In this document: one piece after another, positions 1-64,000 of the stretch
Layout of the letters: the number at the start of each line of letters is the position of its first letter
Numbering within the stretch: position 1 is the first letter of the stretch
Assembly (NCBI RefSeq): GCF_014899185.1
Contig: NZ_CP045201.1
Location: forward strand, 2,154,501-2,218,500
Source of the DNA: Pseudooceanicola spongiae
Lineage (GTDB): Bacteria > Pseudomonadota > Alphaproteobacteria > Rhodobacterales > Rhodobacteraceae
DNA length: 64,000 bases
Direction of reading: 5' to 3'
Notes under the pieces: model-generated
The model's input: only the letters and a program-made list of their open reading frames with translations
Databases searched by the model: none
Told to the model about the DNA's origin: nothing
Position numbers and translations under genes: made by a program

Positions 1-675
1 AAGGCGCGCAAGCTCGACAAGATCGCCTTCGAGGAAATGCTGGAACTTGCCAGCCTCGGGGCCAAGGTTCTGCAGACCCGCTCGGTCGAGCTGGCGATGC
101 GCTATAACGTCAAACTGCGCGTTCTTTCGAGTTTCGAGGAACCATCCGACACAGCCGGCACCCTTGTCTGTGCCGAGGAGGACATCATGGAATCCAACGT
201 CGTCAACGGGATCGCCTATTCCCGCGAAGAAGCGAAGATGACCCTGATCTCGGTCGCCGACCGTCCGGGCATCGCCGCCAAGATCTTTGGCCCGCTGTCA
301 GAGGCCGGCATCAACGTCGATATGATCATCCAGAACATCGCCGAGGAAGGTCGCACCGACATGACCTTCTCCTGCCCCACTGAACAGGTGAAGCGGGCCG
401 AAAAGGCGCTGAACGATGCCAAGGATCGCGGCGATATCAACTTCCACGACCTGGTCGCCGACACCAACGTCTGCAAGATTTCCGCCGTCGGCATCGGCAT
501 GCGGTCGCAATCGGGCGTCGCTGCGAAGATGTTCAAGACCCTCTCGGACGAGGGGATCAACATCAAGGTCATCGCCACCTCCGAGATCAAGATTTCCGTA
601 CTGATCGACCGCAAGTACATGGAGCTGGCCGTACAGGCCCTGCATGACGCCTTCGAGCTCGACAAGGCCAACTGA
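1..675 (+). CDS. lysC: Aspartate kinase, C-terminal part (5' end outside window)
   Basis: The reading frame is open from base 1, so only the last 224 residues are present. Aspartate kinase phosphorylates L-aspartate, the first step to lysine, threonine, methionine and diaminopimelate. The visible part holds the end of the kinase domain (LASLGAKVLQTRSVELAMRY, where aspartate kinases close the amino-acid site) and then two ACT domains for allosteric feedback. The first runs from about MTLISVADRPGIAAKIFGPL, the second from about VCKISAVGIGMRSQSGVAAK. An internal ATG at position 37 is just a codon of the full-length protein. The gene is followed by a hairpin and then ptsP on the same strand, an order usual in Rhodobacterales. 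Confidence 0.95.
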   Translation, partial: KARKLDKIAFEEMLELASLGAKVLQTRSVELAMRYNVKLRVLSSFEEPSDTAGTLVCAEEDIMESNVVNGIAYSREEAKMTLISVADRPGIAAKIFGPLSEAGINVDMIIQNIAEEGRTDMTFSCPTEQVKRAEKALNDAKDRGDINFHDLVADTNVCKISAVGIGMRSQSGVAAKMFKTLSDEGINIKVIATSEIKISVLIDRKYMELAVQALHDAFELDKAN

Positions 676-741
676 TCGGCCGTCTTGCGGCTGCCTGATT
701 ATTAGGACAGGCGCCGCGCCGTGACTGCCTGAAAAAACAAT

Positions 742-772
742 TTGATCCGCGCGCTTCGGCGGCGCGGATCAA
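742..772. terminator. Hairpin downstream of lysC
   Basis: An 11-bp perfect inverted repeat (TTGATCCGCGC / GCGCGGATCAA) has a 9-base loop. There is no T-run on the plus side; the A-rich stretch just upstream would be a U-run only for minus-strand transcripts. It probably ends or protects the lysC transcript. The rest of the lysC-ptsP gap (676-972) shows no further gene. Confidence 0.45.
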
Positions 773-972
773 CGCCATAAAAGCGCTGTGGGGCAAGGGC
801 CTGAGCCCGTCTCGCGCTTCGGCCAAAATCCCCCCTGCGCGCATCTGCCCGCGCCTTTGCACTCAGATAGTCGTTTCGCTTGCCCCCCGGCTGTGGTCTA
901 GTCACAGCGGTCGCGAGCCGTGCAGATTTCGCCCGCTCTGCGACCACTAATGGGGACAGGGAACCCGACGGG

Positions 973-3234
973 ATGAGCGATTATTTCCAGACCGACAGCC
1001 GAAAATTGCTCGGCCGCCTGCGTGAGGTCATGGCCGAACACGCGCTCGGTCAGGCGCGACTGGACCGGATCACCCAGCTGATTGCCGATTCGATGCGCAC
1101 CGAGGTCTGCTCGGTCTATCTGTTCCGCGACGCCGAAACGCTTGAGCTTTGCGCGACCGAAGGCCTGAAGGCCGAGGCCGTGCACCAGACCCGCATGCGT
1201 CTGGGCGAAGGTCTTGTGGGGCGCGTGGCGCGCACTGGCCAGCAGATCAACACGGCGGATGCGCCGAAAGAGGCCGGTTTCCGCTATATGCCCGAAACCG
1301 GCGAGGAGATTTACTCCTCCTTCGGCGGTGTGCCGATCCAGCGGCTGGGCGAAACCCTCGGCGTGCTGGTGGTGCAGTCGAAAACCGCGCGCAAATACTC
1401 CGACGACGAGATCTATGCGCTGGAAGTGGTCGCCATGGTGCTGGCCGAGATGACCGAGCTGGGCGCCTTCATTGGCGACGGCGCGGCGCTGACCGCGCGC
1501 CATACCAAGCCGGTGATGTTTCGCGGCGCCTCGGGCCAGGAAGGCTCGGCCGAGGGGCACGTCTGGCTGCATGAGCCGCGCGTCGTCATCACCAACCCCA
1601 TCGCCGACGATCCGGTGCGCGAGAACGAGCGCCTGCACGAGGCCGTCGATCAGCTGCGCGTCGGGGTCGATGCCATGCTGCAGGGCGCCTCGGACGGTGA
1701 CGCCGAACAGCTTGAGGTGCTGGAAGCCTACCGCATGTTCGCCAATTCCAAGGGTTGGATGCGGCGCATGGAGGAGGACATCGGCCGTGGCCTCAGCGCC
1801 GAATCTGCCGTTGAAAAAGAACAGAATACCGCCCGTGCCCGTATGGCGACGGTGGCCGATCAGTACCTGCGCGAACGGCTGCACGACCTCGATGACCTGT
1901 CCAACCGCCTGCTGCGTATCCTGACCGGGCAAGGCAGCCAGACCGGCGCCGAGCTGCCCTCCGACCCGATCCTTGTGGCGCGTAATATCGGCCCGGCCGA
2001 GCTGCTGGATTATGGCCGCTCGCTGCGCGGTATCGTGCTGGAGCAGGGCTCGGTCGGCAGCCACGCCGCGATTGTGGCGCGGGCACTGGCGATCCCGCTG
2101 GTGATCCACGCCAGCAATATCACGACCGAGGCGCTGAACGGCGATCACATCATGGTCGACGGCGATCAGGGCATCGCGCACCTGCGCCCCGAGGATTCCA
2201 TCGTCAGTGCCTTCCGCGACAAGATCGCGATGCAGGCGCAGGCGCAGGAACGCTATGCCTCGATCCGCGAGACGCCCTCGATCACCGCGTGCGGCACGCA
2301 TCTGTCGCTGCAGATGAATGCCGGGCTGATGGCCGACCTGCCCTCGCTCGAAAGCTCTGGCGCGGATGGCGTTGGCCTGTTCCGCACCGAATTGCAGTTC
2401 CTGATCCGCAACCAGATGCCGAAACGCTCTGAGTTGTCGGCGCTCTATTCGCATGTTCTGGACAATGCCAAGGGCAAGCGCGTGGTGTTCCGCACCCTCG
2501 ACATCGGGTCGGACAAGGTGCTGAGCTACATGAAGCCCAACGACGAGCCGAACCCCGCGCTCGGCTGGCGGGCGATCCGGGTCGGCCTCGACAAACCCGG
2601 CGTAATGCGGATGCAGTTGCAGGCGTTGCTGCGCGCCGCCAAGGGACGGCCGCTGACGGTGATGTTCCCCTTCGTCGCGCAATACGAGGAATACCGCGCC
2701 GCCTGCGCCGAAATGGACAAGGCGCTGGAGCGCGAGCGTATTCTGGGCCATCCGGTGCCCGAAACGCTGGAAATAGGGGCGATGCTGGAAACCCCCAGCC
2801 TCGCCTTCGCGCCGCGTGCCTTCTTTGAAGAGGTGCAGTTCCTCTCGATCGGCGGCAATGACCTCAAGCAGTTCTTCTTTGCGGCGGACCGCGAAAACGA
2901 ACGGGTGCGCCGGCGCTACGACACGCTGAACATCTCGTTCCTGACCTTCCTGCGCCAGATCGTCGAGCGCTGCGAGGAGACGAACACCCCGCTGTCGTTC
3001 TGCGGCGAAGACGCTGGCCGCCCGGTCGAGGCCGTCTGCCTTGCCGCCATGGGCCTGCGGACCCTGTCGATGCGCCCGGCCTCCATCGGGCCGGTGAAAA
3101 GCCTGCTGATGCGTGTCGACCTTGGTGTCGTGCGTCAGGTGATCGACGCCGCCGCCGCGCGCGGCGATCAATCCGCGCGCCATGCGGTGATGGAGTATCT
3201 GCGCACCACACCTGCCGCCGAGACGCAATCCTGA
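973..3234 (+). CDS. ptsP: Phosphoenolpyruvate-protein phosphotransferase PtsP (EI-Ntr)
   Basis: This 753-residue protein is enzyme I of the nitrogen phosphotransfer system. It autophosphorylates from PEP and passes phosphate to NPr and then EIIA-Ntr, a regulatory relay for nitrogen, potassium and carbon control. An N-terminal GAF domain (about residues 20-160) marks the Ntr type rather than the sugar PTS enzyme I. The phosphohistidine segment GSVGSHAAIVARALAIP places the active His near residue 364. The C-terminal TIM barrel shows DGVGLFRTELQFL, EIGAMLETPS, SIGGNDLKQF and SFCGEDAG. The frame is open further upstream, but the start at MSDYFQTDSRKLL matches family N-termini. It lies 15 bp before the next gene and may be cotranscribed with it. 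Confidence 0.94.
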   Translation: MSDYFQTDSRKLLGRLREVMAEHALGQARLDRITQLIADSMRTEVCSVYLFRDAETLELCATEGLKAEAVHQTRMRLGEGLVGRVARTGQQINTADAPKEAGFRYMPETGEEIYSSFGGVPIQRLGETLGVLVVQSKTARKYSDDEIYALEVVAMVLAEMTELGAFIGDGAALTARHTKPVMFRGASGQEGSAEGHVWLHEPRVVITNPIADDPVRENERLHEAVDQLRVGVDAMLQGASDGDAEQLEVLEAYRMFANSKGWMRRMEEDIGRGLSAESAVEKEQNTARARMATVADQYLRERLHDLDDLSNRLLRILTGQGSQTGAELPSDPILVARNIGPAELLDYGRSLRGIVLEQGSVGSHAAIVARALAIPLVIHASNITTEALNGDHIMVDGDQGIAHLRPEDSIVSAFRDKIAMQAQAQERYASIRETPSITACGTHLSLQMNAGLMADLPSLESSGADGVGLFRTELQFLIRNQMPKRSELSALYSHVLDNAKGKRVVFRTLDIGSDKVLSYMKPNDEPNPALGWRAIRVGLDKPGVMRMQLQALLRAAKGRPLTVMFPFVAQYEEYRAACAEMDKALERERILGHPVPETLEIGAMLETPSLAFAPRAFFEEVQFLSIGGNDLKQFFFAADRENERVRRRYDTLNISFLTFLRQIVERCEETNTPLSFCGEDAGRPVEAVCLAAMGLRTLSMRPASIGPVKSLLMRVDLGVVRQVIDAAAARGDQSARHAVMEYLRTTPAAETQS

Positions 3235-3249
3235 CGACAAGAGACCCAA

Positions 3250-4662
3250 ATGCCCCATCTCAATGACGTCGACGAGACCTTCGTCGCCACCCTGCACGAC
3301 CTTTTGCCCGATGCCGCCTTTCGCGATATCGCGGGCTACATCGAGGAGCCCCGCGGCAGCTGGAGCGGCAAGGCGGGCGTCGTCGTCGCCCCCGGCTCGA
3401 CTGCCGAGGTGTCGGCGGTGATGCAGGCCGCCAATGCCGCGCGCGTCGCCGTCATTCCCTATGGCGGGGGCACCGGGCTGGTCGGGGGACAGATCCTGCA
3501 GGACGGCCCCCTGCCCCTGATCCTGTCGATGGAGCGGATGACCAGGATCCGCCATATCGACGCCTTCGAGAACGTGCTGATCGCCGAGGCCGGGACCATC
3601 GTCGAGCAGCTGCATCAGGCGGCGGAGGCCATCGACCGGCTGTTCCCCCTCAGCTTTGCGGCGCAAGGCTCGGCCCGGATCGGCGGCAGTCTGGGCACCA
3701 ATGCGGGCGGGCTGAACGTGCTGCGCTATGGCAACACACGCGATCTGTGCCTGGGGCTTGAGGTGGTCATGGCCGACGGGCGGGTGATGAACACCCTCAA
3801 ACGCCTGCGCAAGGACAACACCGGCTACGATCTACGCAACCTGATGATCGGCTCCGAAGGGACGCTGGGCGTGATCACCGCCGCCGCGCTGAAGCTGTTC
3901 CCGCGTCCCGCCGCCCGCGCCACCGCGCTGATGGTCGTGCCCTCGCCTCAGGCCGCGCTGGAGCTGCTGGCCAAGACCCGCGACCACGCGGGCGAAAGCA
4001 TCTCGGCCTTCGAGCTGATCTCGGGCATGGGGCTGCAGTTTCTGGCGAAAGAGCTGCCCGACATCCGCCGCCCCTTTGATCCCGCCCCCGACTGGATGGT
4101 GCTGACCGAGCTGGGTCTCGCCACGGGCGGTCAGCCCGAAGCGATGCTGGAGGCGATCTTCGAGGAGGCGTTTGAGGCCGGTCTGGTCAGCGACGGCATC
4201 ATCGCCCAGAACGCCACGCAGGCGGCTGAGCTGTGGACGGTGCGCGAAACCATCCCCGAGGCGAACCGGCTGACCGGTGCCATCTCAAGCCACGATATTT
4301 CGGTGCCGATCACCAGCCTGCCCGCCTTCATCGAGGAAGGCCGCCAGATCCTTGCCGGGATGGGCCCCTATCGGCTGAACTGCTTTGGCCACCTCGGCGA
4401 CGGCAACATGCACTACAACGTCTTCCCGCCCGAGGGGCACTCCAAGGCCGAATACGCCGCGCACAAGGCGCCGGTGATGGAGGCGATCCACGATCTGGTC
4501 GCGGCCTATGGGGGCTCGATCAGCGCCGAACATGGCATCGGACGGCTGAAGGCGGCGGACCTCGCGCGCTACGGCGATCCGGTCAAGCTGGAGCTGATGC
4601 GCGGCATCAAGGATCTGTTCGACCCGAATGGCATTCTGAACCCCGGCGCAGTCCTGCTCTGA
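3250..4662 (+). CDS. FAD-binding 2-hydroxyacid dehydrogenase (GlcD / D-2-hydroxyglutarate dehydrogenase-like)
   Basis: This 470-residue flavoprotein belongs to the FAD-linked oxidase superfamily that oxidises D-2-hydroxyacids such as D-lactate, glycolate or D-2-hydroxyglutarate. The PCMH-type FAD domain covers about residues 35-215, with VVVAPGSTAEV and PYGGGTGLVGGQ binding the cofactor. The C-terminal FAD-oxidase domain ends with FGHLGDGNMHYNV and ISAEHGIGRLK, which carry metal and substrate ligands in this family. No glcE or glcF neighbours are present, so a stand-alone D-2-hydroxyglutarate or D-lactate dehydrogenase is more likely than a GlcDEF glycolate oxidase. The substrate cannot be fixed from sequence. 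Confidence 0.85.
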   Translation: MPHLNDVDETFVATLHDLLPDAAFRDIAGYIEEPRGSWSGKAGVVVAPGSTAEVSAVMQAANAARVAVIPYGGGTGLVGGQILQDGPLPLILSMERMTRIRHIDAFENVLIAEAGTIVEQLHQAAEAIDRLFPLSFAAQGSARIGGSLGTNAGGLNVLRYGNTRDLCLGLEVVMADGRVMNTLKRLRKDNTGYDLRNLMIGSEGTLGVITAAALKLFPRPAARATALMVVPSPQAALELLAKTRDHAGESISAFELISGMGLQFLAKELPDIRRPFDPAPDWMVLTELGLATGGQPEAMLEAIFEEAFEAGLVSDGIIAQNATQAAELWTVRETIPEANRLTGAISSHDISVPITSLPAFIEEGRQILAGMGPYRLNCFGHLGDGNMHYNVFPPEGHSKAEYAAHKAPVMEAIHDLVAAYGGSISAEHGIGRLKAADLARYGDPVKLELMRGIKDLFDPNGILNPGAVLL

Positions 4663-4676
4663 CGCCAACCTGAAAT

Positions 4677-4712
4677 GACGCGCCCTGCCGGGGGGGGGGA
4701 GGCAGGGCGCGT
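4677..4712. terminator. Long GC hairpin with poly-G loop
   Basis: A 13-bp perfect stem (GACGCGCCCTGCC / GGCAGGGCGCGTC) encloses a 10-base loop that includes nine consecutive G residues. It lies between the convergent FAD dehydrogenase gene and apt. It has no T-tail, so it is either a U-less terminator or a transcript-end stabiliser. Confidence 0.5.
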
Positions 4713-4796
4713 CGGCAGATCGGGGTCGAACCGTTGCAAGCAGAAGCGGTACCCGACTGTGCTGTCTCGATAACGCGATCATCCTTAAGGCGGAGT

Positions 4797-5327
4797 TTAC
4801 GTGCCCTCGAATTCGCAGAGGGCATGCACCTCCATGCCCATGCCTTCCAACCGCGCCCGCCCACCAAGTTCGGGCAGGTCGACGATGAAGGCACAGCCCA
4901 TGATGGTGCCGCCCAGACGCTCGATCAGCTTGATCCCGGCCTCGGCGGTGCCGCCCGTCGCCAGCAGATCATCGACCAGCAGAATGCGCTCTCCGCCCGC
5001 AATGGCATCCTCGTGGATCTCGACCTCGGCCTTGCCATACTCCAACGTATAGCTCTCGCCCAGCGTCGGCCCCGGCAGCTTGCCCTTCTTGCGGATCGGC
5101 ACAAACCCGACCGAAAGCTGATGCGCAATCGCCCCGCCAAGGATGAAGCCGCGCGCCTCAAGCCCGACGACCTTGTCGATGCGCATGCCTGCATAGGGGT
5201 GCAGCATCTGATCCACCGCGAGGCGCAGCCCGCGCGGGTCTGAGAACAGCGTCGTCACGTCTCGAAACAGGATGCCCTTATGCGGGAAATCGGGGATCGT
5301 GCGGATGTAGTCCTTGACGGTCTTCAC
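4797..5327 (-). CDS. apt: Adenine phosphoribosyltransferase
   Basis: This 176-residue cytosolic enzyme converts adenine and PRPP to AMP and pyrophosphate. The family signature [18 protein letters not shown] is the PRPP-binding loop, preceded by [20 protein letters not shown]. The N-terminus [19 protein letters not shown] is typical, and the length is normal for bacterial Apt. It follows mtnP on the same strand with a 66-bp gap. MtnP releases adenine from methylthioadenosine and Apt recycles it, so the pair forms a salvage unit. Confidence 0.95.
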
Positions 5328-5393
5328 TATGGCCTCCCTGCGGCAGCTTGATCGCGCAAGTGTTGGCCGATGGCTGCGCGTCGGGCAAGCGTC

Positions 5394-6257
<864 letters not shown>

Positions 6258-6347
6258 GATCCGCCTCCCTGCCCTGTTAGCCTCATGTCTGACGCGGGCG
6301 GTGCGGGGCTGCAATCGTGATGACGTGGCCACAGCGCACTGAGACGC

Positions 6348-6374
6348 CAAAATCCCACGCCACTGGGCGTTTTG
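6348..6374. promoter_or_regulatory. Imperfect inverted repeat upstream of sulP
   Basis: In the 207-bp gap between the divergent mtnP and sulP genes there is CAAAAtCCCA-cgccac-TGGGcgTTTTG, flanked by TGAG and CTCA. It may be an operator or a leader hairpin. It is inferred from symmetry only. Confidence 0.3.
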
Positions 6375-6464
6375 CCTCAGCTTTCGCCCCATTGCCTTGC
6401 CGCATAGCAGCAAACAGGCTAGTCCCTGCGCAAACATCTCAACATTCGCATCCGGAAGGGTCCC

Positions 6465-8096
6465 ATGCCCAAAGCCAAACTCGCGGCCTTTGCCAATCGC
6501 ATCACCATGCCTGACCTGCGCCTTGCGCCGACCGACACCGGGCTGTCGCCCACCCGTATCCGGATCGAGCTGCTGTCGGGTCTGACCGTGGCGCTGGCGC
6601 TGGTGCCCGAGGCGGTGGCCTTTGCCTTTGTCGCTGACGTCAATCCGCTGGTGGGCCTCTATGCCGCCTTCATCATTGGCCTGATCACCGCGGTGATCGG
6701 GGGACGGCCCGGCATGATCTCGGGCGCGACGGGGGCGATTGCGGTCGTCATCGTGGCGCTGGTGGCCCAGCACGGGGCCCAGTACCTGTTTGCCGCCGTT
6801 GTGCTGATGGGGATCATCCAGATCTTCGTCGGCTTCATGCGGTGGGGCAAGTTCATCCGACTGGTGCCGCATCCGGTGATGCTGGGCTTCGTCAACGGGC
6901 TGGCCATCGTGATCTTCCTCGCCCAGCTCAGCCAGTTCAAGGTGCCCGGCACGACCGAGGCCTCTGGCCACGGCGCGGGTGGTGGCGAATGGCTGTCGGG
7001 CGGACCGATGGCGCTGATGCTGGGCCTCGTCGCGCTGACCATGCTGATCGTCTGGGGCATGCCGCGCCTGACCAAGGTGATCCCGGCGCCGTTGGCTGGC
7101 ATCGGCATCACCGCCATTCTGGTGATCGTGCTGGGCCTTGATGTGCCGCGCGTCGGCGACATGGCCTCGATCAACGGTGGGCTGCCGAGCTTTCATATCC
7201 CGATGGTGCCCTTCACCTGGGAAACCCTGCAGATCATCCTGCCCTATTCGATCATCATGGCGATGGTCGGCCTGATTGAATCGCTTCTGACGCTGAACCT
7301 CGTGGGCGAGATGACCGGCCAGCGCGGCGGAGCGAGCCAGGAATGCGTCGCCCAAGGCACCGCCAACGTCGTCACCGGGTTCTTCGGGGGCATGGGCGGC
7401 TGCGCGATGATCGGCCAGTCGATGATCAACGTAAAATCCGGTGGCCGCACCCGCATCGCCGGGATCGCCGCCGCTCTGTTCCTGCTCAGCTTCATCCTGT
7501 TTGCCGCGCCGCTGATCGAACAGATCCCGCTGGCGGCGCTGGTCGGGGTGATGTTCATGGTGGTGATCGGCACCTTCGCCTGGAACTCGTTCAAGATCCT
7601 GGCCAAGGTCCCGATGACCGATGCCGTCGTCATCGTGCTTGTGACGGTCGTAACCGTGATGACCGACCTTGCGACCGCCGTGGTCATCGGCGTCATCGTC
7701 TCGGCCCTCGCCTATGCCTGGAACAACGCCCGCCGGATCTACGCCAACACCTATATCTCGGACGAAGGCGCCAAGGTCTATCAGATCAACGGCCCGCTGT
7801 TCTTCGGCTCCTCCGATGGCTTTTCCGAGCTGTTCACGGTTGAGGCCGACCCCGATCTGGTGATCGTCGACTTCCAGATGAGCCGCGTGGTCGACCAGTC
7901 CGCCCTGCAGGCGATCGAGGCGATTGCCGGCAAATACGAGGAGATGGGCAAACTGATCCAGCTGCGCCACCTCAGCCGCGATTGTCACCGCCTGCTGAAA
8001 AAGGCCGGGCACCTCGTCGTCGACAGCAACGATGACCCCGATTACGAGCTGGCGGTGGATTACAACGTCCGCACCGGGATCCTCGGCAGTCACTGA
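6465..8096 (+). CDS. SulP family anion transporter with STAS domain
   Basis: This 543-residue inner-membrane permease of the SLC26/SulP family imports sulfate, bicarbonate or related anions. About a dozen hydrophobic segments occupy residues 35-430, starting with the SulP opening LLSGLTVALALVPEAVAFAF. A cytoplasmic STAS domain occupies about residues 445-530 (DLVIVDFQMSRVVDQSALQA). The ATG at 6465 has a GGAAGG site upstream. No sulfate-assimilation or carbonic-anhydrase gene lies next to it, so the substrate is open. It ends just before a strong bidirectional terminator. Confidence 0.9.
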   Translation: MPKAKLAAFANRITMPDLRLAPTDTGLSPTRIRIELLSGLTVALALVPEAVAFAFVADVNPLVGLYAAFIIGLITAVIGGRPGMISGATGAIAVVIVALVAQHGAQYLFAAVVLMGIIQIFVGFMRWGKFIRLVPHPVMLGFVNGLAIVIFLAQLSQFKVPGTTEASGHGAGGGEWLSGGPMALMLGLVALTMLIVWGMPRLTKVIPAPLAGIGITAILVIVLGLDVPRVGDMASINGGLPSFHIPMVPFTWETLQIILPYSIIMAMVGLIESLLTLNLVGEMTGQRGGASQECVAQGTANVVTGFFGGMGGCAMIGQSMINVKSGGRTRIAGIAAALFLLSFILFAAPLIEQIPLAALVGVMFMVVIGTFAWNSFKILAKVPMTDAVVIVLVTVVTVMTDLATAVVIGVIVSALAYAWNNARRIYANTYISDEGAKVYQINGPLFFGSSDGFSELFTVEADPDLVIVDFQMSRVVDQSALQAIEAIAGKYEEMGKLIQLRHLSRDCHRLLKKAGHLVVDSNDDPDYELAVDYNVRTGILGSH

Positions 8097-8113
8097 TCCA
8101 AGACATGAAAAAA

Positions 8114-8147
8114 GGGCCGGTCCGCGCACAGCAGACCGGCCCTTTTT
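8114..8147. terminator. Bidirectional rho-independent terminator
   Basis: The perfect 9-bp stem GGGCCGGTC / GACCGGCCC is followed by TTTTT, with an A-run on the other side. It serves convergent sulP (plus) and the flavin reductase gene (minus). Confidence 0.9.
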
Positions 8148-8162
8148 GTGCGCTACGCCGCC

Positions 8163-8771
8163 TCAGCTCTGGCCGGGACGGTTCAGCGAGAAGACCTCAG
8201 AGATCGCGGCATAGTCGCGATACCCGAGGCGGCTCAGCGGTTTATAGGTGGTGATGTCGAAGATGCCGTCGATCAGGCAATTGTCGCGCATGTAGACGCC
8301 GGTGACCTCGCCCAGCACCAGAATATTGCTGTCGCCCTTCAGCTCGATCATCTGCGTCATACGGCATTCCAGCGCGGCGGGGGCGGCGGCGACGCGCGGG
8401 CAGTTGATCGTCTCGCACTCGGCCTTTTCCAGACCGGCATGGGCGAACTCATCCTCGCCCGCGGGCAGGTGGGCGGAGCTGGCGTTCATCGCGTCGCGCA
8501 GGGCGAATTCCACGATATTGACGCAGAACACCCCGGTGTCGCGAATGTTGGAGACGCTGTCCTTGCCGAAATCCCGGTCCGCCTTGCTGGAAAGGGACGA
8601 AAACATCACCTGTGGCGGTGTATCGGCAATGGCGTTGAAAAACGAATAGGGCGCGAGGTTATCGAGCCCATTGCCGTCGCGGGTCGAGATCCAGCCGATG
8701 GGCCGGGGCGTGACAATCGCCTTGAACGGATTATGTGGCAGGCCGTGACCATCTTCAGGCTTGTAGAACAT
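8163..8771 (-). CDS. Flavin reductase family protein (FMN-binding split barrel)
   Basis: This 202-residue protein is similar to the flavin reductase-like domain family, which binds FMN and reduces it or acts as an FMN-containing oxidoreductase. The opening MFYKPEDGHGLPHNPFKAIV and the TPRPIGWISTRDGNGLDNLA segment are characteristic of this subgroup. SYFNAI-type (here YSFFNAIADTPPQVMFSS) and GVFCVNIVEFALRDAMN follow. It is divergent from a GNAT gene across 76 bp. The natural partner is not indicated by the neighbours. Confidence 0.82.
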   Translation of the reverse strand: MFYKPEDGHGLPHNPFKAIVTPRPIGWISTRDGNGLDNLAPYSFFNAIADTPPQVMFSSLSSKADRDFGKDSVSNIRDTGVFCVNIVEFALRDAMNASSAHLPAGEDEFAHAGLEKAECETINCPRVAAAPAALECRMTQMIELKGDSNILVLGEVTGVYMRDNCLIDGIFDITTYKPLSRLGYRDYAAISEVFSLNRPGQS

Positions 8772-8847
8772 CTTTGCCTCCTACGGTTTGATGCTGGTCT
8801 AAACGCGTGCTAGGTGCGTTTCCACCTGAAAAACAGAATGGCGGCCT

Positions 8848-9333
8848 ATGTTTACCCTGACCCCCGAAAGTAATGACGATTGGTGGGAGGTCGAGGGCCT
8901 CTATGACCTGTGCTTCGCGCCCGGGCGCACGGCGTTGAGTTCGTACCGGCTGCGCGATGATGTCCCGCCGGTGGAGGGGCTGAGCCATGTCGCGCGCGAC
9001 CGTCAGGGCATTCTGGCAGGCGCGATCCGCTACTGGCCGGTGCGCGTCGGCGGGCAGGATGCCCTTCTGCTCGGCCCCGTGGCAGTGCACCCGACCCATC
9101 AGGGCGAAGGTCTGGGCGGGCTGTTGATGAACGCCTCGCTGCGCCGCGCGGGCGAGACCGGCTGGCAGCGCGTCATGCTGGTGGGCGATGCGCCCTATTA
9201 CAGCCGCTTCGGCTTTTCCCGCCTCACCGGGGTCGAGATGCCACCGCCCACCAACCCCGACCGGATCCTGGGACTTGCGCTGGTGGAGGGCGCCTGGACC
9301 GGCGTCAAAGGGCCGGTGACCCGCGCGATCTGA
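8848..9333 (+). CDS. GNAT family N-acetyltransferase (YhbS-like)
   Basis: This 161-residue single-domain acetyl-CoA-dependent N-acetyltransferase shows the acetyl-CoA site as VAVHPTHQGEGLGGLLMNAS (motif A). It is followed by MLVGDAPYYSRFGFSRL, the motif B region typical of the YhbS subgroup. The substrate is unknown. The gene is read away from the flavin reductase and lies 144 bp upstream of an EcsC-family gene that may share its transcript. Confidence 0.85.
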   Translation: MFTLTPESNDDWWEVEGLYDLCFAPGRTALSSYRLRDDVPPVEGLSHVARDRQGILAGAIRYWPVRVGGQDALLLGPVAVHPTHQGEGLGGLLMNASLRRAGETGWQRVMLVGDAPYYSRFGFSRLTGVEMPPPTNPDRILGLALVEGAWTGVKGPVTRAI

Positions 9334-9477
9334 GCTTGGCCCTTGCTGCCGGGGCGGCTTTTGCCGACACTGACCCGGCGCGGCTTTGTGCCTGTGCGCG
9401 TCAACTGCGTGACCAGCCCCTTTATCTGGCCGCCGCCCGCCCCATCTATGAAGGGTGTTCGCACCCCGGAGAGACCC

Positions 9478-10242
9478 ATGCCCAAGGATGTCCCCCTGCC
9501 CCCCGACATCACCGCCGAGATCGAAGATCTGGCGCGACGTTACCGGCGCGCGGGTGGGCCCGGCTTGCAGGTGCTGACCCTGCTGGGCGGCAAGGCGGAA
9601 GGTCTGCTGGACAGGCTGCCCCTCGCGATCCGCAGCCGACTCGACAGTGCCAGCGAGGCGGCGCTGAGGACGGCAATGCGCGCCGCACAGAGCTCTCGTG
9701 GGGTGGTACGCGACCAGCCGGGCTGGCTGAACCTGGCGGTGACCACGGGCCTCGGGGCGGCGGGCGGCATGGGTGGGCTGCCAACGGCTCTCGCCGAGCT
9801 GCCAGTGACGACCACGATGCTGTTGCGCACCATTCAGGGGGTCGCGGCGCAGCACGGCTTTGATCCCGCGGAAGAGAACGTTCAGTTTGATTCCATTCAG
9901 GTCTTTGCCTCGGCCGGGCCACTGGGACATGACGACGGTGCCGACATGGGCTTTCTCGCCAGCCGGGTGACGCTGACGGGCGCGACGGTGCACGGTCTGA
10001 TCGCGCGCGTTGCCCCACGGCTGGCGACGGTGATGGGCCAGAAGCTGGCCGCACAGACCGTGCCGCTGCTGGGTGCGGCAGCGGGGGCGGCGACGAACTA
10101 TGCCTATACGAGCTATTATCAGCAGATGGCGCAGGTGCATTTCGGGATGCGGCGGCTGGCGATCGAGGCCGATGTGGCGCAGGACGATCTGGTCGAGGCC
10201 CTGCGCGCCGAGGTGACGAAGAAGCCGCTCAGCAAGATGTGA
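9478..10242 (+). CDS. EcsC family protein
   Basis: This 254-residue protein is recognisable as EcsC family. It has a basic N-terminal helical part, then a Gly/Ala-rich hydrophobic stretch (VTTGLGAAGGMGGLPTALAE), TTTMLLRTIQGVAAQHGFD and a second hydrophobic stretch near the end (TVPLLGAAAGAATNYAYT). The function of the family in proteobacteria is not established; the name comes from a Bacillus ABC-transporter-linked gene. The start at MPKDVPLPPD was chosen because GGAGAG lies just upstream; the frame is open 45 codons further. The gene ends directly at an intergenic palindrome repeat. Confidence 0.75.
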   Translation: MPKDVPLPPDITAEIEDLARRYRRAGGPGLQVLTLLGGKAEGLLDRLPLAIRSRLDSASEAALRTAMRAAQSSRGVVRDQPGWLNLAVTTGLGAAGGMGGLPTALAELPVTTTMLLRTIQGVAAQHGFDPAEENVQFDSIQVFASAGPLGHDDGADMGFLASRVTLTGATVHGLIARVAPRLATVMGQKLAAQTVPLLGAAAGAATNYAYTSYYQQMAQVHFGMRRLAIEADVAQDDLVEALRAEVTKKPLSKM

Positions 10243-10250
10243 GGGCGGCT

Positions 10251-10313
10251 GGGGGCGCTGCCCCCTTGAGGCCAGAGGGCCTCAATTCCCCCGAAGTATT
10301 TTTGGCAAGATGA
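10251..10313. repeat. Rhodobacterales intergenic palindrome (REP-like), copy 1
   Basis: Two stacked hairpins follow the EcsC stop codon: GGGGGC-GCT-GCCCCC, then TTGAGGCC-AGAG-GGCCTCAA. After them comes the tail CCCCCGAAGTATTTTTGGCA. The same layout is common at gene ends in Rhodobacteraceae (recalled, not searched). It probably acts as a transcript-end stabiliser or terminator. A second copy begins near 63908. Confidence 0.7.
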
Positions 10314-10335
10314 CTGGGCGCCGTGGCGCATCGGG

Positions 10336-11160
10336 TCAGTCCGGGGCATCTGTCAGGGTCTGGGGTTGCAACACGATGATCGTCGGGCGCGCTGGCAGGT
10401 CGCGCAGGGAGAGCGTGAGGTCGCTGGTGGTGCGACGCTCGATCGCGAAGCTGTCGGACGTTTCCGTGAGAAACCACTCAAGGCTGGCGCCGCTGAACCA
10501 GTGCATTGGCAGCACGACGCTGCTTTTCAGCCGTTCGACCACGCGCACCATCGAAGGGGTGTCGAGGGTCATGCCGCCGTCGACCGGCACCATGAGCACA
10601 TCGAGGCGGCCGATGGCGGCGTATTGGGCATCGCTCGGTTCGTGGTGCAGGTGGCCGAGGTGGCCGATGCACAGCCCCTCCACCTCGAAGATGAAGATGG
10701 AGTTGCCGTTGTCCTCGACCCCGCCTTGCGCGCTGCGGATATCGGTCGAGACGTTGCGCACCAGAAGGTCGCCGACTTCGAGGTCGTGATCGGCGGGCTG
10801 GCCGAAGGTGTCGGACCAGCCGCGCAGCACATGTGGGATGGCGGGGTCAGGAAAGCGCGCCCAGTGGCTGGAATGGGCGTGGTTCATCGTCACCACGTCC
10901 GGCAGGAAGTCCGCCGAGCCAATGAAGCCGGGGAAGTCCGTCACCGCCGAGACGCCGCCCGGGGTTTGCAGCAGGAAGGCCGAGTGGGTGAGGTAGCTGA
11001 TGCGCACCGTGTAGTCGGGCAGCGGGTCGCGGAAGCTGGCCTGCTGGATGTAGGAGAGGCCGGGCGCGGCGTCTGCGATGGCAATGCAGTGGCTCGGGCG
11101 GCTTTGCGCCGTGGCAAGGCCCGGGCTGAGCAGGGCAAGGGCGAGCAGGATGCGGATCAT
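10336..11160 (-). CDS. Secreted MBL-fold metallo-hydrolase-like protein
   Basis: This 274-residue protein starts with a signal peptide (IRILLALALLSPGLATAQS, cleavage after about residue 19), so it is periplasmic. The metallo-beta-lactamase fold is suggested by YLTHSAFLLQTPGGVSAVTD, MNHAHSSHW, IGHLGHLHHEP and VVLPMHWFSG. The usual metal motif HxHxDH reads HAHSSH, so the metal-binding Asp is replaced by Ser. It may bind one metal or have altered chemistry. Substrate unknown. It has a good AGGAGG site 10 bases before its ATG and no obvious operon partner. Confidence 0.75.
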   Translation of the reverse strand: MIRILLALALLSPGLATAQSRPSHCIAIADAAPGLSYIQQASFRDPLPDYTVRISYLTHSAFLLQTPGGVSAVTDFPGFIGSADFLPDVVTMNHAHSSHWARFPDPAIPHVLRGWSDTFGQPADHDLEVGDLLVRNVSTDIRSAQGGVEDNGNSIFIFEVEGLCIGHLGHLHHEPSDAQYAAIGRLDVLMVPVDGGMTLDTPSMVRVVERLKSSVVLPMHWFSGASLEWFLTETSDSFAIERRTTSDLTLSLRDLPARPTIIVLQPQTLTDAPD

Positions 11161-11276
11161 GGGTCAGGTCCTCCTGCACCTCATGCTAGCAGGGGGAGGG
11201 CCGGAGCGGCGGTCACGCTCGCGTGAGGCGGCGGTTTCGCAGGGCGACTGCCACCAAATTGGTCAGACGGCGTCAG

Positions 11277-11861
11277 TCAACCCGCATCCGTGCGTCCACG
11301 GCGGTCCATGCGCAGCGCCGCATAGAGGACATGGGTGCGCCAGCGGCCGTTGATCTGCAGATAGCTTTGCGCGACGCCCTCGTACTTGAAGCCGCAGCTC
11401 TCCAGCAGGCGGCGCGAGGGGGTGTTTTCGGGCAGGCAGGCGGCTTCGATCCGGCTCAAGTCCATGCGGTGGAAGGCGTGATGCACCACGGCCGAGATCG
11501 CCTCGCGCATGAAGCCCTGGCGCGCGTGGCGTTCGGCGACCCAGTAGCCCAGCGTGCCCGAAAGGCTGGGGCCACGGCGGATATTGTCGAGGGTGATCGC
11601 GCCCAGCAGCGCCTCGTCCGCGCGCCGTTCGAGAAACAGCGGCAGCGCGGTGCCGCCGGTGATCGCGCGCTGCGCCCAATAGACCCGGTTGGTGAAGCTG
11701 CGCCGCGACAGGTGATCGACGGCCCAGGTCGGTTCCCACGGGGTCAGGAAGTCGATGCTGGACTGGCGCAACTCGACCCAAGGCCGGTAGTCCGGATGCG
11801 CCGGCGGCCGGAGCGTCATGCGCTCCGTCTCGACCCGGATCTTGCGCCGGACCCGCAACAT
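11277..11861 (-). CDS. GNAT family N-acetyltransferase (RimJ/RimL-like)
   Basis: This 194-residue acetyltransferase resembles those that acetylate N-termini of ribosomal proteins or other substrates. Signals are the opening VETERMTLRPPAHPDYRPWV, the acetyl-CoA region LGYWVAERHARQGFMREAIS, and MDLSRIEAACLPENTPSRRL plus LLESCGFKYEG. The start at MLRVRRK follows a GAAGGCAG site and sits 10 bp after the M16 peptidase stop, making it the last gene of the oxidase/thrC transcript. This position after an M16 peptidase is frequent in Rhodobacterales. Confidence 0.85.
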   Translation of the reverse strand: MLRVRRKIRVETERMTLRPPAHPDYRPWVELRQSSIDFLTPWEPTWAVDHLSRRSFTNRVYWAQRAITGGTALPLFLERRADEALLGAITLDNIRRGPSLSGTLGYWVAERHARQGFMREAISAVVHHAFHRMDLSRIEAACLPENTPSRRLLESCGFKYEGVAQSYLQINGRWRTHVLYAALRMDRRGRTDAG

Positions 11862-11871
11862 CACGCTGCCT

Positions 11872-13134
11872 TCATGCGGCGCGGCGGGCCGACAGACCCG
11901 CGAAATCGGGGGCTTGCGACACCGGGCCATAGAGCGCCAGAGCCATCGGCGCCCGCGCGGCCATCTGTTCGGCGTGGCGGCGCAGATCCTCGGCGGTGAC
12001 GGAATCGATCCGCTCGACCACCTCGTTCAGCGGCGGCACACGGCCCCAGATCTCGATCATGCGGGCCAGACGCTCGGCCCGGCTGGACGCCCCCTCAAGC
12101 CCCATCAGCATGCCCGCCTTCATCTGGGCGCGGGCACGGGCGATTTCCGCCCCGACAAGGCCTTCGGCGGCGCGGTGCATCTCGTCCAGGATCAGCGTCG
12201 TCAGCTCATGCACCTTGTCGCCGCTGGTGCCGGCATAGATCGTCGTCATGCCGCTGTCGGCAAAGGCACCGGCCTGGGCAAACACCGTGTAGCAGAGGCC
12301 GCGCTTCTCGCGGATCTCTTGGAACAGGCGCGAGGACATGCCGCCGCCAAGCGCTGCCGCGTAGATCTGGCCGGTATAGGCGTCGGGATGGCGGTAATCG
12401 GGGCTCTCGAAACCGAAGACGACATGCGCCTGCTCCAGCTTCTTGACGTTGCGGATCTCGCCGCCGACAAAACGCGCCGGGATGATCTCGGGCTGGCCGT
12501 GGGCCTCCATGTCGCCGAACAGCTTTTCGGCCATGGCGACGATCTGCGCGTGATCAACAGCCCCCGCCGCCGACAGGATCATCTGACCGGGACCGTAGTG
12601 TTCGCGCACAAAGCCCGCCAGATCATCGCGGCTGAAATTCTTCACCCGCTCCTCAGGGCCCAGAATGGTGCGCCCCAGAGGTTGCTCGGGATAGGCGCGT
12701 TCCTGCAGCCAGTCGAAGACCACGTCATCAGGGGTATCCAGCGCCTGCCCGATCTCGGACAGGATCACGCCGCGCTCGACTTCGATTTCCTTGGGGTCAA
12801 AGATCGACTGGCGCAGGATATCCGCGATCACCTCAAGCGCCAGCGGCACGTCGTTTTTCAGCACGCGGGCGTAGTAGGCGGTCACCTCGCGGCTGGTGTA
12901 GGCGTTGATATAGCCGCCCACATCCTCGATCACCTCAGCGATATCGAGGGCCGAGCGGGTGCGCGTGCCCTTGAAGGCCATATGCTCAAGGAAATGCGCA
13001 ATGCCGTTCTGTTCGGGACGCTCATGACGGCCCCCGGCACTGACCCAGATCCCGATGGAGGCGGATTGCAGGCCCGGCATATGCTCGGAAACGATACGAA
13101 AACCGTTGCTCAGCGTGGTCAGTTCGACACTCAT
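11872..13134 (-). CDS. M16 family zinc metallopeptidase (processing-peptidase-like)
   Basis: This 420-residue protein of the insulinase/mitochondrial processing peptidase family has the inverted zinc motif HFLEH at residues 47-51 (in GIAHFLEHMAFKGT). The third ligand lies in the ERGVILSEI segment downstream. A C-terminal M16 domain covers about residues 170-350 (GGGMSSRLFQEIREKRGLCY). The catalytic residues are intact. The ATG overlaps the thrC stop (ATGA), indicating translational coupling. Substrates in bacteria are largely unknown. Confidence 0.92.
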   Translation of the reverse strand: MSVELTTLSNGFRIVSEHMPGLQSASIGIWVSAGGRHERPEQNGIAHFLEHMAFKGTRTRSALDIAEVIEDVGGYINAYTSREVTAYYARVLKNDVPLALEVIADILRQSIFDPKEIEVERGVILSEIGQALDTPDDVVFDWLQERAYPEQPLGRTILGPEERVKNFSRDDLAGFVREHYGPGQMILSAAGAVDHAQIVAMAEKLFGDMEAHGQPEIIPARFVGGEIRNVKKLEQAHVVFGFESPDYRHPDAYTGQIYAAALGGGMSSRLFQEIREKRGLCYTVFAQAGAFADSGMTTIYAGTSGDKVHELTTLILDEMHRAAEGLVGAEIARARAQMKAGMLMGLEGASSRAERLARMIEIWGRVPPLNEVVERIDSVTAEDLRRHAEQMAARAPMALALYGPVSQAPDFAGLSARRAA

Positions 13135-14519
13135 GCAGATCTCCTTTCGCGGATCAGCGCTTCGATCTGGTCGAGGTCATTGGCCACGCGCGTCACACGC
13201 TCCTCGCGGTCAAAGAGATCGGCCATACGCGGCGGCAGGCCGGGGCGCACGCCACTGGCCGCCTCCACCGCGTCGGGGAATTTCGCCGGATGCGCTGTCG
13301 CCAGCGACACCATCGGCACATCGGCCACGCGCAGCTCGCGCGCGACCTTCACCGCGACGGCGGTGTGCGGGCAGAGCAGCTCGCCCGTTTGTGCCAGCAT
13401 GTCGCGGATCGTCTCGCGGGTCTCGTCTTCAGAGCAACGGCCCGACAGGAACAGCTCCTGCAAGTGCTGCAAGCCGCCTTGCGGCACGGTGAACCCGCCC
13501 GCCTTCATCTCGTCCATCAGCTGCGACACGGCGGCGCCGTCCCGGCCAAGCGCGTCAAACAGCGCCCGCTCGAAGTTCGAGCTGACCTGAATATCCATCG
13601 ACGGGCTGATCGAGGGCGTTACGCCATCGGGGCGATATTCGCCGGTGCTGAGGCAACGGTGCAGGATGTCGTTCTGGTTGGTCGCCACGATCAGCTTGTC
13701 GATCGGCAGGCCCATCCGGCGCGCGATATAGCCCGCGAAGATGTCACCGAAGTTGCCGGTTGGCACCGTGAAGCTGACCTTGCGGTCGGGCGCACCAAGG
13801 CTGACGGCGGCGGTGAAGTAATAGACCACCTGCGCCAGAACCCGCGCCCAGTTGATCGAGTTCACCCCGGCAAGGCCCACGTCATCGCGGAAATCGAAGT
13901 GGTTGAACATGTCCTTCACGCGGGCCTGACAATCGTCGAAATCGCCGTCCATCGCCAGCGCATGCACGTTCTTGTCGGCGGGCGTCGTCATCTGACGGCG
14001 CTGCACCTCAGAGACACGGCCATGCGGGAACAGGATGAACACGTCGACATTGTCCAACCCCCGGAACGCCTCGATCGCGGCCGAGCCGGTATCACCCGAG
14101 GTCGCACCCACGATGGTCACCTTGCGGCCGTTCTTTTGCAGCGCAGTCTGGAACAGCTGACCGATCAGCTGCATCGCGAAATCCTTGAAGGCCAGCGTCG
14201 GGCCGTGAAACAGCTCCAGCAGAAAGTGGTTCGGCTCCAGCTGCACCATGGGCGCACGGGCGGCATGGCCGAACCCGGTATAGGCGCGCGCGATACAGGC
14301 GCGGAACTCATCCTCGGTGAAGGTCTCGCCCAGATAGGGCCACATGACGCGGAAAGCGGTTTCCTCATAGGACAACCCGCCGAGCGCGCGAATATCCTCG
14401 GCGCTCATCACTGGAATTTCTGCCGGAACATACAGACCGCCGTCGCGGGCCAGCCCGGTCAGCATTGCATCCTCGAACGTCAGTTCGGGGGCCTTGCCCC
14501 TTGTCGAGATATACTTCAC
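13131..14519 (-). CDS. thrC: Threonine synthase
   Basis: This 462-residue PLP enzyme converts O-phospho-L-homoserine to L-threonine. The PLP lysine lies in HGPTLAFKDFAMQL, at about residue 112, and the phosphate loop is GATSGDTGSAAIEAF. The start is GTG (VKYISTRGKAPELTF): its GTGA overlaps the surf1 stop, and the N-terminus KYISTRG is typical of the family. The next gene overlaps its stop by ATGA, so surf1-thrC-M16 are tightly coupled. An amino-acid gene inside the oxidase operon is a conserved Rhodobacterales arrangement. Confidence 0.95.
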   Translation of the reverse strand: MKYISTRGKAPELTFEDAMLTGLARDGGLYVPAEIPVMSAEDIRALGGLSYEETAFRVMWPYLGETFTEDEFRACIARAYTGFGHAARAPMVQLEPNHFLLELFHGPTLAFKDFAMQLIGQLFQTALQKNGRKVTIVGATSGDTGSAAIEAFRGLDNVDVFILFPHGRVSEVQRRQMTTPADKNVHALAMDGDFDDCQARVKDMFNHFDFRDDVGLAGVNSINWARVLAQVVYYFTAAVSLGAPDRKVSFTVPTGNFGDIFAGYIARRMGLPIDKLIVATNQNDILHRCLSTGEYRPDGVTPSISPSMDIQVSSNFERALFDALGRDGAAVSQLMDEMKAGGFTVPQGGLQHLQELFLSGRCSEDETRETIRDMLAQTGELLCPHTAVAVKVARELRVADVPMVSLATAHPAKFPDAVEAASGVRPGLPPRMADLFDREERVTRVANDLDQIEALIRERRSA

Positions 14520-15202
14520 GCCAATTCGCCCTTTCCCTGTTTGGAGATGCGATAAATCAAACCACCCGACATGACCAGCCATATGGCGGCCAGCGAGAAC
14601 CATGTGATTGCATAGCCCTCATGATCATTCGGGATCGATGAGGTGCCCACCGGGGCCACCATCAGCGCCCCCTCCTGCCCCGCCGCGTCGCGGCGCACCA
14701 CCAGCAGCGGTGCCGTATCCAGCACCTCGGACATGGCCGGCACGTCACGGGCATAGAACAGCCCGGTCGTCAGGTCGGGGTCGGGGGTAAAGCCGTCCTT
14801 CTCGTCGGGCCAGAGCAGGTTGCCGGTGATCTCCACCTCTCCCTCAGGTGCCTCGGGAAGCGCCGCGCCCTGCGGCACGAACCCCCGGTCGATCATCACG
14901 CGGCGCGCGGACGTATCAAAGCCCTGCACCAGATGATACCCGGCGCCATAGCCCTCTTGTGCGGACTGGATGCGCAGGACGGGGCCGGTGAACTGACCTG
15001 CAAGCCGCACGGCCAGATACTTGTCGGCCTCCGGCTCCGGGTCCTCGGGCAGCGGCACGGGGTCCGCGGCAATCCGTGCCTCGATCCGCGCCAGAAGGGC
15101 CTCTTTCCAGTGCAGACGCTGGACCTGCCAGCTGCCGAGCGCCACCAGAACCGCGAACCCGGCGACCGCGAACACGATCACCCCGATCAATCTCGCCCGC
15201 AT
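14516..15202 (-). CDS. SURF1 family cytochrome oxidase assembly protein
   Basis: This 228-residue inner-membrane protein belongs to the SURF1 family, which helps insert heme a into subunit I of aa3 oxidase. It has an N-terminal membrane helix (about residues 5-23, VIVFAVAGFAVLVALGSW), then the family signature WQVQRLHWKEALLARIE. A periplasmic domain follows, and a C-terminal helix (TWFSLAAIWLVMSGGLIY). It lies downstream of ctaE with a 109-bp gap containing a hairpin and overlaps thrC by 4 bases. Confidence 0.93.
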   Translation of the reverse strand: MRARLIGVIVFAVAGFAVLVALGSWQVQRLHWKEALLARIEARIAADPVPLPEDPEPEADKYLAVRLAGQFTGPVLRIQSAQEGYGAGYHLVQGFDTSARRVMIDRGFVPQGAALPEAPEGEVEITGNLLWPDEKDGFTPDPDLTTGLFYARDVPAMSEVLDTAPLLVVRRDAAGQEGALMVAPVGTSSIPNDHEGYAITWFSLAAIWLVMSGGLIYRISKQGKGELA

Positions 15203-15274
15203 AAATCCCCCACTTCATCGCAAAGAGGCGCGGTCGATGCCCGCGCCTCTGTCTTGCAGCTATATAGACATCGC

Positions 15275-15298
15275 GCCTGCCCGCCAAAAGGGGCAGGC
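15275..15298. other. Intercistronic hairpin between ctaE and surf1
   Basis: A perfect 8-bp stem (GCCTGCCC / GGGCAGGC) has an 8-base loop and no T-run. It probably serves RNA processing or differential stability inside the cta operon rather than strong termination. Confidence 0.4.
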
Positions 15299-15311
15299 CC
15301 GGCCCGACGGA

Positions 15312-16112
15312 TCAGGCGCCCCAGATATAGATCGAGGCGAAGAGGAACAACCAGACCACGTCAACGAAGTGCCAGTACCAGGCCGCCGCCTCAAACCCGA
15401 CGTGGTTTTCGGCGGTGAAGTGGCCGGCATGGACGCGCAGCAGGCAGACCAGCAGGAAGATCGTGCCGATGAAGACGTGCACACCGTGAAAGCCGGTCGC
15501 CATGAAGAAGGTCGCGCCGTAGATGTTGCCGCCAAAGCCGAAGGCCGCGTGGCTATATTCGTACAGCTGGAACACCGTGAACAGCGCGCCCAGCAGGATC
15601 GCCAGCAGCAGACCGTTCTTGATGTCCTTGCGGTTGTCTTCATGCACCAGGGCATGGTGCGCCCAGGTGGCCGCCGCGCCCGAGCACAGCAGGATCAGCG
15701 TGTTGATCAGCGGCAGGTGCCAGGGATCGAAAACCTCAATACCTACGGGCGGCCAGACGCCATCCACCGCAGGGCTTTGTGGCCCCATCGGATAGATCGC
15801 ATGCTTGAAGAAGGTCCAGAACCATGCCGAAAAGAACATGACCTCGGACATGATGAACAGGATGAAGCCGTAGCGCAGCCCGATCTTGACGACCGGCGTG
15901 TGATCGCCCGCCTTGTTTTCCAGGATGGTTTCGCGCCACCAGCCGAACATGGTGTAGAGCACCACCAGCAGGCCCAGCAGGAACATCCACGGGCCGGACT
16001 CGTGCATCCACAGCACGGCCCCGTAGAGCATGATAAACGCCCCGACTGCCCCGATGAACGGGTAAATCGACGGTGCCAGGATATGGTAGTCGTGGTTCTT
16101 TTCGTGTGCCAT
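15312..16112 (-). CDS. ctaE: Cytochrome c oxidase subunit III
   Basis: This 266-residue polytopic protein with seven predicted helices is subunit III of aa3-type oxidase, which stabilises the catalytic core. Signatures include [40 protein letters not shown] and [20 protein letters not shown], with the C-terminus [17 protein letters not shown]. The gene follows ctaG by 24 bp on the same strand. Subunit I (ctaD) is absent from the window, as in other Rhodobacterales where it lies elsewhere. Confidence 0.97.
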
Positions 16113-16136
16113 CTCGTTTTCCCTCGCCTGAGGCCG

Positions 16137-16724
16137 TTAGTTCAGATCGGTTGCGCCTTGTTCCACCGAGAGTGCAGCCTGCTCTTCGGCTTTGTACCCT
16201 TCGGGCAGATCGGTTTCATAGAATGTATAGCCCAGCGTGATCGTGTGGACATATTTCGCATCGCGGTCGTCGACGATGGCGGGGTCCACGTAGAAGGTGA
16301 CGGGCATCTGCACCGTCTCGCCGGGTTGCAGGATCTGCTCGTCAAAGCAGAAGCACTGGATCTTGGTGAAAAAACCACCCGCCTCGTAGGGCGTGACGTT
16401 GTAGGACGCCGTGCCCGCGACCACTCGGTCGGTCGGGTTGTGCGCCTCAAAGAAGGCCAGCCCGGTTTCGCCGATCTTCAGCGTCATCTCGCGCTGCACG
16501 GGCTTGAAGCTCCAGGGCATGTTGCGGTCGATCGAGGCGTCGAAACGGATCTTGATCGTCTCGTCCAGCACGGTGTCCGAGCCGCGGTCAGCCTCTTGCG
16601 TGACGCCGCCAAAGCCGGTGACCTTGCAGAAATAGTTATAGGCCGGCACCGCCGCCCAGGCCAGCGACGCCATCACGACCACAACGCCAACGGTTTGCAC
16701 AACTGTCTTTGTCTTGGCGTCCAT
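16137..16724 (-). CDS. ctaG: Cytochrome c oxidase assembly protein CtaG (Cox11)
   Basis: This 195-residue copper chaperone delivers Cu(B) to subunit I. It has one N-terminal membrane helix (about residues 9-28) and a periplasmic domain. The copper cysteines are visible: Cys33 in NYFCKVTGFGG, and Cys124 and Cys126 in QCFCFDEQ. Family segments FKPVQREMTLKIGET and YTFYETDLPEG are present. It lies 3 bp downstream of the small membrane ORF and 24 bp upstream of ctaE. Confidence 0.96.
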   Translation of the reverse strand: MDAKTKTVVQTVGVVVVMASLAWAAVPAYNYFCKVTGFGGVTQEADRGSDTVLDETIKIRFDASIDRNMPWSFKPVQREMTLKIGETGLAFFEAHNPTDRVVAGTASYNVTPYEAGGFFTKIQCFCFDEQILQPGETVQMPVTFYVDPAIVDDRDAKYVHTITLGYTFYETDLPEGYKAEEQAALSVEQGATDLN

Positions 16725-16727
16725 GGC

Positions 16728-16925
16728 TCAGTTTCCGCTGGCAGGTGCGACAGGCACCGTTTTCTGCACGCCCGGCACGGTGTCGGGGAATTGCACGTTC
16801 TGCGCCGTAACCTTTACGAAGGTCATGCCGAAGATCAGAAAGACAAAGGCCAGCAGCACGCCACCAAGCCCCAGATTGCGCGACAGACGGCGGCGGTGCA
16901 GTTCATGTTCATGTGCCAATGGCAT
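16728..16925 (-). CDS. Small single-helix membrane protein in the cta operon
   Basis: This 65-residue protein has a charged His/Arg-rich N-terminus ([13 protein letters not shown]), one membrane helix (about residues 18-38, [20 protein letters not shown]) and a short periplasmic tail. It fills the gap between ctaB and ctaG with 1-3 bp on each side, so it is certainly translated with them. A gene of this size occurs at this place in related operons (sometimes called CoxF-like). Its role in oxidase assembly is presumed from position only. Confidence 0.8.
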
Positions 16926-16926
16926 C

Positions 16927-17877
16927 TTACCAGCCTCCCAGCCCGTAGGGTTTCAGCAGTGCCTCGACCAGGATCGCGGCAAAGTGCAGCGCGGTATAAT
17001 AGAGCGAGAGTTTGAAGAAACTCCGCTCAACCTTGTAGTTGTCGGCCTCGGCTGTGGTCTCGTCCCGGCGCCAGATCTGGAACGCGCCTTTCAGGAACAG
17101 CCCGTTCAGCACCACGGCAACGGCCATGTAGATCGGCCCGCCGATCGAGGTGACGCCAGTCACCAGCGCGATCGGGGCCAGCAGAACCGTGTAGGCCAGG
17201 ATATGCTTGCGGGTGGATTTGCGCCCGTGGGTCACGGTCAGCATCGGCACGCCCGCGTCGCGGTAGTCTTCCTTCATGAACAGCGCCAGCGCCCAGAAGT
17301 GCGGCGGCGTCCACATGAAGACCAGAAGGAACATCAGCACCGATTCGACGCTTACTCCGCCCGTCGCCACGGCCCAGCCGATCATCGGAGGGAAAGCACC
17401 TGCCGCGCCACCGATGACGATGTTCTGCGGCGTCCAGCGCTTCAGCCACATCGTGTAGACAACAGCGTAGAAGAAGATCGTGAAGGCGAGGAACAGCCCG
17501 GCAAAAACATTCGCCGCCAGCGCCAGCATGACGCAGGAAAAGCCTGAGAGCGTCAGCCCGAGGGCCAGTGCCTCTTCGCGCCCGACCCGCCCCGAAGGGA
17601 TCGGCCGACCGACGGTGCGCTTCATCACCGCGTCGATATCCGAATCATACCACATGTTCAGGGCGCCCGAGGCCCCGCCGCCCACGGCAATGAACAGCAC
17701 TGCGCAGAAAGCGATGAAGGGGTGCACATGCACCGGCGCTGCCACCAGCCCGACGAAGGCCGTGAACACCACCAGAGACATCACGCGCGGCTTCAGCAAC
17801 GCGATGTAGTCGCCAAACTGCGATTCGTAGGCGGCATCGCCTGCAGCGGCTTGCGGGTTAAGGCTTACGTCGGTCAT
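16927..17877 (-). CDS. ctaB: Protoheme IX farnesyltransferase (heme O synthase)
   Basis: This 316-residue integral membrane UbiA-family prenyltransferase attaches farnesyl to heme b, giving heme O, the precursor of heme a. The first Asp-rich motif is in [20 protein letters not shown], and the second region is [19 protein letters not shown]. About nine hydrophobic helices are visible. It lies between ctaC and the small ORF in the cta operon. The start MTDVSLNPQ is 97 bp after the ctaC stop, with a hairpin in the gap. Confidence 0.96.
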
Positions 17878-17941
17878 GTCTCAGGTCTCTTTTCAACATC
17901 ACGGCCCCGGAAAATGCCGGGACCGATCTTCGCGCGCCTGT

Positions 17942-17961
17942 CCGGCCCTGTGCAGGGCCGG
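17942..17961. other. Intercistronic hairpin between ctaC and ctaB
   Basis: A 9-bp perfect stem CCGGCCCTG / CAGGGCCGG has a 2-base gap and no T-tail. It is likely an mRNA-processing or stability element that lets ctaC be made in excess over ctaB. Confidence 0.4.
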
Positions 17962-17974
17962 GGCGCGACATGCA

Positions 17975-18820
17975 TCATGTTGCCGGTGCGACCTGCGCCA
18001 GCGGCACGAACTGCCCTGCCGAGGTGCTGGCGGCAAGCCAGGCATCATAGGTCTGCTGGCTGACCACCTTGACCGTGATCGGCATATAGGCGTGGTCCTT
18101 GCCGCAAAGCTCAGAACACTGACCGAAGTACAGCCCTTCGCGATCCGCGTTGAACCACAGCTGCGCCAGACGGCCCGGCACGGCATCCTGCTTCACCCCG
18201 AAGGCCGGGATGGTCCAGGAGTGGATCACATCCGCGCCCGTCACGGTCATCACGACGGTCTTGCCGACCGGCACGATGACGGCGGTGTCGGTGGCCAGCA
18301 GATACTCGTCCGGCTCATAGCCGTAGTCCGCCAGCTGCTCTTTCTCCAGCTTGAAGCCCTCGAAGGCCAGGCCCGCTGCGTCGGCGTCGGTGTATTCATA
18401 GCCCCAGTACCACTGGTAGCCGGTCACCTTGATATGGATGTCGCCGTCGGGAATCGTCTGCTGCTTGAACAGTGTCGGCAGCGAAAACGCCCCGATGAAC
18501 ATCAGGATCACGATGGGCACGATGGTCCAGGCGATCTCCAGCGGGGAATTGTGCGTGAAGGTCGACGGCACGGGGTTCCGCTTGCGGTTGAATCGCCATG
18601 CGGCGAACAAAAGCAGCCCCGTCACCAGAATGACGATGACGGTGATGATCACCAGGATCATGCCGTCCAGCCATTGCAGATCTGCCGCTTCGGAGGTCGA
18701 TGCCGGCTGGAAGCCGATGCCGCCGAGGTGCGGTTTGCCCACGCGTTCAAGCTCCTGCGCCATGGCGGGAAGGGCTGGGAATGCGGCCAGAAGGGCCAGA
18801 GAAGGTTTCAAAAATCGCAT
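17975..18820 (-). CDS. ctaC: Cytochrome c oxidase subunit II
   Basis: This 281-residue protein carries the CuA electron-entry centre of aa3 oxidase. A signal peptide (residues 1-21, ending AMA) is followed by two membrane helices (about 52-75 and 93-115) and a periplasmic cupredoxin domain. The CuA ligands are visible in DVIHSW and [14 protein letters not shown], and the aromatic electron-entry motif is YQWYWGYEY. It is the first gene of the minus-strand cta operon. The 239-bp gap to tldD contains an FNR-type box. Confidence 0.97.
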
Positions 18821-18977
18821 TGGTCACCCTGATCGGTTGGTGCAGTTCTTGGTGCGTGTCGTTCGTGTCTATCGGGAATTCGCCGGATCTCAGGCTCGCT
18901 CCCGTTGTTTGTCGATGCTTAAAACCATATTCTAACGCATACGACAACAATCGCCTGCGCGGCAAAGGGACGCTTTT

Positions 18978-18991
18978 TTGATTTAGATCAA
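18978..18991. promoter_or_regulatory. FNR/FnrL-type binding site
   Basis: The sequence TTGAT-TTAG-ATCAA is a perfect match to the FNR consensus TTGAT-N4-ATCAA. It lies between divergent ctaC (157 bp from its ATG) and tldD (68 bp from its ATG). FnrL senses oxygen in Rhodobacterales, so it may repress or activate the oxidase operon. Which promoter it serves is inferred. Confidence 0.65.
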
Positions 18992-19059
18992 GAATTCCGG
19001 CGTCGTCCCTGCCATTTAGGCCGTTGTTGCCACTCTACGTCAGAAAAGGCCGTCCCCCA

Positions 19060-20481
19060 ATGAAAGATACGCTGTTCCGCCCGTTTGAGACAATGCTGGA
19101 TGAGGGTTCGGCCCTCTCGCTGCTGCGCGAAGCCGTTGCTGGCGCCGATGATGGTGAGCTTTTCATGGAACGCCGTCGTTCCGAGATGTTGCATTTTGAT
19201 GACGGTCGCATCCGCACCGCCTCCTATGACGCGGCTGAGGGATTCGGCCTGCGCGCCGTTCGCGGCGAGGTTGCAGGCTACGCCCATGCGACCGAGATCT
19301 CGGAGAGCGCGCTGCGCCGCGCCGTCGCCACCGCCCGCCTTGCCGTCGCCGATGGGGGCGGCACCATGGCCCCCCCGCCCCGCGCCACCAATACCAAGCT
19401 CTACGCCGAGCTGGACCCGATCGCCGCCCACGCCTTTCCGGTCAAGGTCGACACCCTGCGCGAGATCGACGCCTTCTGCCGTGACCTCGACCCCCGCGTC
19501 GTGCAGGTCAGCGCCACCGTCGCCGCCTCCTGTCAGGAGATCGAGATCCTGCGCCCCGAAGGCCACATCGTGCGTGACATGCGCCCGATGACCCGCGTCA
19601 ACGTCTCGGTCATTGTCGAGGACAAGGGTCAGCGTCAGACCGGCACCGCCGGGGGTGGCGGGCGCATTGGCCTCGACGGGCTGCTCGACCCCGCCGACTG
19701 GCAGGCCAAGGCCCGCGAAGCTCTGCGCGTCGCGCTGGTGAACATTGAGGCGATCCCTGCCCCCGCCGGCATCATGGACGTTCTGCTCGGGCCGGGCTGG
19801 CCCGGTGTCATGCTGCACGAAGCGGTCGGCCACGGGCTTGAGGGCGACTTCAACCGTAAAGGCTCCTCGGCCTTCTCCGGTCTGATCGGTCAGCAGGTCG
19901 CGGCACGCGGCGTCACCGTACTGGACGACGGCACGATCCCGGACCGTCGCGGCTCCATCACCATTGATGACGAGGGCACGCCCTCCGGCAAGAACGTGTT
20001 GATCGAGGACGGCATCCTCGTCGGCTATATGCAGGACCGCCAGAACGCCCGTCTGATGGGGGTCGAGCCCACTGGCAACGGACGCCGCGAAAGCTATGCC
20101 CATGCGCCGATGCCGCGGATGACCAACACCTACATGCTCGGAGGCGACTCCAACCCCGAGGATATCGTCGCGGACATGAAAGACGGCATCCACGCTGTCG
20201 GCTTTGGTGGCGGTCAGGTCGACATCACCAACGGCAAGTTCGTCTTCTCCTGCACCGAGGCCTACCTCGTGAAGGACGGCAAGCGCGTCGCCCCGGTCAA
20301 GGGCGCCACGCTGATCGGTGACGGCCCCGCCGCGATGAAGCGCATCCGCGCGCTCGGCAACGACATGGCGCTCGACCCCGGTATGGGCAATTGCGGCAAG
20401 GCGGGCCAGTGGGTGCCGGTCGGCGTCGGCCAGCCCACCGTGCTGATCGGCGGTCTGACCGTCGGTGGCTCTGGCACCTGA
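19060..20481 (+). CDS. tldD: Metalloprotease TldD
   Basis: This 473-residue protein is the catalytic subunit of the TldD/TldE (PmbA) protease, which acts on unstructured peptides and toxin or antitoxin substrates. The zinc motif HExxxH is seen in MLHEAVGHGLEGDFN. Other family segments are FGLRAVRGEVAGYAHATE, FSGLIGQQVAARGVTVLDDG and FSCTEAYLVKDGKRVAPVKG. The start MKDTLFRPFE has AAAAGG 10 bases upstream. The partner pmbA is not in the window. A strong terminator follows. Confidence 0.95.
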   Translation: MKDTLFRPFETMLDEGSALSLLREAVAGADDGELFMERRRSEMLHFDDGRIRTASYDAAEGFGLRAVRGEVAGYAHATEISESALRRAVATARLAVADGGGTMAPPPRATNTKLYAELDPIAAHAFPVKVDTLREIDAFCRDLDPRVVQVSATVAASCQEIEILRPEGHIVRDMRPMTRVNVSVIVEDKGQRQTGTAGGGGRIGLDGLLDPADWQAKAREALRVALVNIEAIPAPAGIMDVLLGPGWPGVMLHEAVGHGLEGDFNRKGSSAFSGLIGQQVAARGVTVLDDGTIPDRRGSITIDDEGTPSGKNVLIEDGILVGYMQDRQNARLMGVEPTGNGRRESYAHAPMPRMTNTYMLGGDSNPEDIVADMKDGIHAVGFGGGQVDITNGKFVFSCTEAYLVKDGKRVAPVKGATLIGDGPAAMKRIRALGNDMALDPGMGNCGKAGQWVPVGVGQPTVLIGGLTVGGSGT

Positions 20482-20508
20482 GGCGCCCTGGCCCTGCAAG
20501 CGACACTC

Positions 20509-20542
20509 GCCGCGCCCCCCAACCCCGGGGGCGCGGCTTTTT
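20509..20542 (+). terminator. Rho-independent terminator of tldD
   Basis: An 11-bp perfect stem GCCGCGCCCCC / GGGGGCGCGGC is followed by TTTTT. Confidence 0.9.
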
Positions 20543-20610
20543 GCTGTCCGGCTCACTTCTGGGCGAGGTTGCCGCGCTACGATTCGGTTAACAAAGCGGC
20601 GACGAATGCA

Positions 20611-20643
20611 ATACCGCCCGGATACCGACGCGATACCGACATC
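20611..20643 (+). repeat. Triple 11-bp direct repeat (copy A) upstream of dprA
   Basis: Three ATACCG units start at 20611, 20622 and 20633, an exact 11-bp period, and read ATACCGCCCGG, ATACCGACGCG, ATACCGACATC. The same array recurs at 39236-39265 and 63834-63861 on the minus strand. Its last base is 117 bp before the dprA ATG. The layout of tandem half-sites at one helical turn resembles operators of OmpR/PhoB-family response regulators. Confidence 0.65.
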
Positions 20644-20760
20644 AAATTCCGGGCGATTTCGCCGCGAAAACCCCAAGTATTAACGCCAACCCCGCGGAAA
20701 ACTTTACCCTTAATTAACCACCCCAGCGGTACAACGAATCTGCAAGCAGGCGGAGTCACG

Positions 20761-21924
20761 ATGGTCGTGGATACACATCCTTCCACTCACCCCCCACTCC
20801 CACCCACCACGGAAGATGATCGGCTCTCGTGGCTTCGTCTCTTGCGATCCAGCCGGGTCGGTATCGCCACCTTCTATCGGATGATGGCACAGCACGGCAG
20901 CGCCCAGGCGGCCCTTGCCGCGCTGCCCGACATGGCCCGCGCCGCGGGGATCAACACCTACAGCCCCTGCCCGATATCCCTTGCAGAACAAGAACTTGCG
21001 AAAGGTCGCGCGCTTGGGGCCCAGTTGCTCTGCCTCGGTGATGCGGGCTATCCGGCGCAACTTCTCGACCTCGCTGACCCGCCGCCCTGCCTCTGGATCC
21101 TTGGCAACCGGGCGGCTTTGGCGCGCCCTCTGATCGCCATCGTCGGCTCTCGCATGGCCTCGTCTCTGGGTCTGCGCATGGCCCGCGCCCTCGCCGCCGA
21201 TCTGGCGGCTGAGGGCTATGTCATCGTCTCCGGTCTGGCGCGCGGCGTCGATGCCGCCGCCCATCACGCCAGCCAGTCCAGCGGCACCATCGCCGTGATG
21301 GCCGGTGGCGCCGATGTCATTTATCCCATTGAGAACAGTGAGTTGTCCGAGACCCTGTTGCAAAACGGTCTGCGCCTCTCCGAACAACCCCTCGGCTTAT
21401 CGCCCACGGCGCGGCACTTTCCCCTGCGCAATCGGCTGATTTCCGGCCTCGCCCGCGCCGTCATCGTGGTTGAGGCCGCAGCCAAGTCCGGCTCTCTCAT
21501 CACCGCGCGCAACGCGCTGGATCAGGGCCGCGAGGTGCTGGCGGTGCCCGGTCACCCCTTCGATGCCCGCGCCTCTGGCTGCAACATGCTGCTGCGTGAC
21601 GGGGCCACACTGGTCCGCAGCGCCCATGATGTGATCGAAGCTATTGGAACCGCAGGCGAAAATCCTCGCGCCGCTCTCCCACAACCGCGCCCGACGCGGC
21701 CCATCCCCTCGGCCACGCCGCCCTCGCCCCCACGCTCCAAGCAGGAGATACAGGACCTGCACCGCGCCATCCTGGACCGGCTCGGCCCCTCTCCACTGGC
21801 CGAAGATCAGCTATTGCGCGACATCGCCAGCCCCGCTCAGCGGGTCATGCCAGTCCTCACCGACCTCGAACTTCAGGGCCGGATCGAACGCCAACCGGGC
21901 GGTTTCATCGCGTTGCTCTCCTGA
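20761..21924 (+). CDS. dprA: DNA-processing protein DprA
   Basis: This 387-residue protein of the DprA/Smf family binds incoming single-stranded DNA and loads RecA in transformation. In Rhodobacterales it is also needed for uptake of gene-transfer-agent DNA. The extended Rossmann fold shows AIVGSRMASSLGLRMARALA, VSGLARGVDAAAHHAS, FPLRNRLISGLARAVIVVEA and KSGSLITARNALDQGREVLA. A C-terminal winged-helix DML1-like domain (about residues 325-387) follows a Pro-rich linker. The start MVVDTHPS was chosen because AGGCGGAG precedes it and the upstream open frame runs through the repeat array. Confidence 0.94.
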   Translation: MVVDTHPSTHPPLPPTTEDDRLSWLRLLRSSRVGIATFYRMMAQHGSAQAALAALPDMARAAGINTYSPCPISLAEQELAKGRALGAQLLCLGDAGYPAQLLDLADPPPCLWILGNRAALARPLIAIVGSRMASSLGLRMARALAADLAAEGYVIVSGLARGVDAAAHHASQSSGTIAVMAGGADVIYPIENSELSETLLQNGLRLSEQPLGLSPTARHFPLRNRLISGLARAVIVVEAAAKSGSLITARNALDQGREVLAVPGHPFDARASGCNMLLRDGATLVRSAHDVIEAIGTAGENPRAALPQPRPTRPIPSATPPSPPRSKQEIQDLHRAILDRLGPSPLAEDQLLRDIASPAQRVMPVLTDLELQGRIERQPGGFIALLS

Positions 21925-22074
21925 CCCGCATTCACGTTATGCGCTGCTTTCCGCCATGGCAGGGGGATTGCACCCAGTCAGGTTTGCCTCCATTGACAAG
22001 CCACCCACCGACCCCACATGTTCCGCCGCCAAGGCGCGATCTTCGAGTCGAGCCGCCATTCGAAAGGAACTCTG

Positions 22075-24756
22075 ATGCCCGTTGTTGTTGTGGAATCCCC
22101 GGCTAAGGCCAAGACAATCAACAAATATCTGGGCTCCGATTATGTCGTCCTCGCCTCGTATGGCCACGTCCGCGACCTGCCTCCCAAGGACGGATCGGTG
22201 GATACCGAGAACGATTTCGAGATGCTCTGGGAGGTCGGCGCCGACAGTCGCAAACATGTGAAGGCCATTGCCGACGCCCTGAAAGAAGACAACAACCTGA
22301 TCCTCGCGACCGACCCTGATCGTGAGGGAGAGGCGATTTCCTGGCACCTGGAAGAGACGCTGAGGAAGCGCAAGGCGATCAAGGCTGACACCCCCGTCAG
22401 CCGCGTGGTCTTCAACGCCATCACCAAATCCGCCGTCACCGAGGCGATGAAGAACCCGCGTCAGGTCGACGCCCCGCTGGTCGAGGCGTATCTCGCCCGC
22501 CGCGCGCTCGACTACCTTGTCGGTTTCAACCTCTCGCCCGTGCTCTGGCGCAAGCTGCCCGGCGCCAAGTCCGCTGGCCGCGTGCAATCGGTCTGCCTGC
22601 GTCTGATCGTCGAGCGCGAGATGGAGATCGAGGTCTTCCGTGCCCGTGAATACTGGACCGTGAAGGCCATCCTGACGACGCCGCGCGGTCAGGAATACGA
22701 AGCCCGGCTGACCATGCTCGGCGGTGACAAGCTCGACCGCTATTCGCTCGAAAACCAAACCGCTGCCGAGATGGCGGTGCAGGCCATCACTTCGCGCGAT
22801 CTGACTGTCGCCTCGGTCGAGGCCAAGCCCGCCTCGCGCAATCCCTCGCCGCCCTTCATGACCTCGACCCTGCAGCAGGAAGCCAGCCGCAAGTTCGGCA
22901 TGGGTGCCCGCCAGACGATGAGCGCGGCGCAGCGCCTCTACGAGGCTGGCCACATCACCTATATGCGGACCGACGGCATCGACATGGCCCCCGAGGCCGT
23001 GACCGCCGCCCGTGACGCGATCAAGGAACGGTACGGCGCGGAATATGTGCCCTCCAGCCCCCGCGTCTACAAGAACAAGGCCAAGAACGCGCAGGAAGCG
23101 CACGAATGTATCCGCCCGACCGAGATGACCAAGGACGCCGCCGCGCTCAAGATCACCGATGCGGATCAGCGCAAGCTCTATGACCTGATCTGGAAGCGCA
23201 CGCTGGCCTGTCAGATGGAGGGTGCGCGGATGGAGCGGACCACCGTCGACATCACCAGCGCCGATCACCAAGTCGAGCTGCGCGCCACCGGCCAGGTGGT
23301 CATTTTCGACGGCTTTCTAAGGGTTTACGAAGAGGGCAAGGATGACGCCGTCGTCGATGACGACGACAATCGCCTGCCCCAGATCAGTCAGGGCGAACCG
23401 GCAAAGAAGAAAACGATCACGCCCGACCAGCACTTCACCCAGCCGCCGCCGCGCTATACCGAAGCGACGCTGGTCAAGCGCATGGAAGAGCTCGGCATCG
23501 GCCGCCCCTCGACCTATGCCAGCATCGTCACGACCATTCAGGACCGTGGCTATGTCCGCATGGACAAGTCGCGGATGATCCCAGAGGACAAGGGGCGGCT
23601 CGTCATCGCCTTTCTGTCGAACTATTTTCACAAGTACGTCGAGTATGATTTCACCGCCGATCTTGAGGGCGAGCTCGATGACGTTTCGGCGGGCGAGCGG
23701 GACTACAAGGATGTTCTGAAACGCTTCTGGCGCGATTTCCACGCGGCGATTGAGGAAACCTCCGAGCTGCGCATCACCGACGTGCTGGAGAAGATCAACG
23801 AGGTTCTGGAGCCACATCTGTTCCCCGATGCAGGCGACGGCAGCGATCCGCGCCTGTGCCCGAACTGTGGTCAGGGGCGTCTGTCGATGCGCACTGCGCG
23901 CTCTGGCGGGGCCTTCATCGGCTGCTCGAACTACCCCGAATGCCGCTTTACCCGGCCCTTCGGCCCTCCCGGTGCCGAGGGCAGCTCGATCGGGCCGGAT
24001 GGCAAGCTGCTCGGCCACGACAACGACGATCCGATCAGCCTACGCGATGGTCGCTTCGGCCCCTACGTGCAACGCGGCAATGCCACCGAAGAAGTGCCGA
24101 AACCGCCGCGCGCTTCGCTGCCCAAGGGCTGGGAAGTCGATTCCATCGACCTGGAAAAGGCGCTGACGCTGCTGAACCTGCCGCGCCAGATCGGCGCGCA
24201 CCCGGAAGATGGCGAGATGATCGAGGCCGGGATCGGCCGCTTTGGCCCCTTCGTGAAACACAACAAGACCTATGCGAACCTTGCCAATGTTGATGAGGTC
24301 TTCGAGGTCGGCATGAACCGCGCGGTTGAGCTGCTGGCGCAGAAGCTGGCGCGTGGCGGTCGTGGCCAAGCGGCCAAGCCCTTGAAAGAGCTGGGCGAAC
24401 ACCCCGAGCTCGGCGGACCGGTCAACGTCATGACGGGGCGTTACGGGCCTTACGTGAAGTGGGAAAAGATCAACGCCACGCTGCCCAACGACGTCGAGCC
24501 TGAAGGCCTGACGATGGAAGCCGCCGTCGAGCTGATCAACGAAAAGGCCGCAAAATCCGGCAAGAAGCCTGCGCGCAAAGCCCCAGCCAAGAAACCTGCG
24601 GCGAAAAAAGCCACAACCAAAGCGGCGACGACTAAGGCTGCGACGACCAAGACAGCGGCCAAGAAGACGACAGCGAAAAAGCCTGCAGCCAAGAAAGCTC
24701 CGGCCAAGAAACCTGCCGCGAAAAAGCCTGAGGCCCCGCCCGAGGACGGCGAATAA
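22075..24756 (+). CDS. topA: DNA topoisomerase I
   Basis: This 893-residue type IA topoisomerase relaxes negative supercoils. The Toprim domain is at the N-terminus (PVVVVESPAKAKTINKYLGS, TDPDREGEAISWHLEE), and the catalytic Tyr296 lies in GHITYMRTDGIDM. A Topo zinc finger is LCPNCGQG...GCSNYPECRF. Three RFGPYV/RFGPFV/RYGPYV repeats follow, and the last ~65 residues are a Lys/Ala-rich tail of KKPAAKK-type units, common in alphaproteobacterial TopA and probably DNA-binding. The start follows AAAGGA and matches family N-termini. A hairpin terminator follows. Confidence 0.97.
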   Translation: MPVVVVESPAKAKTINKYLGSDYVVLASYGHVRDLPPKDGSVDTENDFEMLWEVGADSRKHVKAIADALKEDNNLILATDPDREGEAISWHLEETLRKRKAIKADTPVSRVVFNAITKSAVTEAMKNPRQVDAPLVEAYLARRALDYLVGFNLSPVLWRKLPGAKSAGRVQSVCLRLIVEREMEIEVFRAREYWTVKAILTTPRGQEYEARLTMLGGDKLDRYSLENQTAAEMAVQAITSRDLTVASVEAKPASRNPSPPFMTSTLQQEASRKFGMGARQTMSAAQRLYEAGHITYMRTDGIDMAPEAVTAARDAIKERYGAEYVPSSPRVYKNKAKNAQEAHECIRPTEMTKDAAALKITDADQRKLYDLIWKRTLACQMEGARMERTTVDITSADHQVELRATGQVVIFDGFLRVYEEGKDDAVVDDDDNRLPQISQGEPAKKKTITPDQHFTQPPPRYTEATLVKRMEELGIGRPSTYASIVTTIQDRGYVRMDKSRMIPEDKGRLVIAFLSNYFHKYVEYDFTADLEGELDDVSAGERDYKDVLKRFWRDFHAAIEETSELRITDVLEKINEVLEPHLFPDAGDGSDPRLCPNCGQGRLSMRTARSGGAFIGCSNYPECRFTRPFGPPGAEGSSIGPDGKLLGHDNDDPISLRDGRFGPYVQRGNATEEVPKPPRASLPKGWEVDSIDLEKALTLLNLPRQIGAHPEDGEMIEAGIGRFGPFVKHNKTYANLANVDEVFEVGMNRAVELLAQKLARGGRGQAAKPLKELGEHPELGGPVNVMTGRYGPYVKWEKINATLPNDVEPEGLTMEAAVELINEKAAKSGKKPARKAPAKKPAAKKATTKAATTKAATTKTAAKKTTAKKPAAKKAPAKKPAAKKPEAPPEDGE

Positions 24757-24798
24757 CGCCAGAGCTTGCTTATTCCAGCAGAGATGCAACGCGCACCA

Positions 24799-24824
24799 AC
24801 GGCCCCTGTTTCAGGGGCCGTTTC
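24799..24824 (+). terminator. Terminator of topA
   Basis: A 10-bp perfect stem ACGGCCCCTG / CAGGGGCCGT has a three-base loop and a short TTC tail. Confidence 0.75.
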
Positions 24825-24914
24825 TGCATCGCGGCACCCAATGCCACAGTGCGGCAATAAATTGACATGTCCGGCGTCCAGGGTCAGAAAGTAGAAAATA
24901 ATTCGGAGGAATTC

Positions 24915-25613
24915 ATGAAAAAGGTGTTCGATTCTGCGGCAGACGCGCTCGAGGGCGTGCTGTTCGACGGCATGTTCATAGCGGCTGGTGGCTTTGGCCT
25001 CTGCGGTATCCCCGAGCTGCTGCTTGCAGCGATCAAGGACGCAGGCACGAAGGATCTGACCTTTGCCTCCAACAACGCAGGCGTTGATGATTTTGGCATC
25101 GGCATTTTGTTGCAGACACGTCAGGTGAAGAAGATGATCTCCTCCTACGTGGGGGAAAACGCTGAATTCATGCGGCAATATCTGTCCGGCGAGCTTGAGC
25201 TGGAGTTCAATCCCCAAGGCACGCTGGCCGAGCGTATGCGCGCCGGCGGCGCTGGCATCCCCGGCTTCTACACAAAGACCGGCGTCGGCACTGTCATCGC
25301 GGAGGGCAAGGAAACCAAGGAGTTCGACGGTCAGGAGTATATCCTTGAGCGTGGGATCGTCGCTGATCTGGCCATCGTCAAAGCCTGGAAGGCCGATCCG
25401 ACCGGCAACCTTGTGTTCCGCAAGACGGCCCGCAACTTCAACCCGCCCGCAGCCATGTGCGGCAAGATCTGCATCGTCGAGGTCGAAGAGATCGTGCCGA
25501 CCGGCAGCCTTGATCCCGACACCATCCACCTGCCCGGCGTCTATGTGCACCGCATCATTCAGGGCGAGCATGAAAAGCGGATCGAGAAAGTCACCACGCG
25601 CCCTGCGGCCTGA
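24915..25613 (+). CDS. scoA: 3-oxoacid CoA-transferase subunit A
   Basis: This 232-residue alpha subunit of succinyl-CoA:3-ketoacid CoA-transferase activates acetoacetate with CoA from succinyl-CoA for ketone-body use. The CoA-transferase family I signature is [19 protein letters not shown], followed by [15 protein letters not shown] and [20 protein letters not shown]. The ATG at 24915 sits 4 bases after a strong CGGAGGA site. It is followed 41 bp later by scoB, which forms the other half of the enzyme. Confidence 0.95.
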
Positions 25614-25654
25614 CACCTTGTCTGAACGACACATCGAGATTTGAGGAGAGAGCC

Positions 25655-26281
25655 ATGCCTTGGGACAGAAACCAGATGGCCGCCCGCGCGGCGAAAGAGC
25701 TTGAAGACGGCATGTATGTGAACCTCGGCATCGGGATCCCGACGCTGGTGTCCAACTACATCCCCGAGGGCGTCGAAGTGACGCTGCAATCGGAAAACGG
25801 GATGCTGGGCATGGGCCCCTTCCCTGTTGAGGGCAGCGAGGATGCCGATCTGATCAATGCTGGCAAGCAGACGATCACCGAACTGCCCCAGACCGCCTAT
25901 TTTGACAGTGCCACCAGCTTTGGCATGATCCGCGGCGGCAAGATCGCCATGGCGATCCTCGGCGCGATGGAAGTGGCCGAAAACGGTGACCTCGCGAACT
26001 GGATGATCCCGGGCAAGCTGGTCAAGGGTATGGGCGGCGCGATGGATCTGGTCGCCGGGGTGCGCAAGGTTGTCGTGGTGATGGACCACACCAACAAGCA
26101 CGGCGAATCGAAGGTGCTGAAGGAATGCACCCTGCCGCTGACCGGGCGGGCTGTGGTGGATCGCATCATCACCAACCTCGGCGTCCTCGACGTGGTTGAA
26201 GGCGGCCTGAAGATCGTCGAGCTGGCCGAGGGTGTCTCTGACGAAGAGATGCGCGCCTCGACCCAGGCGACGCTGGTCTAA
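25655..26281 (+). CDS. scoB: 3-oxoacid CoA-transferase subunit B
   Basis: This 208-residue beta subunit carries the catalytic glutamate, seen in [12 protein letters not shown], which forms the glutamyl-CoA thioester. N-terminal [20 protein letters not shown] and [20 protein letters not shown] fit the family. It is the second and last gene of the scoAB operon, ended by a bidirectional terminator. Confidence 0.95.
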
Positions 26282-26300
26282 GATCACGGGAATGAACAGG

Positions 26301-26334
26301 AAAAGGCCCTGCCGTTGATCCGGCGGGGCCTTTT
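26301..26334. terminator. Bidirectional rho-independent terminator
   Basis: The stem AAGGCCCTGCCG / CGGCGGGGCCTT (12 bp with one G-T pair) is flanked by AAAA and TTTT. It ends scoAB (plus) and the MFS gene (minus). Confidence 0.88.
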
Positions 26335-26345
26335 GTGTCTGCGGG

Positions 26346-27890
26346 CTATTCTGCGGGTGCAGGCTGGGCCGGGCTGGCAGAGGCCAGTGGCAATTCGATC
26401 AGGCGCAGCGAGATCAGGCAGGCCAGCCCCGCCACCACGGCGCCAATCAGGAACATCGGCGCTATGGCGTCCGAGAACCCTTCAATGACCAGTTGTCGGG
26501 ACACCGGCTCCAGCTCGGCGATGATCGTCGTGGTCAGATCCTGTATCCGCTCAAGCTGGGGCATCAGGGGTTGTACGTGCAGCGTCATGCCGTGGTTGAA
26601 GACCGCCCCGAAGATCGAGGTGCCGACCGCACCGCCCGTCAGGCGGAACATGTTCGCGCTCGCCGTGCCCACGCCGAGGTGTTCGCGCGGAATAGCCGTC
26701 TGGATCGCCACCACGCCGACGCTGAGGTTCGGGCCGATGCCAAGGCCGACAAAGGCGAGGTTGGCCGCGATCTGCCACAGCGGCGTCTCCGACCCGATCC
26801 GCGACAGGGCGATCAGCGACACGCAGAGCAGCGCGGTCGCCATCGGCGGCAGGAAGCGATAGCGCCCCGTCCGGGTCATGAAACGACCAGCGGAGAACGA
26901 GCCGCCGATCAGACCAGCCATCATTGCGATCAGGTAGATCCCGCTGCGCGCAGGGTCGACGCCTTTCACCACCTGCAGGAACATCGGCACGAAGGAAATC
27001 GTGCCGAACATCGCCATCCCCACCAGAAAGTTGACGCTGTTGGCGACCTGATAATTGCGCACCCGGAACAGCAAGGGGGGCATCACAGGCTCGCTGGCGC
27101 GCCCCTCATTGAAGAGGAACCCGACCAGCGACGCAACGGTCACGGCCATCAGGGCAAGGGTGGACGGCGCGCTCCAGGCCAGCACAGTCCCGGCCAAGTT
27201 GGCCAGCAGAACCAGCGCGCTGAGAAAGCACATCAGCAGCACGGCGCCGAGGTAGTCCATCTTGTGGCGAACGGTATGCACCTGAGCCTCAAGCGTGCGG
27301 GTCAGCACGACGAAGGCGGCGATGCCGAAGGGCAGGTTGACGAAGAAAATCCAGTGCCAGCCGACGCTCTGGACCAGAAAGCCGCCGACCAGCGGGCCGA
27401 GCACGGTCGAGACGCCAAAGACTCCCGACAGCGTCCCCTGCGCGCGTGCACGTTCGCGCGGCGGCAAGACATCTGCAACGACCGCCATCGAGACCACGAT
27501 CAGGCTGCCCCCGCCGAAGCCTTGTATGATGCGCCCGAGGATCAGCACCGGCATGTTCCACGCAAGCCCGGCAATCGCCCCCCCGATCAGAAAGATCACG
27601 ATGGCGCACTGCAGCACGATCTTGCGGCCGTACATATCCCCCAGCTTGCCTGCGATCGGCGCGCCAATGGTCGAGGACAGCAGGTAGGCCGTCACGACCC
27701 AGGTGATATAGGACAGCCCGCCCAGATCGCTGACGATCTCGGGCAAGGCGGTCGAAACGATGGACTGCCCGGTCGAGGCCAGAAACAGTGTCAGCGCCAC
27801 CGTCATCAGCACGACCCGCAGCGTCCTGCTGTCGGGCGAGGCCATATCCGCGCCAGTTGTGCTGTCTGTGCGGGCGTCAGGTGAGGTCAT
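26346..27890 (-). CDS. MFS drug efflux transporter, DHA2 (EmrB/QacA) family
   Basis: This 514-residue inner-membrane protein has about 14 helices and is a proton-driven multidrug exporter by family. The N-terminal region LFLASTGQSIVSTALPEIVS and GAPIAGKLGDMYGRK (loop 2-3 motif) are DHA2 signatures, as is GTLSGVFGVSTVLGPLVGGF (motif C region). It is divergent from a marR gene across 175 bp with a palindromic operator. This is the classic arrangement of a self-regulated efflux pair. Substrate unknown. Confidence 0.9.
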   Translation of the reverse strand: MTSPDARTDSTTGADMASPDSRTLRVVLMTVALTLFLASTGQSIVSTALPEIVSDLGGLSYITWVVTAYLLSSTIGAPIAGKLGDMYGRKIVLQCAIVIFLIGGAIAGLAWNMPVLILGRIIQGFGGGSLIVVSMAVVADVLPPRERARAQGTLSGVFGVSTVLGPLVGGFLVQSVGWHWIFFVNLPFGIAAFVVLTRTLEAQVHTVRHKMDYLGAVLLMCFLSALVLLANLAGTVLAWSAPSTLALMAVTVASLVGFLFNEGRASEPVMPPLLFRVRNYQVANSVNFLVGMAMFGTISFVPMFLQVVKGVDPARSGIYLIAMMAGLIGGSFSAGRFMTRTGRYRFLPPMATALLCVSLIALSRIGSETPLWQIAANLAFVGLGIGPNLSVGVVAIQTAIPREHLGVGTASANMFRLTGGAVGTSIFGAVFNHGMTLHVQPLMPQLERIQDLTTTIIAELEPVSRQLVIEGFSDAIAPMFLIGAVVAGLACLISLRLIELPLASASPAQPAPAE

Positions 27891-27954
27891 CTTGCGTCAG
27901 TACTTTCGAAATGCAGGGTCAAACCATCACCGCAGCGTGGAAATGCAGGTTGCA

Positions 27955-27976
27955 ACTTGATAAATTTGGTTCAAGT
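27955..27976. promoter_or_regulatory. Putative MarR operator between efflux gene and regulator
   Basis: The inverted repeat ACTTGA-N10-TCAAGT lies in the divergent promoter region. The string TGCAACTT occurs at its left edge and again near 28012, and AGCATG is repeated at about 27998 and 28009. This is consistent with several regulator contacts. It is inferred from symmetry and context. Confidence 0.5.
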
Positions 27977-28065
27977 GAATATGTGCACCGCGCATAAGCA
28001 TGTCAATAGCATGCAACTTCAGAGCGCAACCGGAGGGTAGTCCGATCGGGACACGAGACGAGGAT

Positions 28066-28641
28066 ATGGCCGACTTTCTGGCGCATGCAGGTATTCCTGC
28101 CGCGGTGACGGATCAGGCTCTGGCGATTGACGCGATCCTCCAGCAGTGGCGTCGCCGCGTCGGCAAGCGAGAGTTGGGGCGCATGGCACTTGCCGAGCTG
28201 GGCCTGGACATCGACCTTCCCAAACTGGACGTGCTGATTGCAACCTGGGCGCCCTCCAACGAATTTGGCGCCGACAAGGGCGAAACGATGGTCTCGACCA
28301 TCGCGACGCGGCTGTGCATCGACCCCTCGCGCGCCTCGCGGCTGGTGTCGGAGCTGATCAATCAGGGGCTGCTGGCGCGCGGCGTCAGCCAGCAGGATGC
28401 CCGCCGCACCATCGTCGAGCTGACCGAGAAGGGTCTGGCCACCGTGGATGCCGTTCGCACGATCAAGTTCCTCATCCTCGGCGATTACCTCAAGGGCTGG
28501 ACGGAGGCCGAAATCGACACCTTCCTGCCTCTGCTGGAGCGGTTTTCATCCTGGTCGGAGGAGGCCGCCGACAAGGGGCAAACCCTTCTGGCCCCGACCA
28601 TTGCCGAGTTGCGCGCCAAGCTGCAGAAACTATCGCAATAG
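28066..28641 (+). CDS. MarR family transcriptional regulator
   Basis: This 191-residue winged-helix repressor has the DNA-binding part TIATRLCIDPSRASRLVSEL (recognition helix) and LLARGVSQQDARRTIVELTE (wing), at about residues 70-120, with helical dimerisation segments on both sides. It is read away from the DHA2 efflux gene, which it probably represses. The start MADFLAHAG is preceded by GAGG; an alternative ATG at 28000 would add 22 residues. A helicase gene begins 38 bp downstream and may be cotranscribed. Confidence 0.85.
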   Translation: MADFLAHAGIPAAVTDQALAIDAILQQWRRRVGKRELGRMALAELGLDIDLPKLDVLIATWAPSNEFGADKGETMVSTIATRLCIDPSRASRLVSELINQGLLARGVSQQDARRTIVELTEKGLATVDAVRTIKFLILGDYLKGWTEAEIDTFLPLLERFSSWSEEAADKGQTLLAPTIAELRAKLQKLSQ

Positions 28642-28679
28642 CCTCGTCAAATCGGGGGACCGCGCCTATCTCTGTTCTC

Positions 28680-31082
28680 ATGAGGCAGCTTCCCCAGACA
28701 TTTTCCGATTGGTTCGCCGGCCGTGGCTGGCAGGTGCATCCGCACCAGCTTGAGATGTTGGCGCGCGCCGATGATCCTGCGCTGCTGCTGATCGCGCCGA
28801 CGGGCGGTGGCAAGACGCTGGCGGGCTTCCTGCCGACGCTGATTGACCTCGCCGAGGGCGAGCACAAGGGCCTGCACACCCTCTACATTTCGCCCCTCAA
28901 GGCTTTGGCCGCTGATATCCGCCGCAACCTCGAAACCCCGGTCGAGGAAATGGCCCTGCCGATCCGCATCGAGGATCGCACCGGCGACACCCCCTCCAGC
29001 CGCAAGCGACGTCAGCGCGTCGACCCACCCCATATCCTGCTGACCACCCCCGAGAGCCTTGCGCTGTTGATGTCTTATGAGGACGCGCCCCGCATGTTCG
29101 CAGGGCTGAAGCGGGTCGTCGTGGACGAGATCCACGCCCTAGCCGAGAGCAAGCGTGGCGATCAGCTCATGCTGGCGCTGGCGCGGCTGGAGCGCCTCTG
29201 CCCCGGTCTGCGCCGCGTCGGACTGTCCGCCACGGTCGAGGACCCGCCCGCTCTGGCGCAGTTTCTCGCGCGCCACCCCGACCCTTGTCACATCCTGCAG
29301 GCTGACCCCGGCCCGGCGCCCGACATCCAGATGCTGCGCAGCGACACGCCGCCGCCATGGTCCGGAGGCGGCGCGGCCTATGCCATCGCGGACGTGCTGG
29401 AGGAGGTGAAGAAACACCGCATCACCCTGATTTTCCACAATACCCGCGCCCAGGCCGAGATCTTTTTCCACAACCTCTGGCTGGCGAACGAGGACGGGTT
29501 GCCCATCGGCATCCACCACGGTTCGCTCGACCGCACGCAGCGAGAGCGGGTCGAGAAGGCCATGGTGCAGGGGCGGTTGCGGGCAGTCGTCTGCACCGGC
29601 TCGCTCGACCTCGGGATCGACTGGGGCGATGTGGATCTGGTGATCCAGGTCGGCGCGCCGAAGAACGTCAAGCGGCTGGTGCAGCGGATCGGGCGCGCCA
29701 ATCACCGCTATAACGCGCCTTCCAAGGCGCTACTGGTGCCCGCCAACCGCTTCGAGGTGGTCGAGTGCGAAGCCGCGCTGGAGGCCGTGCGCGAGGCCGA
29801 TCTGGACGGTGATCCGCGTGGTCCCGGCCCGCGCGATGTGCTCTGCCAGCAGATCCTGATTGCCGCCTGCGCCGGTCCCTTCGCCGCCGAGGATCTGTTT
29901 GACGAGGTGCGCACCGCCGGCCCCTACGCCGACCTGACCCGCCCTGAGTTCGACGCCTGCCTCGATTACTGCGCCACCGGCGGCTACGCCCTGCGCGCCT
30001 ATGACCAGTGGCAGCGGCTGAAGCAGGCCGCCGACGGGCGCTGGCATCTGCGCGACCCCCGCGCCAGCCAGCTGATCCGCATGAACATCGGCACCATTCA
30101 GGACACCGATACGCTGAAAGTCCGCCTGAAACGCGGCGGCGGCAAACCCTTGGGCGAGGTCGAGGAAAGCTTTGCCGCCTCGCTGACGCCCGGCGACACC
30201 TTCCTGATCGGCGGGCGGATCGTGCGATATGAATCCTTGCGCGAAATGACGGTCGAGGTCAGCCGAGATCCCGGTCGCAAGCCCAAGGTGGCGGTGTTCA
30301 GCGGCACCAAGTTCGCGACCTCGACCCAGCTGTCGCAGCGGGTGCTGCGCATGTTCCAGCAAGAGAGCTGGCCGGAGCTGCCACGCCATACCGCCGAATG
30401 GCTGGCCCTGCAGCGCGAGGTCTCGCGCCTGCCCGAACCCGGTCGCCTGCTGATCGAGAGCTTCCCGCATGACGGCCGCATGCACCTCTGCGTCTACGGA
30501 TTTGCCGGGCGCAACGCGATGCAGACGCTGGGTCTGCTGCTGAGCAAGCGCATGGAGGAGCTGGGCCTTGCTCCCCTCGGCTTCGTCTCCACCGACTATG
30601 CGACGCTGATCTGGGGGCTGGAGGAGGTTCTGGACCCTACCCCCCTGTTCGATCTGGAAGCGCTGCGCGAGGGCTTGGATGGCTGGCTCGCGGGCAATGC
30701 GGTGATGAAGCGTACCTTTCGAGGCGCCGCCACCATCGCCGGGCTGATCCAGCGCAACACCCCCTCGGCCCGCAAGAGCGGACGTCAGGCGACGTTTTCC
30801 TCAGATATCCTCTATGACACCCTGCTGAAGTACGATCCCGGCCACCTGCTGATGGACATCACACGGCAAGAGGCGATGCGCGGCCTTGTCGACTTTGGCC
30901 GGATAGAGGAGATGGCAGCCCGTGTTGCGGGCCGCATCGACCATCTGCGGCTGGACCGGGTCTCGCCCCTCGCTGCACCGCTGTTCATGGAAATCGGCAA
31001 GGTCCCGATTGAGGGCGAAGGCAGCGCACGGCTTGAAGCGCAGGAAGCCGAGCGTCTGATGCAGGAGGCGGGCCTTGTCTGA
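28680..31082 (+). CDS. Ligase-associated DNA damage response DEXH-box helicase
   Basis: This 800-residue superfamily 2 (Lhr-like) helicase has Walker A APTGGGKT near residue 40, DEIH box VVVDEIHALAES, SATVEDP (motif III), IGIHHGSLDRTQRERVEKAM (motif IV/V) and LVQRIGRANHRYNAPSKALL (motif VI). The C-terminal DEAD/H-associated winged-helix region follows. In other bacteria this helicase is encoded with a DNA ligase, an exonuclease and PdeM. Here only PdeM follows, overlapping by 8 bases. The start MRQLPQTFSDWF matches family N-termini. Confidence 0.92.
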   Translation: MRQLPQTFSDWFAGRGWQVHPHQLEMLARADDPALLLIAPTGGGKTLAGFLPTLIDLAEGEHKGLHTLYISPLKALAADIRRNLETPVEEMALPIRIEDRTGDTPSSRKRRQRVDPPHILLTTPESLALLMSYEDAPRMFAGLKRVVVDEIHALAESKRGDQLMLALARLERLCPGLRRVGLSATVEDPPALAQFLARHPDPCHILQADPGPAPDIQMLRSDTPPPWSGGGAAYAIADVLEEVKKHRITLIFHNTRAQAEIFFHNLWLANEDGLPIGIHHGSLDRTQRERVEKAMVQGRLRAVVCTGSLDLGIDWGDVDLVIQVGAPKNVKRLVQRIGRANHRYNAPSKALLVPANRFEVVECEAALEAVREADLDGDPRGPGPRDVLCQQILIAACAGPFAAEDLFDEVRTAGPYADLTRPEFDACLDYCATGGYALRAYDQWQRLKQAADGRWHLRDPRASQLIRMNIGTIQDTDTLKVRLKRGGGKPLGEVEESFAASLTPGDTFLIGGRIVRYESLREMTVEVSRDPGRKPKVAVFSGTKFATSTQLSQRVLRMFQQESWPELPRHTAEWLALQREVSRLPEPGRLLIESFPHDGRMHLCVYGFAGRNAMQTLGLLLSKRMEELGLAPLGFVSTDYATLIWGLEEVLDPTPLFDLEALREGLDGWLAGNAVMKRTFRGAATIAGLIQRNTPSARKSGRQATFSSDILYDTLLKYDPGHLLMDITRQEAMRGLVDFGRIEEMAARVAGRIDHLRLDRVSPLAAPLFMEIGKVPIEGEGSARLEAQEAERLMQEAGLV

Positions 31083-31752
31083 GGTCGCAGAGGCGCAGGG
31101 CCATGCCTTCACGCTGTCCGGGGCCACACTGGTCGCCCGGGGCACTGGCGCGCTCTACTGGCCTGCTCAGAGCCTCCTGTGCGTGTCGGACCTGCACCTT
31201 GGCAAATCCGAGCGCCTCGCCCGGCGCGGCGGCAGCGCCCTGCCACCCTATGAGACGCAGGACACCCTGCAGCGCCTTGAGGAGGAGATCAGCGCGCTCT
31301 CTCCCAAAGTGGTGATCTGCCTTGGGGACAGTTTTGATGATGCCGCGGCGGCCGATGCGCTGGACGAACCTGCGCTGCTCTGGCTGCAGCGGTTACAGGC
31401 GGGCCGCAAGTGGGTCTGGATCGAGGGCAACCATGATCCCGGTCCCGTCGGTCTGGGTGGCACACATCTGGCAGAGTTGACCGAGAGCCCCCTGACCTTT
31501 CGCCATATCGCGGAGGCTGGCGGCAGTGGCGAAATCTCGGGCCACTATCACCCCAAGGCTGCAATCGCGCGCACGGGGGGCCGCGCCCGCCCGTGCTTTC
31601 TGATCGACGCTGCGCGGGTCATCATGCCCGCCTTCGGGACCTACACAGGCGGTCTGCGCAGCCAACACGCCGCACTGAGCCCCTTGATGGAGCCGAGGGC
31701 GATTGCCGTGCTGACGGGGCCGGTGGCCCGCGCCATTCCGATGCCGCGCTAG
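31075..31752 (+). CDS. pdeM: Ligase-associated DNA damage response endonuclease PdeM
   Basis: This 225-residue calcineurin-like metallophosphoesterase belongs to the PdeM family, known as a Mn-dependent DNA endonuclease. Metal motifs are intact: [36 protein letters not shown] and SGHYHPKA. The start is TTG, fixed by a perfect AGGAGG at 31063-31068, and it overlaps the helicase stop by 8 bases, which implies translational coupling. Its TAG stop shares a CTAG with the stop of convergent fhs. Confidence 0.9.
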
Positions 31753-33425
31753 AACAACCCCTCGACCTGATTGTCGGCGTTCAGGCCTATGCCCTCGGCG
31801 GCTGGCGTGCGCGGCAGGCCGGGCATGGTCATGATCTCGCCACAGATCACGACGATAAAGCCCGCCCCCGCGCTCAGACGCACCTCTCGCACGGGGATAC
31901 GATGGCCGGTGACTGCGCCGCGCTGGCTGGGATCCGCCGAGAAACTATACTGCGTCTTGGCCACGCAGACGGGTAGATCGCCAAACCCTTGGGCCTCCCA
32001 CTCCGCGAGCTGAGCTCGGATCCTGGGGTCGGCGTCGACGCCGTCGGCGCGGTAGATCTTGCGCGCCACGGTCTCGATCTTCTCAAACAGCGGCATGGTG
32101 TCGGGGTAGAGCAGCTGGAAGGCGGCCTCTCCGCTATCGGCCAGCTCGGCCACGCGATGCGCCAGAGCCTCGATGCCGGCCGAGCCTTCGGCCCAGTGGT
32201 TGCACAGGAAAACCTCGGCATCCTCTGCCTCGACCGTCTTGCGCAGCATCTCAAGCTCCGCCTCTGTATCCCCGGCAAAGCGGTTGATCGCGACAACCAC
32301 CGGCACACCAAAGCCGCGCAGGTTCTCAAGATGACGGGTCAGGTTGGCACAGCCCGCCTGCACTGCCTGCGGGTTTTCCGCCCCCAGATTCTCTTTCGCC
32401 ACGCCGCCATTCATCTTCAACGACCGGACCGTCGCGACAAGCACCACCGCGTCCGGGGACAGGCCCGCCTTGCGGCACTTGATGTCCATGAACTTTTCCG
32501 CGCCAAGGTCTGCGCCAAATCCCGCCTCGGTCACCACATAATCCGCAAGTTTCAACGCCAGCCGGGTCGAGATCACCGAGTTGCAGCCATGTGCGATATT
32601 GGCGAAGGGACCGCCGTGCACGAAGGCCGGGTTGTTCTCCAGCGTCTGCACCAGGTTGGGCTGCATGGCGTCGCGCAGCAGCACTGTCATGGCTCCATCG
32701 GCCTTGAGGTCACGGGCGCGGATCGGCTCTTTCTCGCGGGTGTAGGCGACGATGATCTCTCCCAGACGGCGCTGCAGATCGGCCAGATCCTCGGCAAGAC
32801 ACAGGATCGCCATGACTTCGGAGGCGACAGTGATATCGAACCCGGTCTGGCGCGGAAATCCGTTCGCAGGCCCCCCGAGCGAGGTCACGATGTCGCGCAG
32901 CGCCCGGTCGTTCATGTCCATCACACGCCGCCAGACGACGCGCCGCTGGTCGATCTGCAATTCATTTCCCCAGTGGATGTGATTGTCGATCATCGCGGAC
33001 AGCAGATTGTGGGCCGAGGTAATGGCGTGGAAATCCCCGGTGAAATGCAGGTTCATATCCTCCATCGGGATCACCTGAGCATAGCCACCACCAGCCGCAC
33101 CACCCTTCAGCCCGAAACAGGGGCCAAGAGACGCCTCGCGGATGCAGATCGCGGCCCGCTTGCCGATGCGGTTCAACCCGTCCCCCAGCCCTACAGTCGT
33201 CGTCGTCTTGCCCTCTCCAGCCGGCGTCGGTGTAATGGCGGTGACAAGGATCAGCTTGCCGTCAGGGCGATCTCGCAGCCCTTCGATAAAGCTTTGCGCG
33301 ACCTTTGCCTTGTCGTGGCCATAGGGCAGCAATGCCTCTTCCGGGATATCCAGCCGCGCGCCAATGGCCTGTATCTTCTGCTTGCGCGCAGCCCGGGCGA
33401 TTTCGATATCCGTGAGATGTGTCAT
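31749..33425 (-). CDS. fhs: Formate-tetrahydrofolate ligase
   Basis: This 558-residue ATP-dependent enzyme makes 10-formyl-tetrahydrofolate from formate and THF and feeds C1 metabolism. The P-loop is [20 protein letters not shown], with [20 protein letters not shown] and [20 protein letters not shown] as further signatures. The length is normal. The start [13 protein letters not shown] follows GAGAGG; the frame is open 21 codons upstream. No folD is adjacent. Its stop overlaps that of pdeM by three bases (tail to tail). Confidence 0.96.
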
Positions 33426-33649
33426 GGCTGAGGCCTCTCTGTCGTGAAGGAAAGTATGGGGAAGGATCGTTGTCGCCAGATGCCTCAATTCAGCGCACCC
33501 CGGTGGAACACCGCCCTTAAAAAGTCAGCGATAGCGAAAGGCGGATCCCGCGTTTTTAAAATCGCTGCAATAGATCGATGGAACCAATTCCGTTTACCAG
33601 TTGTTAGTCTTTTAAGAGAAACGATAATCCCACTGCCAAGGAGATTGTA

Positions 33650-33730
33650 ATGAGTGCTGCCGCAGTTGTGTTCCATACGAGTTTCGCTGCCACTCTTTTG
33701 CTGGCGAGCATTGTTCTGGCCTTTGTTTAA
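33650..33730 (+). CDS. 26-residue single-helix membrane peptide
   Basis: A short frame encodes 26 residues: MSAAAVVFHTSF, then a hydrophobic run AATLLLASIVLAFV to the stop. An excellent ribosome site (AAGGAGAT at 33638-33645) lies 6 bases before the ATG. About 220 bp of non-coding leader separates it from divergent fhs, room for its own promoter. It ends 3 bp before the convergent MOSC stop codon. I do not recognise a family; it resembles small accessory subunits of membrane complexes in size and character only. Confidence 0.5.
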   Translation: MSAAAVVFHTSFAATLLLASIVLAFV

Positions 33731-33733
33731 GGC

Positions 33734-34357
33734 TCACGTTGTTTCGGCAAGGCCTGTATTCCCTCGTCGGGCCTTGTCGAGATGCGACCATACCGGTTGA
33801 TCCGGTATATGAAGGCGCATTTCGTCGCCTACTGAAATAACCCCCTCACGCTCCACCCAAGCTGTCACCCCGCGTCGCCCCTGCGCCGCGCGTTTGAAGC
33901 GTTTGCCATAGCCGGGCATGGCCGCCTCGATCACCCGGGCGGGCAGAGTGCAGGCGCGGTTTTCCATGTCGATGGTCAGCGTGACCCCGTCCGGCCCCTG
34001 CAGCCGCGAGGACGGTGGCATCTTGGTGAAATCCGGGATGCCCGATAACACGATCGTCGCCCCCAGCATGGCGGGGTCAAGGTGATCCAGCTGCATCCTT
34101 TGGGCGATTTCGGCCAGTTCCTCGGCAGAGACGATGGAAAATTGCCGCACATTGCGGATCTCCGTGCCGCGCCGATGCTGTTTGGTCACGCGGCTGCACG
34201 AGAGCCGGGTCAGACCGCCGTGACTTTCGCCCTCAGGGCCTGCGAACAGCGCCCGCAGACTGGGCACGGAGGCAGAGGAGAGTGCCGCCTCACGGCTTTG
34301 AACGACACCCAGCCAAAGGATGCGTGCGGAAAAGGCGGTCGGGATCAGGGCAGGCAT
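33734..34357 (-). CDS. MOSC domain-containing protein
   Basis: This 207-residue protein resembles MOSC (molybdenum cofactor sulfurase C-terminal) domain proteins, which handle activated sulfur or bind the molybdenum cofactor. The segments GLTRLSCSRVTKQHRRGTEI (with the conserved Cys), RNVRQFSIVSAEELAEIAQR, LGATIVLSGIPDFTKMPPSS and CTLPARVIEAAMPGYGKRF fit the family. The start MPALIPTAFS has AAGGAG upstream. It is separated from ftsH by a strong terminator. Substrate and partner unknown. Confidence 0.82.
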   Translation of the reverse strand: MPALIPTAFSARILWLGVVQSREAALSSASVPSLRALFAGPEGESHGGLTRLSCSRVTKQHRRGTEIRNVRQFSIVSAEELAEIAQRMQLDHLDPAMLGATIVLSGIPDFTKMPPSSRLQGPDGVTLTIDMENRACTLPARVIEAAMPGYGKRFKRAAQGRRGVTAWVEREGVISVGDEMRLHIPDQPVWSHLDKARRGNTGLAETT

Positions 34358-34423
34358 CGGGTGCTCCTTGCAGCGAAGTAGCGACAGGATGGACCGGGAC
34401 GGCAGGCAGCTGCAAGCCAGTGC

Positions 34424-34460
34424 ACAAAAGAAAACCGGAGCCACTGAGCGGCTCCGGTTT
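34424..34460 (-). terminator. Rho-independent terminator of ftsH
   Basis: An 11-bp perfect stem (AAACCGGAGCC / GGCTCCGGTTT) with a 7-base loop continues into TTTTCTTTT on the minus strand. Confidence 0.9.
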
Positions 34461-34483
34461 CACTTTGGTCATATCAGGTCAGA

Positions 34484-36403
<1,920 letters not shown>

Positions 36404-36483
36404 GTGAGCTCTCCAATCAAAACAGGTAATCTTGCGCCTAACATAAGGCCGTTCGGGGTTAAATATGTTTCATTACGCAGCAT

Positions 36484-37743
36484 TCAATGGACAAGGAGCG
36501 CATCAAAGAAGACATCGCTGTCTCGCAGCAGTGTTGCGGCCCATCCTTGCCCAAAGTCCGCATGTGGCGCTGAGAGCAGTGTATCACCGCGCCACACCGA
36601 AGGGTAGCCCACGAGGGAGCCGTGCGGTCTGCCGACCTCGCGCCAGCCCGGACACTGCGACAGACCGTCTGTGCCGAGAGCGCGCACCTTGTCGCCGGGC
36701 TGCCCCGGACCGGTCAGTGACCAGCGCCCATCCCAGAGATTTTCCGGTGATGTGACAACCGCTTGCACGGCAGAGTATTCGCGAAAGACCCGGATACTCT
36801 GCCCCGTCACGGCGACCTTGCAGCCGTTCAGCGTCATGCCGGTGCCAGCGCGGATTGCCTGCAACGCCAGCGCGATGGCCCTTCGGCGGGGCGGATATTC
36901 GGTGCCAGCGACCCAGACGAGCGCCTGCTGCAACAGCCTGCGCGCGATTTCGGGCTGGAGCGTGGCAAACCCGGCACGGGAAAAGACCACATCGCCTGCG
37001 TCGATACGCCCATGCTGGCGGGCCTCGGCGCAGGCATACCAACCCAGCGTACTGCGCGCCGCGGCAAGGTTTTTCGTGGTCTCGCAAATCACTTGCGGGG
37101 TCAGGCCAAGCGGGCGCAACTGGTCCAGCGCCTTGCGGATGCGCACCCGCTCGTAGCGCGGATCCTCGTTTGTGGGGTCATCGATCCAGACGACACCCTT
37201 GGCCGTCAGATAGCTGCGCAGGAACGCGCGCGTCTGATCCAGCAGAGGGCGCACGAAGGTCACGTGACCATGGCTGCGGCGCACCGGCATCCCCGAAAGC
37301 CCGTCGGCCCCGGAGGCGCGCGCCAGGCGCATCAGAAACGTTTCAGCCTGATCATCGGCTGTATGGCCAAGCGCCACCTGATCAATGCTATGCCGGAGCG
37401 CCCAGCCACTCAGCAGGTCATAGCGTGCACGGCGGGCCTGAGCGGAAAGGTTCCCGGTGCCGTCCCAGGTTTTCCAGGTGAGGGTATCATGGGCAATCCC
37501 CAGCTCTGCCGCGAGGCGCGAGACCGTCTGCGCTTCATCGGCAGAATCGGGACGCAGCCCGTGATCGACAGTCACGGCCCGCAGCGTCAGAGGCATCTCT
37601 GCGGCGACCTCCGCCAGAATATGCAGAAGTGCGAGCGAATCGCCGCCGCCTGAGACTGCAACGCCGATCTTGTGTTCAGGCCCCGGCGAAAAGTGTGCCG
37701 CCACGGCCTGCCGAAACAAGGTTTGCGATCGCCTCACGAACAC
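36484..37743 (-). CDS. tilS: tRNA(Ile)-lysidine synthase
   Basis: This 419-residue enzyme uses ATP and lysine to convert C34 of tRNA-Ile(CAU) to lysidine, so it reads AUA. The PP-loop ATPase motif is IGVAVSGGGDSLALLHIL at residues 26-43, and TADDQAETFLMRLARASGADGL follows. The C-terminal substrate-binding region is less conserved. Its first 10 bases overlap the end of cpoB, suggesting coupled translation, and ftsH follows 80 bp later. The tilS-ftsH pairing after tol-pal is widespread in alphaproteobacteria. Confidence 0.94.
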   Translation of the reverse strand: MFVRRSQTLFRQAVAAHFSPGPEHKIGVAVSGGGDSLALLHILAEVAAEMPLTLRAVTVDHGLRPDSADEAQTVSRLAAELGIAHDTLTWKTWDGTGNLSAQARRARYDLLSGWALRHSIDQVALGHTADDQAETFLMRLARASGADGLSGMPVRRSHGHVTFVRPLLDQTRAFLRSYLTAKGVVWIDDPTNEDPRYERVRIRKALDQLRPLGLTPQVICETTKNLAAARSTLGWYACAEARQHGRIDAGDVVFSRAGFATLQPEIARRLLQQALVWVAGTEYPPRRRAIALALQAIRAGTGMTLNGCKVAVTGQSIRVFREYSAVQAVVTSPENLWDGRWSLTGPGQPGDKVRALGTDGLSQCPGWREVGRPHGSLVGYPSVWRGDTLLSAPHADFGQGWAATLLRDSDVFFDALLVH

Positions 37744-38600
37744 CCTTGCGCGCGCATTTCAGAGTTCGCCTGCTCAGCTGTCGAGGAGCCGGGAAAGCGC
37801 TTGGACACCTCACCCAGGGTCACACAGGCCTCGTTTTTCTGACCCAACGCGCCGAGCAGGCTGCCCAGCCGGAACAGGGCCACAGGCGCCGTCTGGCCCT
37901 GCGGATCGAGCGAGAAGCTGTCGAGATAGGCGCGGGCGGCGGCCTTGGTATCCCCCTGTCCTTCAAGCGCGCGCCCCATGCCAAGCTGTACGGCAGGTTG
38001 CAGCGGGCTACCGGGATAGGTGGTCTTGAAGGCCTCGAAACCACTCATGGCCCCAGCAAAGTCGCCACTGGCCAGCTTGTCCTGCGCGGCCTGAAAATCA
38101 ACCTCCTCGCCGATTGCCAGCTCTGGTGAGCTGACGGCGGCGGAGGATTCGGACGGCGCTGCGGGCGCAGGCGCTGCCGACTGGCTGCTGGACCCGGAGG
38201 CGCTGCCCGAGGAGGACGCGCCGCTGCCGAGCGTCGTGGCGGTGCCCAGTTTGGAGACATCGCCGCCTTCAAGTTCCACCAGACGGAATTCGAGGTCACC
38301 GATCTTGTTGGTGCCGTCGGTCACGACGCTTTCGATCTTGTGCTCCATCTCCTCGGTCTTGCCGGTGAGGCGGCGCAGTTCGCTCTCGATCGCGTTGAGG
38401 CGTTCCAGCGGTTCGGTGCTGGCAGTCAGGTTGCCGGAGCTGCCGGTGGTCGACAGCTCCCGCTTGAGGTTCTGGATCTGCACATGCAGGGTCGTCAGCT
38501 GCTGCCGGATATCGGCCAGCGTCTCATCGCGGCTCTGGGCGATGGCGGTGCCGACGGGCAGTGTCAGCAGGCAAAGGACGGCGAACAATATCCGGCGCAT
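37734..38600 (-). CDS. cpoB: Cell division coordinator CpoB (tol-pal system protein YbgF)
   Basis: This 288-residue periplasmic protein has a signal peptide (residues 1-21, ending AIAQS), a coiled-coil segment (about 25-110, ETLADIRQQLTTLHVQIQNL), a Ser/Ala/Gly-rich linker (about 120-165) and a C-terminal TPR domain (YPGSPLQPAVQLGMGRALEG). CpoB coordinates outer-membrane constriction with septal peptidoglycan synthesis. It lies 24 bp downstream of pal, its usual place. Confidence 0.95.
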   Translation of the reverse strand: MRRILFAVLCLLTLPVGTAIAQSRDETLADIRQQLTTLHVQIQNLKRELSTTGSSGNLTASTEPLERLNAIESELRRLTGKTEEMEHKIESVVTDGTNKIGDLEFRLVELEGGDVSKLGTATTLGSGASSSGSASGSSSQSAAPAPAAPSESSAAVSSPELAIGEEVDFQAAQDKLASGDFAGAMSGFEAFKTTYPGSPLQPAVQLGMGRALEGQGDTKAAARAYLDSFSLDPQGQTAPVALFRLGSLLGALGQKNEACVTLGEVSKRFPGSSTAEQANSEMRAQGCS

Positions 38601-38624
38601 CTATACGAACTCCCTCAGATCAGA

Positions 38625-39158
38625 TCACATGCCCGAGCCGGCGGCCAGCACGGTGACGGCACGACGGTTCTTGGCATAGCAGGACTCTTCGGAGCAGATC
38701 GCGATCGGGCGCTCTTTACCGTAGCTGATGGTGCGCAGACGAGCCGGGCTAACCCCTTTGGCCACAAGGTATTCCATCACCGCATTGGCGCGACGTGCAC
38801 CAAGGGCAAGGTTGTATTCGCGGGTGCCCTGCTCATCGGCGTGGCCTTCCACGACGGCGCTGTAGTCGGGGTTGCTGTTCAGCCAGCGGACCTGACCGTC
38901 GAGGGTAAAGCGGGCTTCGTCCGTCAGGGTCGACTGGTCGACGAGGAAGAGAATGCGGTCGCCGACGCTCTGCTGGAAGTACAGCGGCGAGGCCGGATCA
39001 GAGGCGCTGCCGGGGACCATGCCGCCGTTGGCACCATAGCCGCCGTTGGCACCGTTGGCACCATCGGCACCGTTGCCACCGCCAAAGCGGCCGCCGTTGG
39101 TACAGGCCGCAACGCTCAGCGCGGCACAGAGAAGAATGGCTTTTGCCAGATAGGTCAT
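38625..39158 (-). CDS. pal: Peptidoglycan-associated lipoprotein Pal
   Basis: This 177-residue outer-membrane lipoprotein has lipobox SVAAC (Cys19). A Gly/Asn/Ala-rich linker of GANG-type repeats (about residues 22-55) leads to the OmpA-like peptidoglycan-binding domain, with GHADEQGTREYNLALGARRA and SYGKERPI. Pal anchors the outer membrane to the wall and works with TolB. Unusually, a 157-bp gap carrying a triple 11-bp repeat separates it from tolB, so it likely has its own promoter. Confidence 0.96.
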   Translation of the reverse strand: MTYLAKAILLCAALSVAACTNGGRFGGGNGADGANGANGGYGANGGMVPGSASDPASPLYFQQSVGDRILFLVDQSTLTDEARFTLDGQVRWLNSNPDYSAVVEGHADEQGTREYNLALGARRANAVMEYLVAKGVSPARLRTISYGKERPIAICSEESCYAKNRRAVTVLAAGSGM

Positions 39159-39235
39159 ACAATACGCCTCGTGTTCAGTGTTTCGGTCATACTAGCATTT
39201 GTTCGGCGTTGGCGGAATGCCCCCGCAAAATCAGT

Positions 39236-39265
39236 GTCGGTATCGCGTCGGTATCCCGTCGGTAA
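39236..39265 (-). repeat. Triple 11-bp direct repeat (copy B) upstream of pal
   Basis: Read on the minus strand it is TTACCGACGGG, ATACCGACGCG, ATACCGACACT. The plus-strand CGGTA(T/A) units begin at 39238, 39249 and 39260. It is 77 bp upstream of the pal ATG and points toward pal. The distal flank TGAACAGTGCAAAT (39266-39279) resembles the flank of copy C. Confidence 0.65.
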
Positions 39266-39315
39266 CTGAACAGTGCAAATTTCGCACCCCCGGCTCCGAC
39301 GGGACACCGGCCCGC

Positions 39316-40659
39316 TCAGCGTTGCAGCGGCGACCACGCCGGGTCAGATGCCCCGCCTTCGGTCGGTACGCGCTTGAGGTTGCGCCCCGTCACGTCGACG
39401 GAATAGAGCGCCGAGGCACCGGACGCGCCCTGGGTTTCGCGCGCGAACATGATCACGCGGCCGTTCGGCGACCAGGTCGGGCCCTCATCCAGGAAGGAGG
39501 CCGTCAGCAGGCGTTCGCCACTGCCATCGGTGCGCATGACGCCGATGTGGAAGCGGCCCTTGCTCTGCTTGGTGAAGGCGACCATGTCACCGCGCGGCGA
39601 CCAGACGGGGGTGCCGTAGCGGCCTTCGCCGAAGGAAATCCGCTCAGGCTCGCCGCCGTTTGCCGACATGATGTAGAGTTGCTGACCACCGGAGCGGTCG
39701 CTCTCGAACACGATGCGCGATCCGTCGGGCGAGAAGCTGGGCGCGGTCTCGATCGAGGGGGCGCTGGTCAGGCGGGTGCTCTGACCGCTGCTGATGTTCA
39801 TGCGGTAGATGTCGGTATTGCCGCCTTGCGTCACCGAGTAGACCACCGTCTGCCCATCGGGCGAGAAGCGCGGCGAAAAGCTCATGTCGCCGACGCCGGT
39901 ATTCAGGACACGACGGCCAACGCTGGCGACGTCGAGCAGATAGATGCGCGGCACGCCGCTCTCGTAGCTGGTATAGAGCACGCGGTCGCCCGAGGGCGAG
40001 AAGCGCGGTGCCAGCACGATCGACGAGCTGTCGGTCAGGTACTGCACGTTCGCGCCATCGTAATCCATGATGGCGAGGCGCTTGCGGCGTTCATCCTTGG
40101 GACCGTTTTCCGCGACGAAGACGACGCGGCTGTCGAAGTAGGCATCTTCGCTGGTGATCCGGGTGTAGACGGCATCCGCGACCTTGTGGGCCATGCGGCG
40201 CCAGCCGTTCTGGGTGCCGTTGAACTGCAGCCCGGAGCCGAGCTCCTGCCCCGAGAAGACGTCATAGAGACGGAATTTCACCGTCACCTGATCGCCATTC
40301 ACGGCAACGGCGCCGGTGATCAGCGCCTCGGCGTTGATCGCTTTCCAGTCGGCATATTGCACCGGGCTGGAGAACGAGGTGATGGAGCCGATATGCGCAC
40401 TGGTCGGAATTTCCCGGAACAGTCCGGTGCCGGTCAGGTCATCCGCCACGACGCGGCTGAGTTGGCTGGCGAGTTGCCCGGCCGCCGGGTTTTCCGGCAC
40501 GAAGGCGGGAATGGCATAGGGCAAGGGTTCGATAACGCCTTCGGTGATCTCGATGCGCAGCGGCCCGGATTGTGCGGTCAGCACACCGGGCAGGCAGGCG
40601 GTCGTCAGCGCGATCAGCGCGGCGAAGATGGTGCTGGGCCTGGTCAAGCGTGTCATCAT
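39316..40659 (-). CDS. tolB: Tol-Pal system beta-propeller protein TolB
   Basis: This 447-residue periplasmic protein has a signal peptide (about residues 1-30, ending VLTAQS), an N-terminal TolB domain and a C-terminal six-bladed beta-propeller. Repeated PDGxxIxF/SPDG motifs mark the propeller ([40 protein letters not shown]). The ATG overlaps the tolA stop (ATGATGA). TolB links Pal with TolA. Confidence 0.96.
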
Positions 40660-41879
40660 AGGTTCCGCATTTTCTCCGGGTTGAATGTCATTTCGATGTC
40701 GCTCCACTGGTCGAATTTGTCGACCGGAAGGGTGTAGCCTTCCTTCTGGCAGCGCAACACGGCGCGTCGGGCGGCGTCAAATGCCGATTGCGCGGCCCCT
40801 GCGTCACCACCGTCCGAACCGACGAGTTTCAGTGTATTACCTAGCACCTTGCCGCTGCGATCCAGCGAAAAGGCGATTGTGATCGTGACGTGCGCGGCGG
40901 GAGAGCCGGGATCGACCACCCAGCAGCTTTGCACGGCAAGGCGCAAGGATTCCTTTTCGCCTGCAGTCAGCGGCGGCCCGGCGGGGGCCTGTTTTGGCGC
41001 ATCGCTGCCGGTGCCCGACGCGCCTGAAAGCGCCTCTTGCAGGGCCTTGTCGATGGCGGCCTTGTCCTCGGCCGGCTTTTCAGCCGGTTTGGGCGCGGGT
41101 TTGTCCGCCGGTTTCTCGGCAGGCTTGGCGGCGGGCTTCGGCTCGGCCTTCGGCTCCGGTTTGGGCTCAGGCTCGGGCTCGGGTTGTGCGACGGCCAGCT
41201 GCTGCGGGCGCAGTTGCGGGCGCTTGGAGGTCGTCGGCGCACGATTCGGCTTGTCGGCCTCGGTCACGATCTCGGTCGTGCTCTCCTGCTGAGCGCTCGG
41301 CTTCTGCTGGTCCAGAGGCACCTCGGCCGGGGCCTCGGAAGGCGCGACTTCGGGGCGGTTTTCAACATCGATGGGCAGGTCACGCTCGGGTGGGGCGACG
41401 GGTTCGGGCGCGATGCGAGGCGCCTGACGCGGGGTCGGCGGGGCCTCGGGGCGCAGCGGCGCATCCTCGGGCACGAGGGTCGCGACGTCTTCCTGCGGGG
41501 TCGGCACGGCTTCGGGCTGCTCGGGGGGCGTGTCGGTGACATCGGCCACGGGCGGCGTGGGGACCGGCACCTGAGGGGCCTCCTCGGCCGCGGGGGCCTC
41601 CGGCGCGGGTTCGGCGGCGGGGGGCGGCGTGACCTCGGTCTCCGCGGGGGGATTGGGTGCGGGGTCCGAGACGTCGTCGGGGGTTTCGGGCACGGCCACG
41701 TCGGTGGCGGCGCCCGGTGCCTGGACCGATGCCTGAAGCTGAGCGAACTCTGCCTCGGAAATGATGGACACAGGTTGCACGTCCACCTCCGTCGGAGGTG
41801 GGCTGAGCAGGTTGCCGAACAGCAACCATCCGATCAGGCCAATGTGACCTGCGCCGGATATGACAGTACCCGCCTGCAT
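40656..41879 (-). CDS. tolA: Cell envelope integrity protein TolA
   Basis: This 407-residue protein spans the periplasm. One N-terminal membrane helix (about residues 9-26) anchors it. A long domain II (about 40-290) is extremely rich in Pro, Glu, Ala and Lys, with repeats such as [20 protein letters not shown]. The small C-terminal domain ([20 protein letters not shown]) contacts Pal and TolB. Low similarity in the middle is normal for the family. It is coupled to tolR (9-bp gap) and tolB (overlap). Confidence 0.92.
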
Positions 41880-41888
41880 GTCGTTGCC

Positions 41889-42368
<480 letters not shown>

Positions 42369-42369
42369 A

Positions 42370-43065
42370 TCAGGAATCCAGCTGGCGGCTGAGGATGGTC
42401 GAGAATTCGTCGGCGAAGGCTTCGTAGCTGCCGACGATGCGATCGGAATCGGTGCTGAACTTGTTGTAAAAGATCACCGCCGGGATAGCGGCCAGCAGAC
42501 CCAGAGCCGTCGCCAGAAGCGCTTCGGCGATACCGGGCGCCACAACGGCCAGCGACGTGTTCTGCGACTGGGCGATGCCGATGAAGGCGTGCATGATGCC
42601 CCAGACCGTACCAAACAGCCCGACGAAGGGCGCGGTGGAGCCTACAGTGGCCAGCACCGGCAGACCCGCTTGCAGGGTTTCGGCCTCTTTCGCGATCGCC
42701 ACATCCATGGAGCGGTCAATCCGGGCCTGCGCCCCGGCGATCATCTGCCCGTCAGAGCGGTGCGAGCGACGCCACTCCGTCATGCCGGCAACAAAGATTC
42801 GCTCAGACCGGCCTGTGGGGTCGGCACCGATTTCGTCATAGAGTTCATCCAGCGGCTCGCCGGACCAGAAGGCGCGGTCGAACTCGGCGACTTCGACACG
42901 GGCACGGCGATATGCGATGAGTTTCTGAATGATGATCGACCAGCTCCAGAAGGACGCGATGGTCAGCATCAGCATGACGAGCTTCACGGTCAGCGTTGCG
43001 CGTGCAAACAGCCCGAGCATGGAGAAATCAATCTCCTGCGCCATTGCGAGGGTTTGTGGTTCCAT
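42370..43065 (-). CDS. tolQ: Tol-Pal system protein TolQ
   Basis: This 231-residue MotA/TolQ/ExbB family proton-channel protein has three membrane helices (about residues 15-40, 135-160 and 170-195). The family segment is VGLFGTVWGIMHAFIGIAQS, followed by APGIAEALLATALGLLAAIP. It starts the tolQRAB operon, 114 bp from ybgC. Confidence 0.96.
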   Translation of the reverse strand: MEPQTLAMAQEIDFSMLGLFARATLTVKLVMLMLTIASFWSWSIIIQKLIAYRRARVEVAEFDRAFWSGEPLDELYDEIGADPTGRSERIFVAGMTEWRRSHRSDGQMIAGAQARIDRSMDVAIAKEAETLQAGLPVLATVGSTAPFVGLFGTVWGIMHAFIGIAQSQNTSLAVVAPGIAEALLATALGLLAAIPAVIFYNKFSTDSDRIVGSYEAFADEFSTILSRQLDS

Positions 43066-43118
43066 TAAGCCTGCTCTTTTCCGCCTCGGTCGTCTGTTGC
43101 GACCTGATTGGGCGTCAA

Positions 43119-43146
43119 ATTATAGGAGTTCGCGCTGAATGGCCAA
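43119..43146 (-). promoter_or_regulatory. Putative sigma-70 promoter of tolQRAB
   Basis: On the minus strand a perfect -10 box TATAAT (43119-43124) lies 16 bp after TTGGCC (43141-43146) as a weak -35. It is 54 bp upstream of the tolQ ATG. Confidence 0.5.
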
Positions 43147-43179
43147 TGGAATAAGGCGGAAACCCGCCCCAGACACCAA

Positions 43180-43569
43180 CTAGTGAAGCATCAGGCGGAT
43201 ATTCGCCGGAAGCCGCACCGGGTGCCCGGTCTCTGACAGCGCCACAAGCGTCACCTGCGCGGAAAACAGCACAGTCCCACCCCGCCGGACCTCCTGCAGC
43301 AGGGTGATGCGGGCCCCGGTGACGGCAGCGGGCGTCGTCTCGACCACCAGTTCATCGTCGAATTTCGCCGGGGCCAGGTAGTCGGCCTCAACCCGGCGGA
43401 CAGCGAAGACGATGCCCTCCTCCGCCTTCAGCGCCCCCTGATCAATGCCGAGACTGCGGACCCACTCGGTGCGCCCCCGCTCGATAAAGCGCAGGTAGTT
43501 GGCGTAATAGACGATGCCCGCCAGATCGGTGTCCTCATAATAGACACGCAGATTGAAGAGGTGGGTCAT
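43180..43569 (-). CDS. ybgC: Tol-Pal associated acyl-CoA thioesterase YbgC
   Basis: This 129-residue hot-dog fold thioesterase has the active-site segment YYEDTDLAGIVYYANYLRFI, with the catalytic Asp in EDTD, and ERGRTEWVRSLGID. It hydrolyses acyl-CoA or acyl-ACP and usually heads the tol-pal cluster. Two starts are possible; MTHLFNLRV was chosen because AAGGA lies 8 bases upstream, while MAPMTHL adds three residues. Confidence 0.94.
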   Translation of the reverse strand: MTHLFNLRVYYEDTDLAGIVYYANYLRFIERGRTEWVRSLGIDQGALKAEEGIVFAVRRVEADYLAPAKFDDELVVETTPAAVTGARITLLQEVRRGGTVLFSAQVTLVALSETGHPVRLPANIRLMLH

Positions 43570-43646
43570 CGGGGCCATCCTTGGTTGTCGCTCGGTTGGG
43601 CGCACTGAAACCGATGCGGGTGGCAACGGCAAGCCTATGCAGGCCG

Positions 43647-44306
43647 TCAGCCCATCAGTTGCCCGGCGCGCGCCGCCAGACGCAGCGCCAGCACGGCATC
43701 CTCGCTGGCGGGCGGCAGGATCGGATCGTAGGCCGCCAGCAGCAGGGCGGCGATATCTGCGCGCAGCACGGTCGCGCCGGTCTTTTCGATGCGGGCAAGG
43801 GGCGACCGGTCGGCGAAGGCCTGAGGCGACCAGAGCAGCATCGACTTGACCGCCTGCTCCATCCCGAGATCTGCTGCGGGCATGTCGGCCAGCGCGCCGT
43901 TCATGCGCAGAAAGACGAAGCCTGCCTTGATCGCGCCGGTCTGATCGAAGCGAAAGAAGCGGTACTGATCGGCACCGGAGGCCGCGAGGCGCGGCAGCAG
44001 CCCGGCCAGATCGGGCACCAGCTGGTCCATGTTCTGCACATCCGCCAGTTCGGCCCAGTCGCGCAGGAAAAAGATCATCAGGTTGGCACCAAGGTCGGGA
44101 TCGGCCTCGGCCATTTTGTGACCGGAGGCGAGGACGACCGCCTCTATCGCGCCTTTCAGCGCCGGCAGGCTGGCCTCGTCCGCGCCGAAGACGACCGGCA
44201 CGATGGGGCGCGCCCAGCGGGAAAAGCGGAACTGGCCAGCGGCGTCGGTAAAGAACGCCTCGGTCTGCTGCGGGTCGATCTGCTGCGGGTTGGGGGCATG
44301 TGCCAT
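43647..44306 (-). CDS. Conserved hypothetical protein between ruvB and ybgC
   Basis: This 219-residue protein is soluble and mixed alpha/beta with no signal peptide. It contains ANLMIFFLRDWAELADVQNM, YRFFRFDQTGAIKAGFVFLR and LLWSPQAFADRSPLARI. I do not recognise a named domain. It has a good AAAGGA site and lies between ruvB (72 bp) and ybgC (77 bp) on the same strand, so it probably belongs to the ruvCAB-tol transcript. The function cannot be inferred. Confidence 0.75.
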   Translation of the reverse strand: MAHAPNPQQIDPQQTEAFFTDAAGQFRFSRWARPIVPVVFGADEASLPALKGAIEAVVLASGHKMAEADPDLGANLMIFFLRDWAELADVQNMDQLVPDLAGLLPRLAASGADQYRFFRFDQTGAIKAGFVFLRMNGALADMPAADLGMEQAVKSMLLWSPQAFADRSPLARIEKTGATVLRADIAALLLAAYDPILPPASEDAVLALRLAARAGQLMG

Positions 44307-44378
44307 GGTGGGGTCCTTTTGCCGGGTCGCCTCGGGGCGCTGCTTTTTCAAGTCGGCGCCCCGGTTGCAAGCAGAAAG

Positions 44379-45416
44379 CTAGGCTCCGAACAGGTCCGGA
44401 GCGGTGTCGTTGCGCGGCGGCGTCAGGCCAAGGTGCTGCCAGCCACGTTGCCCCAGCATCCGCCCGCGCGGCGTGCGCTGGATCAGGCTTTGCTGCAGCA
44501 GGTAGGGCTCGATCACCTCCTCCAGACCATCGCGGCTTTCTGACAGCGCGGCGCAGAGCGTCTCGATGCCCACGGGACCGCCGCCGTAGCCTTCGCCGAT
44601 CATGCGCAGATAGCGGCGGTCCGCGCCGTCGAGGCCGAGTTCATCGACGCCGAGGCGGGTGAGCGAGGAATCGGCAAGCTCCCGGGTGATACGGCCATCG
44701 CCCTCGACCACGGCGAAATCGACGACGCGGCGCAGCAGGCGACCGGCGATGCGCGGCGTGCCACGCCCGCGGCGGGCAATCTCGCGCGCGCCCTCGGGAT
44801 CTGCCGGGCAGCCCATCAGGCGGGCGTTGCGACTGACGATCTCATAAAGCTCGTCGACGGTGTAAAATTCCAGCCGGGTCGGGATGCCGAAACGGTCGCG
44901 CAGTGGCGTCGTCAGCAGGCCGAGGCGGGTTGTGGCGCCGACGAGGGTGAAGGGCTGCAGCTCGATCCTCACCGTGCGGGCGGCGGGGCCTTCGCCGATC
45001 ACGAGGTCGAGCTCGAAATCCTCAAGCGCGGGATAGAGGATCTCCTCCACCACCGGGTTCAGGCGGTGGATCTCGTCGATGAACAGGACATCGCGGGCCT
45101 CAAGGTTGGTCAGGATCGCGGCGAGGTCGCCCGCCTTGGCCAGAACGGGGCCGGAGGTCATGCGGAAGTTCACCCCCAGCTCGCGCGCCATGATCTGCGC
45201 CAGCGTCGTCTTGCCGAGGCCGGGCGGGCCATGGAACAGCGCGTGATCCATCGCCTCGCCCCGCTGGCGGGCGGACTGGATGAAGATCTTGAGGTTGGCG
45301 CGCGCCTCGGCCTGCCCGATGAAATCATCGAGGGTTTGCGGGCGCAGCGCACGGGTGTCGGCGGCAACATCCTCGGGCAGCTGTTCGGGGCGCATGGTCG
45401 GATCAGGGGTTTTCAT
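44379..45416 (-). CDS. ruvB: Holliday junction branch migration ATPase RuvB
   Basis: This 345-residue AAA+ motor drives branch migration with RuvA. Walker A is [16 protein letters not shown], Walker B is [11 protein letters not shown], sensor 1 lies in [20 protein letters not shown], and a C-terminal winged helix ends near [17 protein letters not shown]. The start [16 protein letters not shown] was preferred over an upstream open stretch. It follows ruvA by 55 bp. Confidence 0.97.
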
Positions 45417-45471
45417 GCGGGCCTTATGGTGTTGGGCGGCGCGGCCTTGCAAGGGGTGCTACGGGCCGGGG

Positions 45472-46158
45472 TCATTCTTTCGGGGCCAGCAGGCGCAGCG
45501 CGGCGCGGATCAGGGCAGAGGTATCGAGGCCCGGCGTATCGCTGGCGGCCTGCGCCACGGCCCCCATCGCATCGCCCGGCATGTAGCCGAGGTTGGTCAG
45601 CGCCGAGAGCGCATCGGCCTGAGCATTGGCATTGGGGTCCGCCTTGGGGGCGGCTTTGGGTTTGGCCTTTGGCGCGGGCATGGCGGAGACGGTGCTGACC
45701 TCCTCCAGCACATCATCGCCGGGGGCGGCGGCGGGCATCGAGGTCATTGCCATCAGGGTCGGCGCCTTGTCCTTCAGCTCGATCACGACGCGCTGCGCGG
45801 TTTTCGGGCCGATCCCCTTGGCCACCTTGATCGCATTCCAATCGCCAAGGGCAATGGCGCGGCCCGTGCCCTCAGACCCGAGTGCGCCCAGGATCGCCAG
45901 CGAGGCTTTCGCGCCAACGCCCTGCACCGTCATCAACAGGCGATGCCATTCCTTTTCGATCAGCGTCGGAAAACCGAACAGCTGCATCAGATCCTCGCGC
46001 ACCAGCATGTCGGTATAAAGCGCCACCGCCTGCCCCGGCCCCGGCAGGGCCGCGAGGGTACGGTCCGAGCAATAGACGATATAGCCGACACCGCGCACGT
46101 CGATCAGCACGTGATCGAGGGTCTTGTAGTCGATAACACCTGAGAGCTTGCCGATCAT
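45472..46158 (-). CDS. ruvA: Holliday junction branch migration protein RuvA
   Basis: This 228-residue protein is the junction-binding subunit of the RuvAB complex. The OB-fold N-terminus is [20 protein letters not shown], the HhH region is [20 protein letters not shown] with [20 protein letters not shown], and a flexible linker leads to the RuvB-binding C-terminal domain ([20 protein letters not shown]). The ATG overlaps the ruvC stop (ATGA). Confidence 0.96.
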
Positions 46159-46652
46159 GCCGACCTCCGGATTGCCTGAGCCAGGCCTGAGCCCATGTGA
46201 TGCGCATGGCAGATCGCCACAGCAAGGGCATCTGCCGCGTCGGGGCCGGCAAGCTCGACCCCGGGAAGTTGCAATCGCACCATATGCTGCACCTGCTTCT
46301 TGTCCGCATGGCCGACGCCGACCACGGTTTTCTTGATCTTGTTCGGGGCGTATTCCCCCACGGCCAGCCCGGCCTGCGCCGGGACCAGCAGAGCGATGCC
46401 GCGCGCCTGCCCCAGTTTCAGCGTACCCGCGCCGTCGCGGTTCACAAAGACCAGTTCGACCGCCGCCGCATCGGGCTGAAAACGTGTGATCACATCTGTC
46501 AGGCCGACGTGCAAGGCCAGCAGTCTTTGCGCCAGATCATCACCGGTGCCGTGGACGACTCCGTTCGCGATGTGTGTAATTCGACTGCCCTCGACACGAA
46601 TCATGCCCCATCCAAGGTTCTGCAACCCGGGGTCGATGCCCAATACCCGCAT
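46155..46652 (-). CDS. ruvC: Crossover junction endodeoxyribonuclease RuvC
   Basis: This 165-residue Holliday-junction resolvase of RNase H fold has its first catalytic Asp in [18 protein letters not shown], a Glu in [20 protein letters not shown], and the final acidic pair in [14 protein letters not shown]. The ATG at 46652 fits an AGAGG site; an alternative GTG three codons upstream is less likely. It is first in ruvCAB. Confidence 0.96.
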
Positions 46653-47009
46653 ATTTCGCACTGCCTCTTTCCGATTTTATCGTCCTTTTCGCAGGACTTT
46701 AGAAAGATTTAGCACGAAACAGGAACACCCGCAAAGACCTTCGCACAGCTCAGGGCAGGCGATTTTTCTTATCTTTGGTCAAATTTCGCCTGAAAACGCC
46801 GCCGCGCCCCCTGAATGCGACGGTTCGGCGAAAGAAAATTCCCTCAGGTCAAGAAAAATCTTCCGGTCCGCCCCAGCCATGCAGAAAATGCATGCGAACC
46901 TTGCGTATTCTGCTGCTTGTTTGGGCACAAAAAGAACTCTACCTGCCGCTCTGTAAGTATGAGGCGACGGAACAGCTGTCGCACCCTGACTCCCCGAAAG
47001 GAACACGAC
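46653..47009. other. 357-bp intergenic region between ruvC and the DUF1127 gene
   Basis: A divergent promoter region that is AT-richer than its surroundings. It contains a small palindrome ATGCAGAAAATGCAT near 46878 and several A-tracts. I see no convincing gene, tRNA or riboswitch. It is long for this compact genome, so a small RNA or a complex promoter is possible. Confidence 0.4.
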
Positions 47010-47204
47010 ATGACCGCAACGAATTTCAACGCACCGACCGCCCCCCGCTCGAAAGGCGCATCGCCCTTCAGCCTGCTGGTTTCGGCCGTTACCACCTGGA
47101 ACGACACCCGCGTGACCCGCAACGCCCTGTCCCGCTTGACCGACCGTGAGCTGAACGACATCGGCCTGGTCCGCGGCGACATCGAAGACGTCGCACGCAG
47201 CTAA
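47010..47204 (+). CDS. DUF1127 domain-containing small protein
   Basis: This 64-residue basic protein has the DUF1127 (YjiS-like) core LSRLTDRELNDIGLVRGDIE at its C-terminus and an Ala/Thr/Ser-rich front. Small DUF1127 proteins in alphaproteobacteria are stress-induced and affect RNA turnover and phosphate or carbon metabolism (family knowledge). The GAAAGGA site is 8 bases before the ATG. It is a single-gene unit with its own strong terminator. Confidence 0.9.
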   Translation: MTATNFNAPTAPRSKGASPFSLLVSAVTTWNDTRVTRNALSRLTDRELNDIGLVRGDIEDVARS

Positions 47205-47254
47205 GGCGCTTCCGCGGCGCGAACACGCCGACGGATCACCTTGGGGAAGATGAG

Positions 47255-47292
47255 AAAGCCGTAACCCGGGATCACCTGGTTACGGCTTTTTT
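47255..47292 (+). terminator. Rho-independent terminator of the DUF1127 gene
   Basis: A 12-bp perfect stem (AAAGCCGTAACC / GGTTACGGCTTT) is followed by a T-run to 47292. Confidence 0.92.
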
Positions 47293-47350
47293 ACGTCTTG
47301 CGGGTCGGTTTGATCGCGGCCCGGTCCAGAGGCTCAGGCCGCAGGCGCCC

Positions 47351-48223
47351 TCAGGCGGGTTTGCGCAGGGTCAATGTGGTCCATTCGCGGATCTGCTCGG
47401 AGAAGTGCAGCTCCATCCCTTGCGCCTTGTAGGCGGCAAAAACGTCGTCAGCCTGTTCGTTCAGCAGCCCCGAGAGCACGGCAAAGCCGCCCGGTTGCAG
47501 ATGTGACGTGATGTCGGGGGCCAACAGGATCAGTGGCCCCATCAGGATGTTGGCGAAGATCAGGCCGTAGGGCGCGCCAGCGGCCAGCGTCGGGTGATCA
47601 AAGCCGGTCGCCTCAAGGCAGGTGACGCGGCCATCCATGCAGTTGGCGGCAAGGTTGGCGACGGCGACATCCACTGCGACCGGGTCGATATCGCTGGCAA
47701 TCGGGGTGCCGGGCCAGATCCGCGCGGCCGCCATCGCCAGAACGGCAGTGCCGCAGCCGATATCGGCGACGCGGTCGGAGGTGAAGCCCTCGTTGTCGAT
47801 CCGGTCGAGCGCGCGCAGGCAACCGAGCGTGGTGCCATGGTGGCCGGTGCCAAACGCCATCGCGGCCTCGATCAGGAGCGGCTCAACCCCTTCGGGCATC
47901 TTGTCGGCGTCATGCGAGCCATAGACCCAGAAGCGGCCCGCGACCACGGGCGACAGTTCGCGGCGCACCTTGGCAACCCAGTCGGTCTCGGGCAGCTCGG
48001 AGATGGCGAAGGGGCGGGCGCTGTGAATCGTCGCCAGCAGGGCAAGGCCCGCCTGATCGGGGGCCTCGGTGAAGTAGCCGCCGACCTCCCACAGGCCGGA
48101 GCCGTCCTCCATTTCAAAGACGCCGACGCCGTAGGGCTCGGGCATCAGGCTCTCCATGGCCTCGCCGAGCGCCTCGGCACCGGGCTTGCCGGTCAGCGTG
48201 GTAAAGGCGGTAAAGGTGGGCAT
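47351..48223 (-). CDS. prmA: Ribosomal protein L11 methyltransferase
   Basis: This 290-residue SAM-dependent methyltransferase trimethylates L11. The AdoMet site is RVADIGCGTAVLAMAAARIW, with AAMAFGTGHHGTTLGCLRAL and LIFANILMGPLILLAPDI as family signatures. The N-terminal L11-recognition domain is short but present. The start MPTFTAFTTL follows GAGGAT. It is read downstream of priA with a 114-bp gap. Confidence 0.93.
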   Translation of the reverse strand: MPTFTAFTTLTGKPGAEALGEAMESLMPEPYGVGVFEMEDGSGLWEVGGYFTEAPDQAGLALLATIHSARPFAISELPETDWVAKVRRELSPVVAGRFWVYGSHDADKMPEGVEPLLIEAAMAFGTGHHGTTLGCLRALDRIDNEGFTSDRVADIGCGTAVLAMAAARIWPGTPIASDIDPVAVDVAVANLAANCMDGRVTCLEATGFDHPTLAAGAPYGLIFANILMGPLILLAPDITSHLQPGGFAVLSGLLNEQADDVFAAYKAQGMELHFSEQIREWTTLTLRKPA

Positions 48224-48337
48224 GGCGATCCTCACGAAGGGTGTCTGGGGTCAGTGTTTACAGGTTGCGGCGGGGGTAGACGCAAGCGCGCGCCCCGTCA
48301 AGCGAGGCTGTCAGGCTGAACAACGGGTCAGGCGCGG

Positions 48338-50536
48338 CTAGTAAAAGCTCTGTGGGTCGATATCGATGGCGAGGCGCAGGTTTTTCGGCAGTCGTACGCC
48401 GTTGACCCAGTCCGACACGGCGCGTTGCAGGGGTGCGCCTTTCGGGGCCTTCACCAGCATGCGCACCCGGTGCCAGCCGCGAATGCGCGCAATCGGCGCG
48501 GCGGCGGGGCCATAGACCATCGCCCCGGCGCGGCGCAGCGGAGCGTCGTTGCGGGCAAGCTCAGCCCCGGCGGCAAAGGCGATCTCGGGTTTTTCGGCTG
48601 ACAGGATGATCCCGGCCATGCGGCCAAAGGGCGGCATCCCGGCCTGCGCGCGACTTTCGGCCTCGGCATTCCAGAACTCTTCTTCCTCACCCGAGAGGAT
48701 TGCGCGGATGACGGGGTGTTCGGGCTGAAAGGTCTGCAACAGGGCCTCACCGGGGCGATCGGCGCGCCCGGCGCGGCCTGCGACCTGACGCATCAGCTGA
48801 AAAGTGCGTTCGGCCGCGCGCATGTCGCTGCCGTGCAGACCGAGGTCGGCGTCGATCACGCCGACCAACGTCAACAGCGGAAAGTTGTGTCCCTTTGCGA
48901 CCAGCTGAGTGCCGACGACAATATCCGCGCCGCCATTGGCAATCGTCTCGACCGCCTGTTTCAGCGCGCGCGACGAGGCGAAGAGATCCGAGGACAGCGT
49001 GGCGATGCGGGCGTCGGGGAACAGCGTCGTGGCCTCTTCGGTCAGGCGCTCGACTCCGGGGCCGACGGCCGAGAGCTTGCCGACCACTTCGCACTTCGGG
49101 CAGGCCTCGGGCATGGGGATGCTTTCGCCGCACTGGTGGCACATCAGCCGCTTGAGAAAGCGGTGTTCGACCATGCGGGCATCGCACTGGGGGCATTCAA
49201 TCTGATCGCCGCAGGCCCGGCAGATCGTCACTGGCGCATAGCCACGGCGGTTGAGGAACAGCAGCGATTGCTCGCCAGCGGCAATGCGGGCGTCGACCGC
49301 GGCCTTCAGGCTGGGCGAGATCCACTGACCCGAGGCCATCTCCTCCTGCCGCATGTCGAGGGCCTTCATGTTCGGCAGCACGGCGGCGCCGAAACGGTCG
49401 GTCATGTCGATCCGCTGGTACTTGCCCGCCTGCGCGTTGACCCAGCTTTCAAGGCTGGGCGTGGCGGAGGCCAGCACGACCTGAGCGCCGGCGAGCGAGG
49501 CGCGCAGCACCGCCATGTCGCGGGCGTTGTAGTGCACGCCGTCCTCTTGCTTGTAGGAGCTGTCGTGCTCCTCATCCACGACGATCAGGCCGAGGTCGCG
49601 GAACGGCAGGAACAGGGCCGAGCGGGCACCGACGACCAGCTGCGCCTCGCCCTCGCCCACCATTTTCCAGGCACGGCGGCGTTCGGTCATCGTGACGCCG
49701 GAGTGCCACTCCGCCGCCCGCGCGCCGAAGCGCTTTTCGACGCGCGTCAGGAATTCCGCTGAGAGGGCGATTTCGGGCAGCAACACCAGCGCCTGACGGC
49801 CCTTGGCGAGGCAGCTGGCCACCGCCTCCAGATACACCTCGGTCTTACCGGAGCCGGTGACGCCGCGCAGCAGGGTCGTGCCATAGGCGCCGGACTGGAT
49901 GCCCTTGCGCAGGATCTCCGCCGCACTGGACTGGGACTCGGTCAGGGGTTTGCCGGGCAGGTCGGGGTCAAGGCGCGGATAGGGCAGATCGCGGGGGGTG
50001 TTCTCCTCCCACACGACATTCTGGGCGACGAGGCCCTTGATGACCGAGGCGCTGACACCGGCGTTTTCGGCCAGCTCCTTGAGGGTGAAGGACAGGCCGG
50101 CGAATTCCTCAAGCACGGCAATGACGCGGGTGCGGGCGTCGGTCATGCGGTCCGGCTCGGCCTCGCCCAGTCGATAGACCTTCTGCATCGAGGGTTGGTC
50201 GCTGAGGCCGGGCGCGCGGGTGGCAAGGCGCAGCATCGCCGACATCGGCGTCAGGGTGTAGTCGCCGGCACGCAGCAGAAACTCGCGCATTTCCTCGCGC
50301 ATCGGGGCGACAGGCAGCACCTTGGAGATGGCGCGCGCCTTGGAGAGGTCGAAACCGCCCTGCCCTACGCCCCAGACCACGCCGATCACCTGACGCGGGC
50401 CCAGCGGCACCATGACGAAGGCGCCGTCCGCAATGCCGCCCTCGGGCGCGCGGTAATCCAGCGTCCGGTCCAACGGTTGCGTCGTCAGCACCGACACCAA
50501 TGTGCCTGCGGGATAAAATGTCGGGCGATCAGCCAA
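48338..50536 (-). CDS. priA: Primosomal protein N' (replication restart helicase PriA)
   Basis: This 732-residue helicase reloads the replisome at collapsed forks. An N-terminal 3'-DNA binding domain is followed by Walker [22 protein letters not shown] box [17 protein letters not shown] and [21 protein letters not shown] cluster of eight cysteines (CRAC, CPQC, CHQC, CPKC) binds two zinc ions. [20 protein letters not shown] and [20 protein letters not shown] are motifs V and VI. It is divergent from fsa. Confidence 0.96.
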
Positions 50537-50630
50537 TCCGGTCTCCGGTTGCGGTGAATGGGGTTTCGGTGACCCCCTCTATCGGGTAAAGCCGTTGCAA
50601 GAGATAACCAATCCACCGATGAGGTTCCAG

Positions 50631-51284
50631 ATGAAGTTCTTTGTAGACACCGCAGAGATCCCTGCGATTGCCGAACTCAATGCGCTTGGCATGGTTGACG
50701 GCGTCACCACAAACCCCTCGCTGATCAAGAAATCCGGCCGCGACATCCTGGAAGTGACCAAGGAAATCTGCGATCTGGTCGACGGCCCGGTTTCCGCCGA
50801 GGTCACCGCGACAGATGCCGACACGATGATCGCCGAAGGCCGCAAGCTGCTGGAGATCGCCGAGAACATCGCCGTCAAGGTGCCGCTGACCTGGGATGGC
50901 CTGAAGGCCTGCAAGGTCCTCAGCGACGACGGTGCGATGGTCAACGTGACGCTCTGCTTCTCGGCCAACCAGGCGCTGCTGGCGGCAAAAGCCGGCGCGA
51001 CCTTCATCAGCCCGTTCATCGGCCGTCTCGACGATATCCACATGGATGGCATGGAGCTGATCGAGGACATCCGCATCATCTATGACAACTATGGCTTCGA
51101 GACTCAGATCCTCGCCGCGTCGATCCGCACCGCCAACCATGTGCTGGATTGCGCACGCATCGGCGCCGACGTGATCACCGCGCCGCCGTCAGTGATCAAG
51201 GCGCTGGTGTCGCACCCGCTGACCGACAAGGGTCTTGAGACCTTTCTGGCGGACATCAAGTCGGCTGGCATCAAGATCCTCTAA
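50631..51284 (+). CDS. fsa: Fructose-6-phosphate aldolase / transaldolase (TalC type)
   Basis: This 217-residue small TIM-barrel transaldolase family enzyme has its Schiff-base lysine in [15 protein letters not shown] (Lys83). [15 protein letters not shown] near the start and [20 protein letters not shown] are family signatures. Sequence alone does not separate fructose-6-phosphate aldolase from short transaldolase. The start [10 protein letters not shown] has GAGG upstream and is universal in the family. Confidence 0.93.
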
Positions 51285-51316
51285 GGATCGCTGAGAGAGA
51301 CACAGGCAAGACGACC

Positions 51317-51385
51317 AGATCCCGGCAAGCAAAAAAGCAACAAACCCGCGGCTTTGCCAAAAAGACCGCGTCTTTGCCGGGATCT
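51317..51385. other. Structured intergenic element downstream of fsa
   Basis: A 12-bp perfect inverted repeat (AGATCCCGGCAA at 51317-51328; TTGCCGGGATCT at 51374-51385) encloses 45 bases. These contain CGCGG/CCGCG and a second TTTGCC that could compete for GGCAA. Immediately after comes TTCTGA-TACTTT-TCAGAA. It could be a terminator of unusual form or a regulatory RNA structure ahead of the DUF484-xerC genes. Confidence 0.5.
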
Positions 51386-51421
51386 TCTGATACTTTTCAG
51401 AAAAACAAGATGAGGCTGGTC

Positions 51422-52141
51422 ATGAGCAGCAAGCCTGATATCGACCCCGAACTTGGGGCGGTTTTGCGTGACAGCATCCTCGCGCATCCTGACGTCATTC
51501 TGGACGACAAGGACGTGATGCAGGCGCTGATCACGGCCAACGACAAGGCCCTTGGCACCAATATCGTCGACCTGCGTGGCATCGCCATGGCCCGCCTTGA
51601 GGGCAGGCTGGACCGGCTGGAAGATACCCACCGCACGGTCATCGCCGCCGCCTACGAGAACCTTGCAGGCACCAACCAGATCCACCGCGCCATCCTGCGG
51701 CTGATGGATCCCGTTGATTTTGAAACCTTCCTGACCGATCTGGGCGGCGAAGTCGCCGACACCATGGGCGTGGACGCGATGCACCTCGTGCTCGAGACCG
51801 CGCAGCAGGAAGACGATCCCACCGTGCAACGTCTCGGCGATGTGCTGCGCGTGGTCGAACCGGGCTTTGTCGCCGCCTATTTCGAGGGACAACGCAATTC
51901 ACCGGCGCGTCAGGTGATCCTGCGTCAGGTCGATGAGGCCCCGGAGTTCCTCTATGGCGAGAAGGCCGACTGGATCCAGTCCGAGGCCTGCCTGCGCCTG
52001 GATTTTGGCCCCGGTCGTCTGCCGGGGATGCTGCTGCTCGGCTCGGAAGATCCGCAACAGTTCATCCCGCAGCATGGCACCGACCTGCTGGCCTTCTTCG
52101 CGGGCGTGTTCGAGCGGACCATGCGGCGCTGGCTGTCTTGA
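51422..52141 (+). CDS. DUF484 family protein
   Basis: This 239-residue protein has a GAF-like fold by family. The start region ELGAVLRDSILAHPDVILDD (hPxhL motif) and the C-terminal LRLDFGPGRLPGMLLLGSED are typical. DUF484 genes sit directly upstream of xerC in many proteobacteria (yigA-xerC in E. coli), as here with a 25-bp gap, hinting at a link to chromosome-dimer resolution. Molecular role unknown. Confidence 0.88.
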   Translation: MSSKPDIDPELGAVLRDSILAHPDVILDDKDVMQALITANDKALGTNIVDLRGIAMARLEGRLDRLEDTHRTVIAAAYENLAGTNQIHRAILRLMDPVDFETFLTDLGGEVADTMGVDAMHLVLETAQQEDDPTVQRLGDVLRVVEPGFVAAYFEGQRNSPARQVILRQVDEAPEFLYGEKADWIQSEACLRLDFGPGRLPGMLLLGSEDPQQFIPQHGTDLLAFFAGVFERTMRRWLS

Positions 52142-52166
52142 GCCGCCGGGCCGGGAGCGCCGGGCG

Positions 52167-53090
52167 ATGAGCCTGTGCATCTCTCCCGCTGCGCGCGATG
52201 CGCTGCAAAACTGGCTGGAGGGTCAGAGGGCCCTTCTCGGCCATGCAGAGGCCACGATCGAGGCCTATCGTGGCGATCTGACAGAATTTCTCAGCTTCAT
52301 CTCGATGCACAAGGGCGAGGCACAGGGCCTCGGGCCGTTGGCCGAAATCGGCGTGACGGATATGCGCAGCTGGATGGCCCGGATGCGCTCCAGCGGCGTC
52401 GGCGCAAGGTCACTGGCGCGCAAACTGTCCGCCGTGAAGAGCTTTTACCGCTGGCTGGCCGAGCGTGAGGGGTTCGACCCCACCGCCGTGCTGTCCGCGC
52501 GCACACCCAAGTACCAGCGCAAATTGCCCCGCCCCCTGCCCGAGGCCGCTGCCGCCCAGATGATGGTGCAGGTTGGCGAACAGGACGCGCGTCAGTGGGT
52601 CTCGGCGCGCGACACGGCTGTGGTGATGCTGCTCTATGGCTGCGGATTGCGTATTTCGGAGGCATTGTCGCTGACCGGCAAGGACGCGCCAATCGGGCCC
52701 AGTCTGCGCATACGCGGCAAGGGCGACAAGGAGCGGATCGTGCCGGTGATCGCCCCGGCCCGCGATGCGGTGACGCAATACCTCGACCTCTGCCCTTATC
52801 CGGTTGAGCCCGCCGCGCCGCTGTTTCGCGCCATCAAGGGCGGCGCGCTGTCGCCGCGCAGCATCCAGATCGCAATGGCGCAGGCCCGCGCGCAGATGGG
52901 GCTGCCCGCCTCGGCCACGCCGCATGCCCTGCGCCATTCCTTCGCGACACACCTGCTGAATGCGGGCGGAGATCTACGCGCGATCCAGGAATTGCTCGGC
53001 CATGCCAGCCTGTCGACGACGCAAGCCTATACAGCCGTGGATTCCGCCCGGCTGATGGAAGTCTATCGAAAGGCACATCCTCGTGGTTGA
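52167..53090 (+). CDS. xerC: Tyrosine recombinase XerC
   Basis: This 307-residue site-specific recombinase resolves chromosome dimers at dif with XerD. The N-terminal SAM-like core-binding domain (about 10-100) precedes the catalytic domain. Catalytic residues are in YGCGLRISEALSL (Arg), HALRHSFATHLLNAGGDLRA (His, Arg), LLGHASLSTTQAYTAVD (His and nucleophile Tyr). All are present. I prefer XerC over XerD because of the DUF484 neighbour. The ATG follows GGGAG. Confidence 0.92.
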   Translation: MSLCISPAARDALQNWLEGQRALLGHAEATIEAYRGDLTEFLSFISMHKGEAQGLGPLAEIGVTDMRSWMARMRSSGVGARSLARKLSAVKSFYRWLAEREGFDPTAVLSARTPKYQRKLPRPLPEAAAAQMMVQVGEQDARQWVSARDTAVVMLLYGCGLRISEALSLTGKDAPIGPSLRIRGKGDKERIVPVIAPARDAVTQYLDLCPYPVEPAAPLFRAIKGGALSPRSIQIAMAQARAQMGLPASATPHALRHSFATHLLNAGGDLRAIQELLGHASLSTTQAYTAVDSARLMEVYRKAHPRG

Positions 53091-53129
53091 GAACTTGCAC
53101 GCCCCCAGCAGCTATGTGTAGATCGTGAC

Positions 53130-53825
53130 ATGAATTCAAACAAAGCCCGCGCCTTTTCCGTTCACATCCTGACTGCAACAGGTGCCATCTTCTCCATGCT
53201 GGCGATGATCGCCGCCGCGAATTCCGCGTGGGAGAACATGTACCTCTGGCTGGTCGTTGCCTTTGCCGTCGACGGCATCGACGGCCCACTGGCCCGCAAG
53301 TACGAGGTCAAGAAATACGCCGCCCAGATCGACGGCGTGCTGCTGGACCTGATCATCGACTACCTCACCTACGTCTTCATTCCGGCCTTCGCGCTGTACC
53401 AGTCGGGCCTGCTGCCGGGCTGGACGGGCTGGTTCGGTGTGCTGCTGATCGCCTTCGCCTCGTCGCTGTATTTCGCTGACACGCGGATGAAGACCGCCGA
53501 TAACTCCTTTTCCGGGTTTCCCGGATGTTGGAACATGGTCGTGCTGGTGTTCTTCGCGGTCGAGCCGCAGCCCGGCACCATGGTCGCCATCATCGCGCTG
53601 CTGACCATCGCCATGTTCGTGCCGCTGAAATTCATCCACCCGGTGCGCACGATGCGCTGGCGCAAGGTGTCGCTGCCGATGGCGGCGCTTTGGGTGGCGA
53701 TCGCGCTTTACGCCACCCTGCGTAATTTCGTCATGCCGGACTGGATCGAGGTCGCGCTGATCCTTGTCAGCCTCTACCTGCTGTTCGTCGGCATCGCCCA
53801 GCAGCTCGTCCCGAAAAAGGCCTGA
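53130..53825 (+). CDS. pcs: Phosphatidylcholine synthase
   Basis: This 231-residue membrane CDP-alcohol phosphatidyltransferase with about seven helices condenses CDP-diacylglycerol with choline to phosphatidylcholine. The CDP-alcohol motif is seen spread over FAVDGIDGPLARKYEV and AAQIDGVLLDLIIDYLTYVF (DG..AR...G..D...D). The arrangement and DLIIDYLTYVFIPA match bacterial Pcs rather than PgsA or PssA. It lies 39 bp after xerC. Confidence 0.92.
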   Translation: MNSNKARAFSVHILTATGAIFSMLAMIAAANSAWENMYLWLVVAFAVDGIDGPLARKYEVKKYAAQIDGVLLDLIIDYLTYVFIPAFALYQSGLLPGWTGWFGVLLIAFASSLYFADTRMKTADNSFSGFPGCWNMVVLVFFAVEPQPGTMVAIIALLTIAMFVPLKFIHPVRTMRWRKVSLPMAALWVAIALYATLRNFVMPDWIEVALILVSLYLLFVGIAQQLVPKKA

Positions 53826-53833
53826 CGGCGCGC

Positions 53834-54595
53834 TCAGAGCGCCGCCAGAACCTCGTCCACGGCTGCGCCGATCAGGGCGAGGTTTTCGGGTGTGGAGAAG
53901 CGGTGATCGGCGTCTTTCACCAGTCTCAGTTGGATATCCGCCCCTTCGGCCCGCTCCATCAGGCGCAGGGCGACCGACAGATCGACATCCGCATCCGCTG
54001 TGCCGTGCAGAAACCGCACCGGGAAGGGCAGCGGCACCGGATCGCGCAGGATCAGATGGTCGCGGCCATCCTCGATCAGACGCTTGGTGATCACATAGGG
54101 TTCGCCATACTCTGACGGCAACGCGACCTGCTGCACCATGTCAAGCGCCAGACGCTGCGCCTTGTCGAACCCGGCCCACATGCTGTCTTCGGTGAAATCC
54201 GGCGCGGCCGCGATGGTGACGAGGCCGGCGATGCGATCCGCCAGACGGCGCGTCATCAGCAGGGAAATCCAGCCGCCCATGGAGGAGCCGACAAGGATCT
54301 GCGGGCCCTCTGTCAGATGGGAAATCGCGAACTCCGCGTCCTCGGCCCAGTCGCCGATGCAGCCATCGGTGAAGGCTTCGGAGCTCTCGCCATGTCCGGA
54401 GTAGTCAAAGCGCAGGAAGCCGAGGCCCTGCCGGGCGCACCATGCCTCAAGAAACACGGCCTTGGTGCCGCCCATGTCGGATTTGAAGCCGCCAAGGAAG
54501 ACGACCCCGGGCCGCCCATCTGACGCTTTTGCAGGCGTCGCGTGATAGGCCAGCCTGCGCCCTTGAGGTGTGTCGATCCGTTGCGCATCCGTCAT
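53834..54595 (-). CDS. Alpha/beta hydrolase
   Basis: This 253-residue serine hydrolase has nucleophile elbow LVGSSMGGWISLL (GxSxG), oxyanion region VVFLGGFKSDMGGTKAVF, an acid in FLHGTADADVDLSVA and His in DADHRFSTPENL, so the triad is complete. It resembles the palmitoyl-thioesterase/ABHD10-like hydrolases. The start MTDAQRIDTP has GAAGGG upstream; an in-frame ATG seven codons earlier is also possible. It is convergent with pcs. Confidence 0.85.
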   Translation of the reverse strand: MTDAQRIDTPQGRRLAYHATPAKASDGRPGVVFLGGFKSDMGGTKAVFLEAWCARQGLGFLRFDYSGHGESSEAFTDGCIGDWAEDAEFAISHLTEGPQILVGSSMGGWISLLMTRRLADRIAGLVTIAAAPDFTEDSMWAGFDKAQRLALDMVQQVALPSEYGEPYVITKRLIEDGRDHLILRDPVPLPFPVRFLHGTADADVDLSVALRLMERAEGADIQLRLVKDADHRFSTPENLALIGAAVDEVLAAL

Positions 54596-54692
54596 CTGAT
54601 TGGGCCCTTCCCGCATGGTGTGCGCCCTTGATGACATGGGCGGAATCGCCGTGCAACTCCACCCGCTCAGGCAGCAGCGGGAAACGCCCCCC

Positions 54693-55964
54693 TCAGCGTT
54701 TTTCGACCTCGCGCAGGGTCAGAGCCAGGCCTGCGCCGAGCAGCGACATCGCCGCGAACCCGACCAGAGCGGCGTCTGGACCGGCATAGGACAAGACGCC
54801 CCCGAACAGCCCGGCGACCAGCAGGATTGTGCCAATCATCGTATTCACCACCGCCGAATAGGCGCCACGAAAATCCCGCGGTGCCATATCGACGAGGTAG
54901 GTTGAGCGCGCCTGACGCACGCCATGATAGGCGATCATCAACACGAACAGCACCAGAGGGGACAGCCAGATCGCCTGCCCCACCAATCCGGCGCGTGCCA
55001 GCACGACCATCGCGGCCATCGCCAGCCCACCGATGAGGCCAGACAGGCACAGCACACGGCGCGATGACCAGTCCGAGAGGCGCCCCCAGAAATACGATGA
55101 CAGCAGCGATGCCAGCGCCGACGCCAGCACCAGCGCCCCCAGATGTTCCAGCACCGCGCCGCCCTCAGGCGCCGAAAGCAGCACCAGATAGGGCGGGGCC
55201 AGCGCCGTCGACACCAGCAGACCGCGCACCAGAATGAAACGGCGCAGGTACCAGTCTTCGTGCAGCAGGCGGCGAAACTCGGATCGGTTGCTGTAATAGC
55301 GGCGGCTGTCCTGCTCTGTCAGACCGGCGAAGACCAGAGCCGCGAGAAGCCAGAGCAGACCGGCCCCGGCAACGGCACCGACAACCACGATCTCGCTGGT
55401 CTGGACGCCGAAGATCAACCACATTGCAAAGACGACAACAGCGGCCGATGCGACCGATCCGGCAAAACCGGTGACGGCGCCGCGGTGTGTCTTGGAGACG
55501 CTCTTGCCCAGCACCTCCTTGAAGGACACCGAACAGGCCGAGCGGGCGACAGCCAGCACCGCCAATGCCGCGCAGATCGCCAGCCCCGCCATCCAGCCCG
55601 ACAGGACCAGCCCTGAAAACGCGATTGCCAGTGCCGCCGCGCCCTGCAGGGCCGAGCCCGCGACCCACATCCATTTGCGGTGTCGCATCCGGCCCAGACC
55701 GCTGGCCAGCAGCAGTTGCGGCAGCAGCGCCCCGGCCTCGCGGATCGGCACAAGGGCTCCGATGAAATAGGCAGGGGCACCGAGGGCGGTCAGCAACCAG
55801 CTGAGCACCAGTTTCGGGTCGATCAGTCCATCACCGATCTTGCTCATCGTCACGGCGAGAATAATGCGAAGGCCATTGCCGCTTTCCGTGCGGGGGAGAT
55901 CCTCGGCCCCGACGATACGAGCAAAGATGGATTTTGAATGGCCTGAATTTGGCGCGGGCGACAT
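54693..55964 (-). CDS. MFS transporter
   Basis: This 423-residue inner-membrane protein with about 12 helices belongs to the major facilitator superfamily. The loop LSSYFWGRLSDWSSRRVLCL and ASGLGRMRHRKWMWVAGSAL fit MFS loops. It opens with a soluble 40-residue N-terminus (SPAPNSGHSKSIFARIVGAE). Substrate unknown. The start was placed at MSPAPNSGH after AAGG, because the upstream frame runs into the thrS promoter. It is divergent from thrS. Confidence 0.82.
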   Translation of the reverse strand: MSPAPNSGHSKSIFARIVGAEDLPRTESGNGLRIILAVTMSKIGDGLIDPKLVLSWLLTALGAPAYFIGALVPIREAGALLPQLLLASGLGRMRHRKWMWVAGSALQGAAALAIAFSGLVLSGWMAGLAICAALAVLAVARSACSVSFKEVLGKSVSKTHRGAVTGFAGSVASAAVVVFAMWLIFGVQTSEIVVVGAVAGAGLLWLLAALVFAGLTEQDSRRYYSNRSEFRRLLHEDWYLRRFILVRGLLVSTALAPPYLVLLSAPEGGAVLEHLGALVLASALASLLSSYFWGRLSDWSSRRVLCLSGLIGGLAMAAMVVLARAGLVGQAIWLSPLVLFVLMIAYHGVRQARSTYLVDMAPRDFRGAYSAVVNTMIGTILLVAGLFGGVLSYAGPDAALVGFAAMSLLGAGLALTLREVEKR

Positions 55965-55975
55965 GGGACACTGCC

Positions 55976-56004
55976 TTGACTTGTTAAACACTGTGTTCCA
56001 ATTA
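55976..56004 (+). promoter_or_regulatory. Putative thrS promoter
   Basis: TTGACT (55976-55981) lies 17-18 bp before the weak -10 CAATTA/AATTAG, in the 103-bp divergent gap. The palindrome ACACTGTGT occupies the spacer. Confidence 0.35.
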
Positions 56005-56067
56005 GCACAGACACCATAACCCGCAACCGGGCGTTCCGTGGGCGCCAAACTGACGAGGAGGACAAAC

Positions 56068-58014
56068 ATGTCCCAGATCACCCTCACCCTTCCCGATGGC
56101 AATGCGCGCAGCTACGACAGTGGCGTGACCGCGGGTGCCGTCGCCGCCGACATTTCGACCTCGCTCGCCAAGAAGGCGATCAGCGCGACAGTCAATGGTC
56201 AGCACTGGGATCTGCAGTGGCCGATCACTTCGGATTCTTCCATTGCGATCAATACGATGAAGGAAGAAGACGCGGCCAATGAACTGGTGCGTCACGACCT
56301 TGCCCACATCATGGCGCGCGCCGTGCAGGAGCTGTGGCCGGACGTCAAGGTCACCATCGGCCCGGTCATCAAGGACGGCTGGTACTACGATTTCGACCGC
56401 GCCGAGCCCTTCACGCCCGAGGATCTGGGCGAGATCGAAAAGAAGATGAAAGAGATCATCAATCTGCGTGATCCCGTCCGCACCGAGGTCTGGGACCGCG
56501 ACGTGGCGATCCAGTACTACAAGGACCGCGGCGAGCCCTACAAGGTTGAGCTGATCGATTCGATCCCCGGGCATGAGCCGCTGCGGATGTACTGGCATGG
56601 CGACTGGCAGGATCTGTGCCGTGGCCCGCACCTGCAGCACACCGGTCAGGTGCCCGCCGATGCCTTCAAGCTGATGTCGGTCGCTGGCGCCTACTGGCGT
56701 GGCGACAGCAACCGCCCGATGCTGCAACGGATTTACGGCGTCGCCTTCACCGGCAAGGAAAAGCTGAAAGCCCACCTGACCATGCTGGAGGAGGCCGCCA
56801 AGCGCGACCACCGTCGTCTGGGCCGCGAGATGGACCTGTTCCACATGCAGGAAGAGGCCCCCGGTCAGGTGTTCTGGCACCCCAACGGCTGGACGATCTA
56901 CACCACCCTGCAGGACTACATGCGCCGCCAGCAGCGCCGCGACGGCTATGTCGAGGTCAACACCCCGCAGGTCGTGAACCGCAAGCTGTGGGAGGCCTCG
57001 GGCCACTGGGGCAACTATCAGGAAAACATGTTCATCGTCGAAGTGGACGAGGATCACGCACGCGAAAAGACCATCAACGCGCTGAAGCCGATGAACTGCC
57101 CTTGCCACGTGCAGATCTTCAACCACGGCATGAAGTCCTATCGCGACCTGCCGCTGCGCATGGCCGAGTTCGGCTCCTGCGCGCGCTACGAACCCTCGGG
57201 CGCGCTGCATGGCATCATGCGGGTGCGCGGTTTTACGCAGGATGACGCGCATATCTTCTGCACGTTTGATCAGATCGAGGCGGAGTCGAAGAAGTTCATC
57301 GAATTCCTCGCCAAGGTCTATGCCGATCTCGGCTTTGCCAGCTGGAGCGTGAAGCTGTCGACGCGCCCCGAAAAGCGTGTCGGCACCGAGGAAAGCTGGG
57401 ACCAGGTCGAAGCCGCGCTCGGCAATGCCTGCAAGGCGGCCGGGTACGACTATACCCTGAACCCCGGTGAGGGCGCGTTCTACGGGCCCAAGCTGGAGTT
57501 CGTGCTGACCGACGCCATCGGGCGTGACTGGCAGTGCGGTACCCTGCAGGTCGATCCCAACCTGCCCGAGCGGCTGGATGCGGATTATGTCGGGGCGGAT
57601 GGTGAAAAGCACCACCCGATCATGCTGCACCGCGCCGTCGTCGGCTCGTTCGAGCGGTTTATCGGCATTCTGATCGAGGAACACGCTGGCAAGCTGCCGG
57701 TCTGGCTGGCGCCGCGTCAGGTGGTTGTCGCCTCGATCGTGTCGGATGCGGATGAGTATTGCCGCGAGGTCGTCGCCGCTCTGCAGGCCGCAGGCGTGCG
57801 CGCCGAGGCGGATCTGCGAAACGAAAAGATCAACTACAAGGTCCGCGAACACTCGGTCGGCAAGGTGCCCTATATCCTCGCCATCGGTCAGCGCGAAGTC
57901 GAGGAGCGCACCGTCAACACCCGTCGTCTGGGCGAAAAACAGACCAAGTCGCAGACGCTGGACGAGATCGTCGCCCAGCTGACGATCGAGGCGACAGCGC
58001 CCGACCTGCTCTAA
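56068..58014 (+). CDS. thrS: Threonyl-tRNA synthetase
   Basis: This 648-residue class II synthetase charges tRNA-Thr. It has an N-terminal TGS domain ([20 protein letters not shown]), an editing domain with [14 protein letters not shown] and [11 protein letters not shown], and a catalytic core with [19 protein letters not shown] (motif 1), [20 protein letters not shown] (motif 2 region, zinc Cys) and [20 protein letters not shown] (motif 3). An anticodon-binding domain ends the protein. The GAGGAGGAC site sits before the ATG. Strong terminator follows. Confidence 0.97.
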
Positions 58015-58034
58015 TCCGGGACTTTACAGATGTG

Positions 58035-58063
58035 AAAGGGCGCCCCTCGTGGCGCCCTTTTTT
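58035..58063. terminator. Bidirectional rho-independent terminator
   Basis: The stem AAAGGGCGCC / GGCGCCCTTT (10 bp) is followed by a T-run. It serves thrS and the convergent EamA gene. Confidence 0.9.
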
Positions 58064-58067
58064 CATG

Positions 58068-58502
58068 TCAGCTCAGCGCCATGACGACAGCGCCGGTGCC
58101 GACCAGCGCCACGCCGATCCACCCCATCACCGACAGATGCTCGCCCAGGATCAACACGCCGAAGACGGCGACGAGGACGACGCTCAACTTGTCCACAGGC
58201 GCGACTTGCGATGCATTCCCGAGCTTGAGAGCGCGGAAATAGCACAGCCACGACGCGCCCGTCGCCAGCCCAGACAGCACCAGAAACACCGCGCTGCGCG
58301 GGGAAATGCTGCTGAGCGACTGGAACTTGCGTGTCACACTCAGGATCAGGCCCAGCACAACCAGCACCACCAGCGTGCGCAGGAAGGTAGCGAAATCGCT
58401 GTTCACATTGTCGACGCCGATCTTGGCGAATATCGCAGTGAGGGCGGCAAAGATCGCCGCGAGAAACGCCCAGAACTGCCAAGATGTGCTGAGGACTGCC
58501 AT
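58068..58502 (-). CDS. Small EamA-domain (DMT) membrane transporter
   Basis: This 144-residue protein with about five helices consists of a single EamA domain; family members usually carry two, so it likely works as a dimer. The segments FWAFLAAIFAALTAIFAKIG, SWLCYFRALKLGNASQVAPV and DKLSVVLVAVFGVLILGEHL are diagnostic. The ATG has AAGGAG upstream. Substrate unknown. Confidence 0.87.
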   Translation of the reverse strand: MAVLSTSWQFWAFLAAIFAALTAIFAKIGVDNVNSDFATFLRTLVVLVVLGLILSVTRKFQSLSSISPRSAVFLVLSGLATGASWLCYFRALKLGNASQVAPVDKLSVVLVAVFGVLILGEHLSVMGWIGVALVGTGAVVMALS

Positions 58503-58603
58503 TGCCGATGCTCCTTGGTGGTGGCTATGGCCAAGCCTAGCGCGCGGCTCAGCCCTCAGCGTAGGGAAATCGGCCCGAAGGCGGGGCTCAGCTGCGCAGT
58601 TGC

Positions 58604-59245
58604 CTACCAGCGCAGCCAGCGCCTGCCCGCCAGTGCACCCAGACCAGAGGCAAGGCAGATGCCCAATGCGTACCAGACACTGTAGAACAGCGGCGAATCT
58701 TCGTTGCAAAACAACGAATAGAGCGTTGTGGCCAGACCGGCGGCAGCGAGTCCGGCCAATGCACCACAGAGCGCAGGACGCACCGGCGCGCCACGCCGCA
58801 GTGCGGTGAGCAGAGCGGCCAGAATCGGCAAGGACAGCACCACAATGGAGGGCACGCAGACCGGGATCGAATGACCGAGGAACAGCGGCATCCTCTGCGC
58901 CGGGGGCGTGGTGAAAAACGCACCGATGAGCAGCAGAACGGCCGCAAAAGGCACCAGCCAGATCAGCAAGCGCGCTGCCCCGGGCGGGGCCGCAGGACGG
59001 GCCGCGCGCACCGAGAGCACAAGGGCGAACCCGGCCAACACCAGCGGCAACACCGTTTTCGCCATGACCACGGGCTGCGCCAGTGCGGCCCAAAGATCCG
59101 GTCGCGGCCCGAGGGCGATCCAGAACATCAGGGTCGTGACCAGCGCCCCTGCCAACAGATGCGGCGCGAGACGTGCCTCTGGCCCTGCGTTCGCGGCGAT
59201 GGCCGGTTGCGCCGCCAGCTGTGAGATCAGGTCTTCGGTCTTCAT
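58604..59245 (-). CDS. NrsF-like anti-sigma factor (DUF1109)
   Basis: This 213-residue membrane protein with about six helices belongs to the DUF1109/NrsF family. The cytoplasmic N-terminus MKTEDLISQLAAQPAI and the first helix region LAPHLLAGALVTTLMFWIAL fit, as does SIPVCVPSIVVLSLPILAAL with its conserved Cys. In Caulobacter NrsF keeps sigma factor SigF inactive until heavy-metal or redox stress (family knowledge). It follows the truncated sigma gene by 20 bp, the usual sigF-nrsF order. Confidence 0.88.
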   Translation of the reverse strand: MKTEDLISQLAAQPAIAANAGPEARLAPHLLAGALVTTLMFWIALGPRPDLWAALAQPVVMAKTVLPLVLAGFALVLSVRAARPAAPPGAARLLIWLVPFAAVLLLIGAFFTTPPAQRMPLFLGHSIPVCVPSIVVLSLPILAALLTALRRGAPVRPALCGALAGLAAAGLATTLYSLFCNEDSPLFYSVWYALGICLASGLGALAGRRWLRW

Positions 59246-59265
59246 TTACGCCTCTCGTCCGATAG

Positions 59266-59649
59266 TCAGGCCTCGTGTCCCACGGCCAGTTTGCGCAACC
59301 GTGCCAGGGCCCGATGATAGGCGACGCGCACCGCGCCCTCGCTCATCCCATGTTTCGCGCCGACGTCGCCCGCACTGTCGCCCGTCACCCCCAGCGAGCG
59401 CACGATATCGGCAGAGCGGTTGTCGATCCCGCCCAGCAACTGCCCCAGATCGCGGGCGGCCATGATCTCGCCCGCAGTCTCATCCGCCAGCACGTCGGCA
59501 AGATCATCGATATCCTGTTGCGGGACACCACGTCTGCGCCGCGCATCAATCGCCTTGTAGCGCACGATGGCATAGATCCAGGGCGTGACCGGCGCATCCT
59601 CACGCCAGGTGTGGCGTTTGGCGTGCAACGCCAGCAGCGCCTCCTGCAC
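59266..59649 (-). pseudogene. ECF sigma factor (SigF-like), N-terminally truncated
   Basis: Only 127 residues follow the first possible start (GTG). The frame before it still reads EDI, giving EDIVQEALLALHAKRHTWRE, which is sigma region 2.2-2.4. Upstream of about 59658 the frame is just antisense to the DUF692 gene. Region 4 is intact (SAGDVGAKHGMSEGAVRVAY). ECF factors of this group have roughly 170-185 residues, so about 45-50 N-terminal residues (regions 2.1 and part of 2.2) are missing. It is probably inactive for promoter melting but might still bind NrsF or -35 DNA. Confidence 0.8.
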
Positions 59650-59699
59650 GATATCCTCTGGCCCAGCTGCGCCACCTGTCCGAGCGGTTCGCGATTTCG

Positions 59700-60362
59700 G
59701 TGCATGGCGTCGGGCTGTCCATCGGCAGCGAAGGGCCGCTGGACGCGGAGCACCTGGGCCGCCTGCGCCACCTCTGCGACTGGCTGGCCCCGGCGCGCTT
59801 TTCCGAGCACCTCGCCTGGTCGAGCCATGACGGCGCCTTTCTGAACGACCTGCTGCCCCTGCCCTATACGCAATCCAGCCTGAACCGCATCTGCAATCAC
59901 ATCGATCAGGTGCAGGAGGTGCTGAACCGGCAGATGCTGCTGGAGAACCCCTCCTCCTACCTCGCCTTCGCGCAAAGCGAGATGAGCGAGACCGCCTTTC
60001 TGCGCGAGGTCAGCCAGCGCACCGGCTGCGGGCTGCTACTGGATATCAACAACGTCTTCATCTCGGCTGTGAACCTAGGGGTAGACCCGCGCGCCTATAT
60101 CGATGATTTCCCACTGGAAAAGGTCGGCGAGATGCACCTGGGCGGCCATGACGAGGATGCCGATGACGCAGGCCGTCCGCTGCTGATCGACAGCCACGGA
60201 CATGCTGTTTGTGATCCGGTCTGGGTGCTGCTGGACGCTGTCCTCGCCAAAGGAGGTCCCCGCCCCGTGCTGGTGGAATGGGACACCGAAGTGCCTGACT
60301 GGCCTGTTCTGGCTGCGGAGGCCGCGCGCGCGGCCGCAGCCTTGCAGGGTGTCATGGCATGA
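59700..60362 (+). pseudogene. DUF692 (MNIO family, BufB-like) enzyme, N-terminally truncated
   Basis: From the first in-frame GTG there are 220 residues. Family similarity extends upstream to about 59658 (LAQLRHLSERFAISVHGVGL). Full-length proteins have about 280 residues, so about 60-65 residues with the first barrel strands and the GIGLRxxH and EVHxENY segments are absent. The remaining part is well kept: FSEHLAW, LLENPSSYLAF, GLLLDINNVFISAVNLG, HLGGHDED and LVEWDTEVPDW. MNIO enzymes modify cysteines of small precursor peptides such as copper-binding bufferins. Its stop overlaps the next ATG. Confidence 0.8.
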
Positions 60363-61117
60363 AGGGGCCGGATCAAGGCACCTTTCGTACAGCGCTTCTG
60401 GAGGTCGGGAGCGCCGTGCCCGAGGGGCTGATCGATGGTCATGGCGGCGCGGCCGGGCAGCGCTTTGCCGTCTATCGCAACACCGTCGCCGTCGGGCTGA
60501 GCGAAGCGTTGGTCGAGGGTTTTCCGACCGTCGCCCGCCTGATCGGAGCGGAAAACCTGCGCCGGATTGCGGGCCTGTTCCTGCGCCAGAGCCCACCCGA
60601 CAGCCCGCTGATGTTTCGCTACGGTGCCGCGATGCCCGCTTTTCTGACGGAGTTTCAACCGCTTGCCCACCTCGGGTACCTGCCGGACGCCGCACGTCTG
60701 GATCTGGCGATGCGCGCGTCCTATCACGCCGCAGATGGCATTCCCGTTGCCGCTGATGCTCTGGCTCTATGGGCTGGTGAGCGTTTTGAGACCGCCCGGA
60801 TCACCCTCGCCCCTGCCCTGCGCGTGCTGCGATCGGACTGGCCACTGCACGACATCTGGCGGTCCGCGCAGGCCGGGGACGCCCCCCCGCCGCGTGCGCA
60901 GGCGCAAGATGTGGTGGTGGTGCGGCCCGCCTATGACCCGCAGCCACTGGCCTTGCCTGCGGGCGGCGCGGCCTTCCTTGAGGCCATCATCGCGGGTGCC
61001 AACGTCGTCGTGGCCTATGAGGCCGCCACGACAGAGACGCGAGATTTTGACCCGACAGGCCTGCTGACGTTGTTGCTGTCGGCGCAGGCAATCACTTGCA
61101 TGGAGACCCCGCTATGA
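60359..61117 (+). CDS. BufC/HvfC-type DNA-binding-domain (DUF2063) partner protein
   Basis: This 252-residue protein carries the DUF2063 domain at its N-terminus (GQRFAVYRNTVAVGLSEALV, EGFPTVARLIGAENLRRIAG), followed by GYLPDAARLDLAMRASYHAA. It is the usual partner of DUF692 enzymes and is thought to present the precursor peptide to them. The gene is intact, overlaps the DUF692 stop by ATGA and is overlapped the same way by doxX. Confidence 0.9.
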   Translation: MKGPDQGTFRTALLEVGSAVPEGLIDGHGGAAGQRFAVYRNTVAVGLSEALVEGFPTVARLIGAENLRRIAGLFLRQSPPDSPLMFRYGAAMPAFLTEFQPLAHLGYLPDAARLDLAMRASYHAADGIPVAADALALWAGERFETARITLAPALRVLRSDWPLHDIWRSAQAGDAPPPRAQAQDVVVVRPAYDPQPLALPAGGAAFLEAIIAGANVVVAYEAATTETRDFDPTGLLTLLLSAQAITCMETPL

Positions 61118-61695
61118 CAGACCCGACGGCCCCGCTGGACCGCCTGTCGCCCCTGCTGCCCGTACTGGCGCGCTTCGTCTTCGCGGCGGTGTTGCTTGTG
61201 TACTTCTGGTCCTCTGGCCTGACCAAGCTGGGTGAGGGAGCCTTGGGTTTTCTCAGCCCTTCAATCGGCGCCTATGCGCAGATATTTCCCAATTCTTTTG
61301 AAGCGGTTGGCTATGATGCCTCCCGGCTGAGCCTACTTCAGTGGGCGGTGACTGTCGCCGGAACCTGGGCCGAATTCCTTCTGCCCATGCTCGTTGTTCT
61401 GGGCCTGCTGACGCGCATGTCGGCACTGGGTATGATTGGCTTCATCGTCGTGCAGAGCCTGACCGATCTGTTCGGCCATGGCGGCATCGACCAGCCGGAA
61501 ACGCTCGGGGCGTGGTTTGACCGGATGCCGGACGGCGTGATCCTGGATCAGCGTGCGCTCTGGGTGTTTCTGCTGGTGGTGCTTGTGACGAGGGGTGGTG
61601 GCGCGCTGTCGCTGGACCGGCTGATCTTCAGAAATGCCGCTGCGGTTCGTCCGGCCGACCAGCGGCCAAGGCGAGAAGCGCAGCAACGCCGGTAA
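61114..61695 (+). CDS. DoxX family membrane protein
   Basis: This 193-residue protein with four helices belongs to the DoxX family. PVLARFVFAAVLLVYFWSSG, TVAGTWAEFLLPMLVVLGLL and MIGFIVVQSLTDLFGHGG are typical. DoxX proteins often close bufferin-type operons. Start MTDPTAPLD overlaps the bufC stop. The last 68 bases overlap the 3' end of a convergent gene. Confidence 0.88.
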   Translation: MTDPTAPLDRLSPLLPVLARFVFAAVLLVYFWSSGLTKLGEGALGFLSPSIGAYAQIFPNSFEAVGYDASRLSLLQWAVTVAGTWAEFLLPMLVVLGLLTRMSALGMIGFIVVQSLTDLFGHGGIDQPETLGAWFDRMPDGVILDQRALWVFLLVVLVTRGGGALSLDRLIFRNAAAVRPADQRPRREAQQRR

Positions 61696-61996
61696 AGCTG
61701 ATCGGGAAAAGCGTGAAGGCATTGATACCAAAGCCGAAATACATCCCCGCGACAGAGGCCAGCATCAGCAGACCGCCCCAGAGCGCGCGCGACAGCGCCA
61801 TCCCCGCCCCTGCGAGGCCGAGGATGGGGGCGAGGACTGCCGCCGTGCGCAGGGCCTGCACATCGGCCACCTGCGTGAACAACCCGTCAACCTCGCCGAA
61901 GGCATTGATTGCACTGGTATATCCGTAGCCGATGACGCCCATGAACAGACCCATGAGGCCGCCAATCAAACCCAGTATCAAAGCCGCATTGCGCAA
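61628..61996 (-). CDS. Hypothetical four-helix membrane protein
   Basis: This 122-residue protein has four hydrophobic segments (ALILGLIGGLMGLFMGVIGY; AAVLAPILGLAGAGMALSRA; WGGLLMLASVAGMYFGFGIN; ISFTGVAALLALAAG). I do not recognise a family with certainty; DUF4064-like proteins are similar in layout. It overlaps doxX tail to tail by 68 bp, so its true end could be questioned, but the membrane pattern is convincing. Confidence 0.7.
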   Translation of the reverse strand: MRNAALILGLIGGLMGLFMGVIGYGYTSAINAFGEVDGLFTQVADVQALRTAAVLAPILGLAGAGMALSRALWGGLLMLASVAGMYFGFGINAFTLFPISFTGVAALLALAAGRPDEPQRHF

Positions 61997-62023
61997 ATCA
62001 GGACCTCCGCCGAGAGTGTAGGA

Positions 62024-62338
62024 TCAGCCCAGCAGCGCCGCGCGCACCTCGGGTGTCCACCCCAGATAGAGAGTCTCGCCCTGCTCGATAAGGGGGCGCT
62101 TCATCAACAGCGGGTGTTCGCGCAGCAACTCGCGCATCGGGCGGGCACGCGTCGCCTCGTCCAGCGCGCGCCAGGTGGTCGAGCGGCGGTTCAGAAGATC
62201 GTCGCCAAAGGTTTCCGCAGCGCGCTGCAACAGCTCCTCAGGCAGACCATCGGTGCGGATATCTGTCAGCTCCGGATTGCCGAGCTCTTTCAACGCTTTG
62301 CGACAGGTATCGCAGGCCTTGATTCCATAGACATTCAT
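62024..62338 (-). CDS. ArsC/Spx/MgsR family thioredoxin-fold protein
   Basis: This 104-residue protein of the arsenate-reductase-like family (YffB type) starts MNVYGIKACDTCRKALKEL with a CxxC pair, and RPMRELLREHPLLMKRPLIE and LGWTPEVRAALLG match the C-terminal part. It is likely a glutathione- or thioredoxin-linked reductase; an arsenic role is not supported by neighbours. The ATG follows GGGAGA. Confidence 0.88.
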   Translation of the reverse strand: MNVYGIKACDTCRKALKELGNPELTDIRTDGLPEELLQRAAETFGDDLLNRRSTTWRALDEATRARPMRELLREHPLLMKRPLIEQGETLYLGWTPEVRAALLG

Positions 62339-62531
62339 TTTCGTCTCCCTGCCTGTCATTCGCACAATTGCAAAGCTGCGCCACGGCGCGGCCCTTGTTT
62401 TGCTTGCTTTTTACAAAACGAATGCAATCCTGACCATGTCGCATGGCGCGAAAGTGGTGAATTTTCGCACTCAAGCGCCGTGATACATATGACCCGCCCG
62501 GGCGGGACGGAAAGGCAAAAGGAGAGACGGA

Positions 62532-62738
62532 ATGCCTGTAGGCACCGTGAAATGGTTCAATACGACAAAGGGTTACGGATTTATCGAACCCGAAGAAGGC
62601 GGCAAGGATGTGTTTGTGCATATCTCAGCCGTCGAACGGTCCGGACTGACCGGATTAGCCGACAACCAGAAGGTCGGCTATGAGCTGTCCGAAGGTCGCG
62701 ACGGCCGCGAAATGGCCGGAGATCTCAAGCTCTTGTAA
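62532..62738 (+). CDS. Cold-shock protein (CspA family)
   Basis: This 68-residue OB-fold RNA chaperone has RNP1 KGYGFIEP and RNP2 VFVHISAV. The start MPVGTVKWFNTTKG is preceded by AAAAGGAGA. A 190-bp leader upstream carries the palindrome CCCGCCCGGGCGGG near 62493, perhaps part of its own regulation. Confidence 0.95.
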   Translation: MPVGTVKWFNTTKGYGFIEPEEGGKDVFVHISAVERSGLTGLADNQKVGYELSEGRDGREMAGDLKLL

Positions 62739-62862
62739 ACGATAGCCGGTACGCGGAGGCGCTGCGTCAGCCAACATCGGGTCGGAGTACCGCGCAAGAG
62801 CCGTGGAGGACAACCGTGGCACTTGCAGATCAGGCACCCGATTTACAAGCAAAATCAAGACG

Positions 62863-63207
62863 TCAGGCCGGGTCCTTCTGTGGGGACCCGTCCGACAAGC
62901 CACCCTGCCAGTCTTCGCCCATGGCGACGATGCAGGAGGTGCCGGTGGCATAGGTGACAACCATCGTCCAGTCGCCGCTGGGGGCCGTCCAGAGCTCCAT
63001 CACCTGTTCGGGGCCGTGTAGCCCCATGGCCTCGCGTCTGCTGCCAAGGCGGGATGTCAGTCGCTTCTGCATCGCCGGGCTGGTGTCGCAGATCACCTCG
63101 GAAATCGGTGATGCGGCCTGAACAGGACTCAGCGACATGGCGATTAAAGCACATGGTATCAGTGGGTTGACTGGTGGGGTTCTGCGTGTGGCGATGCGGG
63201 TGATCAT
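62863..63207 (-). CDS. Small secreted hypothetical protein
   Basis: This 114-residue protein has an N-terminal signal-like segment (ITRIATRRTPPVNPLIPCALIAMSL shortened: basic head, then PLIPCALIAMSLSPVQA) with likely cleavage after SPVQA. The mature part (ISEVICDTSPAMQKRLTSRL; MVVTYATGTSCIVAMGEDW) has two cysteines that could form a disulfide. I do not recognise a family, but periplasmic proteins of this shape are frequent in Rhodobacterales. It is convergent with the csp gene. Confidence 0.72.
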   Translation of the reverse strand: MITRIATRRTPPVNPLIPCALIAMSLSPVQAASPISEVICDTSPAMQKRLTSRLGSRREAMGLHGPEQVMELWTAPSGDWTMVVTYATGTSCIVAMGEDWQGGLSDGSPQKDPA

Positions 63208-63301
63208 GGTCGGTCCCTGTCTGCTCTGCCCAAAGTGTAACAGAAACATGACAGAAATTCGACAGGAGTTTATTGCGGCTCTGCGGTCAGGGCTGCTGTT
63301 T

Positions 63302-63712
63302 TCAGGACGGTGTCGGGAAAAGGCGCGACAGGATCAGCACGCCGAGGAACGCCGAGAAACCGGTCAGCACCGTGCCCCATATCAGATCTGTCGCGACCAT
63401 CTGAGGCGCCCAGCCGCGCAGGGTGGCGAAGTTGGTGAACTCATAGGTGCCATAGGCCATGGCGCCGAGAATAGCCCCGTTTACAAGGGCTTGGGAGGCA
63501 GACCCTGACGCCATCGCGGGCAGGGACACGAACCACAGGACGCCGCCGACGTAGAAGAGATAGAAGATCGCGGCGGGGCCGAGGCGAGGGTCTTCGCGTA
63601 CCAGATCGCCCAAGTGGCTCTCGAACAGGGGGCGCATGACGAATTTCAGCATGACGGCGTCAAGGCCTAGGAAGATCACGGCGGTGACGAGGTAGAGAAC
63701 GAGGGTTTGCAT
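63302..63712 (-). CDS. DUF2177 family membrane protein
   Basis: This 136-residue protein with four helices matches DUF2177. LVLYLVTAVIFLGLDAVMLK, AIFYLFYVGGVLWFVSLPAM and AYGTYEFTNFATLRGWAPQM are diagnostic. Function unknown. The start follows GGGAGG. Upstream it carries a copy of the triple 11-bp repeat and a LexA-like direct repeat. Confidence 0.88.
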   Translation of the reverse strand: MQTLVLYLVTAVIFLGLDAVMLKFVMRPLFESHLGDLVREDPRLGPAAIFYLFYVGGVLWFVSLPAMASGSASQALVNGAILGAMAYGTYEFTNFATLRGWAPQMVATDLIWGTVLTGFSAFLGVLILSRLFPTPS

Positions 63713-63833
63713 GGGGCCTCCCGGGCGGTGTTTCAGGAAGGGTACGCCGGGGACCGTGGGTTGGATCACAGCAATCTTGGCGCAGGGCGGAGTTTTCGGA
63801 TCGGGAGGCTGAAAAGGGCGTAATTTGGGATGT

Positions 63834-63861
63834 CGGTATCCGGTCGGTATTTGAACGGTAA
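63834..63861 (-). repeat. Triple 11-bp direct repeat (copy C) upstream of DUF2177 gene
   Basis: Plus-strand CGGTA(T/A) units begin at 63834, 63845 and 63856. Read on the minus strand the array is TTACCGTTCAA, ATACCGACCGG, ATACCGACATC. It points toward the DUF2177 gene, about 120 bp from its ATG. Confidence 0.65.
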
Positions 63862-63867
63862 TTGAAC
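63853..63867 (-). promoter_or_regulatory. LexA-like direct repeat GTTC-N7-GTTC
   Basis: On the minus strand GTTC-AATTACC-GTTC matches the alphaproteobacterial SOS box GTTC-N7-GTTC. It overlaps the distal unit of repeat copy C, so the match may be chance. Confidence 0.3.
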
Positions 63868-63907
63868 GGTGCGAAATCCTCGGGTGCGGCGCGGATGGAG
63901 CGGTCGA

Positions 63908-63952
63908 GGGGGCGCTGCCCCCGCCTGCGGCCCCCTGGGATATTGGGCACAG
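63908..63952. repeat. Rhodobacterales intergenic palindrome (REP-like), copy 2
   Basis: GGGGGC-GCT-GCCCCC is followed by GCC-TGC-GGC and then CCCCCTGGGATATTGGGCAC, the same layout as at 10251. The rest of 63713-64000 shows no gene I can support. Confidence 0.6.
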
Positions 63953-64000
63953 GGAAACATGTGGGTGGTGCAACAGAACCCGCTCAGGCGGCGTATTTCG

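Follow-up and report, generated by a model that had tools for sequence, protein, structure and literature searches.

In Caulobacter crescentus, the sigF-nrsF genes (CC3253-CC3252) have been described together with the operon CC3254-CC3257, which encodes DUF2282, DUF692, DUF2063 and DoxX proteins, and SigF promoters of the form GTAACC-N16-CGAA are needed for expression of both units (accessible text of PMC3511200). Buf1 clusters, which specify MNIO-modified RiPPs, share a core of precursor, MNIO, DUF2063 and DoxX genes, and sigma-factor and NrsF genes have been reported with them (accessible text of PMC12452194). As far as these excerpts go, the system considered here is already known, both from Buf1 bufferin clusters, in which sigma and NrsF genes occur, and from the Caulobacter SigF regulon.

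The window is the whole 64,000-nucleotide stretch of DNA analyzed here and corresponds to bases 2154501-2218500 of a 4.37-Mb genome assembled as a single contig (completeness 93.59%). Within it, a minus-strand frame for an ECF sigma factor abuts a plus-strand frame for a DUF692/MNIO enzyme at 59655-59658; nothing is inserted between the two coding frames, which may overlap by at most 4 bases (CCTC). The first-pass annotation had placed the end of recognizable sigma sequence at about 59658 and the start of DUF692 sequence at about the same base, each N terminus being short by about 45-65 residues. These statements hold: minus-strand sigma homology runs to 59658, plus-strand MNIO homology begins at 59655, and 49 (sigma) and 48 (MNIO) residues are missing relative to the closest full-length proteins. 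The sigF-type remnant (59266-59658, minus strand) lacks residues 1-49 and is 99% identical, over 98% of its length, to the full-length sigma factor P0121 (187 aa). The bufB (MNIO/DUF692) remnant (59655-60362, plus strand) lacks residues 1-48, matches PF05114 from position 39 of 263 and is 95 and 94% identical to P0002 and P0003, respectively, both of which are full length (283 aa). These proteins are the closest among the matches listed, the searches for sigma, MNIO and BufA proteins having covered the best 120 of up to 8000 matches. P0121 and P0003 belong to entries with the same longest contig (91,877 bases), as do P0002 and the BufA protein P0243 (654,800 bases), which suggests a common genome for each pair. 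Comparison with P0121, P0002 and P0003 was at the protein level; DNA spacing was taken from loci of the same genus. The neighboring genes look complete, as had been proposed: nrsF, the anti-sigma factor gene adjoining the sigma gene (58604-59245, minus strand; PF06532 positions 1-204 of 204), bufC, encoding the DUF2063 partner protein (60359-61117, plus strand; 4-83 of 83), and a gene for a DoxX family membrane protein (61114-61695, plus strand; 8-78 of 85). The contig holds one copy each of MNIO and NrsF.

Alignment with the sigF/nrsF-DUF692 locus of relatives, which had been advised at first pass, was performed to establish how much DNA is missing. The same two codons lie 816-947 bp apart in all 18 measurable same-genus loci (in the other 2 of 20, the sigma gene falls outside the available stretch) and -4 bp apart in the window, so that about 820-951 bp are missing. 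In the relatives, this stretch comprises the N-terminal 49 residues of the sigma factor, two divergent SigF-type motifs, the whole of bufA1 and the N-terminal 48 residues of the MNIO, and in all 20 loci the sequence immediately upstream of the window's break point encodes HAENY. A precursor gene between the sigma and MNIO genes had been conjectured; bufA1, encoding a DUF2282 bufferin precursor, occupies that position in all 20 same-genus relatives that possess the locus, 19 identified by pattern and the twentieth read directly. The product of bufA from P. sediminis matches DUF2282 with an E-value of 9.4e-24, and some of the related proteins listed from the database bear the name "BufA1 family bufferin-type metallophore". 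MNIO is present in 21 of 22 same-genus genomes, the window's own included, the one without it being 66% complete. Searches of the 4.37-Mb contig for bufA and the MNIO N terminus found neither elsewhere (best E-values of 0.11 and 0.36, respectively), and relocation within the contig was rejected. Thus, close relatives keep the intact arrangement, and no remnant of the segment is present at the junction.

The lost stretch would have carried both promoters. In the relatives, the sigF-bufA intergenic DNA is 160-184 bp long in the 17 loci for which both start codons were set, and alignment of 18 such regions revealed divergent motifs of the form [CT]GTAA[CT]-N15-18-CGAA on the bufA side in 18 and on the sigF side in 16. 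In 17 of 20 relatives the locus carries a strict version, TGTAACR-N15-17-CGAA, which the locus of the window genome lacks. Given that no SigF-type motif was matched at the junction and no sigma-70-like promoter in 59200-60420 (mean of 0.3 in shuffled sequences), the earlier view that the promoter region between the divergent genes is gone is confirmed. Across 22 genomes, the strict motif has 78 sites compared with 93 for a reversed control and therefore marks no larger regulon genome-wide. Other SigF-type promoters in the window's own genome were also considered and rejected, as the strict pattern had four matches and its reversed control eight; a single sequence accounts for two of the four and also occurs outside the locus in 14 of 21 same-genus relatives. 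Judged from these motif counts, no SigF target elsewhere in the genome seems to be indicated.

Between the two divergent motifs, just upstream of the bufA -35 box, a palindrome (TCAC-N6-GTGA) is present in all 18 aligned regions, for example at G004:C11:357156-357169 and G009:C10:367713-367726; it is deleted in the window at 59655-59658. It also occurs in 11 of the 11 loci with divergent sigF among the best 80 of 542 confirmed loci, of which 9 were already among the 18, the new cases being Tropicimonas (L033) and P. sediminis (L052). In a stricter scan of the same best 80, 8 loci had the palindrome flanked by two divergent promoters. Further copies (G000:C1:1329024 and others in G009, G004 and G020) were rejected as operators, since they all belong to a single conserved region, for which the two copies that were translated give SPVRDFIEK. 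A reading that we consider plausible, if somewhat short of probable, is that the palindrome may be the operator of a second, undescribed bufferin regulator, such that a two-input metal switch would have been lost in one deletion, with the anti-sigma factor remaining as an orphan.

The effect on the two truncated proteins was assessed from domain matches and structural models. In the sigma remnant, the only in-frame start left is a GTG at 59649, and sigma region 2 is incomplete, Sigma70_r2 being matched from position 24 of 71, compared with position 6 in P0121. In the AlphaFold2 model of P0121 (mean pLDDT 87.9, pTM 0.53), helices span residues 3-16, 20-41, 46-66 and onward; the remnant is thus predicted to lack the first two helices of the core-polymerase-binding domain and should be inactive. 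The AlphaFold2 model of P0002 (mean pLDDT 82.5, pTM 0.85) places strands at 13-16, 32-38, 61-65, 96-100, 143-145, 174-178, 205-211 and 253-256, and the residues lost from the MNIO include Glu-36, His-38, Glu-40 and Asn-41, invariant in 33 sequences. By this model the MNIO remnant would lack two of eight barrel strands and should likewise be inactive. Given the loss of two helices from one protein and two strands from the other, neither remnant is expected to work. Solved structures related to MNIO are 3bww, 8hci (TglH-like) and MbnB.

At its other end, the sigma frame stops early (59266-59268, minus strand); from P0121, a stop would be expected 8 codons further on. Past this stop, a P0121-like tail continues in frame (GHEA-stop-LSDERRK, compared with GHEARLSDERRK in P0121). 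The frame is 8 codons short relative to both P0121 and P0123; the tail is variable, and the P. sediminis sigma factor ends near the same place. The early stop may be a second lesion, additional to the N-terminal loss and absent from the first-pass annotation. Among other sigma relatives, P0222 (144 aa, Yoonia vestfoldensis) and P0229 (142 aa) are database entries lacking most of the N terminus, which reflect either mis-annotated starts or real short forms. The NrsF encoded beside the sigma remnant has cysteines at 130, 160, 180 and 197.

Private substitutions in the MNIO provide a measure of the age of the event. The window sequence has 7 (start residue apart), compared with 4 in P0002 and 8 in P0003; at columns conserved in >90% of 117 homologues, the corresponding numbers are 2, 3 and 1. 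The remnant thus carries no excess of substitutions, which speaks against an old loss and supports the earlier proposal that the event was recent; the same lack of decay would also be seen with an assembly error.

The distribution of MNIO was examined in a census of 149 family genomes drawn evenly from a larger group. A match was obtained in 106 of 149 (98 of 132 when genomes are restricted to a completeness of 90% or more and a contamination of 5% or less), whereas the remaining 43 had none, and thus the pathway is often missing. The best match starts at residue 18 or earlier in 104 of the 105 other matching genomes and at residue 48 in the window. The exception is G109, with a 74-residue MNIO fragment and a TGA stop (G109:C12:91600-91818). 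Separately, the MNIO of G121 is full apart from a single internal TAA stop (G121:C45:4524-5348). G109 and G121 are possible further losses of the bufferin pathway. Relatives with identical short genes, which the first-pass annotation had named as the case that would tell against its reading, were looked for and were absent among the 18 measurable same-genus loci and the family census. A set of 80 named loci (L023-L102), the best 80 of 542 confirmed, was sought partly with N-terminal patterns and for that reason was not used for truncation counts. In these best 80 of 542, pattern searches placed bufA upstream of MNIO in 76 and a divergent sigF within 1.7 kb in just 11, so that bufferin control may be different, or exerted from a distance, in many members of the family.

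We consider it likely that about 0.82-0.95 kb was lost from the chromosome by one recent deletion, which is predicted to abolish bufferin production and SigF control. The first-pass annotation had proposed that one deletion took away the 5' ends of the two genes together with their common regulatory DNA and any precursor gene between them, and support for this comes from the 18 of 18 measurable loci that keep the 0.82-0.95 kb, from bufA in 20 of 20 relatives and from the full length of near-identical proteins. Such a deletion would have removed sigma residues 1-49, the two divergent promoters, bufA1 and MNIO residues 1-48. At the junction (59655-59658, no strand assigned), CCTC could be the last bases of either flank; it belongs to the sigma side and would also belong to the MNIO side if the ancestral proline codon was CCT, one base being shared otherwise. 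This would fit a junction formed through microhomology of 1-5 bases, either in replication slippage or in illegitimate end joining, with no mobile element involved. Given that bufA1, the likely promoters and the 5' ends of the MNIO and sigma genes all lie in the lost stretch, the pathway is predicted to be dead: the sigma and MNIO remnants would be non-functional, NrsF would be left as an orphan anti-sigma factor, and bufC-doxX would be without their SigF promoter.

A recent, real deletion fits the data best, but a local assembly error would pass most of the same tests. Here, the strain would be intact and the contig, through misassembly or a deleted or chimeric molecule, would have lost about 0.9 kb. 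The completeness of 93.59%, for a single contig, is in keeping with such an error, as are the intact state of the closest relatives among the matches listed and the undecayed remnants. By contrast, the surrounding 264 kb contain no other convincing break. In a two-genome comparison of the window genome with relative G009 over this region, 115 of 133 matched genes were full length in one piece and 18 were flagged. Two of the 18 represent the deletion locus, and 13 of the other 16 were inspected and read as over-extended, alternative or opposite-strand frames. A generally frameshifted assembly was rejected, as the 13 inspected genes revealed no convincing break besides the deletion locus; the clean comparison weighs against an assembly of poor overall quality, though it does not count against a local error. 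In addition, the lost stretch is no richer in G+C than the following DNA in 20 of 20 relatives, and the early sigma stop would have to be an independent lesion, although the tail is variable and the P. sediminis protein ends nearby. On balance, an assembly error is considered unlikely.

It is far less probable that the short genes still work, with the sigma factor and MNIO starting at internal codons and the precursor encoded elsewhere. Both remnants remain open reading frames and contain GTG codons (59649 and 59700), short sigma relatives (P0222 and P0229) are annotated in the database, and many bufferin precursor genes lie away from MNIO genes (accessible text of PMC12452194). Set against this are the loss of the four invariant residues and two of eight strands from the MNIO and of two helices from the sigma factor, the failure to find bufA elsewhere in the contig, and the absence of the short form from every other genome of the 149 sampled. 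Transfer of the missing segment to a replicon outside the assembly is scarcely credible, for although plasmids could be missing from a single-contig assembly, half-genes at both ends would leave nothing workable after a move, and bufA and the MNIO N terminus are absent from the 4.37-Mb contig.

If the deletion is real, nature has provided a clean knock-out of the bufferin pathway that can be compared with close relatives in which the locus is intact. The strain could then serve directly as a control in copper-stress tests, and it would offer a snapshot of an early step in the loss of a pathway that is often missing from the sampled family genomes. A further product of the comparison is a map of the divergent SigF-type promoters of the genus and of the conserved palindrome between them.

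In relation to the described systems, the event is an ordinary gene loss in a known system. As far as the accessible text of PMC3511200 allows comparison, the relatives have the same genes as Caulobacter, with the sigma gene divergent from the operon and similar motifs on both sides. The motif itself differs from the Caulobacter GTAACC in being mostly GTAACG or GTAACA in this genus, which explains why a GTAACC promoter search in the 20 relatives gave four loose matches and no strict match. Unlike Caulobacter, the window has no precursor gene and neither promoter, and its copies of sigF and the DUF692 gene are short of their 5' ends; of the SigF/NrsF features, it retains the adjoining NrsF gene but neither a complete sigma region 2 nor the promoters. 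Similarly, when set beside the Buf1 clusters in the accessible text of PMC12452194, the relatives possess the core gene set, whereas the window copy, without bufA1 and with a partial MNIO gene only, retains the DUF2063 and DoxX genes of that core.
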